The notes beneath the pieces are model-generated. The model saw nothing but the letters and a program-made list of their open reading frames with translations. It did not search any database and was not told the origin of the DNA. This document shows positions 1 through 64,000 of a stretch of 64,000 bases of DNA, piece by piece. This stretch comes from Bdellovibrio sp. GTDB lineage: Bacteria > Bdellovibrionota > Bacteriovoracia > Bacteriovoracales > Bacteriovoracaceae. The stretch spans positions 1-64,000 of the forward strand of contig JACPIU010000009.1 of assembly GCA_016187935.1 (NCBI GenBank), written 5' to 3'. Position numbers and translations under genes: made by a program. Within the stretch, counting starts at the first letter, position 1, and each line of letters starts with the position of its first letter.

Positions 1-265
1 ATATTAAATTAGGGCAGCCATGGTTCATTCCCTTTGATATGCAAAATGAGAATTGAATCCCATTGCATAACAGCTTGAAATTATTATTTGATAAAAAAAT
101 GACAAATCAAAAGTTCGCTGCTTTCAACAAAACCTACCCCATTATTGTGGGCCAGTTTTAATGGTTTATGGCACCATATTGTCCAGAAGTGTCGTGGAAC
201 TTTGTTCTTAAAATCCTGTAATGACTCAGTTTAATAAAGCAGATGCAAATGGTCGATAAGTCGCT
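1..265. other. Upstream non-coding stretch
   Basis: This AT-rich stretch lies before the first gene. I see no convincing open frame, RNA gene or terminator in it. It presumably carries the promoter of the exported protein starting at 266, but no clear -35/-10 pair stands out and there is no strong Shine-Dalgarno before that ATG. Confidence 0.4.
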
Positions 266-2473
266 ATGGTGAAATATCCGTTTTTGCCCCTGTTTTTGCT
301 TGGATTGACCACAATATCCCAGAGTTGGTCAGAAACATGTCGGGCATTGATGTTTAATGGTGCTCCCACCTCCTCCTGTGCTGCCGGATTAAACGATAGC
401 TCTTATGAAATGGACCTTCTTCGTTATGCCTCGACTTTGCCCGCCGGTTGTCAGGGAACCAAATTATCGGGCAATAGTGGTCGCTTTAGCTGCCTCCGAA
501 GTGAGGAAGTGACACGCGAAGGGTTCAATCCAACGGCACGACCCGACGGTGCTGCCACTATCAACAATTTTGAGACCAACTTTCAGAACAGTTTAATCGA
601 TGCTAGTTCTACAGGTGATTCCTTTCAGCTTTATATGACAGATCATGGTAGTAAGGCGCGCGGAGGCGATTTTAGTGTTTCGGCCTTTAATCCTAATGCC
701 GCAACAGACCCATCGAATCCCAGTAATATGAGTTATTCTCATATGGCGAATATCATCAGAGGTAACAACGGATTATCGATTCGTACCAACGCCGATGGCA
801 CTACGGAAATGAGAAATGATGACATCATTCGGCGTCAAGCCAATGTCCACGCGGTTCTTGATCATTGTAATAGTGGTGGAGGACTTTCTCTTTTGATGAA
901 AGCAGGAATTGATAGTGTAGGTTCCACTGTTTGCGGTGTGGCTGCGGCAGATGCTGATGACTGGAGCTATACCTCAATTACTTTGAGCAAGCTACGGGCC
1001 GACTTTTTTAGAGAATTTGGCCGAGCTCCAAGCGATGGAGAGCTTCATCGCATGGCCACGCGTCATGCTTGTTATCCTTCTGTTCCTCAACTTTCTTCTG
1101 ATCTCTATTTACAGAATGTGGTGTTTAGTTCCAATCCTTATCTCGAAGAATCAGATGGTACAGATATGACAATTCCGATGACTGGAACAGATCCCATCAT
1201 AGGTAGAAATAACACGATGAGAGGAATGTGTCTTGCTCAGGGGTTGAACTTGCCAGAAGTTCCTTTTGGTATCAGCACCATTTTTCGTTCTGTCGCAGAT
1301 GAGGGCAATCGTAAGTTCCTAGAAGAGAGAGTCAAGGCCATGAGTGATGATTTGAAGAAAACGCTGGCGGAGGCCGGAGGGGAGAAGAACTTTTCAAGTT
1401 GTGGGGCCTTGGGCCTATCAACTTTACAATGTTATATGGGCAAGATGGACTCAAGTTTGGCAAGCATGCAAGACCACCTGGATGCCTTGGAACTCAAGCA
1501 TAAGATAGAACTCAATAAATCTTTGGCCAAAGAGTTGGGAGTGACCATTCCCACGACTCTTAAACAACAACTCAATTCCAGTGATCTTGATACAAAAAAC
1601 AATGCCGCCGATAAATTGGCCGGACTGGTCGAGGCCGCCAAGGATAAGTTGTTAAACTTGGAGTCTCGCTCGGCCAAAGTTATTCATCATTTATGTGAAT
1701 CTGAAGATGGCCGATGTCAACCTAGAGAGCAAACATTGAATGAAGAGGTTGAAAATACTTTGAAAAATGAGTTGTTGGAACGTGCCCGTCAGACTTCATC
1801 CTACAAGCAAGAAGCACGAGCAACCAAGATTGCGTGTGACGAGCAGAAAACGCGCTGCGATCGAGTCAGAACCCAGGTCAGAGAACGATGTAAGAGCAGT
1901 TGCGGAAGTTGTCCTACGGGGGGGGAAGTTGACGTAAATTGCCGTAGAGAGAGAAGTAACTGTCAAGTAAGATGCGATTTGTCGCGCGTGGAAGAGTATG
2001 AACAATCTTACGCTGGTTGTGGATTTGTGGTAGAGCCGCTAGGGAGAATAAGATCAGCAGACGCCCGTATGGGGATGGGATATAGCATCCCTAGTTGTGA
2101 CGGTGCGGTTTCTAAATGCTCTTGCCAACAACAACGTATGGCCTTCGAAGAACGACAACAGGCCCGGCTCATGCTCTATCATGATCGCTCAGAGGCGCCA
2201 GAAAAAATCCGTTCACTTTTGGACAAACAGCGAGAATTGCAATTTGCCCAGTGGAATAAGGAAGGTGCCTATAAATCTAAATTCAAAAACCTGCGCCGGG
2301 CGAAATCAGGCGCCGCTGCTCTTGCAAATCTATTTAAATTATTAAAACAGGGAAGGCCTCATCAAATTAGGTCGTATTCCGAACTATTGGCCTGTGAACG
2401 GGAAGGAATTCCTGAGGGTGAAGAAGCACGAACTTCTGGCTTAACCCCCTCACGCGTGCAAGATTGCCGATGA
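266..2473 (+). CDS. Exported caspase/legumain-like (clan CD) peptidase-like protein
   Basis: This is a 735-residue protein with a clear N-terminal signal peptide of about 22 residues ending near SWSE, so it is probably exported. Residues about 95-215 look like a clan CD cysteine peptidase core: a hydrophobic strand followed by DHGS with His127, then a second strand followed by LDHCNSGG with Cys201. This is the His-Gly...Cys dyad order of legumains, caspases and metacaspases. A region from about 345 to 500 is Lys/Glu-rich and probably helical. It is followed by a Cys-rich segment (about 525-610) that could form disulfides in the periplasm, and a basic C-terminal tail. The gene stands alone with no close partner on its strand. 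The peptidase call rests only on the dyad motifs; the substrate is unknown and the helical and Cys-rich parts match nothing I recognise. Confidence 0.6.
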   Translation: MVKYPFLPLFLLGLTTISQSWSETCRALMFNGAPTSSCAAGLNDSSYEMDLLRYASTLPAGCQGTKLSGNSGRFSCLRSEEVTREGFNPTARPDGAATINNFETNFQNSLIDASSTGDSFQLYMTDHGSKARGGDFSVSAFNPNAATDPSNPSNMSYSHMANIIRGNNGLSIRTNADGTTEMRNDDIIRRQANVHAVLDHCNSGGGLSLLMKAGIDSVGSTVCGVAAADADDWSYTSITLSKLRADFFREFGRAPSDGELHRMATRHACYPSVPQLSSDLYLQNVVFSSNPYLEESDGTDMTIPMTGTDPIIGRNNTMRGMCLAQGLNLPEVPFGISTIFRSVADEGNRKFLEERVKAMSDDLKKTLAEAGGEKNFSSCGALGLSTLQCYMGKMDSSLASMQDHLDALELKHKIELNKSLAKELGVTIPTTLKQQLNSSDLDTKNNAADKLAGLVEAAKDKLLNLESRSAKVIHHLCESEDGRCQPREQTLNEEVENTLKNELLERARQTSSYKQEARATKIACDEQKTRCDRVRTQVRERCKSSCGSCPTGGEVDVNCRRERSNCQVRCDLSRVEEYEQSYAGCGFVVEPLGRIRSADARMGMGYSIPSCDGAVSKCSCQQQRMAFEERQQARLMLYHDRSEAPEKIRSLLDKQRELQFAQWNKEGAYKSKFKNLRRAKSGAAALANLFKLLKQGRPHQIRSYSELLACEREGIPEGEEARTSGLTPSRVQDCR

Positions 2474-2569
2474 AAAAGTTACCCCCTTTAAGGGTAGAAT
2501 TAAGACCTTTTTTTTGACTAGAATATTAGACTAGGGGAGAATGGGGGGAGAAATCTGCCATTGAACTTT

Positions 2570-2593
2570 GGTCGAAGACAAGCGAAGCTAAAT
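2570..2593 (+). repeat. 24-bp dispersed repeat, copy 1
   Basis: This segment, beginning GGTCGAAGAC and ending GCTAAAT, matches 58638-58661 at 22 of 24 positions in the same orientation. It ends on the first bases of the upstream ATG of the GC-rich secreted-protein gene, and so sits at the border of a compositionally different segment. Its nature is unknown; an attachment or terminal-repeat role is possible. Confidence 0.5.
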
Positions 2594-3521
2594 GTCTCAG
2601 GATTTTATGTGTAAAACACGAACGCTTATATTGCTTGCCTTCGCATTGCTGCAAACTCAGGCCTGGAGTGACTCACGCTCTGTAGACTCTGTAGACGCGG
2701 CCCCTGGATTTACCATAGCTCAGATCGCCGAGTGGCGGGAGCAGGTGGAACACTGCCTGCGTTTTGCCAACAAGTCCCTGCCTGCCTCGGTTCGGCCCGT
2801 GCAATGGCGACTGAAGCTCAGGCTCAGCAATCCTGAAGCGGTAGTACCGGGAGGAAGCGCGGGGCTTGACGAGATTCATTTCTCTGGCCTACCGGAACAG
2901 ACTACCGCCTGCCATGAAGTCTTTCATGTCGTTTGGGCGCGTCTTTCCACCTCGAGGGCCAGCGGTGGTTTTCAGCTCATGAAGCCACGCCCTTTCACGA
3001 GTGATGGCAAAACAACCGAGCTCTTCGAGTCCGCTCCGCAACTTTTTGCTGTCCTGGCCTCTGAAGAATGCCTTCTCGGCGGCCCGCGCACCCCGGCGCC
3101 GTTTCAGTACGATCACTGCGCGCCGGTCCGCCGAGCTGAGCTCCCAAGCGCGTATGAGCGTTATCTGTCCATGCGTGATTTCGTGGCCGGCAACGGTGAT
3201 CCCACGGGTTCGCTCGCGCATTTTGAGCGGGTCCTCGCATCGGCCTCCAAAAACCGGCCGAGCGCCTACGATGCAAGTCGCCCCGCTGGTTCTGCACTTA
3301 AAACGGCTGCAACCCGATGCGGAAAAGAGTTTCTCGCGGCCCAGCTCGTAGAGGCGCTCATCGCGGAGAGCCATGCTGCCGGGCCGGGAAGGCCATCCTT
3401 CGACGACACAGACCAATTGGCGCGAGCTCTCTACGGCCGAATCGAGCGGGCGGATATCTCGCGGGGCAATGCCTGTGCTCGGGCCCTTCGGGAAGCTTTG
3501 GCGCGCGCTGGAATTGAGTGA
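2592..3521 (+). CDS. Secreted HExxH-containing protein, GC-rich gene
   Basis: This is a protein of up to 309 residues with an N-terminal hydrophobic segment (LILLAFALLQTQAWS) that looks like a signal peptide. The ATG at 2592 overlaps a dispersed repeat, so the ATG at 2607 is an equally good start. Residues 108-112 form HEVFH after a Thr-Ala-Cys, a HExxH zinc-peptidase motif. A third ligand is not obvious, so catalytic activity is uncertain. The gene stands out in composition: 3181-3240, which I counted, is 65% G+C, and the other frames are open for long stretches, as in GC-rich DNA. That differs sharply from the neighbours and suggests acquisition from another genome. I do not recognise the family beyond the zinc motif. 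Confidence 0.6.
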   Translation: MSQDFMCKTRTLILLAFALLQTQAWSDSRSVDSVDAAPGFTIAQIAEWREQVEHCLRFANKSLPASVRPVQWRLKLRLSNPEAVVPGGSAGLDEIHFSGLPEQTTACHEVFHVVWARLSTSRASGGFQLMKPRPFTSDGKTTELFESAPQLFAVLASEECLLGGPRTPAPFQYDHCAPVRRAELPSAYERYLSMRDFVAGNGDPTGSLAHFERVLASASKNRPSAYDASRPAGSALKTAATRCGKEFLAAQLVEALIAESHAAGPGRPSFDDTDQLARALYGRIERADISRGNACARALREALARAGIE

Positions 3522-3606
3522 ACAAAAAGCTCAGCTCGTGAAGTACGCAACACCACTTTGGTTTTTTTTTCGATTGTAACTAGTTCTAGAACAGACGAAT
3601 GCTCAC

Positions 3607-4547
3607 TTAATCGAGGGAGCACAACGCAATTGTCATAATCATAAGCCTATCGAAATTGTCCTGATCCTGTTCATCCGAAATTTGCAGTCCGAAATCGCTG
3701 GTGGCATCAATCAATATCTTTTTTAATTTTTGAACTTGCTTTAAATTGGAAGTAAACACGAGGTGTGAGAAAAAATTCTGCGGGGCCTGAAGCTCTCCCT
3801 TTTCAAGCACCTGGTTGATGAGAGAAAAATAGCGCACATATCGCCGCGACATCTGTTCAATATTGGCATTGATTCTGAAGATATCATATTTATTCATCCG
3901 AAAAGTTGAACCAACCCTGTGAATGGTATCACTGCGAACTAGTCCTTGGAGAATTTCTTTTTCTTCTGCCAATGTCAGCCCGAATTGTTTGGCGAAATAT
4001 CCTTCGAGACATTCTTTCTTGGCCTTAAATTTTGTGGTGTGAATAGTGTTTAAGATGAGGCTTACCTCGGGGTATTTGTAAGTAATTTCCTCGCGAATTT
4101 TGAGTTTAGTGATGACTCCCTGTAAACTCGGAATATTCTCCGCACCAGTTAGACCGTCTATTAATTTGATGAACTGACCGGCGTGATAGTGCAATATAAA
4201 AAACATTTGCTCTAGAGTTGGATGGGCCTGCTCTGACAGCCATTTTGAAATCGATTTTCGTGGCAATTGATATCTTTTGCTAAATTTGTCGATGGCCATA
4301 TTCCCGATGAGCGCATGCACCACATTTTGGGAAAGCAAGGTCCCTTGATTTTCATCGGCGAGGGGATGTGGCAAAATTCACAAAACTGGACAAACTCAGG
4401 CCAGTCAATTTTAGTAACTCCTCGCTCCCAGCGATAAAGCTGATTAAAGGAAAAACCAAATGATCTGTTCAATGTTTCCTGCGAGCGTCTCCCTCGCAGT
4501 GCTTTAAGAAGTTCCTTGATGACTTTTTTGAAATTTATTTTGTCCAT
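3607..4547 (-). pseudogene. HTH transcriptional regulator of DUF4423-like type, split by a frameshift
   Basis: Two overlapping frames together make one regulator. The upstream frame starts with ATG at 4547 and encodes a helix-turn-helix (SQETLNRSFGFSFNQLYRWE). The second frame covers 4374 down to 3607 and carries a further HTH-like stretch (SKRYQLPRKSISKWLSE) and a helical C-terminal domain of about 170 residues. The second frame has no start of its own beyond a TTG that directly follows an in-frame TGA. The first frame continues with unlikely Cys/Trp-rich sequence after about 4375. The crossover lies at a run of four T (minus strand, about 4372-4378), so loss of one T would explain it. The layout resembles DUF4423/TIGR02147-type regulators that I associate with Bdellovibrionota; that is recall, not a search. 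It could be a true frameshift, a sequencing error or, less likely, recoding. Confidence 0.6.
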
Positions 4548-4624
4548 AGAGAAGTAGTTCTAACCTGATAATAGTATTTTACCAGATGGCAAAAATATTG
4601 ATAGATGAGAAATTGTTTCTGGAG

Positions 4625-5620
4625 CTATTTACTCATAGCACTAATAATGCTTTTTAACTCATTTTCCTCTAAAGGGACAGTAAACTCTTTGGTGAAGGTG
4701 TATTCTATATCTGGTGTTACCCCGATCCCTTCAAGAACTTCACCATTAGCTGACTCCATCGTAATAAACGGCAAACATAGTCTGTATTTTTCTCCGCAAT
4801 CAAAATCATCACGTGCACCAATAACCTTACCAGCGGATATTTTTCCTAATATTTTTCCACGTTCATATTCTTTGAGGGCCTGTACAAAAACCTCCCCGCA
4901 GGAATAATTATGTTGATCGCTAAGGATGATTAGAGGATTAGTGTAGTGAGGGATCACATTTTTGTGAGTGTGCCATACAGAAAATTGATGTTTTTGACTT
5001 ATCCCTACGTCAAGCTTGTTTCCATCATTCCCTTCTTCGGGAAACGGGAAAATTACTGATGCTTTTTTTTCTTCTTTCCATTTTGCTTGTTTCTCAATCA
5101 AATATGGCTGATCTCCCCCGATAAAAGGCCCTAGCAAGTGTCCAATTGCGCTAGAGGAACCGCCGCTATTTAATCGTAAATCCATCACAATAATTTGCTT
5201 GTCATCGCTTAATGTCGAGAGCGCATCGCAGATCGGCCTCATTGAAAATAGGGGATAGGTGAAAGTTGGAATTTTCAAATACAAACAGCCATCATATTTC
5301 GCGAAATAAAATTTATAATAGTCAGGTATATTTTCACCGGATAGCAATGATTCAATTTTCTCTGACTCATGGGGGGTAATCAACATAGTATGACTTAGTT
5401 TTAATTCATCTTTTAAAAGCGTGGTGAGAATTTTATTGAATGAGGCGATGTCTTTTGTTTGTCCAATCTTTTTTGTATATTCCTTCCTAATTGCAGGCCA
5501 TTTTGCGTTTATAAAGACCCTATCGATATATGCATTTTCGATGTGCCTACAGGCATTGTTAAAGATATCAATGTAATTAGTCACTTCTTCTGTCCAAATG
5601 AAATGTTGGTAACTGTACAA
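4625..5620 (-). CDS. S41-family peptidase (C-terminal processing protease-like), possibly 5'-truncated
   Basis: This is a 331-residue protein resembling tail-specific/C-terminal processing proteases. It has the DLRLNSGG strand-loop of the S41 core (about residues 148-155), the NYSCGEVFVQALKE helix that carries the family's nucleophilic Ser region, the following GKISAGKV segment where the catalytic Lys is expected, and the closing LEGIGVTPDIEY. No PDZ domain is visible between the N-terminal helices and the core. The only possible start is a TTG at 5620 just after an in-frame TAA, with no Shine-Dalgarno and no signal peptide. Most relatives are exported, so the gene may have lost its 5' end. 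A decayed transposase begins 28 bp upstream, a plausible cause. It is either a cytoplasmic S41 protein or a truncated one. Confidence 0.7.
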   Translation of the reverse strand: MYSYQHFIWTEEVTNYIDIFNNACRHIENAYIDRVFINAKWPAIRKEYTKKIGQTKDIASFNKILTTLLKDELKLSHTMLITPHESEKIESLLSGENIPDYYKFYFAKYDGCLYLKIPTFTYPLFSMRPICDALSTLSDDKQIIVMDLRLNSGGSSSAIGHLLGPFIGGDQPYLIEKQAKWKEEKKASVIFPFPEEGNDGNKLDVGISQKHQFSVWHTHKNVIPHYTNPLIILSDQHNYSCGEVFVQALKEYERGKILGKISAGKVIGARDDFDCGEKYRLCLPFITMESANGEVLEGIGVTPDIEYTFTKEFTVPLEENELKSIISAMSK

Positions 5621-5647
5621 AAATTATATCTAGATTGATTTTAAAAG

Positions 5648-5995
5648 TCAGTATGAAGGAGTTTTTGGTGGGGCATACTTTCTAACGTATTTACTATCTA
5701 CAAGAGTTTTGGCCTGAAGCTTGAGTTGCAGAGTAAAAAAATTAAGAAGCGGGTTTTAATAATCAATGTAGATCTCGTTCATGTACTTAATGAGTTCTTC
5801 ACGGTTATAGCGTTCATATCCAAAGAATTCTCTGACGTGGGTAAAATTTTTCTGCTCGACATGGCAGTTGTCATTTTGAAATGTTCTGGAGGCCCTTACT
5901 GTATAATAGGCCCAAAACCAGGGGGCCTGATAATAGTTAGGCCATACATCAAAAGCGTCCACCATCTGCCCATTAGATGCCAAAGGCGTAGCGTT
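5648..5995 (-). pseudogene. Decayed DDE/integrase-type transposase, C-terminal part
   Basis: Reading the minus strand from 5995, the frame encodes NDNCHVEQKNFTHVREFFGY followed by RYNREELIKYMNEIY, which resembles the C-terminal end of integrase-core transposases of insertion sequences. The frame hits TAA at 5756-5758 but continues in phase to 5648 with a basic tail (KYVRKYAPPKTPSY) also typical of those transposases. That indicates a single nonsense mutation in an old gene. The N-terminal DDE core is missing, the start is absent and no terminal repeats were found. It is a relic of an insertion sequence and probably marks a past rearrangement next to the S41 peptidase gene. Confidence 0.6.
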
Positions 5996-6118
5996 CTAAA
6001 TGAAAAATGCTAGCGTCTGAGTACTTTCTAGAACGTACTGAATTTCTAGGCCCATGATGATGCCCAACAGACAAAATTAGGTAGCGTTTTTAATGAGTCA
6101 TATCGGGTTCCGTTCACC

Positions 6119-6150
6119 GTCTACCCTATAATTGCCATTATAGGGTAGAC
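6119..6150. promoter_or_regulatory. Perfect 14-bp inverted repeat directly before the arginine-deiminase-like gene
   Basis: GTCTACCCTATAAT (6119-6132) and its exact complement ATTATAGGGTAGAC (6137-6150) are separated by four bases. The second arm ends one base before the ATG at 6152. In RNA it would form a 14-bp hairpin that buries any ribosome-binding site of that ATG; in DNA it is a good operator for a dimeric regulator. There is no T-tract, so a simple terminator is unlikely. Confidence 0.7.
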
Positions 6151-6151
6151 A

Positions 6152-7861
6152 ATGTTTGATGCCCTTAAAAATGCCGATAAGAACATCATGATTTTGCGTT
6201 TTACCCTTGGCACGTTCCTTATTTGCTTAAGCTCTTCATCCTTCTGCCAATTAACTGACTGGTGGCCATTTCCTACTCGAACTTGTGAAGCGAGAACATC
6301 CTCAAGAATTCGTCCAGATATTTCCGTGCAAAATTTGGCCGATCATACCAACCGCTGCGGGGGGCGTTTCTATGAACAGTTCAACCATGCACCACTTAAG
6401 GAGCAGCATTCCTCGAATTACCAATGCCCTCCTGATCAGGGCCTACATTTTCTTGATCCTCGCTTTCCCGCCACAGGAGTGAATGTGAGTTTCGTTCCAC
6501 CCTTCCAAGGGGCCGATGCCCGTTTTGCGGGCAATACTCAATTTATTCGCGATCTGGTAGCGGCCATCAATCGTGCCGGGCCCAGTGTGCAGGTCAATAT
6601 TACGATTCAGCAAGATCAACTGGAAGTAGCGAGGCGGGAACTGGGTGACCAAATCTTAAATAATCCCAAGGTGCGTTTAATTCCTATGAATGCCAGTGTC
6701 AGCATGTGGCAGCAGGATACTTATGAGATGGCCTATCAAAATGGCCATCGCGGGGTCATCGATCTGCGTGTTGATGCCACTCGTGGTGATGATTTACCAA
6801 AGGCCATGGTCGATGCCTGCCAGGGCAATTCGCTCAACTTAATTCCGCCTCCCCCCACCATGGCGAAAGTTTTTGCTCCTAATCCCGGATGCGAAATCCT
6901 GGCCATGCGACTGGTAGGAAGCGCGGAGACGGCCCAGCGCCAATCCTATGCCGATTCCATCAAAAACAAGTATGGCAATGAATTTGGAACCTATGCTCAA
7001 AAGATTGCGGCAAGTGGCGTGCGCAAGATTGATTTGTCCCAGGCGTGTCCTATGGAAGAAACCATTCCTTCCTCTGATTTTGGCGGCAACATTGAACCTT
7101 ACCCTGGCGACTGGGTGCTCATGGGCAACAACATCGATGGAATGAATGATGAGAAAGGCATTGCCCCCTGGATGAAAGAACAGAATGTCGATATCCTCAA
7201 AGTTGAGGCGCGTTTTCTAAAAGTTGGCCATGTGGATGAAATTTATAATGTTGTTCACAACAACGACGCTCCTCCTTGCAATTTCGCCTTCATGTATAAT
7301 TCTCCCGCCAAGGGGCTGGCAAAATTGCAGGCGCGCAAAGATGCAGGTCACGGAAGCGAAAATTTTGGGGATGAGCAGGTGGAATTTCCTCCTCGAACCG
7401 TGCAGGATCGCTTAAGTGATCAGCGATTTCAAATTTACAACAAAGCGATTAACAAAATTGTAGAGCGAGATAAGGAACTTATTTTGAATAAGCTGAAAGC
7501 AAAATCGGGCTGCGCCAATCCCAAAGTAGTGGATTTGCCCTCATTGTACGAACCGGATAGTTTATTCAAGGCCACCTCCGTCAACCTCTCAAGTAGCGTT
7601 GACTCGATCGCCAATTCCTTGGCCGGATATCCCGGGGAATCGGTTTTGCCAAACTTAGTGAATTCCATTTCGGTCAATGGCAGCGTGATTGCTCCAGATC
7701 CGCACTACACACCCTTTAAGGATGAGGCGCAAGCCGCTTTTCAAGCGGGAAATGTCACGCCGGCCTTTGTTGATGACACTGTTTATCACAATGGCTATGG
7801 GGACATTCATTGTGGCACGAATATCATCAGAGACTGCATGTGGATTCCGGATTCCATCTAG
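6152..7861 (+). CDS. Exported protein-arginine deiminase homologue
   Basis: This 569-residue protein has the hallmarks of the C-terminal catalytic domain of protein-arginine deiminases, which turn peptidyl-arginine into citrulline. WQQDTYEM supplies Asp189, FGGNIE is the conserved glycine loop, VGHVDE supplies His360 and Asp362, and DIHCGTN near the C-terminus supplies the nucleophilic Cys554. These are in the same order as Asp350, His471, Asp473 and Cys645 of human PAD4. The N-terminal immunoglobulin-like domains of vertebrate PADs are absent. A hydrophobic stretch (FTLGTFLICLSSSSFC) is a signal peptide. It begins better from the ATG at 6188, which would also free the start from the hairpin at 6119-6150. 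The gene is a single unit. The family is rare in bacteria; substrate and calcium dependence cannot be told from sequence. Confidence 0.8.
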   Translation: MFDALKNADKNIMILRFTLGTFLICLSSSSFCQLTDWWPFPTRTCEARTSSRIRPDISVQNLADHTNRCGGRFYEQFNHAPLKEQHSSNYQCPPDQGLHFLDPRFPATGVNVSFVPPFQGADARFAGNTQFIRDLVAAINRAGPSVQVNITIQQDQLEVARRELGDQILNNPKVRLIPMNASVSMWQQDTYEMAYQNGHRGVIDLRVDATRGDDLPKAMVDACQGNSLNLIPPPPTMAKVFAPNPGCEILAMRLVGSAETAQRQSYADSIKNKYGNEFGTYAQKIAASGVRKIDLSQACPMEETIPSSDFGGNIEPYPGDWVLMGNNIDGMNDEKGIAPWMKEQNVDILKVEARFLKVGHVDEIYNVVHNNDAPPCNFAFMYNSPAKGLAKLQARKDAGHGSENFGDEQVEFPPRTVQDRLSDQRFQIYNKAINKIVERDKELILNKLKAKSGCANPKVVDLPSLYEPDSLFKATSVNLSSSVDSIANSLAGYPGESVLPNLVNSISVNGSVIAPDPHYTPFKDEAQAAFQAGNVTPAFVDDTVYHNGYGDIHCGTNIIRDCMWIPDSI

Positions 7862-8096
7862 TTAAGTGTTCGCGTTTTCGACATCGAATCCTGGGACATG
7901 ACAGAGTCCCCGACTGAATGTTTGTAATTTTATATAATTGCATTATCTAAAAAATTTGTGCCAACTCAACAGCTTGATACTTTGAAAGAATTACATCTAT
8001 CAGTAATCCACTCTTTACGTAGCTGACGGTTTTTGCTAATTGGTTGCTGAAGATTTATTCAATTTGTTTGAAGTTTTATACAAATGGGGGTTGATC

Positions 8097-8981
8097 ATGC
8101 GACATCTTTTAATGTTATTGAGTATATGTATTTTCCCAGGCCTATCTTTGGCAGCACCGCTTGAACCAAAGTTGCTCCAAAGTCCTTATCCTCATCAGGT
8201 TATGCTTGAATTACCTCTTGGATATAAGATGCTTGGTGTGCCCTCGCGCTCCTTCGCTTTGAACTTCAAAAAGGGCCAGAAACGTATCACCTTGGACGAC
8301 GTCTTTTTGTCCGCTGACCAGCGAAGTTTGATTGTGACTGGATTTATCCCAAGCAAAAGCGTTAAAGGCAAATACCGACTTTCGGGAATCTTTTATCAAT
8401 CAAGTACCGCCGATGGATATGGTATCCAAGGCAACTGTCAAGTTTGGTATTTCGACCCATTTGTTCTCTCCTGTTATGACAATGGAGATCTCTTGCCTTA
8501 CACTTATTCTCGACTCCCTCTCAAAGTCGAAGCACTTACCCCTGTGGCCCCGCCGATCCCTCGATATGAAAATCTTGTCATTACCGCCAAAGTTACCGAG
8601 CTAGCATCAGGGGAGCAGAAGGTTAAAGTATCGGTCTCCAGCTCCCCCATGCTTTTTGAGTACTATACCGACTATGTAGAGTTTGGGGATTACGCTCTCC
8701 GTGGAAATCATGCTTATTTTTACTCATCGTATCTCACTCACATTAATACGAATAAAAACATTCTAGAGATTGAACATCTTTTTAGTGCCACAACTCTGGA
8801 ACGGGAAACCGTCAGACTCAGAGGGCTTAAGCTTAAATCCCTTTCGGGGAGAAATAAGTACGGGCAGATCGTCGCCCTCAAATGTGACGAAAAATCAGGA
8901 AAATTGATCCTCACGCATGGAACTACGTTTGAGGTCAAGGAGCAAATGCCATTAGATTATCCATGTCCTGTCGTCGAATAA
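8097..8981 (+). CDS. Exported protein of unknown function
   Basis: This is a 294-residue protein. The ATG at 8097 is preferred over an upstream TTG at 8040 because it has a G-rich ribosome-binding site (GGGGG) and starts a clean signal peptide (LLMLLSICIFPGLSLAA). The mature part is rich in beta-branched residues and aromatic residues (Tyr, Phe), with a Cys pair (QVWYF...LSCYD) and another near the end, so a periplasmic or outer-surface beta-rich fold is likely. I do not recognise the family. It stands alone and converges on the papain-like lipoprotein gene. Confidence 0.6.
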   Translation: MRHLLMLLSICIFPGLSLAAPLEPKLLQSPYPHQVMLELPLGYKMLGVPSRSFALNFKKGQKRITLDDVFLSADQRSLIVTGFIPSKSVKGKYRLSGIFYQSSTADGYGIQGNCQVWYFDPFVLSCYDNGDLLPYTYSRLPLKVEALTPVAPPIPRYENLVITAKVTELASGEQKVKVSVSSSPMLFEYYTDYVEFGDYALRGNHAYFYSSYLTHINTNKNILEIEHLFSATTLERETVRLRGLKLKSLSGRNKYGQIVALKCDEKSGKLILTHGTTFEVKEQMPLDYPCPVVE

Positions 8982-9012
8982 GAAACTCGTGGACATCGGT
9001 GCGTGATACTTT

Positions 9013-10230
9013 TTAAAAGGTTCCGCTAGGCACATCGAAGTTTGAACGGGGCAAGGTTCTCGTGCAGGCAGGGCCTTTTTCTATAAGGCATCTGCCACGT
9101 AAGGAATTGACCTGTGCAACCACGTCGTTGTTTTCATTGTGAGCAATTTTACAAAAACCTACTTTTTTGCCCAGATAGATGATCTCACCGGTGGCCTTAT
9201 CAACAATCATTTTATTGCCACAATGATTATTGCTAATGGCAGTTTGGGCGTTGTCCTTGATACACAAGATACTTTTGGTACCATCGGGTACCTCTTTTAC
9301 CTCTGTAACAAGCACCACGTGAGCGCTCAAACTATCACCAGCATTATTGAAGAGGAGACTGGGTGTTTGGTGATTTTCGGTGCGATATTTGAGATCGGCG
9401 ACCAAGGACGCGGCACTTGCCGCATCGAGTGGGCTCGAACTTGAGATGGAGCTGATGCCCTCCACCCCAATGGCCAGGCGACTCCATTCATGGCCGACAG
9501 CTTCGGCCAAAAGTTCTTTGATCTGTGAGTCACTTGAAAATTCTTTAAGACTGGCAAAACCAGCGATATCAACAGCTTGGTTTCTTCTGACTTTTTCAAT
9601 CAAAAATTTGTAGAATTTTGCACGATCCTCTGGGTACTCGAAGGTTGGTTTTGGTGTCTTGGGGTTAAAGAAGGCCAGATGGTTGAAGCGGCTGTTCATG
9701 GTGGCCAATCCCCAACAGAGACCTCCACCGGAGGCCAGAGGGACATATTTTCCAACGGAGGCGTCGGAGTTTCTGAGTTCAAAGTCTTCATTGTCCGTAG
9801 GTCCCATTTCCTGTCCGCCACGATTTAAAATCTCAAAATTCTCAGGGCAGAGAATATCGCAAGAACAGTTCTCTGTAGTGCATGTTCCCCATGCTTTACA
9901 AGAGCAATAGAGATCTCGCACTTTGGTCATATTTCCGGCCAATCCATCGATGGGTTCGTTAATGGTCGTGCCTGTACGAACACATAGCTGGTAGTGGGTG
10001 TCGTTGCTTAGACGTGCTCGCGCCTCTTCAGTCCTTTCTTTGTAATCACTCCAAGTTTTCCCACTGAGAGCATTGCTTGCGCTGCCAATCCAAGTAGATG
10101 GTTCATTGACTATATTTTCCAATGCTGCCCCAACACCGTAGGAGGCTTGATCACAGCCTTGAATAAAGACCACCCCAAGTGACAGGATGAAGAGCACTAT
10201 GACTACTGTCATGTAATAATGACTTTTCAT
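9013..10230 (-). CDS. Lipoprotein with papain-like Cys-His-Asn/Asp site
   Basis: This is a 405-residue protein whose signal peptide ends in the lipobox IQGC, with Cys26 as the lipidated residue. A Cys-rich segment (about residues 109-128) follows. The core has GGGLCWGLA with Cys172, SAHVVLVTEV with His304, and IKDNA with Asp326/Asn327. This is the Cys...His...Asn/Asp order and local context (nucleophile before a helix, His in a strand) of papain-fold peptidases. The match is by motif only. Its ATG follows directly on the stop codon of the TPR gene upstream, so the two are co-transcribed. Target and activity are unknown. Confidence 0.6.
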   Translation of the reverse strand: MKSHYYMTVVIVLFILSLGVVFIQGCDQASYGVGAALENIVNEPSTWIGSASNALSGKTWSDYKERTEEARARLSNDTHYQLCVRTGTTINEPIDGLAGNMTKVRDLYCSCKAWGTCTTENCSCDILCPENFEILNRGGQEMGPTDNEDFELRNSDASVGKYVPLASGGGLCWGLATMNSRFNHLAFFNPKTPKPTFEYPEDRAKFYKFLIEKVRRNQAVDIAGFASLKEFSSDSQIKELLAEAVGHEWSRLAIGVEGISSISSSSPLDAASAASLVADLKYRTENHQTPSLLFNNAGDSLSAHVVLVTEVKEVPDGTKSILCIKDNAQTAISNNHCGNKMIVDKATGEIIYLGKKVGFCKIAHNENNDVVAQVNSLRGRCLIEKGPACTRTLPRSNFDVPSGTF

Positions 10231-11064
10231 TTATTTCAAATCCTTGATAGCGGACAGCAAATATTTCTTGTCCTCATGAACGACCGACAAATATTTTTCT
10301 AATTTTTCCAATTGGATCGGTGATAGCTTGTTTGAGCTCAGATAGCTTTGAAGAATGCCACAAATTTGCACAGTATATCCTTTCTCTCCCTTTTTGGCCT
10401 TTTGGGCGATGGGCGAGCACTTCAATTTTTTCTTTTCTACCTTGCCATAAACCAGCACCTGGAGAATGTCGTAGGAAATGAGCACAATGGGAGATGTCTT
10501 TTCTGTAATTGACGTGGGATTCAACATGGCCAGGGCCTTGTCATATTCCTTTTTTTCAATGTAGCTTTGCAAGTCATTGAGGGCAACGTATTGGCCAAAG
10601 AATCCCTTGTATGTATAGGCGCCTTGTCCTGCCCTTCTCAAGACGCGATCCATGGTCTTGAGCCACTCCTCTATCCCCGGATTTTTTTCTTTGGGATGTT
10701 GAGCAAAGTATTTTTCGGCATTTTCAAGACGTTGGATGGCGGTCTTTTTGTCATTTTTGTTTAAGGCGATTCCCACAAGGTTGATATGGGCTTCGGCCTT
10801 CGCGCCATCAACTGCAAGATCGATGGCCTTTTGATAGTATTCTTCCGATTTGTCCAGAAAATCATAATCATGGAGTTCTCTGCCGGCCATAAGATAGAGA
10901 AGCAGCAATTTGTCATCATCAACTTTTTTATCTTTGAGTATTTGCAGTGCTTTTTTTTCAATCGCTTCGAAATTGGGAGGAAAATCAGATGAACCGAAAG
11001 TGACTAGAATGGGAGTTAAGATGACAAGGCCGATAGAGACATACTTTTTTAGCTGGGAAATCAT
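10231..11064 (-). CDS. Exported TPR-like protein
   Basis: This is a 277-residue protein with a signal peptide (VSIGLVILTPILVTFGSS) and helical repeat units rich in Ala/Leu/Tyr from about residue 45 to 180. LYLMAGRELHDYDFLDKSEE and the following YQKAIDLAVDGAKAEAHIN look like TPRs, which usually bind partner proteins. Its stop codon abuts the start of the papain-like lipoprotein, so it may hold or regulate that protein at the membrane; this is inference from operon structure. No strong Shine-Dalgarno is visible before the ATG. Confidence 0.6.
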   Translation of the reverse strand: MISQLKKYVSIGLVILTPILVTFGSSDFPPNFEAIEKKALQILKDKKVDDDKLLLLYLMAGRELHDYDFLDKSEEYYQKAIDLAVDGAKAEAHINLVGIALNKNDKKTAIQRLENAEKYFAQHPKEKNPGIEEWLKTMDRVLRRAGQGAYTYKGFFGQYVALNDLQSYIEKKEYDKALAMLNPTSITEKTSPIVLISYDILQVLVYGKVEKKKLKCSPIAQKAKKGEKGYTVQICGILQSYLSSNKLSPIQLEKLEKYLSVVHEDKKYLLSAIKDLK

Positions 11065-11388
11065 TTTAATTTATACCTATAAATGATACAAGTTTTGTCA
11101 ATCTGATCCATTTTAAGGGAATTCAAAAGAAATATATAGACGGGAAATATCCATAAGATTATGGATGTAATTTTTCTGTGCGATATTTTGCTCGATACAA
11201 AGATCTTCGACATTGCAAATCCCCAAATTATTCTACCAAATTACCCTTTAACAAATCATGCCCAAGGATGTTTTTTCCTCCTACTGTCATGGCAAGATCA
11301 TGCGATAATGTTTGAAAGAATTTATCAAGCTCATGGCCTCGTTGAGAAACGGTCAAAGAGAAAGGTCACAATTAACAGGGAAATTTCC

Positions 11389-13095
11389 ATGGAACACGAT
11401 TACCGCCAACTTAAAGGCATTCATTTTTTACGATTAAAAGGCACTCACAATCAGCGCGCCCGTATGCATGGCGAGCTTTTAAAAACTGCCATCCAAGAAG
11501 GTGCCCTACCCGCTTTGGCCAAAAAAAATGAATGGATTATTCGAAGGGCCGGTGGGGTCTTTTCCTGGAAACCCTTGCAAGATGCGGCGGTGCTCTTTTA
11601 CCACAATCTTTTAATTCCTCTTATGGCGAAATCGCTGTTGCAGCGTGATCGCGATCTTATGCTGAATTTGGCCGAAGCGGCGGGAATACCCTACCAAACT
11701 ATTTCGCGCGCCATGTTTCAGGCCGACGGTCTAATGCTCTTGTCCCGACTTTCCATTATGAAATATCTCTTTAAAGATTTTCCTGCTCAGGAGTTGCCGG
11801 GTTGTTCCAGTTCCGTGGTTCATCCCAAACTTACTTTGGCGGGAAAAATGCTGGTTTCGCGTAATCAGGATTATCCCGTGACCGGCCCATGGGAACGGGA
11901 AACCACCGTGATCTTCCACCAACCCACTGAGCCGGGGGAAATTCCCCATGTTTCGGTGGTGAGTGCCGGTCTTCATACCGCCGGATTGACCAGCATGAAC
12001 CAAGAAGGTCTCACGGTGGCGGCCCACGCTCATTTCGGACGCGATGTGAGCGTACGAGGTATGCCGGTTTTTGTTTTGGGAGGATTGATTGCCTCGCAGG
12101 CAAAAAATTTAAATGAAGCCGTGGACATTGTTCGCAAGCATAACCGTTACGCCAACTGGACTTTTGTGGTTTCTTCTGCCAAGGAACAGAATGCCATGGC
12201 GGTGGAAATGGGGCCAAAAAAGATGGCCATCCGTTATCTTGAAGATGGACTCCTCACCCATACCAATTTTTTTCATACGGAAATGCAACAAAATGAGGCA
12301 CTCATTTGCGGCGGGCGCTATCACGATGATCAAGCACGCATCTGTCGCATGCGGCAAGTCTTGATGGCCAACAGAGGACGTATCACTCCCGCAACCATGA
12401 GTGCCATGCTGGGCGACCATGTCGATCCCTGGACGGGGGAAGAGCGCGTACTCGGCAACACTTTGAGTGTTATGGCCACTGTCAAGTCAGTGGTTTTTTC
12501 TCCTGAGGAGCAAATTCTCTATGTCAGTACCCGCGGTCGTTCGCCCATGGGGCTGGGTGATTTCATGCAAATCGATGCCAAATCTTTTTGGACTGATCAA
12601 ACCAGTGAGGAGGCTTGGCCCATGATTGCCGGCAATAGTCCAAAAACCCCGGGATTTATGGCGGCAGTAGAGGCCTATCGCGAGGGATATCGCATCTGGC
12701 ATATGGAATCCCATACTGAAGACTATGCTGAACGTGCCTTGGTATGTTTGAGAAAGGCACAGGCACTTCTGCCCAGTGATCCTCACCTTTCCATGCAAGT
12801 GGGAAATGTGGCCTTAAAATTGGGGCATTTCGCAGAAGCCATCAAACATCTGGAGCAAGCAAAAAAAGGCAAATTGGCGCAATACTTAGCAGCGGTATGC
12901 GATTTATTTTTGGCCAGGGCCTGGGATGCCACAGGCGATCGTGACAGGGCCCTCAAGCTCTATCAAATCTGGGCCAATTATCCCGACCCAAGATTGCGTG
13001 AGGCCATGTTAGAGGGAGTTCGCCGCCCCTACCATAAAAAGCAAATCGGCCAGATCATGCTGGACATGCAATTTATTGATCCGATTATGTATTGA
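11389..13095 (+). CDS. C45-type acyltransferase/hydrolase (Ntn fold) with C-terminal TPR domain
   Basis: I use the ATG at 11389, which has AGGGA seven bases upstream; the frame is open further up to 11161 but that part has no protein-like features. The 568-residue product contains PGCSSSVVHPKLTLAGKMLV followed by RNQDYP, the pattern of peptidase family C45 and acyl-coenzyme A:6-aminopenicillanic-acid acyltransferases. In these a Cys is exposed by self-cleavage and becomes the N-terminal nucleophile. TAGLTSMNQEGLTVA and the later conserved His/Asn segments also fit. The last 120 residues (ALVCLRKAQALLPSDPHLSM onward) form TPRs. The natural substrate is unknown. The 3' end overlaps clpB by 11 bp, tail to tail. 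Confidence 0.7.
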   Translation: MEHDYRQLKGIHFLRLKGTHNQRARMHGELLKTAIQEGALPALAKKNEWIIRRAGGVFSWKPLQDAAVLFYHNLLIPLMAKSLLQRDRDLMLNLAEAAGIPYQTISRAMFQADGLMLLSRLSIMKYLFKDFPAQELPGCSSSVVHPKLTLAGKMLVSRNQDYPVTGPWERETTVIFHQPTEPGEIPHVSVVSAGLHTAGLTSMNQEGLTVAAHAHFGRDVSVRGMPVFVLGGLIASQAKNLNEAVDIVRKHNRYANWTFVVSSAKEQNAMAVEMGPKKMAIRYLEDGLLTHTNFFHTEMQQNEALICGGRYHDDQARICRMRQVLMANRGRITPATMSAMLGDHVDPWTGEERVLGNTLSVMATVKSVVFSPEEQILYVSTRGRSPMGLGDFMQIDAKSFWTDQTSEEAWPMIAGNSPKTPGFMAAVEAYREGYRIWHMESHTEDYAERALVCLRKAQALLPSDPHLSMQVGNVALKLGHFAEAIKHLEQAKKGKLAQYLAAVCDLFLARAWDATGDRDRALKLYQIWANYPDPRLREAMLEGVRRPYHKKQIGQIMLDMQFIDPIMY

Positions 13096-15463
13096 GAGAT
13101 GCAAACGTCACCTCACGTCCGTCAAAACTGGCGCGGATTTTCCCTTCCGGCAGATTGCCAGATAAAAGCATGACCGATAGAGGTCTTGTCACAAGTTTCT
13201 GAAAAGTCGCTTGTAAGGGGCGGGCACCGTAAGTGGTGTCGAAACCGCGTTCCATCAAGGTCTGCACCAGCGGTTGATCCAATTCAACCGCCAGTTTCTT
13301 GCTGCTTAGACGTTCATTTAGGAGCGCCAATTGCTTATTGACCAATTCCCGATGAATATCTGCCGTCAGAGCATTGTAGTGTAAAATGGCATCCAAGCGG
13401 CCTAAAACTTCCGGTTTGAACTGGTGACGATAATCTTTGGTATTACTGGTAATGAAGATAATGGTGTTTTTGAAATTGATGGTTCGACCTCGATTGTCGG
13501 TCAAACGTCCATCGTCCAAAATCTGCAAGAGTATATCGGCAAAATCCTCATGGGCCTTTTCCATTTCATCAAAAAGAATCACGGCATAACTATTGCGTCG
13601 GACAGCTTCCGTCAATATTCCGCCTTCCTCATAGCCCACATAGCCGGCAGGAGCACCAATCAGTTTGGCCACCGAATGTTTTTCGGAGTATTCGGACAAG
13701 TCAATTCGAATCATTTTCTTTTCATCGTTAAATAAAAACTGCGCCACTGATTTGGCGGTTTCGGTTTTACCCACACCCGAAGGGCCTAAGAGTAAAAATG
13801 AACCAAGAGGCCTGGTTTCATCGGTCAGGCCGGCATGGGCCGCCATAAGAGCACCGGCGATTTCGTGAAGTGCCTCATTTTGACCGAGGACTCGTTTTTT
13901 CAAGGCACCTTCTAATTCCAAAATGCGATCCTGTTCAGACTTCAATATCTTCTCAAGAGGTATGCCGGTTTGTTTGGCAATGACTAAGGCAATATCCTTC
14001 TTTCCCAAGACCCAATCATGAGTACAAGCGGCCAGTTGTTTTTGGACTTCTGGAATCATGCCATATTTGATTTTGGATGCCTCTTCAAAGTTGCCTTGAC
14101 GTTCCGCCTGCTCATAATCGAACTTCAGACGGTCGAGTTGATTTTGTAATTCTGATACTTTTTTGACCGATAAAACTTCCGATGCCCAACGCTTTTTTTC
14201 CGCTTCAAATTTAATCTTCAGTTTTTCCGCCTCTTTGGCAATTTCACGGCCGCTTTCCGGATCAACTTTGGATAAAATCATTTTTGAACGGATTTCGCTT
14301 TCCAGTTCAACTAAATTGGCCGGCATGGCCTCAGCGGCTATTTTCATGCTACTGCAGGCCTCATCAATTAAATCGATCGCCTTATCGGGTAAATATTTAT
14401 CGGTGACGTATTGCACGGATAAAGTGACCGCCTGGACAATCGCCTCATCCGAGATTTTAATCCCGTGATGTCCTTCGAATTTGTCTTTGACTCCCATCAA
14501 TATGCCGATGGTATCTTCCATCGATGGCTCTTTGATGGGAACACTGCGGAACCTGCGTGCCAGAGCGGCATCACCTAAAATATATTTTTGATATTCATCT
14601 TCGGTGGTGGCACCGATACAGTGGAGTTCGCCACGTGCCAAGGCCGGTTTCAGTAAATTAGCGGCATCCATGGCGCCATCGGTGCGTCCAGCTCCGACTA
14701 ACTGGTGAATCTCGTCGATAAAGAGAATCGCCTGACCGCTTTTTTGCTTGATAAATTTGAGCATGGCCTGCATGCGTTCTTCAAACTCCCCGCGGAATTT
14801 TGTTCCCGCCATTAATGCTCCCAAATCCAAGGTGAAAACTTCTTTTCCTTTCAGAACGTCCGGAACATTGTCGCGATGAATGGCCAGGGCCAGACCTTCC
14901 ACAATGGCAGTTTTTCCCACTCCCGCCGCGCCAACCAGGACAGGGTTATTTTTCCCTCGGCGCCCCAGGATTTCCATCACCATGCGGATTTCTTTATCAC
15001 GTCCAATCACGGGATCAAGTTTTCCCTTTGAAGCCATTTCTATTAAATTAATTAGGAAAGCTGGTGCTGCCTCTTCTTCAGATTGTTCCCCTTCTTTAAA
15101 TTTATTGTAATCAATATTAAGCTGAGGAAAAATCCTCGGAAGTTGTTTTATGAGGTCGCGCTCCTCAATGGCATCTCTACCTGTTTGAATAACTTCACTG
15201 CTGGCATAGGTTATCCATTCAGACAACGAGGGCCCGGGGCGAAGTTGGTCCAGGGCCAAGGCCTTGCTCACAGTTGGAAGTTTTTTAAGTTCCGTTTCAA
15301 CTTCTGATCGATATTCTTTTAAGGCCGCATGAGTGTGACTTTTAGGGTGATTCATGAGTCCATACAATAGATGGAGGGCATGCAGTTCGCTATTTTTTCG
15401 CTTAATGGCCTCGGTTTGGGCCAGGTCAAAAGCGCCACGGGGAATTTCATGCAAATTGTACAT
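13085..15463 (-). CDS. clpB: ClpB-like AAA+ disaggregase
   Basis: This is a 792-residue double-AAA protein. A Clp N-domain covers about residues 1-140. The first AAA module has Walker A GAAGVGKT and the [20 protein letters not shown] segment. A middle coiled coil includes [20 protein letters not shown], as in ClpB. The second AAA module has [11 protein letters not shown] and [13 protein letters not shown]. No IGF/IGL loop for ClpP docking is visible; the corresponding segment ([20 protein letters not shown]) is short. Together these support an unfoldase/disaggregase working with the DnaK system rather than a protease subunit. I start at 15463 because GGAGG lies five bases before that ATG; the ATG at 15475 is part of the ribosome-binding site region. 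It is slightly shorter than the usual 850-870 residues. Confidence 0.85.
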
Positions 15464-15774
15464 AAACACCTCCATTAGTGATACTTGGTTAAATTGGGTG
15501 TGTTTTTTTTAACGTCAATGGTTGATGATATTTTAGGACGTCCTGGTGAATTTTTGTCAGTGGCATCAACGGCCAGTTTATGGGGCACTTTTTTTTGGCC
15601 TGTTTTATTTTATGATGTCATAAACAGATTTAACTTATAGAAAAGACGTCGACCAAAGAGATACTTGAGTCAAAAAGCACAATGCTTGATAATGAGGTGA
15701 TTTTTGCCAGTTTGTAAGTTGAGGAAATAGTTTTTAACTTTTCATGTTACAATTTTTTTTGTTAAGGGAGGCCA
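15464..15774. other. Divergent intergenic region (clpB / receiver-like gene)
   Basis: This holds the promoters of two divergent genes. It contains a 7-bp inverted repeat TTTATGA-TG-TCATAAA at 15609-15624, which could be an operator. On the minus strand there is a CCCCATAA stretch that resembles a heat-shock -10 element, but no matching -35 was found. No small gene is evident. Confidence 0.4.
15665..15693 (+). promoter_or_regulatory. Predicted sigma70-type promoter
   Basis: TTGAGT at 15665-15670 and GATAAT at 15688-15693 are spaced by 17 bases and lie about 80 bases before the ATG at 15775. This is a reasonable housekeeping promoter for the receiver-like gene. It is a pattern match only. Confidence 0.4.
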
Positions 15775-16194
15775 ATGAGTACAAATTTCGGATTTGAAAT
15801 CATGACGTCACTTGGTCCTTCAATTGGGTCTCGTGATAACGACAAAAGCACCAATAAACAGCGTGAGTTGCGGCCTATCAAAGGCAAAATTGTGGTGGTG
15901 GAAACTTCCCCCGAGGCAACCCGGCGACTGCGCAGTATCTTCTATCAATTTGAGGTGGTGACACTATCTCAAGCTGATGATTTTACGGTGAAAAGTGCAC
16001 TGCTTGAGCATCCCGATTGCTCCCTGCTCATGATTCAAAAAAGCTTGATGATTTATCATCGTCCGGCGATTTTGGGTGTCATGGACCTTCTCGTATCACT
16101 GGGAATCCCCGTCCTCTTTCATGAAAAAAATGACATCACATTCAGTGATAAGTTGTTAGAAAAGGCCGTCAAGGCCATGGGGCTTTGGGGATAA
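15775..16194 (+). CDS. Small protein with degenerate receiver-like domain
   Basis: This is a 139-residue protein with a strong ribosome-binding site (AAGGGAGG six bases before ATG). After a 35-residue polar N-terminus it reads like a response-regulator receiver fold: KIVVVETSPEATRRLRSIF as strand 1/helix 1, and CSLLMIQKSLM in place of the strand 3 that normally carries the phospho-acceptor Asp. GIPVLFHEKND follows as the strand-4 equivalent. The acceptor Asp and the acidic pair near the N-terminus are missing, so if it is a receiver it is a phosphorylation-independent pseudo-receiver. It is followed by a deacetylase gene about 95 bases downstream, apparently a separate unit. Confidence 0.45.
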   Translation: MSTNFGFEIMTSLGPSIGSRDNDKSTNKQRELRPIKGKIVVVETSPEATRRLRSIFYQFEVVTLSQADDFTVKSALLEHPDCSLLMIQKSLMIYHRPAILGVMDLLVSLGIPVLFHEKNDITFSDKLLEKAVKAMGLWG

Positions 16195-16229
16195 ATCCTT
16201 ACTTTTTTTCCTACATTCTTCCCATTATG

Positions 16230-16244
16230 ATGGCAATCTGCCAT
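16230..16244. promoter_or_regulatory. Short inverted repeat upstream of the deacetylase gene
   Basis: ATGGCA-ATC-TGCCAT lies about 45 bases before the deacetylase ATG. It may be an operator, but arms of six bases are short and there is no T-run for a terminator. Confidence 0.25.
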
Positions 16245-16289
16245 AACCTCGCCTGAATTTTATAACTTTACAGAATCAGGGGAAGAACG

Positions 16290-17198
16290 ATGCATTTATC
16301 ATTAAAGAATGCCTTAATGAGCGGCTTGCTCTTTTCAATTTTAACTCTTGCCAATGCTCAGGCGCACTCACTCCCAAAACAGTTTCCTGAAGATAACATG
16401 ATTTACCGGCCAGGCCAAGATGTTGGGATGGCGCCTTACCGTGCCGTTTCTCTCTATGGAACCAATCAATTCGCCCTGACATACGACGATGGCCCACATG
16501 CCACGCGCACACCAAAAATCCTGGACCTGCTCAAGGAATTTGGAGTTACCGCCACCTTCTTTGTTTTAACTTCACAGATCAATGAAACCACCCGTCCCAT
16601 TATCGAGCGAATCGTGAATGAAGGCCATCAGTTGGCCAGCCATGATCAGGATCATGACGATAATAATGGCGAGACAGGCCCGATATATAAGAGTGAACTC
16701 AGTCAATCGATTGTCACTCTCGAAGGCATCTTGGCAGAAATGGGAGTTCATCAGAGGGAAATGTATTATCGCTTTCCTTATGGTGCTTACGGCAAGGCGC
16801 GCACTTATCACCATCTGAACGTCATGAAAGAAGTCTCGCGAGAATTGTATGGTGAAAATTGCATTAATTTTGTTTTCTGGGATATTGATTCTAGCGATTG
16901 GTTGCCCTCCATCACATCGGAAGAAGTCGCTCAAGGCGTGAAGGCCCATATGGAAGGTGGCACGGCCTATTCTTTCAAGGCGGCGACAGTAAATGGACGA
17001 CGGGTTTGGACGAAAGTTTCCTATCAAATCACCAAGCCACTCAAGGGCGGAGTGGTGCTCATGCATGATATTCAAGAAAAAACCTTAAGTGCCACGCGCT
17101 TGATTTTGACCGAGGCCAAGGCGAAAGGCTGGAAGGTTGTGCCTTTGAACATCTCCAAAGAGTTCAATTATGGCAATAAGGAATGTGTACTGAAATAA
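16290..17198 (+). CDS. Exported polysaccharide deacetylase (NodB domain)
   Basis: This is a 302-residue protein with a signal peptide (about 24 residues, ending AQAHS) and a complete NodB domain of carbohydrate esterase family 4. Motif 1 is TYDDGPHATRTPKIL with the catalytic base and metal-binding Asp. Motif 2 is ASHDQDHDD, providing the metal His residues. Motif 3 is YRFPYGAYG, motif 4 is FWDIDSSDW and motif 5 is GGVVLMHDI with the catalytic His. Such enzymes remove acetyl groups from peptidoglycan GlcNAc/MurNAc or chitin-like polymers. In Bdellovibrio, family members act on prey peptidoglycan, which is an attractive but unproven role here. The start has GGGGA upstream. A terminator follows the gene. 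Confidence 0.85.
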   Translation: MHLSLKNALMSGLLFSILTLANAQAHSLPKQFPEDNMIYRPGQDVGMAPYRAVSLYGTNQFALTYDDGPHATRTPKILDLLKEFGVTATFFVLTSQINETTRPIIERIVNEGHQLASHDQDHDDNNGETGPIYKSELSQSIVTLEGILAEMGVHQREMYYRFPYGAYGKARTYHHLNVMKEVSRELYGENCINFVFWDIDSSDWLPSITSEEVAQGVKAHMEGGTAYSFKAATVNGRRVWTKVSYQITKPLKGGVVLMHDIQEKTLSATRLILTEAKAKGWKVVPLNISKEFNYGNKECVLK

Positions 17199-17240
17199 TT
17201 TGCATTTCCCCTCTGCCTCAAATAATTGCCAGCAACTTTT

Positions 17241-17271
17241 AAAAAAGCCCCATCGACGGGGCTTTTTTTTT
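17241..17271 (+). terminator. Rho-independent terminator
   Basis: A GCCCC-ATCGAC-GGGGC stem-loop with an A-run before and nine T after follows the deacetylase stop codon by about 50 bases. Because A- and T-runs flank both sides it could work in both directions. It shows that the frame open from 17200 is not coding up to 17377. Confidence 0.85.
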
Positions 17272-17376
17272 GCATTTTTTTTATTGTTTTCAAGTATTTA
17301 TGAAAGAGGAACCTGGGCCATAATTTTATCCAGAGATATGACCGAGAAGATAGGAGACAATATTGGTGTGTTATCT

Positions 17377-19263
17377 ATGAAAGTGAACTTCAAACTTTGT
17401 TGGTGTGTGTGGCTTCTTTTGGCCAATCCTATTTATGCCCAGTCAACAGGCAGTGGCCAGGGGGCGGATTTCACCTCCCGAGGACTGGTCAGCTCTCCGG
17501 GAATTCTCAAGCGCTTAATGGAACACCCCAAAGTGAAACAGGCCTACGATGATTGTAAACGAGAGGAAAGTTGCGGCCCTTCTCCAACTTCCGCGGCCAA
17601 TACTAATACTAATCCTATTATGGATAAAGATTGCCAGGATAAATTATCCAAGTGCGTATGGGGCAAATTGAGTCAAACAGAGCAAGGGCAAATTCTCGAC
17701 GCCTTAAATTCACTTGAGGGAAGTGGTGGCGGACGGGCCAGCAGTGAGTATGAGCAACTGGATTTGGGGACGGTGAAAGCTCAAAGTGACAGGGCCTTTA
17801 TCCCCATGCGCGATTTTTTTAAAAAACAACTGGAGCAGGCCTTGTACGGTGATGTGAAAGGGGCCTCCAACAATGTCGTCGATCAAGCAGTTTTTTTACA
17901 AATCTATGAAACACGCGTGAGTAAAAACTTGATTGAAACCATCACCTCATTTTGTATTGATACACATCCTTCTCAGGGCACGGGCAACGGATTTCATATT
18001 TATAAGATTGGTAGCGGGAGTGGCAGTGGCTCTGAATTGGAAACAAACAGAAAGGCCCATGCAGACCTTTTAGGCAGTGGAAGTAGTGCTGGCATGGCAT
18101 GGTCAGCATGTGCCACGGATATTCGCAATGTCTGCACTTATCTTGCGAGTGGCGCAACTTGTCCGCCACAGATTGTTCAAGCTAATTTAACACCGAGTAA
18201 TGCAGCTGCTCCTGTACCCGTAGGAACAACAGCACCAATCCAAGGGTCCGGAACTCCGGCATCTGCCTGTGCTATGAATGAAGATACGCAAACAGCGGCA
18301 TGCAAGGTCGAGACCGCCATGAAAACCGCCAGGGCCGCACTTACTATGGCCGCAGAGCTTAAGACTGCCTATGGGAGCGCTTTCCAAGGAGGAAATTCTT
18401 TTCAGGGTTGGGACAACAAAGTCTATACCGGTGGCAGTAAATCGGGAGAAAAAACGATTGATGAAATTTCTACTGTAACCAGCAAAAATGTTGAAACCGC
18501 TTATGGTTCAGGGGCCGCGGCAGAGGCGGCGCAAGTTGCCCAGGCATGTGGAGCACCTTCCCAGGTACCATCGAATGGAACAACGGCATCACCTGGAGGT
18601 AATGCCAGCACTTTCAACGCTGCCACCTGCCAGAAGTATGTCATGACTCAGGAAATGGCGCTTAAGGCCGAATCCGATCTCTCGGAATATTCTCTTCGAT
18701 CAAAGGTTATGCAAGAGCGAATGAAGAGTAAATTAATCAATGATCAGACAGGAGAAGAATTGGCCAAATATTTAAAAGAAACCGGCATGAGTGAGAGTGA
18801 AATCCAGAGCATTAAAAGTAATCCAACCAAAAAGGATAAGGCCATTGCCAGTATTATTGGTAACTATGAATCCCAGCGCTTGAAAATTATCAAGGATATG
18901 CAAGACAGGATAGCAAAAACTTCTGCAACGACCGCCACTTTTGATCAGACCAGCACAGGCGATGCGGCCAAACTTATTCAGCAAGAACTTGCCAGCGAAC
19001 CAGAGCGTTACAAGCGTGTCACTCACTACAGTAATTTGATCACTGTCTTTCTGCAAAAAGGTGGCAGTGGTAATCTTTCCTTTACTGGGAGTGCTGCCGC
19101 CGAGAAGGAATTGGGTAATTCGGCGTTAGATGCTAATACCAATACGCAAATCAGAACTAACTTGGCCAACCAAGGGTTGGGTGGTGGCGGAAATACCGCA
19201 CAGCAATCTTTGATCAAAGGCGAAACTTTAAATAACCTGTTACTCGATCTCCCAAAACAATAG
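17377..19263 (+). CDS. Large exported protein of unknown function
   Basis: This is a 628-residue protein starting at the ATG 17377, which begins the signal peptide FKLCWCVWLLLANPIYAQ. A GTG at 17368, nearer to TAGGAG, is an alternative start. The mature protein is rich in Ser, Gly, Ala and Thr with scattered Cys pairs (CKREESCG, CQDKLSKC), suggesting periplasmic disulfides. The C-terminal third contains long amphipathic helices (about residues 460-560). I do not recognise a family. Composition resembles other exported proteins in this window. Confidence 0.6.
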   Translation: MKVNFKLCWCVWLLLANPIYAQSTGSGQGADFTSRGLVSSPGILKRLMEHPKVKQAYDDCKREESCGPSPTSAANTNTNPIMDKDCQDKLSKCVWGKLSQTEQGQILDALNSLEGSGGGRASSEYEQLDLGTVKAQSDRAFIPMRDFFKKQLEQALYGDVKGASNNVVDQAVFLQIYETRVSKNLIETITSFCIDTHPSQGTGNGFHIYKIGSGSGSGSELETNRKAHADLLGSGSSAGMAWSACATDIRNVCTYLASGATCPPQIVQANLTPSNAAAPVPVGTTAPIQGSGTPASACAMNEDTQTAACKVETAMKTARAALTMAAELKTAYGSAFQGGNSFQGWDNKVYTGGSKSGEKTIDEISTVTSKNVETAYGSGAAAEAAQVAQACGAPSQVPSNGTTASPGGNASTFNAATCQKYVMTQEMALKAESDLSEYSLRSKVMQERMKSKLINDQTGEELAKYLKETGMSESEIQSIKSNPTKKDKAIASIIGNYESQRLKIIKDMQDRIAKTSATTATFDQTSTGDAAKLIQQELASEPERYKRVTHYSNLITVFLQKGGSGNLSFTGSAAAEKELGNSALDANTNTQIRTNLANQGLGGGGNTAQQSLIKGETLNNLLLDLPKQ

Positions 19264-19363
19264 TATTTTTTTGCCGCCACAACCTGATACGGCCCCTTTT
19301 CAAGTGTGTCGGAGTATGTCACCCTTTTTCGTTGTATTTGAATAACTCTATGTGGAGGACAAG

Positions 19364-21136
19364 ATGAATTACTATAGCGACAATAAAGAATGGCAATGGC
19401 TTTTTAAAAACGCCCTTCATTGGGAGAAAATCCTCCCCCTTTACTATCCTACTTATCCCACAGAGGACGGGCATAAAGGGCCTGCCGAGATTAAGCAATT
19501 TTTAGAGGAACTCCTCTCTACCACCGGCGATTGGTGTGCCAACGTGATAGAGCCACGTGCTCAACAACTTGATCTTGAGGGGGCGGGTCGCATTGAAAAT
19601 GGTAAAACTATTCCAGGACCTATTCTCACTCAATTATACAAAGAGGCCAGTGAGATGGGGGCCTTTGGTCTCACTCTTCCCAAAAAGTATGGCGGCATGG
19701 ATGTTCCTATTTCGAGTGGCCTGTTAATGTTAGGCCAACTGGGGCGTGCCTGCATGGCCAGCTCAGTGCAAGTGGCCTTCTTTAGTTGTGTGGCAGAAAT
19801 GATCCATCGCTTTGGAGATAAGGCGGATCAGGACAACTATATTCCTCGCATTATTAGAGGGGAAATAAGCGGTTCGATGAATCTCACCGAGCCAGGTTGC
19901 GGTTCGGATTTAGGCTCACTCAAAACCAGTGCCACTCCCCGACCGGACGGCACCTATCTCTTAAACGGAACCAAAACCTTCATTACCAATGCCGGTGGTG
20001 GCGTGGGACTGGTACTCGCGCGCATTAAAGGTGCACCAGAAGGACTTGATGGTGTCTCCATGTTTTTGGTTGATCAAACGACGCATAAAAATGGACTCAA
20101 TTTCCGAGTCACAAAAAATGAAGAAAAAATCGGCCTGCATGGCTCCTTCACTTGCGAGGTTGTCTATGAGGATACTATCGGGAAATTGATTGGTGGTGCC
20201 AATAAAGGTTTTATGACCATGCTCCATCTCATGAATGAGGCGCGTATTGCCGTCGCCATGCAAGCGTTAGGCGGAATTGAAAACTGTCTTCAGTATGCTC
20301 GCGCCTATGCAGAGGAACGACAGGCCTTCGGCCGACCTATTGCCGAGCTGCCACTGCTTAAGCGCAACCTCCAGGATTATGAAACTGAACGGGACGCTAT
20401 TCGGGCCTTGATGGTTGATACTATTTCTCATTTTGATATTTATCAGCGATTGGATTTGAAAAAACGACACACCGGTGATTTGACCAATGCTGAAAAAGAG
20501 ATGCATGACGATGCTCTTCTCTGGACGCGTAAGCGCACCCCGCTTGTAAAATACTACGCCTGTGAGGCCCTGGTAAATCTCTCCCAGCGGGCCATACAGG
20601 TCTTTGGGGGCTATGGCCTTATGAAGGAATATAAAATTGAACGAATTCATCGCGATGCTTTTGGGCCTCTGCTCTATGAAGGGACCAGTCAGATTCAGGC
20701 CCTGATGGCACTGAAAGATGTCGTTAAATACGCCATCAAAGACCCTAAAACTTTCTTCAGTAATATTTTTTATAAACATCCTACGTTGGAGTTTTTGAGT
20801 GGTAGTAATGATTGGACCTATGAGTTTAAATCCACTCATTACAAATTTAAAAAGAAGATGCTGGGATTGCTTTTTACGACCCTCAAACCTGGCACGGGGG
20901 AAATGTTTAATCCTAAAAGCTGGATGAAGATGGATGAGGAAAAGATTGGCGGTTTAATGGTCCATGCTGAGACACTCTGCCAGGCCTTGAGCTATATGGA
21001 AACTCTGCGGGTGTTGGCCGAGCATGCGAACATTGATAAAGAGCGTGCTGATCTCTTCTTCCGCTACCATAGGCTGGTAACTCCGCGGTTGGAAGGCATC
21101 TATAGTGATTGGGAAATTCGCACTCAAAATGCCTAA
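19364..21136 (+). CDS. Acyl-CoA dehydrogenase family protein
   Basis: This is a 590-residue flavoprotein. The ATG at 19364 has GGAGG seven bases upstream. Conserved pieces are present: MNLTEPGCGSDLGSLKTSA with the FAD/substrate-binding loop, the NGTKTFITNAG strand, ERQAFGRPIAELP, and the C-terminal QVFGGYGLMKEYKIERIHRD followed by YEGTSQIQ, which in the family lies next to the catalytic Glu. The length and the extra N- and C-terminal parts fit the longer FadE-like bacterial class rather than the 380-residue short-chain enzymes. It probably catalyses the first step of fatty-acid beta-oxidation; chain-length preference is unknown. It overlaps the convergent lipoprotein gene by four bases. Confidence 0.85.
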   Translation: MNYYSDNKEWQWLFKNALHWEKILPLYYPTYPTEDGHKGPAEIKQFLEELLSTTGDWCANVIEPRAQQLDLEGAGRIENGKTIPGPILTQLYKEASEMGAFGLTLPKKYGGMDVPISSGLLMLGQLGRACMASSVQVAFFSCVAEMIHRFGDKADQDNYIPRIIRGEISGSMNLTEPGCGSDLGSLKTSATPRPDGTYLLNGTKTFITNAGGGVGLVLARIKGAPEGLDGVSMFLVDQTTHKNGLNFRVTKNEEKIGLHGSFTCEVVYEDTIGKLIGGANKGFMTMLHLMNEARIAVAMQALGGIENCLQYARAYAEERQAFGRPIAELPLLKRNLQDYETERDAIRALMVDTISHFDIYQRLDLKKRHTGDLTNAEKEMHDDALLWTRKRTPLVKYYACEALVNLSQRAIQVFGGYGLMKEYKIERIHRDAFGPLLYEGTSQIQALMALKDVVKYAIKDPKTFFSNIFYKHPTLEFLSGSNDWTYEFKSTHYKFKKKMLGLLFTTLKPGTGEMFNPKSWMKMDEEKIGGLMVHAETLCQALSYMETLRVLAEHANIDKERADLFFRYHRLVTPRLEGIYSDWEIRTQNA

Positions 21137-21840
21137 TCGACGCTGTGAGTGAGAAAGAGCTGGCGAACGGACTCAAAAGTTACCCCATCGGGACAAGGGA
21201 TGCGTTGGGTCTGATCACTCTCAAGACCGAGGATCACTCCGGGAAGAACCGGGCCTGTTTCGATTTGCTTGATGTCTTCTCGAACGACAATAAATTGCCC
21301 AAAAGTACTTGATTGAGCGTTGGCATCCCGGCGTGCCAGATAAGAGGTGAATTTGGCGCGACCGTCTTCCGCGTAAAAATTGAATTGTCGCTTACCATCA
21401 CCTTCATCGATCGTATCCGTGGTTGGTTGGCCTTTGAGAAGGGTCCCGCAGATCGGGGCCAACATTCCAGTGGTATGGGTTTCTACATTTTTAAAATAAA
21501 AGGTACTGAGGGAGGAATCATAGACTAAAACATTATTAGCTTCGTTCAATCGAGTGGTGATAACGGTCGACGAACTCGTGCGATTGCATGCAGTATATTC
21601 CACCTCAAAAGAAAAAATTTGATTGAGATGTTTAGAACGATACTCCGTGCTCTTATTTCTGAGTGCCAGGCACATGGTATAGGCAATCTCCATTTCTTTA
21701 TTCGCGAGAGGTTTTGGCGTATCTAGAATTGAACCGATTGAAGTGCTCGCAGGCACACGTTTCTGTGGACCTGCTTCGCCACAGCTTGCCAGAATTAATA
21801 ATGTCATCAGGCCCAGACAGGCCGACTTAAGGTTCCTCAT
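21133..21840 (-). CDS. Lipoprotein of unknown function
   Basis: This is a 235-residue protein with a typical lipoprotein signal: the lipobox LASC lies 24 residues after the ATG at 21840. The frame is open to 21870, but that would put ten extra residues before the signal. Beyond the anchor no domain is recognised; there are a few Cys and a beta-rich pattern. It converges with the acyl-CoA dehydrogenase gene with a 4-bp overlap. Confidence 0.65.
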   Translation of the reverse strand: MRNLKSACLGLMTLLILASCGEAGPQKRVPASTSIGSILDTPKPLANKEMEIAYTMCLALRNKSTEYRSKHLNQIFSFEVEYTACNRTSSSTVITTRLNEANNVLVYDSSLSTFYFKNVETHTTGMLAPICGTLLKGQPTTDTIDEGDGKRQFNFYAEDGRAKFTSYLARRDANAQSSTFGQFIVVREDIKQIETGPVLPGVILGLESDQTQRIPCPDGVTFESVRQLFLTHSVD

Positions 21841-21910
21841 GTCAGTGCCGTATCGGCAGATTTTTATCAAAAAGAGAGGATATTTGATTTTTTTAGGATA
21901 AAGTATTTCT

Positions 21911-22711
21911 ATGATTGACGAATTTCAGGGTAATTTAGGCAAGTATCGACTAACCCAGACGCGTGCTGGTGATTGGACACTCTATTCAGAGTTTTTTGAT
22001 GAAAACTGTCACTCTTTGGAAGGGAGCGTACAGGAAACGGAGGCCATTTATATCCAAGGCACAGAATTAAAATCCCAATTAGAATTTGCTCAACGAGATC
22101 ATCGACCCTTATCTATTTTGGAAGTAGGTTTTGGAGCAGGCGTGGGGGCTTCGCGCGCGTGCCATTTTGCCCAGTCGATCCCTGACCAGGAAGTTTACTT
22201 TTATTCTTTGGAATTGGATGCTGAACTTGTTCGGTACACTATGACCAACGGGCCATTGGCGTCCACTTTTAGTAATTTCAAAATAGCAAGATCAGCTGAT
22301 AACTGGGAAGTCAGCGCAAAAAATTTTCATCTGCATATTTTAATTGCCGACGCCCGTCATTCCATTCGCCAACTGAAAGAGGCGAAAAATTTCAAATTTG
22401 ATGCTTTTTTTCATGATCCTTTTGGCCCTCAAAAAAATCCAACCCTCTGGACGGTGGAAATTTTTAGGGACTTAAAGTCTCTGGCCTATCCGCATTCATT
22501 ACTTTCAACTTATTCTGCAGCCATTGGTATCCGCAAAGCGCTCATGGAGGCCGAATGGGCGGTAGAGGACCGCCCAGGTTTCGGCATCAAAAAATCCTCC
22601 ACCCGAGCTAGACCCTCTGGTACAATGGACCCTGCTCTCATACAAAAGTTACAGCGTTCCCCTATTTTGGCCTTGCACGAGCACCCAGGCCTTTTAGACG
22701 GAAAAAAATAG
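21911..22711 (+). CDS. MnmC/MnmD-like SAM-dependent methyltransferase
   Basis: This is a 266-residue protein resembling the methyltransferase domain of MnmC, which finishes the 5-methylaminomethyl-2-thiouridine modification at the tRNA wobble base. It has LEVGFGAGVGASRAC for SAM binding, HILIADARHSIRQL, FDAFFHDPFGPQKNPTLW as the conserved active-site stretch, and the closing STYSAAIGIRKAL with FGIKKSSTRA. The FAD-dependent oxidase half of E. coli MnmC is absent, as in single-domain MnmD proteins. AGGATAAAG lies before the ATG. It is followed after 14 bases by the HD-GYP-like gene, probably one operon. Confidence 0.75.
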   Translation: MIDEFQGNLGKYRLTQTRAGDWTLYSEFFDENCHSLEGSVQETEAIYIQGTELKSQLEFAQRDHRPLSILEVGFGAGVGASRACHFAQSIPDQEVYFYSLELDAELVRYTMTNGPLASTFSNFKIARSADNWEVSAKNFHLHILIADARHSIRQLKEAKNFKFDAFFHDPFGPQKNPTLWTVEIFRDLKSLAYPHSLLSTYSAAIGIRKALMEAEWAVEDRPGFGIKKSSTRARPSGTMDPALIQKLQRSPILALHEHPGLLDGKK

Positions 22712-22725
22712 AAGGTAGATTGAAA

Positions 22726-24150
22726 ATGGCGCAAATTCTGTTGATCCACTCGAATAAAAATGTGCATGATCTGATCAATATTAATCTTACCACTTATTTA
22801 GGTGCCCATATCATCCCTCGGGCAACAGCCGACGAGGCCATCGCTCTCATGGAAATTCTTCCTCATATAGATATGGTGGTGGCAGAATCCCGCGTAGCGT
22901 TGGATGGTGTCACTGAAAATACCGCCGATAAGTTGATTAAATTTATTGATGAACATCGTCTCGATACAGAATTGGTTGTCATGGGTGATGACGGGGGTAA
23001 ATTAAAAGATCTCAAGAACGGATTGATTGTATTGAATCCCTTGGATTGGGAAGGTGCCGTAGATGCCGCTTCAAAAATACTTGGCATTACCTTGGAAGAT
23101 TTAAAAAAGAAAATATCACCAGAATATGTTCCCATCTATTCTGCCTATTTCCACGCTCTCCATTCTTCTCCCTGTGATGTCTTTATCAGAATCAAGCAAG
23201 CGGAAGGACAGTATCAATATCTAAAGCGTATCCATCGTGATGACACCTTTGAAATCAAAGATATCCAACGCTATGAGGCCCAGGGATTAAAATATTTTTT
23301 CATCTTGAAATCGGAAAGGGATTCTTTCGCGACTTATGTGAGTAACGCTTTAGTGCTCCGCTTGGAAAAAGAGATTATTGAGGCCTCGGCAGATTTAGAT
23401 CCCGCTTCTCAAATTCCCGTCTTAGGCGAATCTTACGATCTCGCCCTGAACTCGATTGTTGATCAAGGATTAAACGTCAGCACGATTCAACTGGCAGATA
23501 CTGTGATCCAAGGAATGGTTTCCACCACCCAACGCTCCAAAGTTTTAGGCCCTCTCTTTCGACAGATTATAGGTTTACCTACCGGGCGTCTTTTCAAAAA
23601 AGGGCAAATCACTCTTATGGTGGCGCTGGAAGTTCTAAAGTTAAAAAATGTCGATTTGGGACTTCCGCCCAAAGATGATGCCACCGCCAAGATCGCCTAT
23701 GCCGCCTTCTTTGCAGACTTAAAAATTCTTGATATGGCCGACAGTGATCAGATTGAGAAGTTGGTACTTCTCGACTACCCAGACTTAGGCCAAATGACTT
23801 CATTGAATGAAAATGTCAAAGGGCTGATCTTCAATCACGCTTTGGATGCAGCGCTTTTTATCCGCCGAAATCCTGAAGCTCCTCTTGATGTTGACATCAT
23901 CGTGAAACAACACCACGGATCACTGAATGGAACTGGTTTTAAGACTGAGTATGCCCAATTGGCTTCCCTTTCTCGACTCTTTATCCTATGTGAGGCCTTT
24001 GCTCGTCAGTTCATTTATTATTCCGATAAAGGACGGACAGATCGACCGATCATTCTTGATATGCAGGATCGCTTTAAAGGACATGCCAGCATGGAAATCT
24101 TGGTGAAGGCACTGCAAGAGGCATTAAAACAGCGAGAAAGAGAATCATGA
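22726..24150 (+). CDS. Response-regulator-like protein with degenerate HD-GYP domain
   Basis: This is a 474-residue protein. Residues 1-115 look like a receiver fold (AQILLIHSNKNVHDLI as the first strand/helix; strand 3 reads IDMVVAESRV without a phospho-acceptor Asp). A middle segment of about 100 residues is unassigned. From about 240 the pattern of an HD-GYP c-di-GMP phosphodiesterase is visible, but with losses: AAYAAFFADLKILDM-like sequence where active enzymes have HDIGK, and QHHGSLNGTGF where they have HHExxxGxGYP. The catalytic HD pair is therefore missing, so it is more likely a c-di-GMP binding or scaffold protein than an enzyme. A TTG at 22720 is an alternative start. It overlaps the next gene by ATGA. 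Confidence 0.6.
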   Translation: MAQILLIHSNKNVHDLININLTTYLGAHIIPRATADEAIALMEILPHIDMVVAESRVALDGVTENTADKLIKFIDEHRLDTELVVMGDDGGKLKDLKNGLIVLNPLDWEGAVDAASKILGITLEDLKKKISPEYVPIYSAYFHALHSSPCDVFIRIKQAEGQYQYLKRIHRDDTFEIKDIQRYEAQGLKYFFILKSERDSFATYVSNALVLRLEKEIIEASADLDPASQIPVLGESYDLALNSIVDQGLNVSTIQLADTVIQGMVSTTQRSKVLGPLFRQIIGLPTGRLFKKGQITLMVALEVLKLKNVDLGLPPKDDATAKIAYAAFFADLKILDMADSDQIEKLVLLDYPDLGQMTSLNENVKGLIFNHALDAALFIRRNPEAPLDVDIIVKQHHGSLNGTGFKTEYAQLASLSRLFILCEAFARQFIYYSDKGRTDRPIILDMQDRFKGHASMEILVKALQEALKQRERES

Positions 24151-25103
24151 GCCAGTCGAAACTTTATAAAAAAGGCCCCCTTTGCCGGCTTTTCAATATC
24201 GATTATCCGATTATCCAAGGCGGAATGGTATGGGTCTCCGGCGGTAAATTGGCGGCCGCGGTCTCCAATGCGGGGGGGCTTGGTCTTATCGGCGCTGGTT
24301 CGATGAAACCAGATCTTTTGGATCATCATATTGCCAAGGCCCAGAGCTTGACCACCCGTCCCCTGGGCGTGAATATTCCCCTCCTCTATCATCAAGTTGA
24401 AGAACAAATCAAAGTTGCTTTAGAAAAAGGCATTAGAATTTTTTTTACTTCTGCAGGATCGCCGAAAAAATATACTCCATTGCTAAAAGATCATGGATGT
24501 ATTGTCGTCCATGTCACATCAACACCGGAGCTTGCCGCCAAGAGCGAAGCGGCCGGAGTTGATGCCGTCGTGGCCGAAGGATTTGAGGCCGGAGGCCATA
24601 ATGGCAGAGCAGAGCTGGCGACTATGCCGCTCATTCCACAGGTCGTTGATGCTGTTAAGATTCCTGTCATTGCTGCTGGTGGCATCGGTGACGGCCGCGG
24701 TATCGCCGCAGCTTTTGCGTTGGGAGCATCGGGAGTACAAATGGGAACACGTTTTTTGGCCACCCAAGAGTCCAGCGCACACCCAAAATTTAAAGATCTG
24801 GTTATTCATGCCCGCCCTGAAGATACACGATTGTTATTAAAAAAATTAGTGCCAGTGCGATTACTTAAAAATGCTTTTTTTGAGAAGGCCTTGCAGCTCG
24901 AAGAGCAGGGGGCCGATGTTGAGACGCTGCAAAATCTCTTGGGCAAGGGGCGTGCTAAGCTTGGTATGCTTGAAGGTAATTTAGACGAAGGAGAGTTGGA
25001 AATCGGGCAAATTTCCGGTCTGGTGCATGACCTTCCCAATGTGCAAGAACTCATGCAACGTCTCTTGCATGAATACGATCAAGTTACCAATTCTTTTGCA
25101 TAA
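24147..25103 (+). CDS. FabK/nitronate monooxygenase-like flavoprotein
   Basis: This is a 318-residue TIM-barrel FMN enzyme. The N-terminus (NIDYPIIQGGMVWVSGGKLA with AVSNAGGLGLIG) matches both enoyl-ACP reductase FabK and class I nitronate monooxygenase. VVAEGFEAGGHNGRAE contains the conserved HxG motif with the catalytic His, followed by PVIAAGGIGDGRGIAAAFALGA and QMGTRFLATQES for FMN phosphate binding. GQISGLVHDLP near the end is also family-typical. FabK would make this the last step of the fatty-acid elongation cycle, and the overall order resembles FabK closely, but the two families cannot be separated safely by eye. It starts inside the stop of the upstream gene (ATGA). The 3' end overlaps the convergent rhomboid gene by 20 bases. 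Confidence 0.75.
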   Translation: MSQSKLYKKGPLCRLFNIDYPIIQGGMVWVSGGKLAAAVSNAGGLGLIGAGSMKPDLLDHHIAKAQSLTTRPLGVNIPLLYHQVEEQIKVALEKGIRIFFTSAGSPKKYTPLLKDHGCIVVHVTSTPELAAKSEAAGVDAVVAEGFEAGGHNGRAELATMPLIPQVVDAVKIPVIAAGGIGDGRGIAAAFALGASGVQMGTRFLATQESSAHPKFKDLVIHARPEDTRLLLKKLVPVRLLKNAFFEKALQLEEQGADVETLQNLLGKGRAKLGMLEGNLDEGELEIGQISGLVHDLPNVQELMQRLLHEYDQVTNSFA

Positions 25104-26013
25104 TATAGAGTGGCCCTGCCAGACGATAAATCTCCAGTATCATTAACAATGTGAAACCGGATGAGGTGGCCAATAGACAGATAATCCACCTTTTTCGCTC
25201 TGGCCAAGAAAATTTTCCGATTCCAGAAAAGATGCCTATCAAGAGACCACTCAAATGGGCCCCATTGGCCATGAGTTGGATTGGCCCAGGGAGAAAAGTG
25301 GCAAAAAACCAAATAACCAACCAGATCATTCCTTGTTTGGGAATTTTTACGCTGGATGTTTTATTCATCATCTGACGGCCCAAAAAGTGCCCAAAAAAAG
25401 CATAGACTACTCCGGACATCCCACCAAACATTGGCCCAGTCAAACAATACTGAAAAGAGTTAGTCACCAGAGCGGCAATCAGAGTGAGCCATAAAACAAA
25501 TTTTGATTTTTGTGAGACTTCCAGCGCGGCACCAAAGTCTTTTAGTGCCAGAGAATTAAAAAGAATATGCATCAAACCGAAATGCAAGAATATAGGAGTC
25601 AAAAGGCGCCATAAATCCATGCTTTTGATGGAAGCGAACAAAGTTGTCTCTGTGGGGCTGCCATAGAGGAAAAAATTTTCAAAGATCATGGGGCCCAGTT
25701 CAAATTGGCAATAGAGCTGCAAACCGAACATGGCAATTGAAGTATAGAGCAAAATCTTTGTTACCGGCCCCATCTTGACCATAGCATGCGGCCGTTGGAG
25801 CGTTGCTAAATCATATTTCGGTATTAATCCTAAAGAACGCGCAAACAGGATTTTGGCAAACATCACCTTCTCGATGGGGGAAGCTTCGATCCATAAAAGA
25901 TCATTGTCATTGGGATCATGGGAAAGTTGACAAGAGAATCCCTCCTTCTCAAGTCGCGCCATTATTTCCTCGGCCAACTGTAAATCGCGCAGGCTTCCAA
26001 CTTTTGCGTACAT
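25084..26013 (-). CDS. Rhomboid intramembrane serine protease (GlpG-like)
   Basis: This is a 309-residue protein. An N-terminal cytosolic domain of about 80 residues (MYAKVGSLRDLQLAEEIMAR) resembles that of GlpG. Six to seven membrane helices follow. WRLLTPIFLHFGLMHILFN matches the L1/TM2 region with its His and Asn. GGMSGVVYAF carries nucleophile Ser200 and NGAHLSG carries His253, the catalytic dyad. Rhomboids cleave membrane proteins within or next to a transmembrane segment. The ATG follows directly on the gltB stop codon, so it belongs to that operon; no functional link with nitrogen metabolism is known. Confidence 0.85.
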   Translation of the reverse strand: MYAKVGSLRDLQLAEEIMARLEKEGFSCQLSHDPNDNDLLWIEASPIEKVMFAKILFARSLGLIPKYDLATLQRPHAMVKMGPVTKILLYTSIAMFGLQLYCQFELGPMIFENFFLYGSPTETTLFASIKSMDLWRLLTPIFLHFGLMHILFNSLALKDFGAALEVSQKSKFVLWLTLIAALVTNSFQYCLTGPMFGGMSGVVYAFFGHFLGRQMMNKTSSVKIPKQGMIWLVIWFFATFLPGPIQLMANGAHLSGLLIGIFSGIGKFSWPERKRWIICLLATSSGFTLLMILEIYRLAGPLYIMQKNW

Positions 26014-29000
26014 CTATTTGATCACCCCACGAGGACGGTAAGGTATGAGTTTAACAAATTCTTTTTTTATTTGCCCAGACTCTAAAATTTCTTTCATACT
26101 TTTACTTTTTGTTTCTTGATAATATTGCTGTCCGAGCTGATGGAGAACTTGAAGGTCTTGAGACTGAATCGGAACTTGCACAATGTACTCCGAATTCATA
26201 TTTTTCAGATAAATGCGATTGAGATAGATAAGGCCCCCCGACATGCCCGCGCCAATATTGCCTTTGGAATCACCCAGAATCCAGACCAGACCTCCCGACA
26301 TATATTCGCAAGCGTGAAACCCCACCTCTTCGACCACACTCAGGGCACCACTATTTCTGACTGCGAAACGATCACCTGCTTTGCCATGAACGAAAAGAGT
26401 TCCGCCAGTAGCTCCATAGAGAGCACAATTTCCAATAATGGTATTTTTTTCAGGGGCATAATCGATATGTTTGCAATCAGTTGTAATAACGACAAGTCCT
26501 CCGCTCATCCCCTTGGCCACAGAATCATTGGCCTCACCCTTGAGTCTTATTTCCATGCCTAAGACGGTGAAGACAGCGAAACCTTGTCCTGCCGAACCAG
26601 TAAAATCCAAGCAAACTTTATCCGGCAATTTTGGCGCGATCAATTTGGCACGTTCCAGGGCATAGAGACCGGCCAGAGTTGCCGGAACGGCGCGATCAGA
26701 ATTTTTAATGTTGAAATGAGAAATGTGCCCTAATTTTTGAATGATCGTCTGATTGAGCTGGGAATGACTTTCGGCCTGAAAATAATACTTGGTGGCACTG
26801 TTGTCATATTGTTGGATAAAACGATTTAAATCGAGTGTTCTTTCCTTGATAATCTCTCGATGTTTGCAATTCTCTTGCAGCAAATGGTTTTGGCCCATGA
26901 TTTGTTCTAACGAATGGTATCCCATATGGGCGAGAATCTCTCTTACTTCCCGGGCCAGGCAATGGAGAAGACTGACAATTTTCGCCGATTCGCCTTGATA
27001 GTTTGCCTTTAATTTCGCTGAATGTGTCGCAATCCCCGTTGGGCAGGTATTTTTCTCACATACCCGCGCCATAATACAACCTTCGGCCACGAGAAGAAGT
27101 TTTCCGAAATCAAATTGCTGAGCTCCTAATAACGCGGCCACCACGACATCCTTCCCTGTGGCAAGACTTCCATCAACCCTGAGCAAAACGCTCTCACGCA
27201 AACCGTTGTCAACCAGGGTACGATGCACTTCGATGAGACCAACTTCAAGTGGAAGACCGGTATGTTTCATAGATAGAAGTGACGCCGCACCAGTACCCCC
27301 ATCTCCGCCAGAAATATGAATAATATCGGCCCCGGCCTTTGCAACACCCAAGGCGATGGCGCCGATGTTATCTCCTGAGACAAGTTTCACTGAGACTTTT
27401 AAAAGCGGGTGAAGTTGCTTGATTTCATAGATCAGTTCTTTTAAATCTTCGATACTGTAAATATCATGTTGTGGTGCAGGTGAAATGAGATCCACTCCTG
27501 GAGTGGTAAAACGGGCCTTGGCGATATCCTCGGTAACTTTTGCGCCCATGAGTTGTCCACCCTCGCCAGGCTTGGCCCCTTGGGCAATCTTGATCTGGAC
27601 TTCGCTTCCAGTCACGAGATATTGTGCAGTAACTCCAAATCTTCCAGAAGCAATCTGCTTGGTTGTGGCAGTAATACCTTGGGTGTGGTAGTAGGGATTT
27701 TCGCCGCCTTCACCGCTATTACTTCTGCCGTTAATTTCTCTTAGTGCCATGATAATATCTCTCTGGGATTCAGCACTGATGGAACCAAAGGACATTGCGC
27801 CACTGCCAAAGGTGGTAAGAATTTTTTCAGTGGTCTGCACTTTCTCAAGATCAAGTGGTCTTTCTCCTGGAATTACGTCAAAAAGGTGACGAATGAGCAA
27901 TGGTTTTTCATGAAGGTCTTGGGAAAACTCTCGATAGCGTCTATACAGTTCGGAAAAATCCTTTTCTTGCAGAATTTTATGCAAGGTCACAGCGCGCCGA
28001 GTGGTCTGGGTGTGTGATTCACCAAATTTCATCCCCGCATGTTCTTTGTAAAGAAAATAATTTTCTAATTCCTGATCATCAAATTTGCATGAATTTTTAA
28101 CAAGGTTGAGTAAACTTGCAAGCGAATATCCTCCAAGAAGAGAGGTCTTTCCAACAAAGAATTTGTCCAAAACATCCTGTCCGAGTCCCAGCGGTGTAAA
28201 AAGTTTTGAACCTTGATAGGATCGAAATACTGAAATTCCTCGCTTTGACATAATACGGAGAATTCCGTCATTCATGGCCTGGATGAGTCTTCGCTCCCGT
28301 TGATCGCTAAAGAGTTGCGCTAATCTCGGGTCATTGGAAACCAAAGCTGTTTCAAAGGCCATATAAGGACAAACGGCCGATGCCCCATAACCCAAAAGAC
28401 AGGCGAGCTGATGAGGGTTTCTGACATCACCTACTTCCAGGATAAGTGAAGTTCGTAATCTTCGACCGGTGTTATTTAATCCAAGATTGAGATATGACAT
28501 TGCCAGAAGTGAGGGGATTGGAAGTCGTTGCCTACTGGCCTGGCGGTCACTCAAAATCAGCAAGCTAAATCCGTTTTTAAGTGCCATGATGGCCTCATCC
28601 CTAATCTCATCGAGCCTATTGCAAAAATCTTGCAGAGTGCTGTTTGCCTCAAAAGTAATATCAATTGTTTGTGAGCGAAGATCATGGTGGTGAGGATTGG
28701 CGCTTAAGGATTTTAAGAATTCCATCTGCCCGAGAGAGATCACCGGACCTTCCATTTCAAGACATGGTTTGAGTGGTATAAACTCCCTGGGTTCAAAAAT
28801 GTTTGGCTTGCGTCCGAGAAAAACACGCATATCAGTAACCACTTTCTCCCTGATATAATCGATCGGAGGATTAGTTACTTGTGCAAAGTCTTGATAGAAA
28901 AAATCAAAGATTGATCTTGGTTGTTGTGAAAGAAAAGGCAAGCATGCTGTATCACCCATGGAACTAATTGGTTCTTTGGAGTCGACCGTCATGGGGATAA

Positions 29001-30303
29001 TAATTTTCTCAATCTCATCTTTTGAAAAATTAAAAAGCTTTTGCTTTAACAACAAATTTTCTGTCAAGGCCCCTGGAGGACTATATTCCAAAGGAATGGC
29101 CTGAGGGTCGAAGTGGGCCTGGATGTTTTCGGGGAAATTCTTGGGATCGAGAAAGCTTATACTGCCAGAGAGAACATTGATCGTAACTGACTCACCGGAA
29201 GAAAGCGCTCCCTTTTCGAGAATCTTTGAAGGGTCCAAATTAAAAACCCCGGCCTCGGATGAAAGGAAAAAAAGGTCTTGAGTTTTCTGCCAACGGCATG
29301 GTCGAAAACCGTTTCTATCCAAGCGGGCACCAATATTTTTCCCATCACTAAAGGTTACCATGGCCGGCCCATCCCATGGTTCCATTCCTCGACTCCAAAA
29401 TTTGTAGAAATCGCTGTCAGAGTTGGCCGGGGGGATAAGAATGGCCATCGTTTCAGCAAGTTTAGGCACACTACTACGATATCTTAAACCTTCGGCGATA
29501 CAGTTGAGATTGCCCGAGTCACTTTGTCCCATATGGGTGATCAATTCATCCGTTTTAAGCCCTAAATCTTTCTCACGCGTGATCGCCCAGGCCTTATTCC
29601 CTTCAATCGTGTTAATCTCGCCATTGTGGGCAATCAAACGAAAAGGTTGAATTTTATCCCAGGTGGAAATGGTGTTGGTGCTGAAGCGGCGGTGAAATAA
29701 GCAAAAATTGGTTGTGTATCTTTCATCCTGCAGATCGAGATAAAACTTTTTTAAATCATGACTGCGACAGAGCGCCTTGTAAATTATGCTCCTTGGGGAG
29801 AGTGAGCTGAAATAGAATTCACGGTGAATACCATTTTCTTTTTCTTTGGTGCGGGTGGTTTGTCGTGCATGATAAAGCAGCCGTTCAAAGGAATAAACGG
29901 TTCGGCAGTGTTCAGGCCTTTCAATAATGGCCTGGATCATGTTGGGCATTATTTTAAGTGCCTGAGGACTGAGAACCGAGGTATCGACAGGAACGTCCCG
30001 GTATGCCACGACTTTCAGGCCATATTGCCAAAAGGTTTCCTCAAAAACTTTTAACGAGCGCTTTCTTTTTTCAGTATCACGAGGCATATAAAGAGCGGCG
30101 ACTGCAAAGGTATTGGCTTCTCTCTCGAAAAGTTTATATGGAATGCCTGTCATGATACCGGCACCATCACCTATGTTATCCGGTCCTACACCGCCCCGAT
30201 GTTCCATACATTCTAATGCATGAAGGCCGTGTTTTAAGATTGCATGATTTCGCTCATTTTTCAGAGAGACCAAAAATCCCACGCCACAACCATCTTTTTC
30301 CAT
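26014..30303 (-). CDS. gltB: Glutamate synthase large (alpha) subunit
   Basis: This is a 1429-residue enzyme, close to the usual 1480-1510. The start at ATG 30303 has AGGAG before it. The N-terminus MEKDGCGVGF holds the glutaminase Cys of the class II amidotransferase, normally exposed by propeptide removal. The central FMN domain includes SGRFGVTAQYLV and the GGDGGTGAASL barrel motif. CIMARVCEKNTC provides the three Cys of the 3Fe-4S cluster near residue 1075. The C-terminal beta-helix of glycine repeats ends with GMSGGLVWIL. It converts glutamine plus 2-oxoglutarate into two glutamates. No gltD-like small subunit lies in the window. It sits in a three-gene unit with an upstream membrane protein and the downstream rhomboid protease. 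Confidence 0.95.
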   Translation of the reverse strand: MEKDGCGVGFLVSLKNERNHAILKHGLHALECMEHRGGVGPDNIGDGAGIMTGIPYKLFEREANTFAVAALYMPRDTEKRKRSLKVFEETFWQYGLKVVAYRDVPVDTSVLSPQALKIMPNMIQAIIERPEHCRTVYSFERLLYHARQTTRTKEKENGIHREFYFSSLSPRSIIYKALCRSHDLKKFYLDLQDERYTTNFCLFHRRFSTNTISTWDKIQPFRLIAHNGEINTIEGNKAWAITREKDLGLKTDELITHMGQSDSGNLNCIAEGLRYRSSVPKLAETMAILIPPANSDSDFYKFWSRGMEPWDGPAMVTFSDGKNIGARLDRNGFRPCRWQKTQDLFFLSSEAGVFNLDPSKILEKGALSSGESVTINVLSGSISFLDPKNFPENIQAHFDPQAIPLEYSPPGALTENLLLKQKLFNFSKDEIEKIIIPMTVDSKEPISSMGDTACLPFLSQQPRSIFDFFYQDFAQVTNPPIDYIREKVVTDMRVFLGRKPNIFEPREFIPLKPCLEMEGPVISLGQMEFLKSLSANPHHHDLRSQTIDITFEANSTLQDFCNRLDEIRDEAIMALKNGFSLLILSDRQASRQRLPIPSLLAMSYLNLGLNNTGRRLRTSLILEVGDVRNPHQLACLLGYGASAVCPYMAFETALVSNDPRLAQLFSDQRERRLIQAMNDGILRIMSKRGISVFRSYQGSKLFTPLGLGQDVLDKFFVGKTSLLGGYSLASLLNLVKNSCKFDDQELENYFLYKEHAGMKFGESHTQTTRRAVTLHKILQEKDFSELYRRYREFSQDLHEKPLLIRHLFDVIPGERPLDLEKVQTTEKILTTFGSGAMSFGSISAESQRDIIMALREINGRSNSGEGGENPYYHTQGITATTKQIASGRFGVTAQYLVTGSEVQIKIAQGAKPGEGGQLMGAKVTEDIAKARFTTPGVDLISPAPQHDIYSIEDLKELIYEIKQLHPLLKVSVKLVSGDNIGAIALGVAKAGADIIHISGGDGGTGAASLLSMKHTGLPLEVGLIEVHRTLVDNGLRESVLLRVDGSLATGKDVVVAALLGAQQFDFGKLLLVAEGCIMARVCEKNTCPTGIATHSAKLKANYQGESAKIVSLLHCLAREVREILAHMGYHSLEQIMGQNHLLQENCKHREIIKERTLDLNRFIQQYDNSATKYYFQAESHSQLNQTIIQKLGHISHFNIKNSDRAVPATLAGLYALERAKLIAPKLPDKVCLDFTGSAGQGFAVFTVLGMEIRLKGEANDSVAKGMSGGLVVITTDCKHIDYAPEKNTIIGNCALYGATGGTLFVHGKAGDRFAVRNSGALSVVEEVGFHACEYMSGGLVWILGDSKGNIGAGMSGGLIYLNRIYLKNMNSEYIVQVPIQSQDLQVLHQLGQQYYQETKSKSMKEILESGQIKKEFVKLIPYRPRGVIK

Positions 30304-30330
30304 AGTACTCCTGCGCATTTGAAAATAAGG

Positions 30331-31041
30331 TTAGCGCTTTAGTAGAATATTTTCCACCTGTTGAAGGTTGGATTCAAGGTTTAACCTGGCCTTAAGTTGA
30401 CACCTGACTGGTATTTCCATAGGAGGTAATTGCACTTGACCCATTTCTCTTAATTTAACTTTAAAACCATTGATCTTCATGTGGACTTCACCTTCAAAAG
30501 GAAAAGACATATCAATAGGCAGTTGGGTTTTTATGGGAATTTTAATTGAACCTAGGCCGAGCACACTTGTCTCGATCGTAGTATCAATCGGTAGTTTCAA
30601 TTTGACTGGAATCGTGGCGGAAATATTGACTTGTTCATCAATATCTAAAGAGGTGTCGACACTAAAGGGGGCCGAGACAGGCCGTTCAATATGAATCGGG
30701 ATACTCTCATCAATATCAACCGTAACAGGAATATTTTTATCTTTGAGTAAGAGATAAATATTCTTTCTTATTTCTTCCAGTTGCCAGTTGGAGATATCAA
30801 TTAAAAAAAATGACACAAAAATGGTGAGCGCCATCAAAAAATACAAGCAAGCTGCAATAACTATCCAGAATCGAAAATCGGTAGTTTCAAGCAGATGGAT
30901 TACTTCATTAAATTTGCCCGCCCCAATAACCAATGGCCCGGTAAAAAAAACAAAGCCAAACACTGCACTGAAGGCAAAAAGAACTTGGCCGAAGAGTACC
31001 CATTTAAGATATTTTTTAAAATTGATTTTCCCTAATAGCAT
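30331..31041 (-). CDS. Inner-membrane protein with beta-rich periplasmic domain
   Basis: This is a 236-residue protein with two membrane helices (about residues 15-40 and 58-82), followed by about 140 residues dominated by alternating hydrophobic residues with Pro/Ile/Val (SAPFSVDTSLDIDEQVNIS, IPVKLKLPIDTTIETSV). This is a beta-sandwich-like pattern. I do not recognise the family. It is 27 bases upstream of gltB and on the same strand, so it is the first gene of that unit. Confidence 0.65.
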   Translation of the reverse strand: MLLGKINFKKYLKWVLFGQVLFAFSAVFGFVFFTGPLVIGAGKFNEVIHLLETTDFRFWIVIAACLYFLMALTIFVSFFLIDISNWQLEEIRKNIYLLLKDKNIPVTVDIDESIPIHIERPVSAPFSVDTSLDIDEQVNISATIPVKLKLPIDTTIETSVLGLGSIKIPIKTQLPIDMSFPFEGEVHMKINGFKVKLREMGQVQLPPMEIPVRCQLKARLNLESNLQQVENILLKR

Positions 31042-31251
31042 CTTGCATAGGATAGGCCGAATTTGATAAAGCTTCCAGGTTATTATTGTGCCGAAGCCTG
31101 AGATATCTTACAGATAGTGAGTCAAGCTAGAAATAAGATAGAAAAGAATTGGCGCTGATTCATTTGTGAAAAAAAGCTGGGCCTTGGATCTTTTCATAAC
31201 ATTTTGCTCAAGGATACATGCTACATTGCCCCGAGATCAAGGGAGAATGCA

Positions 31252-32106
31252 ATGAATCTCAGAACATTGAGCGACAAGAATCTACATGAGAGAACTATCG
31301 ATGCCTCCAGAAAGGAAAAATCAAAAACATTAGAACTGCTTCGGCATCTTACCGAGGTGCAGAGGCGGGTTCTCTATGCGGAATATGGTTATTCCACCTT
31401 ATATAAATATGTCATTTATGAACTTGGATATTCAGAGGGAGAATGTTGGACTCGTATTCAGGCAATGAAACTGATTCGCACATCCAAATTTGCCGAAGAG
31501 AAAATTGCCGAAGGTGCCTTGAGTCTTTCAAATGCGGCCGAAGTGCAAAAATATATTCAAGAGTTTAATTATACCGATCCTGGGCAAGTCAATGAAACAA
31601 TCGACCTGGCAAGCCAAAGATCCCATCGCGCACTGGTGCGCGAACTTGATCGCCGCGCGCATCGGGAAAGAACCGAGAAGAAAATTGTTTTGCGCAAACA
31701 ACTTTTAGATAAAATAGAACGTCTTAATCGATTACTCGATACTGATATGACAGAACTCGAAATGATTGAAATGCTTTTGGATAAAGAAGTCCGTGAATGT
31801 GAATTGCGATCTCAAAGGCCTAGGACGTCAAAGAAGGTCGAGGTTAAAAATTCTCGTTACATTCCAGTTCAAGTTAGGCGGGCCGTTGTCACTAGATCTC
31901 AGCATCAGTGTGAATTTCGCGATAAAAATGGAAAACGCTGTGCGGAACGACGTAATCTGCAATTTGATCATTTAGAACCTTATGCTCTGGGTGGACAGCG
32001 AACTGAGCAAAATATTCAAATGCTTTGCTCAGCTCACAACCAACGTAGAATGGTCAAAACATTTGGCGTGTTAGATAGGCCACCCAATATCAGTCCCGGG
32101 AATTAA
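31252..32106 (+). CDS. HNH endonuclease family protein
   Basis: This is a 284-residue protein starting at ATG 31252 after AAGGGAGA. The N-terminal 150 residues are helical (LLRHLTEVQRRVLYAEYGYS, GALSLSNAAEVQKY) and probably bind DNA. Residues about 215-275 form an HNH nuclease fold: a Cys pair (QHCQCEFRD-like, then GKRCAERR), FDHLEPYALGG as the catalytic H strand, and QNIQMLCSAHNQRR closing the zinc site. This architecture is one I associate with multicopy HNH proteins of Bdellovibrionota; the role is unknown. The stop overlaps the convergent htpX by four bases. Confidence 0.75.
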   Translation: MNLRTLSDKNLHERTIDASRKEKSKTLELLRHLTEVQRRVLYAEYGYSTLYKYVIYELGYSEGECWTRIQAMKLIRTSKFAEEKIAEGALSLSNAAEVQKYIQEFNYTDPGQVNETIDLASQRSHRALVRELDRRAHRERTEKKIVLRKQLLDKIERLNRLLDTDMTELEMIEMLLDKEVRECELRSQRPRTSKKVEVKNSRYIPVQVRRAVVTRSQHQCEFRDKNGKRCAERRNLQFDHLEPYALGGQRTEQNIQMLCSAHNQRRMVKTFGVLDRPPNISPGN

Positions 32107-33014
32107 CGGGCAAATTCATTTTTCATAAGGGCACTAATCCGCCGATCGAGATCGGGGTGAGTTGAGATCCACTTAAGAAAATTTGAGCGCGATGAAATTT
32201 GCATGGCCTGCATACCCGAGGTGGCGTCTTGGACTTCTGCCGTAATCGGGTAGCATTGCTTTAAGCGTTGCAAGGCCGCAATCATTTTTTCTTTGCCTGC
32301 CAAGCGTGCCCCGCCGCTATCTGCGCGGAATTCCCTATAGCGCGAAAACCATGCCACTAAAGGCAGTGCCATGAGGCCAAAGATCATTTCAAAAACATGT
32401 ACCATCATAATTTGCATGAAACCGCCACCAAAAGAACTGCGGTTATCCTCATCCCTATCTCCTCTTAAAGCATTGGACAGGGCGAAAGCGGCAATACGGG
32501 AGAGGAACATAACGAAGGCGTTCACAACTCCTTGGATCAGAGTCATGGTGATCATATCGCCGTTTGTAATGTGGGTTATTTCATGAGCGATAACTCCTTC
32601 AACTTCTGCTTCATTCATTCTTTGCAAGAGGCCGGTCGATACCGCCACCAGAGCGCTATTTTTTGTGGCACCAGTGGCAAAAGCATTGACGTCTGAGCTT
32701 TCATACACACCCACTTCGGGCATTTTTTCAATGCCTCCTTTTTTGGCAAGCCGGTGGACCATGGAAACGAGTTGATCGTATTGGCCTCGTTCTTTTATTA
32801 CACGGACACCCATAAACATCTTGGCCATGAATTTTGATAAAAGAAGTGAGATAAAGGCACCACCCATTCCCCAAAAGAGACAGAAAATCATGAGAGATTG
32901 GTAATTGATTCCATAAGGCCCGCCATAGCGTCCGATTCCGAGCAAAGAACCCACAATAGAAAGTGTCAACATTACAAGGATGTTGACTAAAAAGAACAGA
33001 ATCCAACGTTTCAT
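32103..33014 (-). CDS. htpX: Membrane zinc metalloprotease HtpX
   Basis: This is a 303-residue M48 protease. Two N-terminal membrane helices are followed by the conserved ESSDVNAFATG segment, VIAHEITHITNGDM with the zinc site His144-Glu145-x-x-His148, two further hydrophobic helices, and SRYREFRADSGGARLAG with the third zinc ligand Glu. The length fits E. coli HtpX (293). It degrades misfolded inner-membrane proteins with FtsH. TAGGAG lies before the ATG. No heat-shock promoter was identified with confidence. Confidence 0.92.
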   Translation of the reverse strand: MKRWILFFLVNILVMLTLSIVGSLLGIGRYGGPYGINYQSLMIFCLFWGMGGAFISLLLSKFMAKMFMGVRVIKERGQYDQLVSMVHRLAKKGGIEKMPEVGVYESSDVNAFATGATKNSALVAVSTGLLQRMNEAEVEGVIAHEITHITNGDMITMTLIQGVVNAFVMFLSRIAAFALSNALRGDRDEDNRSSFGGGFMQIMMVHVFEMIFGLMALPLVAWFSRYREFRADSGGARLAGKEKMIAALQRLKQCYPITAEVQDATSGMQAMQISSRSNFLKWISTHPDLDRRISALMKNEFAR

Positions 33015-33160
33015 ACCTCAACTCCTAAGATCTAAGAGGAAAATTAATTTTAATTACTTTGGGGGCAGAATAAGCATCGTCAAGAGTATTGTATGATTTT
33101 TCCTTAAGCCAAGTCTACGATTTGCCGAAGAATTCACAAATACTTTACTAATGGTTCTTA

Positions 33161-34459
33161 ATGACGAAGAGAAATCGAAAATTTCTCGAAACTGGATGGC
33201 AGGTGTGTCTATTTTTTGCCGTCCTTTTCACTTCTTTTGAAGCACCATATTCCTTAGCGATCAAATCACAGATTCATCAATGGCAGCTCTGGGTCGATGG
33301 AGTTATCAGTTTGCTATTTATGGCAGATCTATTTTACTACATCATTCAGGAAAAAAAGCGGCGAAAAGATGATCGTCCCAAAACACATATGGATAACATA
33401 AAGCATCAAACGAACTTATTATTAAGTTTTATCTCATCCATTCCTTTTGATATTGTAATCGCCATTTTTGGTTTGAATTCACTCCATATTCTCCGACTGA
33501 TTCGCCTCTATCGGCTAATGCGATTACCGCATATCTTTCACACCGTGGGAGATCTGGCAGTTATTCCGGGATGGTTCAAGGCGATGATGGCCATCGTAGG
33601 GGCCACTATTGGCACACACATCTTTGCCTGCCTCTGGATGATGGTTTATCCAAATCCCGGCGATATGAGCAAGCTCGATTACTATATTCGCTCACTCTAT
33701 TATGTGGTAACAACACTTTCCACCGTAGGTTATGGCGACATCACTCCGCCGACAACAGGTGGGCGTCTTTTGGCCATGCTTACGATGATGGTGGGGGTCG
33801 GTATTTTTGGTATTATCATTGGAAATATCACTCGCTATTTTAGTGAAGCAGATCGTTACAAAGAACTGAACAGGGAGAAAATTCAAGATCTCACTAATTT
33901 CATGCGCCATTATGAAGTCCCGATCGAAATTCAGGAAGTGGCCTTGAATTATTATGGTCATCTCCTGGCAAAAAGATTATCCGACAATGATGATAAAATA
34001 ATTGCCGAGCTACCTGCTTCTCTGCAAGAGGAGATGCGCACTTACATGAATGTGAAGTTAATTGGCGGACTTTCTATTTTTCAAAACTGTACTGCCGAAT
34101 GTCTCAAGACCGTTGCTCAAGCATTAGAGCAAAAATATTTTTCCCCCGGACAGCAAGTGATTAGTAAGGGCGAAATAGGACATGAGATGTTTATCATTGG
34201 CCATGGTTCGGTCAATGTGACTCTGGATAATGTAACAGTGTTGGCAACTTTAAATGCAGGACATTTTTTTGGCGAATCGGCCTTACTGGAAGAAGCTCCA
34301 CGCAATGCTCATGTTGTGGCCTCCGACTATTGCGATCTTTATAAATTAGACAAAAATGATTTCATCAACATCATCAAAAGATATCCTGAACTTTATCGCA
34401 ATATCGAAGCTGTCATTTCCAAGCGTAAAGTTACGTCTAACTCAAACCGGCCTTCCTGA
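33161..34459 (+). CDS. Cyclic-nucleotide-gated potassium channel
   Basis: This is a 432-residue protein with the layout of eukaryote-like CNG/HCN/EAG channels. Four voltage-sensor helices come first, S4 being the Arg-rich LRLIRLYRLMRLPHIF (about residues 110-126). The pore has TTLSTVGYGDITPP, whose TVGYGD is a potassium selectivity filter, and S6 follows. There is then a C-linker and a cyclic-nucleotide-binding domain from about 300 to 415, with FSPGQQVISKGEIGHEMFII and the phosphate-binding cassette GHFFGESALLEEAPRNAHV. It acts in the inner membrane. Ligand (cAMP or cGMP) is not predictable. The 3' end overlaps the convergent aminomutase gene by 23 bases. Confidence 0.88.
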   Translation: MTKRNRKFLETGWQVCLFFAVLFTSFEAPYSLAIKSQIHQWQLWVDGVISLLFMADLFYYIIQEKKRRKDDRPKTHMDNIKHQTNLLLSFISSIPFDIVIAIFGLNSLHILRLIRLYRLMRLPHIFHTVGDLAVIPGWFKAMMAIVGATIGTHIFACLWMMVYPNPGDMSKLDYYIRSLYYVVTTLSTVGYGDITPPTTGGRLLAMLTMMVGVGIFGIIIGNITRYFSEADRYKELNREKIQDLTNFMRHYEVPIEIQEVALNYYGHLLAKRLSDNDDKIIAELPASLQEEMRTYMNVKLIGGLSIFQNCTAECLKTVAQALEQKYFSPGQQVISKGEIGHEMFIIGHGSVNVTLDNVTVLATLNAGHFFGESALLEEAPRNAHVVASDYCDLYKLDKNDFINIIKRYPELYRNIEAVISKRKVTSNSNRPS

Positions 34460-35795
34460 TAGCGTTCAATACCATGTCTTCACGAGCACGCGGATCGGAC
34501 CAGCGCTTTTGGGCGTCATGGCCTAATTTGTGAATAGGGTCAAAATAAGTAAAGACCTTGCCTGGTTTGACGTTTGCCGCCAACCACACGGAGATGCCAT
34601 TTTCCTCGTCGTAGTATTCATAAGAGGCCACATGGCGCTTTCCTCCACCCCCTGGGAGGTCACACACAAAAGTCGGCGTATTAAAGCCTGCGGTGGTACC
34701 GCGTACGGCCTTTTCCAACTCCACCCCTTCTCTCAAGGTGGTGCGGAAATGCTCACAGCCAGGCACCATATCGTGCATATAGACGTAATACGGTTGAATG
34801 TTGATGTAGGAAACTTTACGGGTGAGCAAGACCATATCTTCGATCTTGTTATTGACTCCATTTTGCAACACACCCTGGTTGCGCACAATCACTCCTTCTG
34901 AAAATAGACGCTCCATGGCCCGCTCGGACCATTTAGTAATTTCTGAAGGGCAGCTAAAATGAGTGTGAATCATAACCTGTTTAAAATAGCTCCGTCCCAA
35001 GGCATGCACTTGTAAGAAGGCCTTCACCCATGCATCATCAGTGAGAATTTTCATGGGGAAAATGGCAATGCCTTTTGTGGCATAACGGATGCGTCGAATA
35101 TGGGGAATATTGAGCAAATTTTCACCGATATATTTGATCTGCTCAGGTGTTAGCATAAAGGAATCTCCCCCTGAGATCACCACATCTTCAACGCTCGGCT
35201 GTTTTTTGATGTATTCAAAAACCTTGTCCCAATTTTTTTGATTGGCGCCATAGGATTCTTTTTCCACTGTATCTGTGGAACCGCCGATAATGCGACTACG
35301 TGTGCAATATGAACAATAGACAGGACAAATTGCCGTAGGTAAAAAAAGTACTTTATCGGAATAACGATGGGTCAGCATGGGGACAGGTGAATCAGCATCT
35401 TCATTCAAAGAATCGGAAAGATAATATGGGTGATCTGCAAGAAACTGACTGCCCAGAGGCAAAAATTGTTTGCGAAGAGGGTCGTTATAGGGATCGCTCC
35501 AATCAATTAAGGCAAAAATATAAGGCGTAATACGAATGTTCATGGGAGCGCGCTTTTGCCCTTCGATAATATCTTTAATCAAGTCATCATGAACAAGCTT
35601 CCCGAGCACTTTTTCGACTTGCTCAACTTTGCGAATAGAATTCTTGGATTGCCATAGATGATCGGCAAACTCATCCCGAGAAACCTGTCCCCATGCCGGA
35701 ATCTTTTTCCAAAACTCATCATCGCGAAAATTGCGGTGTTGGAGTTCTGGGATATGAAATTTTGCTTCAGCAAGATTCGTCTTAACTCTAGGCAT
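34437..35795 (-). CDS. Lysine 2,3-aminomutase-type radical SAM enzyme
   Basis: This is a 452-residue protein. CPVYCSYC (Cys-x3-Cys-x2-Cys) binds the 4Fe-4S/SAM cluster. VEDVVISGGDSFMLTPE is the GGD motif of the family, and CDLPGGGGK supplies the Lys that binds pyridoxal phosphate. Length and order match KamA/AblA and glutamate 2,3-aminomutases, and it is longer than the EF-P-modifying EpmB. KamA makes beta-lysine from lysine, for degradation or, with AblB, for the osmolyte N-acetyl-beta-lysine; no ablB is in the window, so the pathway is open. The start has AGAGGT upstream. Confidence 0.85.
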   Translation of the reverse strand: MPRVKTNLAEAKFHIPELQHRNFRDDEFWKKIPAWGQVSRDEFADHLWQSKNSIRKVEQVEKVLGKLVHDDLIKDIIEGQKRAPMNIRITPYIFALIDWSDPYNDPLRKQFLPLGSQFLADHPYYLSDSLNEDADSPVPMLTHRYSDKVLFLPTAICPVYCSYCTRSRIIGGSTDTVEKESYGANQKNWDKVFEYIKKQPSVEDVVISGGDSFMLTPEQIKYIGENLLNIPHIRRIRYATKGIAIFPMKILTDDAWVKAFLQVHALGRSYFKQVMIHTHFSCPSEITKWSERAMERLFSEGVIVRNQGVLQNGVNNKIEDMVLLTRKVSYINIQPYYVYMHDMVPGCEHFRTTLREGVELEKAVRGTTAGFNTPTFVCDLPGGGGKRHVASYEYYDEENGISVWLAANVKPGKVFTYFDPIHKLGHDAQKRWSDPRAREDMVLNAIRKAGLS

Positions 35796-35989
35796 AACCG
35801 ACCTCTGTAAGTGTTTAATGATAAAGGTAAATTATAAAGAACTATAACGTAAAAACTAACAACTGTCTAAAAAAGAGGCACTTTCTATCTGCCTTTCGAC
35901 CAGTTAAGTGCAGCAATGTCGCATAGTTCACTGATGGTATCGTCTTTGCAGCAATGGGGCCAATATTTGTCTATTATGAAGGAGTTTCT

Positions 35990-36796
35990 ATGTCGGTAGG
36001 TAAATTTGTATTTAAAATGTCATTAGCGGCATTAATTGTTGGTTATTCTCAGACAAGTTGGTCATTACATTTACCTGAGCATGGCATTTTTAAATCTTAT
36101 GAGAACTGTCTTATAAGCAGTCAAGGTGATCTTTGGTTACGAATGTTGCGTAATTTCTTTCCGGATAAAGGGGAAATCAGATTAGTCGAAGAACGTGCCT
36201 TTTTTCAAGGTATCTCTCGCCCCACGATTGGCAGAAATCATATTGATATAAAATATCGCGCTCTGTTTGAGAATGATCTATTGCCTTCTTCGGTCGGATT
36301 GGATTTCCGTTACGAACCAAAAGATGGTTCTCTACAACTGACCTTACGTCGTCACCAGACGGCCAAGCCGATCGAATTGGAAGAGATCAAAATACCATTT
36401 TTTAAATATAACGCCGAAGATGAAGAGCTTGAGATTTTGAATCGTTTTGGCGAAGTGAGTGAACACGAAGTTCGACTTGCAAAAGAAGTTCAGGCCTATT
36501 CCTATGAGAAAAATGCTCCCGTCACATTTAAAAATAAAAAGACTGAGCGATCTCTTTCCGATAGCAACGGGAACGTATTTCAATTTAATCGCCTCAACTT
36601 CCTGACCTGCATAAAAGAACAGGCCAACAAAAATGCACTGGCATATTCCATTACTGAAATGGATGGCCATAATCAAAATCGCGCGCAATATATTCGCACG
36701 TTAGAACGCGAGGCCCGTGTTTATAAGAACTTCGTTGAAAATCCTCGTGATGAGCTGGACTGGGTACCGGTAAGAAGTTCTGCGCAATCGCGCTAA
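35990..36796 (+). CDS. Exported protein of unknown function
   Basis: This is a 268-residue protein. ATG 35990 is chosen because GAAGGAG lies just upstream and the N-terminus becomes a clean signal peptide (KFVFKMSLAALIVGYSQTSW); the frame is open from 35954. The mature part is charged with two Cys (ENCLISS and LTCIKEQ) that may pair. No known domain is recognised. It is a single gene converging on the metallopeptidase operon. Confidence 0.6.
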   Translation: MSVGKFVFKMSLAALIVGYSQTSWSLHLPEHGIFKSYENCLISSQGDLWLRMLRNFFPDKGEIRLVEERAFFQGISRPTIGRNHIDIKYRALFENDLLPSSVGLDFRYEPKDGSLQLTLRRHQTAKPIELEEIKIPFFKYNAEDEELEILNRFGEVSEHEVRLAKEVQAYSYEKNAPVTFKNKKTERSLSDSNGNVFQFNRLNFLTCIKEQANKNALAYSITEMDGHNQNRAQYIRTLEREARVYKNFVENPRDELDWVPVRSSAQSR

Positions 36797-36811
36797 TCCT
36801 TCTCTTTGCCA

Positions 36812-38962
36812 TTACTCGGTGATTTCTCCAGAGACCTCAGGACAGTGTAGAACATCGAGGATTTGAGAGATATGTCGAGGATAAAGACGAGAGTCCAAAG
36901 AGCGACTGGCCCTCATGATAGAATTGTGTTCGCCTAACAAGCTATAAGGTCGTTCATCGCTATAGTACTCGTCCGCCAACCCCAGTTGGTGAAAAACCTC
37001 ATGTCGAACGACAGAGTATGATTCATCAAGGGTATAATTGGATGAATCTGCACGATTCATGGCCGTGGGATTTGCGGCAAACTTCTCTTCCACCTCTGAA
37101 CGACAAAATTGAGTGATATTCGTACGACATTGCTCTTCGTTTTGTCCGCTCGAAATGCAAGAGGCCAACATACCAGGATGCTCTGTAATGCATTTATTAA
37201 TATGCACGCCCTTAACTTTTTCACAATCTCCACGATCCTCAGGTGAACCGGGAATGTCGAGACGATAGCAACGATGGAGCTGAACATTAGGGCGTGGCGC
37301 TGGGTTTTCATTGGTTGGAACCATGTTAATTTGAAAATTCACTTTAGGCTTGATAATCGCCATGTTAGAATTCAAAGGACAGCGCTTTTGCACAGTCGGT
37401 GGCACAGGCATCGTCCTTGTCGGCCCGGAACCTGGGCCAGTTGGGCAATGACTTTGGTTGGAAGTATTGATCGAAGCGGAAGGGACGGCACCAACCGAGC
37501 AATTGGCCCAGTCATTTATATCAACTCGCCATAATTGAAGCTGGCATTCCAATTGATCGGGAACGCCGTTATTGTCGCTATCGGGTAATCCGGCCAAACT
37601 GGGCCCGAGGGTAAAATTAATATTGAGCTTGACGGTGATAGGAGCATCGGCAGGAGTTTTTGGTCGAGAGAGACGGAAAAAATTCTGACTTCCGTTCGGC
37701 CAATCATTGATCTTCCAACGGGCAACATCGATATCGTTTTCAGGCAGTGGTCCACCACTGACGCCATTACATTGCGGCTCACGTTGTAGCATGGGCATGG
37801 CCCCAGCTTCACACAGGACCGCCTTTGTCAGTCCGCGTTCGGAAGGAGACATATCCAAAATAGTTTGGCGTACGACGTTTGGATATTGAAGCGCCATACT
37901 GTAAATGTTCACTCTATCGTGATTATCCATGCGAAAAACGCTCAATCTGTTTTTACATAAATTGGCCAATTCTTGAGTCATACGTCCCATATGGTCTTCT
38001 TTTAATCGCCGTTCGGCCCTCCGATACTCTCGAAAGGCCTTTCCCAGTAAAGTATTGGGAGGGGCATTTGTGGCTTCGGCCAAGGCATGGCCGAAGCGTT
38101 CCTCCAAGCTACGATAAGGCCCGAGCTTAGTCCCTTCTTCCAGATAGGCCAATCCTCTCGCCCTGGCCTGTTCTTCGGACAAATTGCCGGCATTATGCGT
38201 TCCCATAAGATAACAAAGTGAATTACGGAATTCATTATAGCGCGAAGTTTTATGCGACAGGGCCGCGGGATTGTTATTAGTGCCTTGAACGGCAAAATTG
38301 AAAAGAGCTGGAAATGAAGTTTGCAGGCGATAGGAAGTATGTTGAATTGACGTGCAGGCAGGTGCTCGTGCGCCAGTCATGGATTCACAAGAATTTTGGG
38401 CACTGCCGTTTTGCAAACGTTCCTCATACATGAGGGCGCGGGCCATATTATCTCCGCGCAAGCTCGCGGCAATGGCTTCGGCCTTAGCGCTCATTTTACT
38501 TTTAGCGTTGTAGCTTTTTTTGACTGCTCTTTGCCAGAGAGGGGAAGTTTCACTGACACACTCTGGCCGTTCAAGTTCAACCGTTTGCCCAAGTGCTGAG
38601 GCGGCGGCCTTAATGTTGAGGGCCAAGTATTCTGAGGCATGAGTTCTTAGGCGATAGAGCACCACTGATCGCATGGTGTTGTTGATGAGTTCGCTCACAG
38701 GACGATCAGAATCGAGCACTTGGCCGCGACAGTAAGCTGCTAAATATTCTCTTTGGGTTTGCGTATCGCAGGCCATTTGAATTTGTTGGTGGGCCTCGGA
38801 TTCAGATGATGCCAAATAACCATAGCCGCCATAGTTTTCGCCAAAGATATTCCGGTTAATACTGCCATTACCAAGGATGGTGCTCGTTCCTTCGCTTTCC
38901 AATTCAGGAGGATGGGCCACCAGGTCTGTCATGCTTATAAAATAAATCAGCAGCATGATCAT
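36812..38962 (-). CDS. Exported zinc metallopeptidase-like protein
   Basis: This is a 716-residue protein with an N-terminal signal-like helix (MIMLLIYFISMTDLVA). Near the C-terminus it has VRHEVFHQLGLADEYYS, a HExxHxxGxxDEY zinc-binding sequence like those of IgA-peptidase-type (M64) and related metzincin-like enzymes, followed by NSIMRAS, which fits a Met-turn. The large N-terminal region (about 600 residues) is Cys-rich and unassigned; PDSDNNGVPDQLECQLQLW resembles a calcium-binding DxDxNG loop. ATG 38962 overlaps the upstream stop as ATGA and follows GGGGAG, so it is co-translated with the preceding exported protein. Confidence 0.65.
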   Translation of the reverse strand: MIMLLIYFISMTDLVAHPPELESEGTSTILGNGSINRNIFGENYGGYGYLASSESEAHQQIQMACDTQTQREYLAAYCRGQVLDSDRPVSELINNTMRSVVLYRLRTHASEYLALNIKAAASALGQTVELERPECVSETSPLWQRAVKKSYNAKSKMSAKAEAIAASLRGDNMARALMYEERLQNGSAQNSCESMTGARAPACTSIQHTSYRLQTSFPALFNFAVQGTNNNPAALSHKTSRYNEFRNSLCYLMGTHNAGNLSEEQARARGLAYLEEGTKLGPYRSLEERFGHALAEATNAPPNTLLGKAFREYRRAERRLKEDHMGRMTQELANLCKNRLSVFRMDNHDRVNIYSMALQYPNVVRQTILDMSPSERGLTKAVLCEAGAMPMLQREPQCNGVSGGPLPENDIDVARWKINDWPNGSQNFFRLSRPKTPADAPITVKLNINFTLGPSLAGLPDSDNNGVPDQLECQLQLWRVDINDWANCSVGAVPSASINTSNQSHCPTGPGSGPTRTMPVPPTVQKRCPLNSNMAIIKPKVNFQINMVPTNENPAPRPNVQLHRCYRLDIPGSPEDRGDCEKVKGVHINKCITEHPGMLASCISSGQNEEQCRTNITQFCRSEVEEKFAANPTAMNRADSSNYTLDESYSVVRHEVFHQLGLADEYYSDERPYSLLGEHNSIMRASRSLDSRLYPRHISQILDVLHCPEVSGEITE

Positions 38963-39798
38963 AGCGACTCCCCGGCACACAAAAAGACTTCCATAACTGG
39001 AGGGAGGTCTTTTTTCAGATTGAGAAGGGCATGATGAACCATAACGCCTGAGTCATAATAAATGGGGCCTGGCATCTTCCCGGAGGTAGCAGTATCGAGT
39101 GTGAGACTAAAATTTTTCCCCTTGTGCAGTAAAATATCGCGTTTGAGAGGAGGTTTGCGATAGGATATTTTCTCGCCTTTATTCAGAAAAAATACTTCAC
39201 CGGGATTTTTTGGGAAAAATAGCCGAACCGATTCAGTGCTTATGTTTAAGAAAGAAACAATCAGCCCTGCCGCTTGGCCTTGCTTTTTAGACCCCTTCTC
39301 TTCGGTGATCTTCTCTTTTGTGGCCGTCATGCGTATTGCGCGTTGTGGTTGCAGCTTGGCTTTTATGAACGCCAGTTCCTGAAAAAAGGCCTGAGAGTTG
39401 GCAAAGGCCTTGCTCAGCTCAAAAGAAAATACGGCATTATCATATTCCACTTGAAAGAGATGACGAGCGCGGCGTGTGGAATCCTCTGTTTTGTCCGCAA
39501 TATCTTTTTTTTCTTTTTCACTCTCATAAAGGACATGGATCAGCTCCAGAAGTTTTTTCTTTTCTTGCTCGTTTAGGTGGCCTAGGAAAATGCCACCTTC
39601 ACTTGGACACGTGCCTCCTTTGGAGGCAACCTGCCAAGAGGCCTTGCCATTGGGATATAACTCGAAACGATCAAAGAGAGTGTGACCAGCACCATCACGG
39701 CCGGAGAGAAAATAGGTAAAACCCCTCACCTCAGAACACCGTCCATCAAGGATGAAGAGAAAATAAATGCTTATGCAAAGACAGCAGATTCGCCCCAT
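38959..39798 (-). CDS. Exported protein encoded with the metallopeptidase
   Basis: This is a 279-residue protein. ATG 39798 is preferred (AGGA upstream) because it begins the signal peptide (ICCLCISIYFLFILDGRC); the frame is open from 39867. The mature part has a Lys/Glu-rich helical stretch and beta strands at the C-terminus. I do not recognise a family. Its stop overlaps the metallopeptidase start by four bases, so a chaperone, inhibitor or partner role is possible but unproven. Confidence 0.6.
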   Translation of the reverse strand: MGRICCLCISIYFLFILDGRCSEVRGFTYFLSGRDGAGHTLFDRFELYPNGKASWQVASKGGTCPSEGGIFLGHLNEQEKKKLLELIHVLYESEKEKKDIADKTEDSTRRARHLFQVEYDNAVFSFELSKAFANSQAFFQELAFIKAKLQPQRAIRMTATKEKITEEKGSKKQGQAAGLIVSFLNISTESVRLFFPKNPGEVFFLNKGEKISYRKPPLKRDILLHKGKNFSLTLDTATSGKMPGPIYYDSGVMVHHALLNLKKDLPPVMEVFLCAGESL

Positions 39799-39923
39799 TA
39801 TCCTATTTTCGGCCAATCCCACCCTCTTATTCAATGTGGGAAGAACTGCCATCGATATATCCGACAATGAGCGTTGGAAAAACGGGTAAGTGTAACTAAT
39901 TAAAATAATTGATACTCAGGCCA

Positions 39924-42446
39924 TCAACCGAGCGGATCTTCACGCCAATCATGATGGGGATAACGGCGCTGGTATTCGCTGCGAAGCTTAGGGTAGTGAT
40001 TGCGCCAAAAACTTCTTAAGTCACTGGTGACTGCCATAGGGCGACGGGCCGGGGTTAATAAATGAACCGAGATTGCAAGCTTTCGACGTAAAAGTTGCGG
40101 TACTTCTTCCATTCCAAAAAAATCTTGCACCATGGCCTCAATCCAGGGCGGGCGTCCTTCAGCATAATTAACTTTTATGCGCTTTCGTTTAGGCAGAGGA
40201 ATGAATAAAGGCACCTCTTCCGTCAACGTTTTGGCCACTTCCGCATTGAGTGAGCAGGCCAAAAAATTTTCCTCTGCCTCTAAGGTCGCCATGCGTCCCC
40301 AATATCCCGAAGCTTCTCCCGAAGGATGTATGAATGCCACGAGATCACTTCGACTACTCACTCCTTGCTTGGCCAAAATGGCGATAAGCCCTTTTTTTAA
40401 AGCTTGCGGCCATTGATCCAGGAGATGAGATGACGCCAAAGATTGGTCACACAAAAGCTGTAACCGTACCTTCAGAGATTCCTGGACCTCATTATGTGGC
40501 CATCTCCCCTCACCTTTTATCTCTTGCAAACCTTCTAATAAGCAGCTCACAACCATTTCAAAATCAAAAGGCACTTCAACACTTTCCTGCAAAAGAATTG
40601 GCCCATAACACAAACGCGAAATCTCATCAACTCTATGTTTTTCCGCATGAAAACGACAAAACTTCTCATCTCTCACCCACTTTTCATTCAAGAGAAGTGT
40701 TTCGGGAGGAATCTGATAAAAAACGCTAATTTCCAAATCACGCGCACTGGTGCGATTACGGTTATACTCTTCAACCGAAAGTGCTAGTCCGACACTTTTC
40801 TTTTCACGTTGTAAACTTTCCCTATCGTCATAACCAATTCGGGCGACATCATCAGTGTAAAGTTGTGCCAATCCTCGCTCGTTGAGCTTAAAAACTCGAT
40901 CGGGAAAGGCCAAAAACAAGGCCTCTCCCAAACGCAAAGGCCAATCAGCAGGAAACTCGCGGGAAAAACTTCCACTCAAACTCAATAAATTTTGCATCGA
41001 ACGCTTTAATTTAAAAGGTAATTGGGGCAGGGCCAATAAATCTGTGATCGTTTGCAATAAATTAGGTGATGAAAATTGAGATTCAGCAATCACCGCCGCG
41101 GATAAGGCCGCCACGTATGGAATCTTTCGTGATTCCGCTTCAAGCATCAGTTTTGAGAAGCGGGGATGGGCCGGTATTCCCGCCATTTTTTTCCCGGCAG
41201 GAGTCAGCCGGCCGCCTTCTGCAAGCGCTCCCAGATTAAACAGTAATTGCACTGCTCCCTCGATACTTTCTTTGGGAGGGGTTTCAAACCAAGGAAAATC
41301 ATCCGAGGAAATTTCAAGCTTAAAAAGTTGCAACAAAAATTCCGCCAAGTCATGGCGTCGGATTTCCGGAAGATTCTGTTCTGGACGGGTATTGTAATCA
41401 TCCTCAGAGTAGAGACGTATGGCCACACCCTTGCCCTGGCGTGCGGCCCGGCCGGCACGTTGAATGGCGGAACTCTTGGGAATGGGACGGGTGTGCAATA
41501 CCTGGACTCCTGTCCATGGCGAATGTAAGGCCAGACGATGCACTCCAGAATCTATCACGACTCGTACACCATCAATGGTGACTGAGGATTCAGCGATATT
41601 GGTAGAAAGAATAATTTTAGTCCTTGCGTTCTGATCACGCGTGAGCGCCAGTTCTTGTTCTTCAGTGCTCAATTCTCCGTGCAGCTTCAAGATGATCGCT
41701 TGTGCTAAGACTGGATGCTGACTTAAAGCCTCTTCCGCTTGACGAATCTCACGCATCCCGGGCAAAAATATTAAAATATCACCTGTTACTTCATGCCAAA
41801 TTGTTTCTAATGCCCGAACAACTTGCGCGCTTAAAAATTCTTTTGATCGGGGTGTTTGGTAGCGAATTTCTAGGGCATAGGGAGCGTCAGGAAGCTGGAT
41901 ATGAGCAGTTTTCTCGGGAATCAGGTATCTTTTGAGCGAACGAGCATCAATAGTCGCCGACATAACTCCCAGAAGAATCTCTGGCCGTGACTGACGAAGG
42001 CGTCTAATCAAGGCCAGGGCCGCATCGCCTTGCAGATGACGCTCATGAAATTCGTCAACAATCACCGCCCCGACATTTTTAAGAGTGGGATCGGCCATAA
42101 ATTTACGCAGAAATGTACCCTCGGTCAGATACCAAAGACGCGTATGCGGGCCTGCGCATTTTTCAAAACGAAACTGATACCCGACAGTCTCCCCCACCCT
42201 CTGAGCAATCAAGCGTGCCGCTTGAATTGCCGCCAGACGGGCCGCTGGTCTGCGTGGGACCAGAACATAAATTTCTTGACCTTCTTTGAATCGAGATGAA
42301 AAAAGCACCGCCAAAGGCAAACGGGTGGTCTTGCCCGCTCCGGGAGGCGCTTCCAAAATAAGCTGGGTCTTGGCATGAAACTGCTCAACAATTTCTTCTA
42401 AATAACTATCTATTGGAAGATAAGGGCCTGACACATTCGTTTTCAT
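39924..42446 (-). CDS. hrpB: ATP-dependent RNA helicase HrpB
   Basis: This is an 840-residue DEAH-type helicase. APPGAGKTTRLPLA is motif I, VDEFHERHLQGD the DExH box, SATID motif III, and STNIAESSVTIDGVRVVIDS with QRAGRAARQGKG motifs V and VI. Winged-helix and helicase-associated domains follow, then the HrpB-specific C-terminus. The length equals E. coli HrpB (about 810-820). The biological role of HrpB is poorly known; it is not the mRNA-processing HrpA. Its ATG is 18 bases from the divergent ABC-F gene, so the promoters overlap the coding starts. Confidence 0.92.
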   Translation of the reverse strand: MKTNVSGPYLPIDSYLEEIVEQFHAKTQLILEAPPGAGKTTRLPLAVLFSSRFKEGQEIYVLVPRRPAARLAAIQAARLIAQRVGETVGYQFRFEKCAGPHTRLWYLTEGTFLRKFMADPTLKNVGAVIVDEFHERHLQGDAALALIRRLRQSRPEILLGVMSATIDARSLKRYLIPEKTAHIQLPDAPYALEIRYQTPRSKEFLSAQVVRALETIWHEVTGDILIFLPGMREIRQAEEALSQHPVLAQAIILKLHGELSTEEQELALTRDQNARTKIILSTNIAESSVTIDGVRVVIDSGVHRLALHSPWTGVQVLHTRPIPKSSAIQRAGRAARQGKGVAIRLYSEDDYNTRPEQNLPEIRRHDLAEFLLQLFKLEISSDDFPWFETPPKESIEGAVQLLFNLGALAEGGRLTPAGKKMAGIPAHPRFSKLMLEAESRKIPYVAALSAAVIAESQFSSPNLLQTITDLLALPQLPFKLKRSMQNLLSLSGSFSREFPADWPLRLGEALFLAFPDRVFKLNERGLAQLYTDDVARIGYDDRESLQREKKSVGLALSVEEYNRNRTSARDLEISVFYQIPPETLLLNEKWVRDEKFCRFHAEKHRVDEISRLCYGPILLQESVEVPFDFEMVVSCLLEGLQEIKGEGRWPHNEVQESLKVRLQLLCDQSLASSHLLDQWPQALKKGLIAILAKQGVSSRSDLVAFIHPSGEASGYWGRMATLEAEENFLACSLNAEVAKTLTEEVPLFIPLPKRKRIKVNYAEGRPPWIEAMVQDFFGMEEVPQLLRRKLAISVHLLTPARRPMAVTSDLRSFWRNHYPKLRSEYQRRYPHHDWREDPLG

Positions 42447-42464
42447 TCATTAATCTCGAAAACC

Positions 42465-44087
42465 ATGCTTCACATTAGTAATGTCACGAAATTGATCAAT
42501 GGACAACCGCTTTATCGCGATGCCAGTTTTGAGGTTTTCGCCGGTGAAAAAGTTGGTTTGGTTGGGCCAAATGGCTCAGGCAAAACTACCCTTTTGCGCC
42601 TCATCATCGGCGAAGAGCGCGCAGATAGCGGCAGTATCAGTTTGCAAAATAAAATGACCCTCTCATATTTTTCCCAAAATGTGGGAGAAATGCGGGGCCG
42701 GAAGGCCCTGGAAGAAGTGGTCAGCGGACATCAAAATTTGGCCAAAGTTAACCAGGAAATGCGACTACTGGAAAAAAAGCTGGAAGATTCGGCCGGCATG
42801 TCTGATTCTGAAATGGAGAGCACCCTCAATAAGTTGGGCGACCTTCAACACGACTTTGAAAAAATGGGGGGTTACGATATTGAGGCCCGGGCCGAAGAAA
42901 TCCTGACCGGTCTTGGAATCGCCCCTATCGATCATCATCGCCCGGTGGAAGATTTTAGTGGTGGACAGAAGATGCGTATCGCCTTAGCGCGAGCACTGAT
43001 CGTCATGCCTGATATTATTCTCATGGATGAACCGACCAACTACCTCGACATGGAAACCATCTTATGGCTTGAGCAATGGCTAAAAAATTTCAAAGGCGCC
43101 ATTCTCCTCACAACTCACGATCGGGAGTTCATGAACAATATTGTAAACAAAATCGTGGAAGTGAATCAGGAGCGAGTGACCGTCTTCACAGGCAACTACG
43201 ATTTTTATTTACGCGAAAAAGGAATCAGAAAACAACAAAACGAAGCTAGCTTCGACCGTCAACAGGCCATGCTAAAAAAGGAAGAAGAATTCATTGCCCG
43301 TTTTAAGGCCCGTGCCTCCCATGCTGCGCAAGTGCAAAGCCGGGTCAAGAAACTGGAAAAAATTGATCAAATTACTTTGCAACCTGAAGAAGAAGAAATG
43401 GCAGTGCTACTGCCTGATATCCCCCGTGGAGGTAATGATGTCATTACCTTTCAAAACTTAGGTAAAAGTTGGGCCGATTCCCAAGGTGCTCCACGACTGG
43501 TATTTCAAGGCCTAAATGGCCTGGTGGCGCGACAACAAAAAATAGCTGTGGTTGGCATCAATGGCGCAGGAAAATCGACCTTGCTTAAAATTATTGCCGG
43601 CAAGACTGAAGCGACCGCAGGGACTGTGACCATAGGCCCTTCCATCAACATGGGATATTTTGGCCAGTTCACTCTGGAAAATCTCACTCCGGAATACACC
43701 GTGTTTGAAGAAGTCCAAGCGAAGTTGCCGCGGGCCTCGGATGGTTTCGTACGCAATCTGCTTGCGGCCTTTTTGTTTAAGGGTGATGATGTTTTCAAAA
43801 AAGTAAGACATCTCTCGGGTGGTGAGAAGGCCCGTTTGGTTTTGGCCTATTTGCTCACAATTCCCCATAACCTTTTGCTTCTCGATGAACCTACTAACCA
43901 TCTCGATATCAAGGCACGCGAAGTCTTGCTTGACGCTCTTAAACGCTACCAAGGGACGATTCTCTTTGTCAGCCACGACCGTTACTTTTTAAAAGAAGTT
44001 GCCAACCGGGTTTTTGAAGTCAGTAATAAGGCCATCACTCTTTATGAGGGCAATTATTCTGAATACCTGGCAAAAACTAAAAAGTAA
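42465..44087 (+). CDS. ABC-F family ATPase (ribosome-associated)
   Basis: This is a 540-residue protein with two ABC ATPase modules and no membrane segment. Module 1 has GPNGSGKTTLLRL, the signature FSGGQKMRIALARAL and MDEPTNYLDMETILWLE. The charged linker (about residues 240-310, EEEFIARFKARASHAAQVQS) is the P-site tRNA interaction motif region. Module 2 has INGAGKSTLLKI, LSGGEKARLVLAYLL and LDEPTNHLDIKAREVLLDAL. ABC-F proteins enter the ribosomal E site and act in translation or antibiotic resistance; the closest E. coli type by layout may be YbiT, but I would not assign a subfamily. The Lgt-like gene follows after six bases. Confidence 0.88.
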   Translation: MLHISNVTKLINGQPLYRDASFEVFAGEKVGLVGPNGSGKTTLLRLIIGEERADSGSISLQNKMTLSYFSQNVGEMRGRKALEEVVSGHQNLAKVNQEMRLLEKKLEDSAGMSDSEMESTLNKLGDLQHDFEKMGGYDIEARAEEILTGLGIAPIDHHRPVEDFSGGQKMRIALARALIVMPDIILMDEPTNYLDMETILWLEQWLKNFKGAILLTTHDREFMNNIVNKIVEVNQERVTVFTGNYDFYLREKGIRKQQNEASFDRQQAMLKKEEEFIARFKARASHAAQVQSRVKKLEKIDQITLQPEEEEMAVLLPDIPRGGNDVITFQNLGKSWADSQGAPRLVFQGLNGLVARQQKIAVVGINGAGKSTLLKIIAGKTEATAGTVTIGPSINMGYFGQFTLENLTPEYTVFEEVQAKLPRASDGFVRNLLAAFLFKGDDVFKKVRHLSGGEKARLVLAYLLTIPHNLLLLDEPTNHLDIKAREVLLDALKRYQGTILFVSHDRYFLKEVANRVFEVSNKAITLYEGNYSEYLAKTKK

Positions 44088-44093
44088 GCTCTC

Positions 44094-45365
44094 ATGCGCC
44101 CCATCTTATTTCATCTTCCACTGCCTCATTTCAATTTACCAATAACATGGATTCCGCTCTTTTTTGCCTTTCTCTTCGCTCTCGTTGTGCTCCACAAGCT
44201 TTTAAGTAAAAAAAAAAATTACAAAGAAGCAAGTCTCGCCGGTGCTTTCATGGCCTTATGTCTTTTCATACGTTTCACAATATTGAGAGAAAATACCACC
44301 ACCGTTGATCTTGCCAATTTCCCCATCTACAGCTACGGCGCCATGCTCTTGCTCTCCTTTATCCTTGGTTGGTTTCTCACCCTAGGATTGGCAACGAGAG
44401 ATGGTCTGCCCAAGAGAATAATGGCCAATAACTATATTTTCACCGCAGTGGCAGCGATTATCGGCGCCCGCCTTCTTTACGTTTTGACCAATCTCCAACA
44501 ATTCAACACTTTCTCTTCTTTGTTCTCGTCCTCCAGCGGACTGGTGGCCTATGGTGGTTTTCTCGGAGGGCTGGCAGGTTCAATTCTTTTCTTGCGCTAT
44601 TACAAGCTTCCTTTGCTTCCCTGGGGAGATGTTGTGGTACCAAGCTTGGCCTCAGGTCTTATGATCACGCGCATCGGTTGCTATCTTTTTGGTTGTGACT
44701 TCGGCCTACCCCTGTCTGAAAATTCCCCGGCCATTTTGCGAAAACTTGGCAGCTTCCCTCACTGGCCGGCAGAGTTTGCTCTGGGCCGTGGTGCTCCTGC
44801 ATGGCTTCAACACGTACAGCAGCGAGGATTGCCCATGTCGGCCACTTACTCCCTGCCGGTGCATCCTACTCAGCTCTATGAATCCCTTGCGGGTGCAGGA
44901 TTATTGATACTCCTACTTGTGGCGCGGAAATATCAGAGATTTTCCGGGCAGGTCTTTTTTCTCTTCATCTTCACTTATGGTATGGCCCGCTACATCTTAG
45001 AAATAGTCCGGGACGATGCTGCTCGCGGCTCATTACTGCCCTCATTGCCCGAGCATGTTCTGCATCCCCTCGCTTTGGTCTTTTTTGCTATTGTCTTTGT
45101 TGTCGGAATCTCTAAGGCCATCACAAACAGAAATATACGTCGCATAATCCAAATAGTGGTCTTCATACCAGTGATTGTTGTTCTCTTGATTCTCGCACCC
45201 GAAAATTCAACTGCCGCTGTCTATGTCCAACTCTCAACCTCACAATTCATTGCACTCCTAAGTGCTCTGGCTTCCGGCGTGGCCTTCAAGATTGAAGATT
45301 CTCGGGCACGAACAAAAAGCATTCTCTCCAGTGAGAAAGATCGTATTGACGCCCACAGCTTTTGA
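44094..45365 (+). CDS. Lgt-like prolipoprotein diacylglyceryl transferase family protein
   Basis: This is a 423-residue membrane protein with about eight or nine hydrophobic helices. It has YGGFLGGLAG, the ITRIGCYLFGCDFG stretch in place of the canonical GRxxNFxNxExxG signature, PVHPTQLYES and ARYILEIVRDD, all in Lgt order. The signature Asn is replaced by Cys, as in a recognised variant group of Lgt-like proteins. An insert of about 40 residues follows, and the C-terminus is longer than the usual 270-300 residues. It may transfer diacylglycerol to lipoproteins, which are abundant in this window, or have a related lipid role. It is part of a unit with the ABC-F gene and the DUF3365 sensor. 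Confidence 0.7.
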   Translation: MRPILFHLPLPHFNLPITWIPLFFAFLFALVVLHKLLSKKKNYKEASLAGAFMALCLFIRFTILRENTTTVDLANFPIYSYGAMLLLSFILGWFLTLGLATRDGLPKRIMANNYIFTAVAAIIGARLLYVLTNLQQFNTFSSLFSSSSGLVAYGGFLGGLAGSILFLRYYKLPLLPWGDVVVPSLASGLMITRIGCYLFGCDFGLPLSENSPAILRKLGSFPHWPAEFALGRGAPAWLQHVQQRGLPMSATYSLPVHPTQLYESLAGAGLLILLLVARKYQRFSGQVFFLFIFTYGMARYILEIVRDDAARGSLLPSLPEHVLHPLALVFFAIVFVVGISKAITNRNIRRIIQIVVFIPVIVVLLILAPENSTAAVYVQLSTSQFIALLSALASGVAFKIEDSRARTKSILSSEKDRIDAHSF

Positions 45366-45386
45366 AAGATTCAATATCATGCATAT

Positions 45387-46472
45387 ATGCCGAATTTTCT
45401 GAAATCAAATATATTCATGCTATTTTTATGGACGATGGTGGTTGGCAGTTCATACATCTATAATGCCTATCAGGAGCAAAGACAGATTGCCGAACGGGCC
45501 AAGATTGATGCTGTTGTGTCATATGAGAAAGATTTACTGTACCGAACCTGGTCTTCGCAACATGGTGGAACCTATGTCCCCATTACGGCAGAAACTCCTC
45601 CCAATCCCTATCTGGCCAATGTAAAAGAGCGAGATATAACCACTCCTTCGGGTGTCAGACTTACTTTAATCAATCCTGCCTATATGACTCGCCAAGTGAA
45701 TGAGTTGGCCAAAAATCTGAAAATGAAAGTCAACTCACATATGACGAGCTTGAAACCAATTCGCCCGGAGAATGCCGCCGATCCTTGGGAAACCCAGGCC
45801 CTTCTTGCCTTTGAGAAAGGCATTCCAGAAGTAACTGCAGTAGTCGGGATAGAGAACCAAAAATATCTAAGATTAATGCGGCCCTTCATTGTCGAGAAAG
45901 ATTGCCTGAAATGTCATGCCCATCAAGGTTATAAGGTTGGTGAAGTGAGAGGGGGACTCAGTGTCACTGTCGACCTCCGCTCTTTTCTGCACGAAACTGA
46001 GATTACTACAAGGCGTTTTTTAGTGATCCACAGCGCCGTCTGGGGGATGGGAATTTTCTTCGGTATCATCTATCGTCGTCAGCGCTTACAAAAGGAAGCG
46101 GAGATTGAGCTTACCAATAAGCTCTTGCAAGAAAAAGAACATGAGATCGAAGTACAATATAAGAATTTACAGCATACCAATCAGCAACTTAAAAATATGA
46201 ATGCGCAACAGATTACTCAAACTTCGAAACTTGAAACTGTGAGTTTGCACGCCGCTGAGATGTCCCATGAGATCACTAAGCTGCTCCAAATCTTAAAGGA
46301 TCACTGCCTCCCTTTGCAGGTCGAACTCCAGAAAGAAAAGAGGGGTCCTGCCTTGGAGAAAATAATCAAGCAGCATGATGATACTGTTGAAAAGATTACC
46401 AAGACCATAAAGCACTTTGAAGAATTAACCCGAGTGCATTTTGATGTGCATGCCAAGGATAAGCCTTCATAA
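45387..46472 (+). CDS. Membrane sensor with haem-binding DUF3365 (Tll0287-like) domain
   Basis: This is a 361-residue protein. A membrane helix at about 8-26 is followed by a periplasmic domain ending in CLKCH (Cys173, Cys176, His177) and GYKVGEVRGGLSVTV, the covalent c-type haem motif of DUF3365/Tll0287-like sensors. A second membrane helix lies at about 210-232. A cytoplasmic coiled coil follows, with AAEMSHEITKLLQIL, which looks like the H-box of a histidine kinase dimerisation helix, but the protein ends without a catalytic ATPase domain. It could be a truncated kinase, or pass the haem signal to a partner. It starts 21 bases after the Lgt-like gene and ends two bases from the convergent methyltransferase. 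Confidence 0.75.
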   Translation: MPNFLKSNIFMLFLWTMVVGSSYIYNAYQEQRQIAERAKIDAVVSYEKDLLYRTWSSQHGGTYVPITAETPPNPYLANVKERDITTPSGVRLTLINPAYMTRQVNELAKNLKMKVNSHMTSLKPIRPENAADPWETQALLAFEKGIPEVTAVVGIENQKYLRLMRPFIVEKDCLKCHAHQGYKVGEVRGGLSVTVDLRSFLHETEITTRRFLVIHSAVWGMGIFFGIIYRRQRLQKEAEIELTNKLLQEKEHEIEVQYKNLQHTNQQLKNMNAQQITQTSKLETVSLHAAEMSHEITKLLQILKDHCLPLQVELQKEKRGPALEKIIKQHDDTVEKITKTIKHFEELTRVHFDVHAKDKPS

Positions 46473-46474
46473 AC

Positions 46475-47200
46475 TTACCTATCCTTGAAATTTGAATAGA
46501 CTGAATAATTTTTCCCATGACACGGTCGATAGATATCCGATAACCACGGATGTTCTTTATGCACAAAGTGACGGGTAGCATTTCCCCGGGCAATGACGGT
46601 AATCGGATTTTTACCCATAACTTCTTTGATTTGCTGCAAGACCTTTTGGATTTCATGGGAATTACCAAAATCATACAGAAAAAAATAATCTGCACAGGAA
46701 AGTCTGTAATCGCAATGAGAAATATCGGCCTGAATAAGACGAGCATTGAAGCAATCAAATTTTTTATAAATCCGATTGCCCTCTTTGACTCGCTCTAGGA
46801 CAAATTCCACACCTGTAAATGAGCACCCCGGATAAAGTGCGTGTAAGACTAGCCCAATTCGGCCATGGCCGGCACCCAAGTCTATAAAGTGTTGGTCTGG
46901 ACTGGGTGCGAGGATTTTCAATATTTCGACTATTTCAGCGTAGGGGGTTTGAAGTGTGTGCGAATGCAAACCGACCCAAGTTTGATGGCCATCATGTAAG
47001 CTTCTCCCCCAGGAATCCCTATCACCTGTGGGATTTTGCTTTTTCCCTTCATGCAAGAGGTTCCGCTCAATCTCGACAACGTTAATGCCCAAAATTTCAT
47101 CGATAATTTCCGAGCGCTGCTGAGCAGACTCCCCAGGACCACAATCAAAAAAACAGTCCGAAAGAAGGATTCTTTTTAAATGATGGTTGTGGGAGGGCAA
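46475..47200 (-). CDS. SAM-dependent methyltransferase
   Basis: This is a 241-residue class I methyltransferase: FIDLGAGHGRIGLVLHAL is the SAM-binding motif I, FTGVEFVLERV motif II, and ARLIQADISHCDY and YFFLYDFGNS fit the following motifs. The start is a TTG at 47200 with AAGGA seven bases upstream; no ATG is nearby, so this appears real. The arrangement slightly resembles DOT1-like protein methyltransferases, but the substrate is unknown. It follows the 1094-residue exported protein by 12 bases in the same unit. Confidence 0.7.
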   Translation of the reverse strand: MPSHNHHLKRILLSDCFFDCGPGESAQQRSEIIDEILGINVVEIERNLLHEGKKQNPTGDRDSWGRSLHDGHQTWVGLHSHTLQTPYAEIVEILKILAPSPDQHFIDLGAGHGRIGLVLHALYPGCSFTGVEFVLERVKEGNRIYKKFDCFNARLIQADISHCDYRLSCADYFFLYDFGNSHEIQKVLQQIKEVMGKNPITVIARGNATRHFVHKEHPWLSDIYRPCHGKNYSVYSNFKDR

Positions 47201-47212
47201 AATTAATCCTTT

Positions 47213-50200
47213 TTACCAGAAAACAAATGTTTCTTTCGCAATTTCAATGCCCGCATTGAATTTAAATTGATAACTCAAAAGTGTTAGTGCAAAGCCACCA
47301 CCATTGGCGTTGATCTCGGCCACTTCTTTTTTAAAAGCGGCGTTGATGAGCTTTGCTCTCACTCTCTGATGTTTCTCACGATTGAATTGCCGTGTCCAGC
47401 TATCTTGGCCTTTTGTGGGAAAATGTTCTTCCAAGGCAAGATCAAGATTAGTCCTGAAGACACTGATGGTGGCCTCATTGAGTGCATTGGTGTTGCACTT
47501 GGCAAATTTAGTATCAAAATCCGCAGCATTATTTTTGATTTTCTTGAGGCAGGCCTTATAATTGCGCCCGACCTGTTGAGTGATGGAATTTCTCAAGTTT
47601 TCTTGCGCCACATATTCGGCGATTTTGAGAGGCACTGAATGCTCTAGGATCATCACTCCGGCATCTTTCTTAATTTGCGCCAAAACTTCCTTAAGCTGCC
47701 GGTCATTTGAGGTCTTTACCGCCTGAGTGATTGCCTGGCGGCGTTCCGGCGTCAGCACAGTTGTTAAGAGTGTTTCGGTAAAGGTACGGGAATCTCCTGG
47801 AACATTCGAGCGAATTGATTCTTTGAGCGCTTCTTCCAAAATGAAAAAGGTTGCTTCCAAAGTAAATCCGTCGATGAGATCGACAATGGCCTGCGGTTCA
47901 GTTTGTGCCCTAACCTTGGTGCGAAACTTTTGATCGAGTGCCGCTAAAACTCTCCTTTGAACATATTGATCGGGGAAAGTCGCAGCAACTTTGATGCGTA
48001 AAACATCTTGAACAATACTGGGGACGAGTTCCTGATAAAGAGCTAAGGTACAGTTATTAGTAATCTGCGTGAGACTGGTGCTCAACTCGGTCATATTCTG
48101 AATTCCACTAAGCCCCGTTTCAAAACAACTTTTTACTTGGGTCTGAACACGGGTGCGCATGTCAGAACTGGTGAGATCAAGCCCAACGATCACCGGCATA
48201 TTGGCAATAGAAGTATTATATTTGGCCACACCAATGGCCGGGGCCACAATTAGGATCGCTTGCTTGATACAACCCACGATAGCGGCATTATCATCAATCA
48301 AAGGGGTGCCATTGGTTAAACGACTATTGAGGTAGGCCACTCTATCCTGAAAGCATTGATTCATATTGAATTGGATATTTTGAGAATCCGTTAGTCCAAT
48401 CAGTCCCAAAATTCTTTGCGCTTCTGCGGCATTTCCCTCAAGACCTTTTGTCACTGTATCGCGCATGACCAAATTCATCACTTCTTTGGCGGCGATCACT
48501 TCAACAAGGGGAAGACAATCGGTCGGTCGTGGCGAAGTTTGGGTTGTCAGACAGCGCTCGTATCCTTGTTCCAGAGTAGTTCGGATAACTGATTCCATTT
48601 GCTCAGGGTTAGTGCGTGTGGCCTCAACTAACGAAGTATTTTCACGCAAATTAGCATCGATAACTTGTCGACCGGCCGTTGTTGTAACGGCATCGATACA
48701 TTGAGTAATTTGAGTTTCAAAGTTTTGCGTTTCAAGGCGCTTAAGTGCAACATAGTTATATTCGCGATATCCTTGAGTTTCGCGGTAGAACCCATGTCCT
48801 TTGACACAATTCTTGTATTGCTCTGTTAGCCCATTTGAAATCTTCTCTCTGGTTTGCGGATTTTGAATATTGTCATTTACAGTCTTAACCACAATAGTAC
48901 CCAGCGATCGTTCGGCGCCTTCATTCATGGCACTATAGAGGCAGGAACGAATCACCGCATTCCCGTCAAACTCGTCAGCGACATTCAGTAAATTGGTTTT
49001 GTGACCCTTCTTACGCTTGCTATAGGCGGTTTTAATATGCTCATCATAGCGTCTAAAATATTCATTCTGGGCACAGCGATTATATTCAAGCGCGGCCGAG
49101 TTGATAATGCCCTTTCGTTCATCTTCAGTTAACGATTGGCCAATAAGCTTCTTCCCAAGATGAGCAAGCAGCAGCTCGCGGCCTAAGCGATAAGGGCCTG
49201 AACGGGTAAATTTTGCCATACAGGTATCGAATTCCTCTTGCTCGCCTGCTGCCTGCAAGCAGACCTGGAGGTCCCTGGTGGTCACATACATAATGCGATC
49301 GGCATCCTCACTACTGGAACCGGCCGGCAATGATTCGGCAGCAATCTTTCTCATCAAGGCAGTGGCAAATTCTAAATAAGCGGCCTTCTTCACCTTACCC
49401 TGCCCAGTGAATGGGGCAAACCATCTCAAGGTATTATTATTCGCTATCCTGTGAGAAATCGCTTGTAGTTCCTGATCAGTAAAATTGGCGCGCAAAGTGG
49501 TATTGGCGCGGGCCTGCTCCAAGACGCGATCATAAATCATTTCTCGCTTAGTATCGCCAGGAATAAAGGCCCACACAATCGTCCCAAAAATACCATCTAA
49601 AATTCCTAAAAACAATTCTGCCGGCGCTTCGACAATATCTTCGGCAATGTCAATTTCAGGGTTACGGTCCAAGGCCAAACTGATGACCCCATCTATGGGG
49701 CTAAAAGATGTCAGCCGCCACTTATCACGACCATCTCTTCTGGTCTTGCCGACAGAAAAATTATATTGCAAAAAATTCTGACCGCTACAGTCGCGAGAAA
49801 CATGCACAGAAAAATTACCTCCCCCTGTTCGACTGAAGTTCTCTTTGATAATGCGAACAAAAGGCACACCATTTCTCTTAATAAAGAAGTGACCGCTTTG
49901 AGATTCGATACTCATGCCCGTAAACGCCCTTCGATCCCCGCTAACCAAGGCAAATTTCACAAATTCGTTTTGTTTATTTAAGACCGCTCCGACTTTAATC
50001 GCTCCATAGCATTGGGTATTGACAGTCAAGAGATGATGGATGGAGAGATCATTACTATCACCTTCCAATCGTGTAATAATGCGAGCGACATTGCGATCCA
50101 ATTCCAGTGTTTCATCGCTCAAGACGGAAAAGAAAAGGGCAGTGCAGTTGGCCTCATGCAAAGTGACAAAACTTGAAAGATCGTAATTCAACTCACTATG

Positions 50201-50497
50201 GGCCATGGCGCGATTCGCGACTACCAAATCGGCCTGATTGGTTAAAGGATAATCACGGTGCCAGAGATACTCGGGTGGGTTACCGTATTCCCAGGCGGAA
50301 ATTCTAAGAATCTTATTCCCGGTATCGATTTGGGCAAAGACCTTATAACGGTCTCCGGTAAAAAATTGGGTAAAGGTCGGGCCCTGAGTTCTGCTTGTGA
50401 GAGTGATAAATTCCGCTCGCAAAGAGCTACTTATAAACCAAATGATAAACAAAATTAAAGTTTTCAACCCCACATCCCTTCTCACAACCCTTGTCAT
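47213..50497 (-). CDS. Very large exported protein of unknown function
   Basis: This is a 1094-residue protein with a signal peptide (LKTLILFIIWFISSSLRA) preceded by a dozen basic residues. The ATG at 50497 is used, although GTG/TTG codons nearer the signal peptide, after AGAAGGGA, are possible starts. Residues to about 290 are beta-rich. The rest is a long series of helices with regularly spaced Cys in contexts such as CLQAAGEQEEFDTC, CVKGHGFYRE, CLTTQTSPRPTDC and CFQDRVAYLN. It looks like repeats of a disulfide-linked helical unit of roughly 90-110 residues. No family is recognised. It is probably periplasmic or secreted. Confidence 0.65.
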   Translation of the reverse strand: MTRVVRRDVGLKTLILFIIWFISSSLRAEFITLTSRTQGPTFTQFFTGDRYKVFAQIDTGNKILRISAWEYGNPPEYLWHRDYPLTNQADLVVANRAMAHSELNYDLSSFVTLHEANCTALFFSVLSDETLELDRNVARIITRLEGDSNDLSIHHLLTVNTQCYGAIKVGAVLNKQNEFVKFALVSGDRRAFTGMSIESQSGHFFIKRNGVPFVRIIKENFSRTGGGNFSVHVSRDCSGQNFLQYNFSVGKTRRDGRDKWRLTSFSPIDGVISLALDRNPEIDIAEDIVEAPAELFLGILDGIFGTIVWAFIPGDTKREMIYDRVLEQARANTTLRANFTDQELQAISHRIANNNTLRWFAPFTGQGKVKKAAYLEFATALMRKIAAESLPAGSSSEDADRIMYVTTRDLQVCLQAAGEQEEFDTCMAKFTRSGPYRLGRELLLAHLGKKLIGQSLTEDERKGIINSAALEYNRCAQNEYFRRYDEHIKTAYSKRKKGHKTNLLNVADEFDGNAVIRSCLYSAMNEGAERSLGTIVVKTVNDNIQNPQTREKISNGLTEQYKNCVKGHGFYRETQGYREYNYVALKRLETQNFETQITQCIDAVTTTAGRQVIDANLRENTSLVEATRTNPEQMESVIRTTLEQGYERCLTTQTSPRPTDCLPLVEVIAAKEVMNLVMRDTVTKGLEGNAAEAQRILGLIGLTDSQNIQFNMNQCFQDRVAYLNSRLTNGTPLIDDNAAIVGCIKQAILIVAPAIGVAKYNTSIANMPVIVGLDLTSSDMRTRVQTQVKSCFETGLSGIQNMTELSTSLTQITNNCTLALYQELVPSIVQDVLRIKVAATFPDQYVQRRVLAALDQKFRTKVRAQTEPQAIVDLIDGFTLEATFFILEEALKESIRSNVPGDSRTFTETLLTTVLTPERRQAITQAVKTSNDRQLKEVLAQIKKDAGVMILEHSVPLKIAEYVAQENLRNSITQQVGRNYKACLKKIKNNAADFDTKFAKCNTNALNEATISVFRTNLDLALEEHFPTKGQDSWTRQFNREKHQRVRAKLINAAFKKEVAEINANGGGFALTLLSYQFKFNAGIEIAKETFVFW

Positions 50498-50760
50498 ATC
50501 CTTGCAATATCCGTTCCAGCTCTAACCGCTTGTATTCAAGGACACAATTTCTCAAAGTGTCTTCGGCACAGACGCTGCTGTATAAAAATGAAGCAAAAAA
50601 ATGAATTTCTATGAACCTCTGGCCGTCAAAGTTTTGGGCACATGTCTCATGGTGCTGATCATGGCAGTGATCACAAATCAGTCTTTCGACCAGTTAGCGC
50701 CGATCTCATTGGCCATGTCTTTGCTACTGCATTCTTATCTTTGCGGGAGAGGGTGTATTT

Positions 50761-52068
50761 ATGAAAAAAACCATTGTCTTATTTTTGGCCTTTCAACTCA
50801 TCGTAATGTGGAGCATGTCGTGCTCACGCCAGACAGGAACCGAAGGATTTAAGGTGCTCCAAGGGTATTGGGGACATCTGACCTCACTTGAAGACACCGC
50901 CGCTTCACCTATGTTTTTGGGACATATCGAAAAAGGACAGACTTATAAAATCTGCCTTGGCGAATATATGCCCAAAAAGTATCCCGGAATAGAGCAAGAA
51001 ATCAAGGCCGCCATTAATATCTGGGCCCATTACATTGGGCGGGAAATTGCCGTCGAAATTGTTTATGCGGCACTACCAGCAGCAACTTCAGATGACAACA
51101 AAGAAGACCTCATGAACGACTACTATGCTCGCTGCCCTCGTGGCATCCATTTAGTTTTTGGGGAATCGCCTTTTGATGATTCCGCAGTGGGCGTAACCTT
51201 CACCAGTTACAGCTATCTTCCGCTGAACAATAATGGTCGACGCATTACGGACTTCAAGCGTGCGCTATTTTTGCGCCTGCCATCGCCGCAAGATCGTGAT
51301 GAGGATACTGTCGAAGATGAGGAACAAATCGAGGGGCATGTGAAATGGAAATCTCTCAGTCAAGCACTGGGGAAGTCCCTGACCTCCCCAGAAATTTTAG
51401 AAATCATGAAGAAGCGTGATCAAACAGTCTATCTTCCGGGAAAGGACGAGCTTCTCACTTTTAGCGTGGTGGTCCATGAGTTTGGTCACGTATGGGGTCT
51501 ATGCGACCAATATGCCTTAAGCGGCAATGAGACCAACTGTGATCCAAAATTTGCCACTATCAATGCTAAAAAACATATTATCCTGCACGATGAGGCCATC
51601 ATGTCCCGTGCCGGATGGGTATCAGAACTCTATCTCTCAGATGACGATATCACTGGTATTCGCCAACTCGCCGCTCGAAAGATCTTTGTGCATGATTGGC
51701 CGATTAAAGATATCTATAATCAAATAGCCGTTTCTCCAATTGTGCCTGTCAAAGGGATTGCTTTTGCCCAAATATCTAGCGTGCATCGAGAGCGCAATAT
51801 CGTTAAAATTCAAATGAGTTTGAATACGACCACTGGATCACGTATTAAAATCCGTTTTTTTGATAAAAATTATGACTCCTGGATCGAGATGAATGATAGC
51901 GTCTATTCCAGACCGGTATCCTATAAAACACTCAATATGGAAGTCAATTTAGGCCGGCCGTATAACATCGAAAAAGTGGAAGTCACCTTTGTGGCCTTCC
52001 AAGGCGAAGAGGTCTTGGGCGAACCTGTCGTCCTAACTCGCTCACTGGAATCAGAACGCATTCCTTGA
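50761..52068 (+). CDS. Lipoprotein zinc metallopeptidase-like protein
   Basis: This is a 435-residue lipoprotein: the signal ends in MWSMSC with Cys21 as the lipidated residue. GGGAGAGGG precedes the ATG. VVVHEFGHVWGLCDQY is a HExxHxxGxxD zinc site near residue 240, with EAIMSRAGW as a possible Met-turn, so a metzincin-like fold is likely. The C-terminal 120 residues form a beta-rich domain. An acidic insert (about 180-195) precedes the active site. The next gene on the strand encodes another metallopeptidase lipoprotein about 145 bases downstream. Confidence 0.7.
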   Translation: MKKTIVLFLAFQLIVMWSMSCSRQTGTEGFKVLQGYWGHLTSLEDTAASPMFLGHIEKGQTYKICLGEYMPKKYPGIEQEIKAAINIWAHYIGREIAVEIVYAALPAATSDDNKEDLMNDYYARCPRGIHLVFGESPFDDSAVGVTFTSYSYLPLNNNGRRITDFKRALFLRLPSPQDRDEDTVEDEEQIEGHVKWKSLSQALGKSLTSPEILEIMKKRDQTVYLPGKDELLTFSVVVHEFGHVWGLCDQYALSGNETNCDPKFATINAKKHIILHDEAIMSRAGWVSELYLSDDDITGIRQLAARKIFVHDWPIKDIYNQIAVSPIVPVKGIAFAQISSVHRERNIVKIQMSLNTTTGSRIKIRFFDKNYDSWIEMNDSVYSRPVSYKTLNMEVNLGRPYNIEKVEVTFVAFQGEEVLGEPVVLTRSLESERIP

Positions 52069-52214
52069 TTTCGTAGACAAAAATTCTCTTGTCAATTATC
52101 GTGAGACTGCATTCTTGTATAGAATTGTTATAAAAATCAGCGCAAAAAAATTGCGAGTTTCAGAATTCCCCAGTATTTTTTATGCATCTATTAACAAGTT
52201 AATGCTGACAAGTC

Positions 52215-53141
52215 TTGTCCAATATGATCAGAACATTCTTAACTTCCATCATCACTGTGATTGTATGTCTCGGCATGAGCGGGTGTGGGGAAAACTCATC
52301 TTCTCAGACCTCCCCTATCGTGACCTCTCCCTATTCAGAGGGAGAGCAAGTCCCTCTTCGTTGGAGTGATTCTTCATTAAGCGATGGCATCCCTCTCAAA
52401 ATCGCCAGTGAAGTCGCCAGCGCCTTAGATTTTGGTGAAGGGAATAACGGCCACACCGACGATGCCATGGAATGGAATAGGGCGCTCCCTGACAGAACTC
52501 TCTTCGCCCTGCCAATGCCTCTGGTTGCCAATCGACAACACGAACAACTTATATCTTATTACGATAATGAGATGGGAATATACAAATCAGAGAAATGGTT
52601 TTCTGAATTGGGCGAGGGCGTCCTGGCGATTACGCAATTTTTCGCAATTCGCCGATATCAGGCAGGCCAACAGTATCTGGAACTTCAGCACTCAGACATA
52701 ATTTTGAATTATCGCGATTATTCCTTTTCTTGGGATTTAAAGGATGCGTCGTCTTACGATCTACCTTCGGTCTTGTTGCATGAGATGGGACATTTTGTGG
52801 GACTACCTCACGTAATTTCTACCGCTTTGTCCGCGATGTGGCCTGCGCTTAAAAAAAATGAAATTGAGCGACAGCTATACCCCATCGACATTCAGAATCT
52901 TCAAGCGAATTATGTTAGGGCCGACGTGCAATCGCTTTCAACAAATCCCGACTCCCCCTCGGGTGTTCGCGCCAATGCAATCACTGTACCTAAAGAAGAA
53001 CAATTGGTACGGGGATATTTTGAGTTACGGGCCGATGGTCTGTGCAGGCATTTTATCAATGGACGGTCAAGCGACTCACATGTCGCCTTCATGCCTTCCA
53101 AAAAGCTTTCTCAATTCTTTTTTGGTCTTTTCTACTTTTGA
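52215..53141 (+). CDS. Matrixin-like lipoprotein metallopeptidase, 3' end probably altered
   Basis: The frame codes 308 residues; ATG at 52224 (second Met) is also possible. The signal ends in GMSGC, a lipobox. VLLHEMGHFVGLPH is the HExxHxxGxxH site of matrixins and related metzincins (about residues 187-200), followed by SAMWPAL as Met-turn-like sequence and LYPIDIQNLQANY, the usual end of such domains. The last 50-60 residues (from about 52960) lie over a decayed MazF-type toxin gene, so the present C-terminus may come from that sequence rather than from the original peptidase. Predicted to cleave proteins at the cell surface or periplasm. Confidence 0.65.
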   Translation: MSNMIRTFLTSIITVIVCLGMSGCGENSSSQTSPIVTSPYSEGEQVPLRWSDSSLSDGIPLKIASEVASALDFGEGNNGHTDDAMEWNRALPDRTLFALPMPLVANRQHEQLISYYDNEMGIYKSEKWFSELGEGVLAITQFFAIRRYQAGQQYLELQHSDIILNYRDYSFSWDLKDASSYDLPSVLLHEMGHFVGLPHVISTALSAMWPALKKNEIERQLYPIDIQNLQANYVRADVQSLSTNPDSPSGVRANAITVPKEEQLVRGYFELRADGLCRHFINGRSSDSHVAFMPSKKLSQFFFGLFYF

Positions 53142-53350
53142 AACGCTCGCAAATTGTTCTTCCAATGAAAACGCAGTTAAGGGATTGGCCATCACGAGTA
53201 GAAATAAATTTTGATAATAAAACAGGCCAGGTCTGTATTGAGCATATCAGATCAGTCTCTAAGGAAAGATTTATAGAAAAACTTGGGCAGGCCAGTGATA
53301 TTGAACTAGCAATTGTTCAAAAACACCTACAAGCAACATTCTCCGCTTAA
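52960..53350 (+). pseudogene. Decayed MazF/PemK-type toxin gene
   Basis: The last part, in the frame ending at 53350, reads RDWPSRVEINFDN, then CIEHIRSVSKERFIEKLG and an ending of ATFSA. This fits the C-terminal half of MazF/PemK endoribonucleases (strand, then QIRSVSKERL-like segment, then terminal helix). The N-terminal half is not in one frame: pieces similar to the usual start (VPK...; GDIL; INGR) appear in two other frames between about 52960 and 53150. I read this as a toxin gene broken by frameshifts. The part after 53205 is the safest. The intact antitoxin-type gene at 53468 may or may not be its old partner. Confidence 0.45.
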
Positions 53351-53467
53351 TCTTTTAACGTGGGCAAAAACACTCGTATTTGCCCAGCGGGGAATTGCCA
53401 AAGAGTGACGCATAGCTTGCCTTTAGCGTGCCTTTGTGATAATCTTACTGGTAAGAATGGAGGTTCT

Positions 53468-53728
53468 ATGTCTGATTACGCCACAACTAAGCTTTCCTCA
53501 AAAGGTCAGGTCGTTATTCCTGAGGATATCCGCGAGCAACTTCACCTCAAGGAAGGGGATCAATTTATTGTCATAGGGCAGGGGGATGCCGTGATTTTTA
53601 AGGCGATTACACCTCCCTCCATAGATGAATTCGATGGGCTTTTGGCAGAAGCGAAAGCATCCGCAAAAAAAGCTAAGGGCAAACAGAGCGACGTCAAGGC
53701 CGCCATCAAGAAGGCAAGGGCCTCTTGA
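53468..53728 (+). CDS. AbrB/SpoVT-type antitoxin
   Basis: This is an 86-residue protein; ATG 53468 has GGAGG six bases upstream. The first 50 residues (TTKLSSKGQVVIPEDIREQL then LKEGDQFIVIG) are a typical swapped-hairpin AbrB DNA-binding domain of VapB/MazE-like antitoxins. The C-terminal 35 residues are Lys/Ala-rich and would wrap the toxin. The stop overlaps a TTG start of a PIN-domain frame, the usual antitoxin-toxin coupling. It probably represses its own promoter. The paired toxin gene is broken, so the protein may be left over or act on other toxins. Confidence 0.8.
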   Translation: MSDYATTKLSSKGQVVIPEDIREQLHLKEGDQFIVIGQGDAVIFKAITPPSIDEFDGLLAEAKASAKKAKGKQSDVKAAIKKARAS

Positions 53729-54130
53729 TTCGGGCAGTAATTGATACCAACGTGTTTGTTTCCGGCGTTTTTTGGAAAGGCCCACCCTGCCAGGTGCTAC
53801 AAGCATGGTCAGGGGGGCAATTTTAATTAATTGCAACGATCTCCATTCTTGATGAATACGAAAGAGTCCTGGGCGATCTGGCCAATAAATACAGCTTTTC
53901 AAATTACACACGCATCTTGGATGCTGGTGAAATTAAATGCGGAGTTTGTTTCACCAGTACGTTTTACTCGTCCAGTGTGCAGAGATAAGGACGATGATAA
54001 GTTTTTATCTGCCGCCCTGGGTGGCAATGCACCGTTTTTAGTTTCAGGTGACAACGATCTGCTTGCCGTTGATGGATTCAAAGGAATACGAGTCCTCAAG
54101 GCCAAGGCGTTTCTCGCAGAATTACGGTGA
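53725..54130 (+). pseudogene. Broken PIN-domain toxin (VapC-like)
   Basis: From TTG 53725 the frame reads IRAVIDTNVFVSGVFW, the start of a PIN ribonuclease of the kind often paired with AbrB antitoxins. It stops at TAA 53824-53826, continues in the same frame with ISILDEYERVLGDL, and then shifts by one base between about 53920 and 53945. The rest, PVCRDKDDDKFLSAAL and LVSGDNDLLA, supplies the remaining acidic residues and ends at 54130. All four acidic positions of the family can still be seen across the break. One nonsense and one frameshift change make it nonfunctional unless the assembly is wrong. Confidence 0.75.
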
Positions 54131-54146
54131 GTGATAATTTTCTGTC

Positions 54147-54184
54147 GCCCGCGGCCTATCCAAAAAAGCCGTGCGGGCATTTTC
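54147..54184 (+). terminator. Stem-loop terminator after the PIN pseudogene
   Basis: GCCCGCGGC pairs with GCC-GT-GCGGGC across a loop containing six A, and is followed by ATTTTC. This is a strong stem with a short T-run just after the stop of the PIN frame, consistent with the end of the toxin-antitoxin operon. Confidence 0.6.
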
Positions 54185-54404
54185 GATTTAATTTACCCCT
54201 GCCCTTGATATGGACTCGCCCCTCCGGTTCCGTTAGAATCAAAATTAGAGGGCCGTTTTTTAATCTTAAGTAATGGTTTGATTTTTCCACATAAGGCCCC
54301 GACGAATTACAAAGTTCCAGCGCAGATTTCTCACCACCATTTTCCCCTGTTCTGGTATCCTAGTCAAAAAAAGAGGTCCTACCCTTTTCCGTACCTTACC
54401 TTTC

Positions 54405-55919
54405 TCACAGTAGAGGGTCTTTACATAACTCCATGATGTCTGAAGCATAGCTAGAGAACTTACTAACAAATTGCGACGACAGGCCAGTTTTTTCATTTAA
54501 TGGTATCTGCAGCATTGTAATTTTTTTTGTTTCTCTATTATTGTTATGTTCTTGATGATTACTCGTGGTTCTTGATGTACGCACGACAGGGACAGAATAC
54601 TTAAAAGAAATTGTAAGTGCCGTGGTGTTAAAGCGGTCCATACTGATTCCAAATTCATTTGGTCGATAACGATCCTGTGAGATTGATTTTATATTGCGAA
54701 AATCCAAGGGGCCGGAATCTTCCCAAGATTCACTATCGGCCGGGGTATATTGATATAAATAGGAATGCTTAAGTACCTTCGTCCTACACGCCGACGAAAA
54801 ATCGTGATCTTCACGTGAATAAAGAAATGCGCTCCCACTCAAGGCGGGATACCCACCGTCGCGATGCCCGTCGTAAGTGACACTATGGTATTCAGAAAAA
54901 AGATTGTATAATTCTTCTGTTAGTTTATATATCTGTTGGTAAGCCTCTGCTTGAGTCTTTGATAGACCCTTAATGTCGGTGATTTTGAAACCCCATTCTG
55001 TGCTAACATTCGGATTTTCACTCATTATGCTTATGGTTAGGGTATCACCTGGAAAAAAGAAAGTTTTGCCCTTTACCCAGTCGCCATCACCATGCTCATT
55101 TCCATTTATAACTATAGTATCGCCCTCTCTCGTCGCACTCTGAACATCAAATGTAACCTTCAACATGGCGGCCTTAGGGAGCTTGTACACCAGAGTTTCA
55201 TTACTAACATAAGGGTGTTTGGATTCAGGAAAGTTATTACCAGTCAAAACTACGTTACAGTTGGTCTGCTCGTTTAGTGTTCCGGTATTCACTTCACCTT
55301 GGGAAACTTTGCTGCAGCCTTGAACTAAGGCATCGCCGGTAATAACTGCGTTGCCTGAAATAACTGCCTGACCTTGGACTCGGGCATTGCCTGAAATTAC
55401 GGCATTTTCCGTTACCGTGGCATCGCCTGTGACACGCGCATTGTCGGTCACTTTCACGAGATTATCTTCGGATTCATTGGAAACCTGGGCATTTCCGGCC
55501 ACGATGGCCTTTTTGTCCACTCGAACACTTCCGCTGACGAGAGCATCCCCGTAAATTTTTGCTTCCCCCAAAACTGTTGCGGAGTTCTCAACCACAGCGT
55601 TGTCGTAGACCTGGGCCGACTCAGAAACCTGCGCGCCCTTCACAATGGCATTGCCGTAAATCTTGGCCCGACCGGAAATCTGTGAACTGCCACAGATGGC
55701 GGCCTTAGGTCCAATAAAAACGTTATCCGTCACATCATCAACAAAGGATTCATTGGAAACAAATCCGCCTTTTTGAGGGTTTCTTATTCTATAGTTTGTA
55801 TAATAATATCCTTCTTCGTCGGGGCATAAAGGGCTAGTTTCGGCCAAAGCTACTGACACTAAAAGCACTATCGAAAAAGCTCCGATCGAAAAGTAGCATC
55901 CAAATAGACGCAAATTCAT
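54405..55919 (-). CDS. Exported hexapeptide-repeat (left-handed beta-helix) protein
   Basis: This is a 504-residue protein; ATG 55919 follows GGGAGGA and begins a signal peptide ending ALAETS. Residues about 65-235 are hexapeptide repeats (AKIYGNAIVKGAQV, ATVLGEAKIYGDALVSG, NAVISGNARVQGQAVISG), which form a left-handed beta-helix. In transferases of this type the helix is cytoplasmic and trimeric; here it is exported, so a structural or polymer-forming role like that of bactofilin-type or adhesin helices is possible. The C-terminal 250 residues are unassigned, with beta-rich sequence. A single gene on its strand. Confidence 0.7.
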   Translation of the reverse strand: MNLRLFGCYFSIGAFSIVLLVSVALAETSPLCPDEEGYYYTNYRIRNPQKGGFVSNESFVDDVTDNVFIGPKAAICGSSQISGRAKIYGNAIVKGAQVSESAQVYDNAVVENSATVLGEAKIYGDALVSGSVRVDKKAIVAGNAQVSNESEDNLVKVTDNARVTGDATVTENAVISGNARVQGQAVISGNAVITGDALVQGCSKVSQGEVNTGTLNEQTNCNVVLTGNNFPESKHPYVSNETLVYKLPKAAMLKVTFDVQSATREGDTIVINGNEHGDGDWVKGKTFFFPGDTLTISIMSENPNVSTEWGFKITDIKGLSKTQAEAYQQIYKLTEELYNLFSEYHSVTYDGHRDGGYPALSGSAFLYSREDHDFSSACRTKVLKHSYLYQYTPADSESWEDSGPLDFRNIKSISQDRYRPNEFGISMDRFNTTALTISFKYSVPVVRTSRTTSNHQEHNNNRETKKITMLQIPLNEKTGLSSQFVSKFSSYASDIMELCKDPLL

Positions 55920-56324
55920 ATGTCCTCCCATCACCTGCTTAAAATATTTCATGCGTAATAACGATAAAGATACAAGAGCAAGTTATTTCTAGACATTGTT
56001 ATTTTTTTCACGTCTAAGCCCCGCAGCCCTAGACACTGCTCGTTAAAAACATGACTCGCTGGAGCATGAGACAAATTAAACACACTTTCTCTCCCCTAGA
56101 ATCGCTATTACGAGGTGGACAATATATGCCTAGTTCGTCTTTGCCTTCGAGAATGGTGGAATCGTTGCCGTCCCCCGAATAAGCAAGATGAGGTCACCAA
56201 TCCCTACATAATTAAAAAAATGTTGAACCATCTTGGCTTTGAATGGGAAGTTGTCGCCCTCCCCCGCCTCGCGGCCCTCCAGTTTATAACTATGCCCATC
56301 ATCTATCTTCTACCCTTACAACGG
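55920..56324. other. Intergenic stretch without a supported gene
   Basis: Short frames exist on the plus strand (for example from 56115) but have no ribosome-binding site and unlikely composition. There is a run of G/C-rich sequence near 56260. I see no terminator or RNA gene. It ends in the left copy of the direct repeat that flanks the next gene. Confidence 0.4.
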
Positions 56325-56346
56325 CTAGGCGTGTGGCACCCTTAGC
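56325..56346. repeat. Direct repeat flanking a small gene, left copy
   Basis: CTAGGCGTGTGGC, then an extra A, then CCCTTAGC. It equals 56848-56868 except for that one inserted base. It lies just after the stop of the minus-strand gene 56354-56842. Read on the minus strand it forms an imperfect hairpin (GCTAAGG...CCTAGC), a little like a very short integron attC site, but the core GTTRRRY/RYYYAAC boxes are incomplete. Confidence 0.55.
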
Positions 56347-56353
56347 TTGGGGA

Positions 56354-56842
56354 TCACAATGCCGATCCGGCCTTGATAACGCATTTTCGAAGAGCTGTGA
56401 CAGCACCACGTCTCAGTTCAATCACCCGTGCCTCATCCAGCTTGCCCTTGTCTCGCAGGATCTTCAGCCTGTCATCGAAATTTCTCAACATGACTAGATC
56501 ATCTCCCTTCAGGCAATCTGCTACTCCGTATCTCTTCGTTAGGTGGCCTTTGAGACGGGCCTCGTAGGCCCTGCTCAGTTCGAATCCGAGTTCAGGTTGC
56601 TCCGCCTCGAGTTTCTTCAGGCGCATAAGAATGGTGTCTGCTTCAACTAGATAGTCTTTCTTCGATGCTTCTTCCGCTTCTTTCCATGCAACCGTGCGAT
56701 AATCGTCGAATGCTCGCTTGCCATCCTCGCTATTTAGAAATTGATCTAGAGCAGTGACCCTCTCGGCTTGAGTCGCGCTCTTAAGAATCTTCTTAAGAGC
56801 GGCCAAGTCGCCCCCTAGTCCGACGATGTAGCTCACATGCAC
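56354..56842 (-). CDS. Small helical protein in a repeat-flanked cassette
   Basis: This is a 162-residue protein with a GTG start at 56842, inside or next to the right repeat. It is almost all helix with many charges (LKKILKSATQAERVTALDQF, AWKEAEEASKKDYLVEADTI), no signal peptide, no membrane helix and two Cys. The stop lies eight bases before the left repeat. A single promoter-less frame filling the space between two direct repeats is the layout of a mobile gene cassette. I do not recognise the protein. The reading frame is a good length but, without homologues, coding is not certain. Confidence 0.5.
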   Translation of the reverse strand: MHVSYIVGLGGDLAALKKILKSATQAERVTALDQFLNSEDGKRAFDDYRTVAWKEAEEASKKDYLVEADTILMRLKKLEAEQPELGFELSRAYEARLKGHLTKRYGVADCLKGDDLVMLRNFDDRLKILRDKGKLDEARVIELRRGAVTALRKCVIKAGSAL

Positions 56843-56847
56843 AATGC

Positions 56848-56868
56848 CTAGGCGTGTGGCCCCTTAGC
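56848..56868. repeat. Direct repeat flanking a small gene, right copy
   Basis: CTAGGCGTGTGGC followed by CCCTTAGC, 21 bases, in direct orientation with the copy at 56325-56346. It continues into GTTATGA, which looks like an attC-type boundary but does not fit the GTTRRRY box exactly. Confidence 0.55.
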
Positions 56869-57024
56869 GTTATGAGGTGATAAGATCGTCTTTCAGCTTT
56901 TCTCCCGACACAAAATATGGCTTTATTACATTGTCAGGAGCGCTCTTTATTCAGATCCCTAGGTTCATCTAGAGGTTTCATTCGGCCGCACCTCTGTGGT
57001 GACCCCAAGCTCAATATTCCCTCG

Positions 57025-58434
57025 CTAGCGCGACCGCACGCAGCGCACGGCATAATTAGGGTCGACGCTGCGGTAGATGATGGGGAGGCCACCACTGCCG
57101 CCACTGAGTGTGTAGACAGTGGGTGCGCCAACGATTACAAAGACATAATTCGAAGACAAGAACCAGTAATTCCCAAGATCTCCTGCTGGGCGCTTGTAGC
57201 CCTTGTAATTAAAGTAGAAGTAATCTGGATTCCCCGAGCTGTCTGATCCTTTTATAAGGTCGTATCCATCCTTCTTCGTCTCGCTGATCCCCTGCGCTCC
57301 CAGGCTTTGCGAAACCAGCGCAAGCTCGCGGGCCGTGGGTAGCCGCATTCCCTTGTCCTGGCAAATTCTTCTCGCTTCATCCTGTTCGACTCCTGTTTTT
57401 AAAATCCCGGTCAGTTCAGGTGTCTCATTTTTCAAGGGGGCCCCCTGGGGCGTCCATTTCCCATAAGGTCCGACACAGGTACGGGCCCCCAGAAGCGATT
57501 CACCCCAGTACAAACTCACCTCGTGAATGTTCGAATAAAAATCGTAAAAGTTATAAAGCGTACAATAGTTTATTGAAAAAAGGCCCGTTTGGCACTCTTC
57601 GAGCGTCTTCGGTGGCTTATTATAAAGAACCCATCTCCCATCGACAAAAAAATCACATTTCCGGATTTCCTTTTCTCCCACCACGCTTGACTGCAATTGA
57701 TCGGCATCATTAGCATCATTAGCATCATTTTGGCCGGCGCTCCCTGTGTCAGATGAGGACGCTTCGGTGCTACCAGTATCCGAAACGCCTGTAGAAACCG
57801 CTTCCAGGGAGGCCTCTGGCGAAACATCGATGACCTCTACTTCCTCGTCCTCGTCAACGTCCTCGTCAACGTCCTCGTCATCGTCAACGTCCTCGTCATC
57901 GTCATCGTCACGAAATTGGCCCTCATTTCCATTATTATCAAGAGATGAATCTGAAAGCTTCGGCAGCTGGTCAATTAAGTCACTGTAATTATCCTGCTTA
58001 CTTGTGGATAGTTCTTTGGAAATTCGCCTAAGATCGTACCTATAGATCTCTGGATACTTTAAGCTGTCTGCCAGCGTGATTATATCCAGTCGGTAAGAAG
58101 CACTGGTTAAAAACTGATAAAGATTGCCCAGGTGGAAAGGTTTCAGAGTTTTGTCCCTCAGAAAGCACATCACCTTGATTATCACAATAAGAGCATCTTC
58201 GGCGTTATGGCGATAAAGTGGTCTGGACCATTTAAGAGACTGCATAAGCATGGAGAAAATTTCCGTCTCTGTGCCAGTCAAAATGCGAGGGAGCGGAAGC
58301 TTGTCGGCATTGGCATTCATTACATTACTGCTGATTGCGGATAGCTCTCCATCCATTGATTCTTGGGAATTAGGATCGATGCAACCAAACAAGACAGTAA
58401 AAAAGAAGAAAATGCAGGCCAGATAAATTCGCAC
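57025..58434 (-). CDS. Lipoprotein with acidic repeat tract and Lcl/DUF1566-like C-terminal domain
   Basis: This is a 469-residue lipoprotein: the signal ends in VLFGC with Cys18. A helical N-terminal domain (about 40-170) leads to a run of Asp/Glu/Val (DDDDDEDVDDDEDVDEDVDE, about 177-198), a Ser/Thr/Ala-rich spacer, and an Asn-Asp-Ala repeat. The C-terminal 200 residues contain EARRICQDKGMRLPTARELA, YWFLSSN and a closing YAVRCVRSR, which match the DUF1566/Lcl or sulfatase-modifying-enzyme-like domain common in surface proteins of large-genome bacteria. The acidic linker suggests calcium or polycation binding. It is probably at the outer membrane surface. Confidence 0.7.
   Translation of the reverse strand: MRIYLACIFFFFTVLFGCIDPNSQESMDGELSAISSNVMNANADKLPLPRILTGTETEIFSMLMQSLKWSRPLYRHNAEDALIVIIKVMCFLRDKTLKPFHLGNLYQFLTSASYRLDIITLADSLKYPEIYRYDLRRISKELSTSKQDNYSDLIDQLPKLSDSSLDNNGNEGQFRDDDDDEDVDDDEDVDEDVDEDEEVEVIDVSPEASLEAVSTGVSDTGSTEASSSDTGSAGQNDANDANDADQLQSSVVGEKEIRKCDFFVDGRWVLYNKPPKTLEECQTGLFSINYCTLYNFYDFYSNIHEVSLYWGESLLGARTCVGPYGKWTPQGAPLKNETPELTGILKTGVEQDEARRICQDKGMRLPTARELALVSQSLGAQGISETKKDGYDLIKGSDSSGNPDYFYFNYKGYKRPAGDLGNYWFLSSNYVFVIVGAPTVYTLSGGSGGLPIIYRSVDPNYAVRCVRSR
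57702..57729. repeat. 9-bp tandem repeat in coding sequence
   Basis: About three copies of GCATCATTA (plus strand) encode the Asn-Asp-Ala repeat of the lipoprotein. Copy-number change would add or remove three residues without breaking the frame. Confidence 0.7.
57844..57911. repeat. 12/6-bp tandem repeat coding for an acidic tract
   Basis: Imperfect repeats of the type CTCGTCAACGTC and CTCGTCATCGTC on the plus strand encode the Asp/Glu/Val run of the lipoprotein on the minus strand. Units are multiples of three, so slippage would change tract length, not frame. Confidence 0.75.
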
Positions 58435-58637
58435 TTCAACCTCCCTGTAAATGACTCAAGCTTAATTATGCGCCTTGCGCATGTTTACCTGATCATCAGT
58501 GGTAATTTATTGAATTCAGACAGCAGCTGCTTTTTCTAGTTCTGGGTAGTTAGCTAAAATGTGTTGGTAATCATACCGTGATGCCCCTAACAATTGCCAC
58601 AATCTTAAGTGTGTTTAGATTTTCCAACGACAGCTCC
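58435..58637. other. Intergenic stretch, nothing recognised
   Basis: This presumably contains the promoter of the minus-strand lipoprotein ending near 58434 and leads into the dispersed repeat at 58638. No gene, RNA or terminator was recognised. Confidence 0.4.
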
Positions 58638-58661
58638 GGTCGAAGACTAGCGCAGCTAAAT
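58638..58661 (+). repeat. 24-bp dispersed repeat, copy 2
   Basis: This matches 2570-2593 at 22 of 24 positions in the same orientation. Like the first copy it lies at the edge of a segment with transferred or decayed genes, here the acetyltransferase/VOC remnants. The function is unknown. Confidence 0.5.
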
Positions 58662-58725
58662 ATTACAGGGTTCCCCCGCAGATTCCTCTCATTCCAGGAG
58701 AATGGTTTGACTGCTGGATCATTAG

Positions 58726-58833
58726 AAAATTATCCATGAGAGCAATCCGTGGCCTCCATTTTTTACCACTCAAGGTTATACTGAACTTGTCGACGCAGAC
58801 GAAAAGGGTACTCATTTGGAGAATCAATGCTAG
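58726..58833 (+). pseudogene. Possible 3' remnant of an acetyltransferase gene
   Basis: An open stretch after TAG 58723 reads PPFFTTQGYTELVDADEKGT and ends HLENQC with a stop at 58831. The Gly-Tyr-x-Glu and acidic turn followed by His-Leu-Glu resemble the C-terminal strands of GNAT acetyltransferases. The stop overlaps the next start (ATGCTAG), as in an operon. No 5' part is present, so this is at best a relic; the match is weak. Confidence 0.3.
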
Positions 58834-59033
58834 ATCATTTTGGATTCAATGTTCAAAACTTGGAAAAAAGTGTGCTGTTCTACGAAAAGTGCCTAGAACC
58901 GCTTGGGTTGGAAATTATCGAGCAACAAGACTCAGACTTCTGCAAAAGAATCGAGAGAAAGTCCGCTCATTTCTTCAAGTCAAGAATACACGCTATGCTG
59001 CGATCAAATAGCGTGGTTGGAGCCGAGTCATGA
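58827..59033 (+). pseudogene. Truncated VOC/glyoxalase-family gene
   Basis: The ATG at 58827, after GGAGA, starts LDHFGFNVQNLEKSVLFYEK and LEPLGLEII, the standard first strand and helix of vicinal-oxygen-chelate proteins. After about residue 37 the sequence no longer fits, and the frame ends after 68 residues instead of the usual 120-130, so most of the domain has been deleted. Its stop overlaps the start of the GNAT gene by ATGA, so the downstream gene may still be translated from this message. Confidence 0.6.
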
Positions 59034-59599
59034 GAATCAGTATCAAGCCGATCGATGGACTGAGAAGAACGGATTTTTACCAGGTACATTCCAAGGAAAA
59101 TGGCGAAGGTTGGTGTAACTGCGTGGCCTGGTGGGTGCCTACCTGGGATGGCTGGGAAGAGCGCTCGGCCGATGAAAACAGGATACTGAGAGACTCGCTC
59201 TTTGATCGAGGGGAGTTTGATGGGTACCTGCTCTACGTGAATGAGAAGCCCGTCGGTTGGTGTCAGTGCGGTCCGAGAGATCGGCTCGCTAAACTTGTAA
59301 GTCAATCCAAACTGGAGCCATCGCCTGAAACTTGGGCCGTCACCTGTTTTGTCATCATTCCTGCCCATCGGCAGAAGGGGCTGACCCACGTGTTCTTGAA
59401 GGAGATCCTTGCTGACCTCAGAGAAAAGGGCATTCAGCATGTTCAAGCCTTTCCCAAGTGCGGTCAAGGATTAGGCGATGGCGAAGTCTGGACTGGTCCA
59501 GAGTCGCTCTTCATTAAAGCGGGATTCGATATTGAGAGAATGCATCCTCAGTGGCCAATCTACGGGAAGTGGCTTAATCCAGCATCGGGCAAGACCTGA
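59030..59599 (+). CDS. GNAT-family N-acetyltransferase
   Basis: This is a 189-residue protein. TWAVTCFVIIPAHRQKGLTH is the beta-4/loop segment where GNAT enzymes bind acetyl-CoA (Q/R-x-x-G-x-G/A; here Arg-Gln-Lys-Gly-Leu-Thr), followed by FLKEILADLREKGIQHVQAF and the terminal PESLFIKAGFDIER. Good similarity to small-molecule acetyltransferases with an N-terminal beta sheet carrying a conserved Trp-Trp pair (AWWVP). The substrate is unknown. TTGGAG precedes the ATG, which overlaps the stop of the truncated VOC gene. Confidence 0.75.
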   Translation: MRISIKPIDGLRRTDFYQVHSKENGEGWCNCVAWWVPTWDGWEERSADENRILRDSLFDRGEFDGYLLYVNEKPVGWCQCGPRDRLAKLVSQSKLEPSPETWAVTCFVIIPAHRQKGLTHVFLKEILADLREKGIQHVQAFPKCGQGLGDGEVWTGPESLFIKAGFDIERMHPQWPIYGKWLNPASGKT

Positions 59600-59815
59600 A
59601 CATACTTGTGAACTGGTTAATAGTTCGGAACTTTGGGCGAAGAGCGGCGATCATTTTAAACATTCATCGCTTCAAAGAGAACTTACCTACTTGACGACTA
59701 AAGCTAGACTTGCGCAAGCAGCGGGTATTAATGGCCTTATTGACAGTAATTCCAGGTTGCAAATAAAATTTTTACAGGCAGGGAACCTGTGTTGAGACTT
59801 GAATAGGCGATTAAA

Positions 59816-62467
59816 ATGATTTTGTATGCAAAGTTGGCGCTTGCGTCTCTGCTTATAGTTCAGGTGGTGTGGGCCAACGTTGATGATCAACCGTCCGGTT
59901 GGTACTTTACTTCTGATGGAAGTGAGGAAGGATACCCGGTCTTTGTCACCAATGACTATGGTGAAACGCTTTCCAATCAAAATGTGCCTGCGACAATTTC
60001 CAATGACCAGAAATATCAAACAGCTGTCAAGGCCCTGCGTGCTGCTCCCAAACTAGACACCAAGTTGCCGACCACAGATGGTGGAATCATCACTGTCAAA
60101 GATGTCCTGGCCATGCCAGTAATCAATACGGAAATTCGTTCGGACGGAAAACTGCATTATCTCGGGACAAGTGAGCTGTGCCCTGATAGTCGACTGCCGA
60201 TGGGGAAGCTTCTCTTTTGCCTGCGCTCGGCCTCAGATCAATTAGAGGTGGAAATCGGCAACGCTCAAGAGTATGCCAAAAAGGTCGGCGCGCAAACCGA
60301 AGAAGTGCAAAACACCATAACACAAATGCAGTATATGCGATCAGTGGTCCGTGTCTGTATGAATACTTTGGCCCAGGCCCATGAATTGCCCACCAAGAAT
60401 ATGTCCGCAAATTTTCACAAAATTGCTCCTGGCCCTGATGGAAAAAAGAAAACAGGACTCGGGTTGTCTCCCTACCTACCACGACCGCGCGTCAGCAATT
60501 CCCCCTTGCGCAAAGGCAATGGCACTTTTTCTTCTGACTATCTCGATTGCTTTTGGCGGCCAGAGGACAGGGCCCCTATTCTCTTGGCCGATCAAATTGA
60601 ATGTAGACTCATGGGAACCCATCTTGAAATTTTTGCTCCTGAACTTGAGAAAATCTATAAAGGCATCTCTGCTCACGCTTTTACCCAATCCTATTTTGAG
60701 GCCTTGAGGATGGAGGCGATTGCTCGTGCTATTAAGGCGGATCATGAGCTAACAGGCTTTACCGCAGATCCATACGATATGCCGAATCGTTGCGAACCCT
60801 TCAAGAAAGGTTTTGATCGCTTTGCCGCTGCCACCAAACCACGTCCCAATATCCCTTCGGCCGATGAACTCTTAAAAGTGGCCGAAGAAATAAACAATGT
60901 CGCACAGGTGGCACGAAAACTTCAGAAATTTCTGAATAAATGTGTCATCCCGGGTTATCTAGACGAAGAAGGGAACGTTTGTCTTCTTGAACGCATAGAG
61001 GAGACCAAAAAGGAACTGATGATCTTGGAAAAGGTCATTCTCGATAGGCTGGTGCAATACCCTTATCTCAGGGCAGGTCACTCGGCAAAAAAAGAAGTTT
61101 ATGAGAATCTTCCCTACGTCGACAAGTTAGTGAAAGCAAAACCAGCTGACCTTGCGCGAATCAGAGATGCGGCCATCTATCAAGTCCATTTGGATTTTCG
61201 TACTACTCTTCAAAAATTTTGTAAAAGTTCACACGCCGATTCAGACTGGGATAACCTTGTTAATATGCCCGAGATCACTAGCGCCGTTTTGGCCAAGTTT
61301 CCCGAATTCACAAAAGTTCAAGAATGTGCAGAGTTTCGCTACAAGAAAGAACAATTTAATAAGTCCTTAGGCAATTTCCTTCTGGGATTTGGTTGTGCCA
61401 TCGGTTCTGTTGTGCCGGGAGTGGGCCCGGCCTGCGCTGCCTACTACCTGGGAACAGCAGTTTCAGATTATATGGATGCTTCAACTGATCTACGATGGAA
61501 GCAGGCCTGCTTAAGCACTGCAGCTGCAGAGGAAGATAAGACTATCTGCAGTTCGCAAGATTATTTGAGCGCACGTGAGAACTATGATGATGCTGTGACG
61601 GAACTGGTGATAAGAGGAATCTTTGCAGGAATGGAGGGGGCGGGACAGATCGCGCGTGGAATCAGTTCTATTCGTGCCGCCGCGAGAGAGACTCGAGATA
61701 TTGCCGAACTCGAACGAGTGGCCGCACGCTTGCGCTCAGCACGCAGTTTGGAAGAGGCCAAAGCTCTCACTAGTGCAGAAGGAAGAATTTTTGATGGAAC
61801 GGTCGGGGCCCCGAGAAACAATGTTGGGGCACTTGAATTCGAGCGCATTCCCGAAGCTGACTTCGTTGCTTATCAACAAACCCCGCCAGTGCGCTTATCC
61901 AGGCAGCCTACCGAGGAATCACTATTGGGCCGCGCCTCGACTGGAGCAGCAGGTCCAGGGGAGCGTGCGGGCGGTGTCTATCGTGCTGTCACAAGTGATG
62001 GACAAGAAGTTGCTGTGAAGATTTATGGTGATTTTACCGCGCTCGAACGACTCGGGGGAGTCGAGAATGCGGAAAAGTATATGATCGCTGAAATGGCCAA
62101 GGCAAAAGAACTTGAGCGCATGGGGCTTGGGCCAAAAGTCTATGGCACGACTCGTCTTGAGGATGGCCGTTTAGGTTTGGTCACGGATGTGGTGCCAGGC
62201 AAGTTTCAGTCTGAGGCCGGGGCCTTTATCAATCAAAATACTTATAAGGATATCGAACAGGCCATTCAAACTTTGAACAAGAATGGTTATGGTGCTGGTT
62301 TAGATTTTCAGTTCATGATCAAACCAAACGGACATATTGCAGTTGTAGATTCTGTCATGCTCACTCCTTTGTCCCAATGTGCAAATAGTTGTAGAACTAC
62401 GGAAGAAATTATTGAGGGAGTTAAACAAACCTGGGCCAAATGGGCGATCGAAAATAAGCCAAAGTAA
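59816..62467 (+). CDS. Exported protein with C-terminal protein-kinase-like domain
   Basis: This is an 883-residue protein with a signal peptide (about 20 residues, ending VVWANVD). Residues about 100-500 are helical with Cys pairs and unassigned. A glycine-rich hydrophobic segment (about 520-550, GFGCAIGSVVPGVGPACAAY) could enter a membrane. A helical linker (IARGISSIRAAARETRDIAE) looks like those preceding toxin modules. The C-terminal 170 residues read as the small lobe and hinge of a protein kinase: GGVYRAVTSDGQEVAVKIYG with Lys735, an Ala-Glu-Met helix, and GRLGLVTDVVPG as hinge. DFQFMIKPNGHIAVVD with Asp845 then stands in place of the catalytic loop and metal site. HRD is absent, so it may be an atypical kinase, a pseudokinase or another transferase. 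Similar small kinase folds occur in effectors. Confidence 0.6.
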   Translation: MILYAKLALASLLIVQVVWANVDDQPSGWYFTSDGSEEGYPVFVTNDYGETLSNQNVPATISNDQKYQTAVKALRAAPKLDTKLPTTDGGIITVKDVLAMPVINTEIRSDGKLHYLGTSELCPDSRLPMGKLLFCLRSASDQLEVEIGNAQEYAKKVGAQTEEVQNTITQMQYMRSVVRVCMNTLAQAHELPTKNMSANFHKIAPGPDGKKKTGLGLSPYLPRPRVSNSPLRKGNGTFSSDYLDCFWRPEDRAPILLADQIECRLMGTHLEIFAPELEKIYKGISAHAFTQSYFEALRMEAIARAIKADHELTGFTADPYDMPNRCEPFKKGFDRFAAATKPRPNIPSADELLKVAEEINNVAQVARKLQKFLNKCVIPGYLDEEGNVCLLERIEETKKELMILEKVILDRLVQYPYLRAGHSAKKEVYENLPYVDKLVKAKPADLARIRDAAIYQVHLDFRTTLQKFCKSSHADSDWDNLVNMPEITSAVLAKFPEFTKVQECAEFRYKKEQFNKSLGNFLLGFGCAIGSVVPGVGPACAAYYLGTAVSDYMDASTDLRWKQACLSTAAAEEDKTICSSQDYLSARENYDDAVTELVIRGIFAGMEGAGQIARGISSIRAAARETRDIAELERVAARLRSARSLEEAKALTSAEGRIFDGTVGAPRNNVGALEFERIPEADFVAYQQTPPVRLSRQPTEESLLGRASTGAAGPGERAGGVYRAVTSDGQEVAVKIYGDFTALERLGGVENAEKYMIAEMAKAKELERMGLGPKVYGTTRLEDGRLGLVTDVVPGKFQSEAGAFINQNTYKDIEQAIQTLNKNGYGAGLDFQFMIKPNGHIAVVDSVMLTPLSQCANSCRTTEEIIEGVKQTWAKWAIENKPK

Positions 62468-62586
62468 AACGGTCCGAATGTAATATGAAGTCGCACCATC
62501 TTACGTATTTCTGGCCTCCCGTAATGCATCTTACATGACCGGACAAATTCTTCACCCCAATGGTGGAGAAGTGGTGAATGGGTAGA

Positions 62587-64000
62587 TTATTGAATTAAGA
62601 CTAGAGCGGCGTTCTTCTCCGCCTCACTTAAATTGGAGTTTTGAATTATCTGTAAAATAACCGGATATTCCCCAGGACGCGCTTCCGAATAACGAATTTG
62701 ATTTTTGCCTTTTTCAATCGCTTCTGCATTTACCTGCCTGAAGACATCAATATTGAAATATAAACTTAGGACCCAACGCATTCCTTCAGCGGTCAGATTC
62801 TTATCTTTTAAGAAGTCGAAGGCCTCATCACGCATTTTCTTATTTTTAGAACTCGTGAATGTTCCTCGTTCTCCTCTTAACATCCTTTCAAAATAGTGTT
62901 GAACAAAGGTTGTGGAAATTTGATCTTTGCCTTGCTGTGGAAAATTGGTAATCTTTAAAAGCTCGGAGACTCTTTCTAGATAATCCTCTCCTGAATTTTC
63001 CAAGGCCTTAATTTCTCCATTCACAAGAGACGAAATTTTTTCATATGGAATTCTTTCACGTAAGGCCTGCTCAATAATAAACCGACGTGCTCGTCGAATT
63101 TGACTTCTATGTTGAGAATCATTTGGAATACTCAATGTCAACGCATAAGCGCGAGAGAGAATCTGCCCCCACTGTTCCTGGGAGAAGTGCTTAATCGAGA
63201 TGATCGTGATGAGTGATGCAACAGAATTTCTTTGATTAAAACGGCTGCTTTCCAAACCTTTTAAATAATCGTCGATACTGGCAAAAAGCATCTCATCGCT
63301 TAGTCCAACCCAGCTGATATAATCCAGCATGGTGTTTTGGTCCATCAATTCCCGATCACCAGTCTCAAACCAAATTCTTTGCAGTGCCGGACGTGATTCA
63401 CTGACTAAGGGAAGTTCGTTTAAGATTCTTAGGGCCTGAACGGAAGTGATATTTAATGCCGTCCGAGACTCACCAAGTGCTGGTCGAGCAAGATTGGCAA
63501 ATTCTTGAAGAGTGAAATTTAAGTGGTAAAAGGCATACCAGACGGATTTTTTCTTTTCGGACAAATTGTTCTTGTCTGTATCGCTGAGCAAATTCTTTAG
63601 GGCATTTTTAAGTTTTTCCTTAATATTCGGATTGCTTCCAAAAAGATGTGAAAAAAAAGCGTAAATTTTTATCTTCTCAGATAAAGGAATATTAATGTCT
63701 ACTGATTCAAGGAAGGCCAAAAGTAGATTTTTAAAATTTTGACTGGTCGAAATCTCTTTTTGAATCTGGCAGAATTTTGGAAGCTCATCCAGATTGCCAT
63801 CGATAGAAGAATAAAGATTCAAATATTGTTTCAAGAGTATCGGCCATGCCCACTCGAGTGAGCTGGGGGCATTTAAAATAGTTTTAAATTTGCTGACATC
63901 TAGCTGGGCGGCGTCAGTATGCATAAATTCACAAGATTTTTTACCAATAAAATCCGCCCAAATTTGGGTGGCGTTTTCAACATGCCGAGGAAGATCTAAA
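62587..64000 (-). CDS. Protein of unknown function, cut by the window end
   Basis: The frame is open from 62590 to the right edge of the window. The Met at 63924 is not needed as a start because codons upstream (ending ...WADFIGKKSCEF before it) stay open to base 64000, so the gene starts outside. The visible 471 or so residues are nearly all helix with Leu/Asn/Glu/Lys-rich repeats (KIKIYAFFSHLFGSNPNIKE, LGESRTALNITSVQALRILN), like an alpha-solenoid. No known motif is recognised. No signal peptide can be judged. Confidence 0.6.
   Translation of the reverse strand, partial: LDLPRHVENATQIWADFIGKKSCEFMHTDAAQLDVSKFKTILNAPSSLEWAWPILLKQYLNLYSSIDGNLDELPKFCQIQKEISTSQNFKNLLLAFLESVDINIPLSEKIKIYAFFSHLFGSNPNIKEKLKNALKNLLSDTDKNNLSEKKKSVWYAFYHLNFTLQEFANLARPALGESRTALNITSVQALRILNELPLVSESRPALQRIWFETGDRELMDQNTMLDYISWVGLSDEMLFASIDDYLKGLESSRFNQRNSVASLITIISIKHFSQEQWGQILSRAYALTLSIPNDSQHRSQIRRARRFIIEQALRERIPYEKISSLVNGEIKALENSGEDYLERVSELLKITNFPQQGKDQISTTFVQHYFERMLRGERGTFTSSKNKKMRDEAFDFLKDKNLTAEGMRWVLSLYFNIDVFRQVNAEAIEKGKNQIRYSEARPGEYPVILQIIQNSNLSEAEKNAALVLIQ

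What the first reader, a model, noticed from the sequence alone, without database searches (positions are those of the whole stretch)
6152..7861. Bacterial exported protein-arginine deiminase homologue
All four catalytic positions of PADs are present in order (Asp189, His360, Asp362, Cys554), in a protein with a signal peptide and without the vertebrate N-terminal domains. Protein citrullination is scarcely known in bacteria outside the Porphyromonas enzyme, which is a different family. An exported PAD in a presumed predator could modify prey or surface proteins. The motif reading is direct; the activity is inference.
Basis: partly seen in the sequence, partly recalled or inferred. Interest (0 to 1): 0.75.

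Follow-up and report, generated by a model that had tools for sequence, protein, structure and literature searches.

The report
Exported, pared-down bacterial protein-arginine deiminase
This bacterial gene encodes a secreted, stripped-down relative of the human enzymes that turn arginine into citrulline in proteins; it belongs to a little-noticed family spread through the phylum of Bdellovibrio-like bacteria, in which the gene is often paired with a small secreted protein of unknown role.

Summary
The 569-aa ORF matches only Pfam PAD (PF03068, E 2.2e-24); its only PDB sequence hits are PAD1-4, and its AlphaFold model's top 50 PDB fold matches are all PADs. Profile alignment to human PAD4 places D189/H360/D362/C554 on D350/H471/D473/C645; W347 and the side-chain ligands of calcium site 1 are kept too.

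(1) PAD-family homologues are already recorded in 295 bacterial species, and a cyanobacterial one is active, so 'PAD in bacteria' is not new. (2) The window protein belongs to a distinct, fully supported clade of short exported PADs, almost all from Bdellovibrionota (61 of 369 phylum genomes carry a PAD). Its members lack PAD_N, PAD_M, calcium site 2, the R372/R374 substrate loop and the C-terminal WW tail, and have conserved extra cysteines. (3) In most soluble members, but not in the window, the PAD gene is followed, usually with a 4-nt overlap, by a small exported cysteine-bearing protein: 20 of 31 PADs against 4 of 290 neighbouring genes and 0 of 38 two-domain PADs.

Most likely: an extracytoplasmic, calcium-loaded peptidyl-arginine deiminase. 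Activity, substrate and any role in predation are untested. New variant of a known kind.

The parts
6152..7861 (+). ORF of the exported short PAD (569 aa as annotated; probable true start ATG 6188, Met13)
   Evidence: ORF; Pfam PAD 2.2e-24; PDB PAD1-4; fold; clade
6188..6250 (+). N-terminal signal peptide, residues 13-33 (MILRFTLGTFLICLSSSSFCQ); exact cleavage not predicted
   Evidence: sequence read directly; helix H10-30 in the model; no lipobox
6446..7831 (+). PAD catalytic domain (residues 99-560) aligned with human PAD4 from residue 297 on; no room for PAD_M before it
   Evidence: hhalign local alignment
6707..6718 (+). W186-Q187-Q188-D189: Trp347, Ca1 ligand Gln349 and catalytic Asp350 equivalents
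   Evidence: W and D invariant 36/36
6725..6727 (+). E192, Ca1 ligand (PAD4 Glu353)
6827..7066 (+). insertion between the catalytic Asp and the GGNIE motif (about residues 226-305), specific to the window protein, low model confidence
   Evidence: alignment; pLDDT
7082..7096 (+). GGNIE (residues 311-315), Ca1 region (PAD4 407-411, Glu411 = E315)
7229..7240 (+). H360-V361-D362-E363: catalytic His471 and Asp473 equivalents plus Glu474
   Evidence: H, D and E invariant 36/36
7808..7813 (+). H553-C554, nucleophile Cys645 equivalent
   Evidence: Cys invariant 36/36
7835..7837 (+). C562, clade-specific cysteine 8 residues after the nucleophile, in place of the WW tail of other PADs
   Evidence: absent only from L030
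6119..6150 (.). perfect palindrome GTCTACCCTATAATTGCCATTATAGGGTAGAC directly before the ORF; single copy in the genome, kept in both same-genus genomes where no PAD is present
8097..8981 (+). downstream exported ORFan (294 aa from ATG 8097), not related to the small partner found beside other PADs

Best explanation
The gene encodes a protein-arginine deiminase pared down to its catalytic domain and exported by the general secretory route to the periplasm, cell surface or medium. There it most likely hydrolyses the guanidino group of arginine in proteins or peptides, giving citrulline and ammonia, by the PAD mechanism: Cys554 attacks, His360 acts as general acid/base, Asp189 and Asp362 hold the guanidinium. 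Calcium outside the cell would keep site 1 (Gln188, Glu192, Glu315) filled, so the PAD_M/site 2 calcium switch of intracellular PADs is dispensable and has been lost. The R372/R374 loop that grips the substrate backbone in PAD4 is also gone in this clade, so the substrate range probably differs. In related genomes the soluble forms are made together with a small exported barrel protein, which I infer to be an inhibitor, chaperone or accessory subunit; the window copy has no such partner. Shown: family, fold, catalytic and Ca1 residues, absence of PAD_M, clade, partner linkage in relatives. Inferred: export, activity, calcium use, peptidyl substrate, partner's role.
For: Pfam PAD only, 2.2e-24; PDB sequence hits PAD1-4 only, 5e-11; AlphaFold pLDDT 78, pTM 0.76, with Foldseek best hit human PADI4 E 2.9e-21 and all top 50 PADs. 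Catalytic residues, Trp347 and Glu474 equivalents invariant 36/36; Ca1 Q349 kept in 34/36, E353 as E in 27 and Q in 8, E411 as E or D in 34/36. Near-invariant extra cysteines and signal peptides, lipoboxes or signal anchors in nearly all relatives fit an oxidising extracytoplasmic site. The clade stands apart from human and other two-domain PADs with 100/100 support. The Cyanothece PADI is active and calcium-dependent (PMC8826395).
Against: No activity data for any member of this clade. The calcium switch and the R374 contact that the known enzymes use are missing, so peptidyl-arginine as the substrate is not certain. The window protein sits on the longest end branch of the tree (1.58), carries an 80-residue insertion, lacks the partner gene, and is absent from both same-genus genomes, which would also suit a drifting or newly gained gene. 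The superposition of the catalytic residues in the model was not inspected in coordinates.
Confidence: 0.68

Rival explanations
1. A small-molecule guanidino hydrolase: an exported deiminase that acts on free arginine, agmatine or C-terminal arginine of peptides left by proteolysis, serving nitrogen supply or alkalisation instead of protein modification.
For: The PAD4 substrate-backbone loop (R372/R374) is missing in the clade; bacteria that digest prey or detritus release much peptide arginine (inference).
Against: Sequence and fold match PADs and not agmatine deiminase, arginine deiminase or PPAD; Trp347 is kept.
Confidence: 0.15
2. An antibacterial or prey-directed effector: the enzyme citrullinates proteins of other cells, and the small co-exported protein found beside related PADs is a self-protecting inhibitor.
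For: Overlapping partner gene in 20 of 31 PAD loci against 4 of 290 other genes; clear partner matches in the searched genomes lie beside PADs, none in nine PAD-less genomes; the anchored subclade has no partner.
Against: The window PAD has no partner; the partner model has no significant fold match, known inhibitors included; predation by this organism is unknown; no delivery system was traced.
Confidence: 0.2
3. A self-directed envelope enzyme that citrullinates the cell's own surface or periplasmic proteins and so lowers surface charge.
For: One subclade is anchored by lipobox or membrane segment, which keeps the enzyme on its own envelope.
Against: The window form is not anchored; no conserved gene neighbourhood links it to a particular envelope structure.
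Confidence: 0.2
4. A degenerating or non-catalytic PAD kept as a binding protein.
For: Longest branch in the tree, insertion, absence from the same-genus genomes.
Against: All catalytic and Ca1 side chains are intact, with no stops or frameshifts.
Confidence: 0.07

Closest known systems
Animal and clade A cyanobacterial PADI (PAD1-4, Cyanothece PADI)
   Same: Same catalytic fold, Asp/His/Asp/Cys, Trp347, Ca site 1; global profile alignment E 8.8e-57
   Different: No PAD_N, no PAD_M, no Ca2 and hence no calcium switch, no DSPRNR substrate loop, no C-terminal KWW tail; has a signal peptide and extra cysteines
Two-domain bacterial PADs (actinobacterial, myxococcal, Vibrio, Paenibacillus)
   Same: Same catalytic domain and residues
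   Different: They carry PAD_M or a comparable N-terminal region (mostly 180-260 residues before the catalytic domain) and the WW tail; separated from the short clade with 100/100 support; none has the partner gene (0/38)
Porphyromonas gingivalis PPAD / agmatine deiminase family
   Same: Exported bacterial arginine deiminase; shared wider guanidino-modifying fold (own knowledge)
   Different: A separate family; no Pfam or PDB match to it here; Cummings et al. find PPAD phyletically distinct from PADI

Membership tests
PAD catalytic-domain family (Pfam PF03068) | Profile match above the curated cut-off | tested here: met
   86.6 bits against 25
PAD catalytic-domain family (Pfam PF03068) | Catalytic Asp, His, Asp, Cys in register with human PAD4 | tested here: met
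PAD catalytic-domain family (Pfam PF03068) | PAD fold | tested here: met
   Foldseek E 2.9e-21, top 50 all PADs; TM-score by query length only 0.52, probably because the signal region and insertion do not align
PAD catalytic-domain family (Pfam PF03068) | Calcium site 1 side chains (Gln349, Glu353, Glu411) | tested here: met
   Q188, E192, E315
PAD catalytic-domain family (Pfam PF03068) | Calcium-dependent peptidyl-arginine deimination | not testable with these tools
   needs a biochemical assay
Animal/cyanobacterial three-domain PADI | PAD_N and PAD_M domains | tested here: not met
   only 98 residues, signal peptide included, before the aligned catalytic domain; no PAD_M hit
Animal/cyanobacterial three-domain PADI | Calcium site 2 and calcium switch (Glu351, Asp369, Ser370, Asn373) | tested here: not met
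   Glu351 is T190 and the loop is deleted or rewired
Animal/cyanobacterial three-domain PADI | Substrate-binding Arg372/Arg374 | tested here: inconclusive
   loop gapped in the clade; R211 of the window lies nearby but its register is uncertain
PPAD / agmatine deiminase family | Profile match to that family | tested here: not met
   no Pfam or NCBIfam match up to E 1

The most novel reading that the evidence does not exclude
Bdellovibrionota carry a previously undescribed extracellular citrullination system: a catalytic-domain-only PAD without calcium switch, which in soluble form is translationally coupled to a dedicated small exported barrel protein with one or two disulfides that controls it, and in anchored form stands alone.
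Probability: 0.35. Interest if true: 0.7.

Novelty: new variant of a known kind. Interest (0 to 1): 0.5.

Why it matters
If active, these would be PAD-family enzymes that work outside the cell without the PAD_M calcium switch: a minimal PAD in which calcium regulation and catalysis are separated by nature. It would put extracellular protein citrullination into a phylum known for predators and give a testable enzyme/partner pair. It also widens the known sequence space around the debated origin of animal citrullination.

Tried and rejected
Single-sequence scan of genome contigs found no relative; the protein is too divergent, and an alignment query worked. No phage match, and only two distant Streptomycetaceae plasmid matches. 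Literature searches gave no paper that treats PADs of Bdellovibrio-like or predatory bacteria (the few co-mentions come from unrelated papers, judged by title and abstract), nor PAD as a polymorphic toxin; only open PMC papers are held. The downstream window gene 8097-8981 was tested as the missing partner and rejected (hhalign probabilities 0.4% and 0.1%; no convincing relative in 192 phylum genomes). A partner elsewhere in the genome: one weak match (E 0.011) over the signal-peptide part only. The partner model gave no significant PDB match (best E 0.05), so the idea of a known inhibitor fold is unsupported. The palindrome as a dif site: no canonical dif in the genus and no clear skew switch in the window, so undecided.

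Full report
OBSERVATION. The ORF at 6152-7861 (+) is intact and encodes 569 residues. Against all of Pfam its one match is PAD, PF03068, E 2.2e-24, 86.6 bits with a cut-off of 25. NCBIfam has no model for it. Against the PDB by sequence it finds only PAD1 to PAD4 (best 5e-11). It is the only PAD in its 4.4-Mb genome.

CATALYTIC RESIDUES. Pfam's alignment covers only residues 262-562, so the first catalytic Asp needed a separate test. I aligned the window protein with 22 relatives from the phylum (A1) and compared it with a set of two-domain PADs that includes human PAD4 (PAD4 sequence taken from the alignment). The profile-profile alignment (local E 2.4e-41) starts at window residue 99 and PAD4 residue 297. 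The merged alignment gives W186=W347, Q188=Q349, D189=D350, E192=E353, E315=E411, H360=H471, D362=D473, E363=E474, C554=C645. Trp, the four catalytic residues and Glu474 are invariant in 36 of 36 clade members and 27 of 27 two-domain PADs. Calcium site 1 side chains are largely kept. Calcium site 2 is lost (Glu351 is T190; the Asp369-Asn373 loop is gapped) and the loop with substrate residues R372 and R374 is deleted or rewired in the clade. R211 of the window lies close by, but its register is uncertain.

STRUCTURE. AlphaFold2 on A1 gave pLDDT 78 and pTM 0.76, with confident blocks over the catalytic domain and low confidence in residues 30-87 and parts of 238-307. Foldseek against the PDB: best match human PADI4, E 2.9e-21; all of the top 50 are PADs. 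The coordinates could not be superposed residue by residue with these tools.

WHAT IS MISSING. Only 98 residues, signal peptide included, precede the aligned catalytic domain, so there is no room for PAD_M (about 175 residues) or PAD_N. By the merged alignment two-domain PADs have mostly 180-260 residues there and clade members 77-206. The clade also lacks the C-terminal WW tail seen in nearly all other PADs and has instead a cysteine eight residues after the nucleophile. Other cysteines are invariant (C376, C454) or nearly so (C69, C92). Together with signal peptides, lipoboxes or signal anchors in nearly all members, this fits an extracytoplasmic protein with disulfides.

DISTRIBUTION AND TREE. 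61 of 369 genomes of the phylum carry a PAD, and 14 control genomes have none. A scan with A1 gave named relatives, the best of them mostly Bacteriovoracaceae, Halobacteriovoraceae and Bdellovibrionaceae MAGs. A careful tree of 74 rows separates 37 short PADs, the window included, from human PAD4 and 36 other PADs with 100/100 support. The row on the short side that is assigned to Myxococcota (L038) is itself short and has a lipobox; L079 is titled Proteobacteria only. The window sits on the longest end branch; its best relative is 30% identical.

A PARTNER IN RELATIVES. In the soluble subclades the PAD gene is followed directly, often with a 4-nt overlap, by a gene for an exported protein of about 130-200 residues. 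By one fixed rule, 20 of 31 short PADs have it against 4 of 290 other genes in the same loci and 0 of 38 two-domain PADs; some loci are close relatives, so these are not independent counts. Fifteen of these proteins share four invariant cysteines (A3); six others keep the middle two (A4); the two groups align by profile with 90% probability. No Pfam family reaches its cut-off. The AlphaFold model (pLDDT 85) is an all-beta structure of about eight strands with no significant PDB match. Searched over 21 genomes, every strong match lies beside a PAD, and nine PAD-less genomes have none; the model was built partly from these genomes, so the specificity counts more than the sensitivity. The subclade with lipobox or membrane anchor (L003, L006, L011, L014, L018, L022, L025, L028, L040) has no partner. 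The window PAD has none either: its downstream neighbour (8097-8981) is an exported ORFan without relation to the partner, and the genome holds no clear copy elsewhere.

SURROUNDINGS. A perfect palindrome with 14-bp arms (6119-6150) ends 1 nt before ATG 6152 (RNA fold z -6.2). It occurs once in this genome and is found in the two other genomes of the genus, near the same acyltransferase-like gene, but followed there by other sequence; neither of those genomes has a PAD. So the palindrome is independent of the PAD at this site, and the PAD gene was gained here or lost in the others. This also makes ATG 6188 the likelier start.

WHAT IS KNOWN. Cummings et al. 2021 (PMC8826395) report PADI homologues in 295 bacterial species, describe the bacterial and fungal ones outside clade A as two-domain (PAD_M and PAD_C), and show that the Cyanothece enzyme is active and strictly calcium-dependent. 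The words Bdellovibrio, signal peptide and secreted do not occur in its main text. The literature searches turned up no paper on PADs of Bdellovibrionota.

VERDICT. A member of the PF03068 family and a new variant of it: catalytic-domain-only, exported, without calcium switch. Shown by computation: family, fold, residues, missing domains, clade, partner linkage in relatives. Inferred: export route, activity, calcium use, substrate, partner function. Not supported by any test here: a role in predation.

Noticed in passing
L076:4759-6651, L081:1692-3641, L099:4702-6651: Full-length two-domain PADs very close to human PADs (L076 protein vs PAD1 E 8e-124) in three separately assembled Methanophagales (archaeal) contigs with shared gene order (92-94% identity), beside a transglutaminase-family gene and, in L076, RrnaAD, FmdE and dihydroorotate dehydrogenase genes. 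Cummings et al. dismissed a Methanophagales hit as misattributed cyanobacterial DNA; three concordant loci argue against that and bear on the HGT story.
   Followed up: partly
6119-6150: Single-copy perfect palindrome with ATAA-N6-TTAT core, conserved near the same gene in two same-genus genomes with different DNA after it; could be a Xer/dif-like or integration site, operator or bidirectional terminator.
   Followed up: partly
266-2473: Exported 735-aa cysteine-rich protein with a DHG ... DHCNSGGG pattern like clan CD cysteine peptidases; no Pfam match above cut-off; a paralogue (71%) sits on contig C24 of the genome and a homologue (68%) in G040.
   Followed up: no
L125 (G040:C28:1-14000): Between the palindrome and the acyltransferase-like gene, the same-genus genome G040 holds a run of small phage-like genes with a packaging-ATPase-like ORF (judged by eye); the region may be an integration hotspot.
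   Followed up: no
L044:5239-6936 and L044:7666-9465: Two short PAD genes in tandem in one Bdellovibrionaceae MAG; genome G060 has four PAD genes.
   Followed up: no
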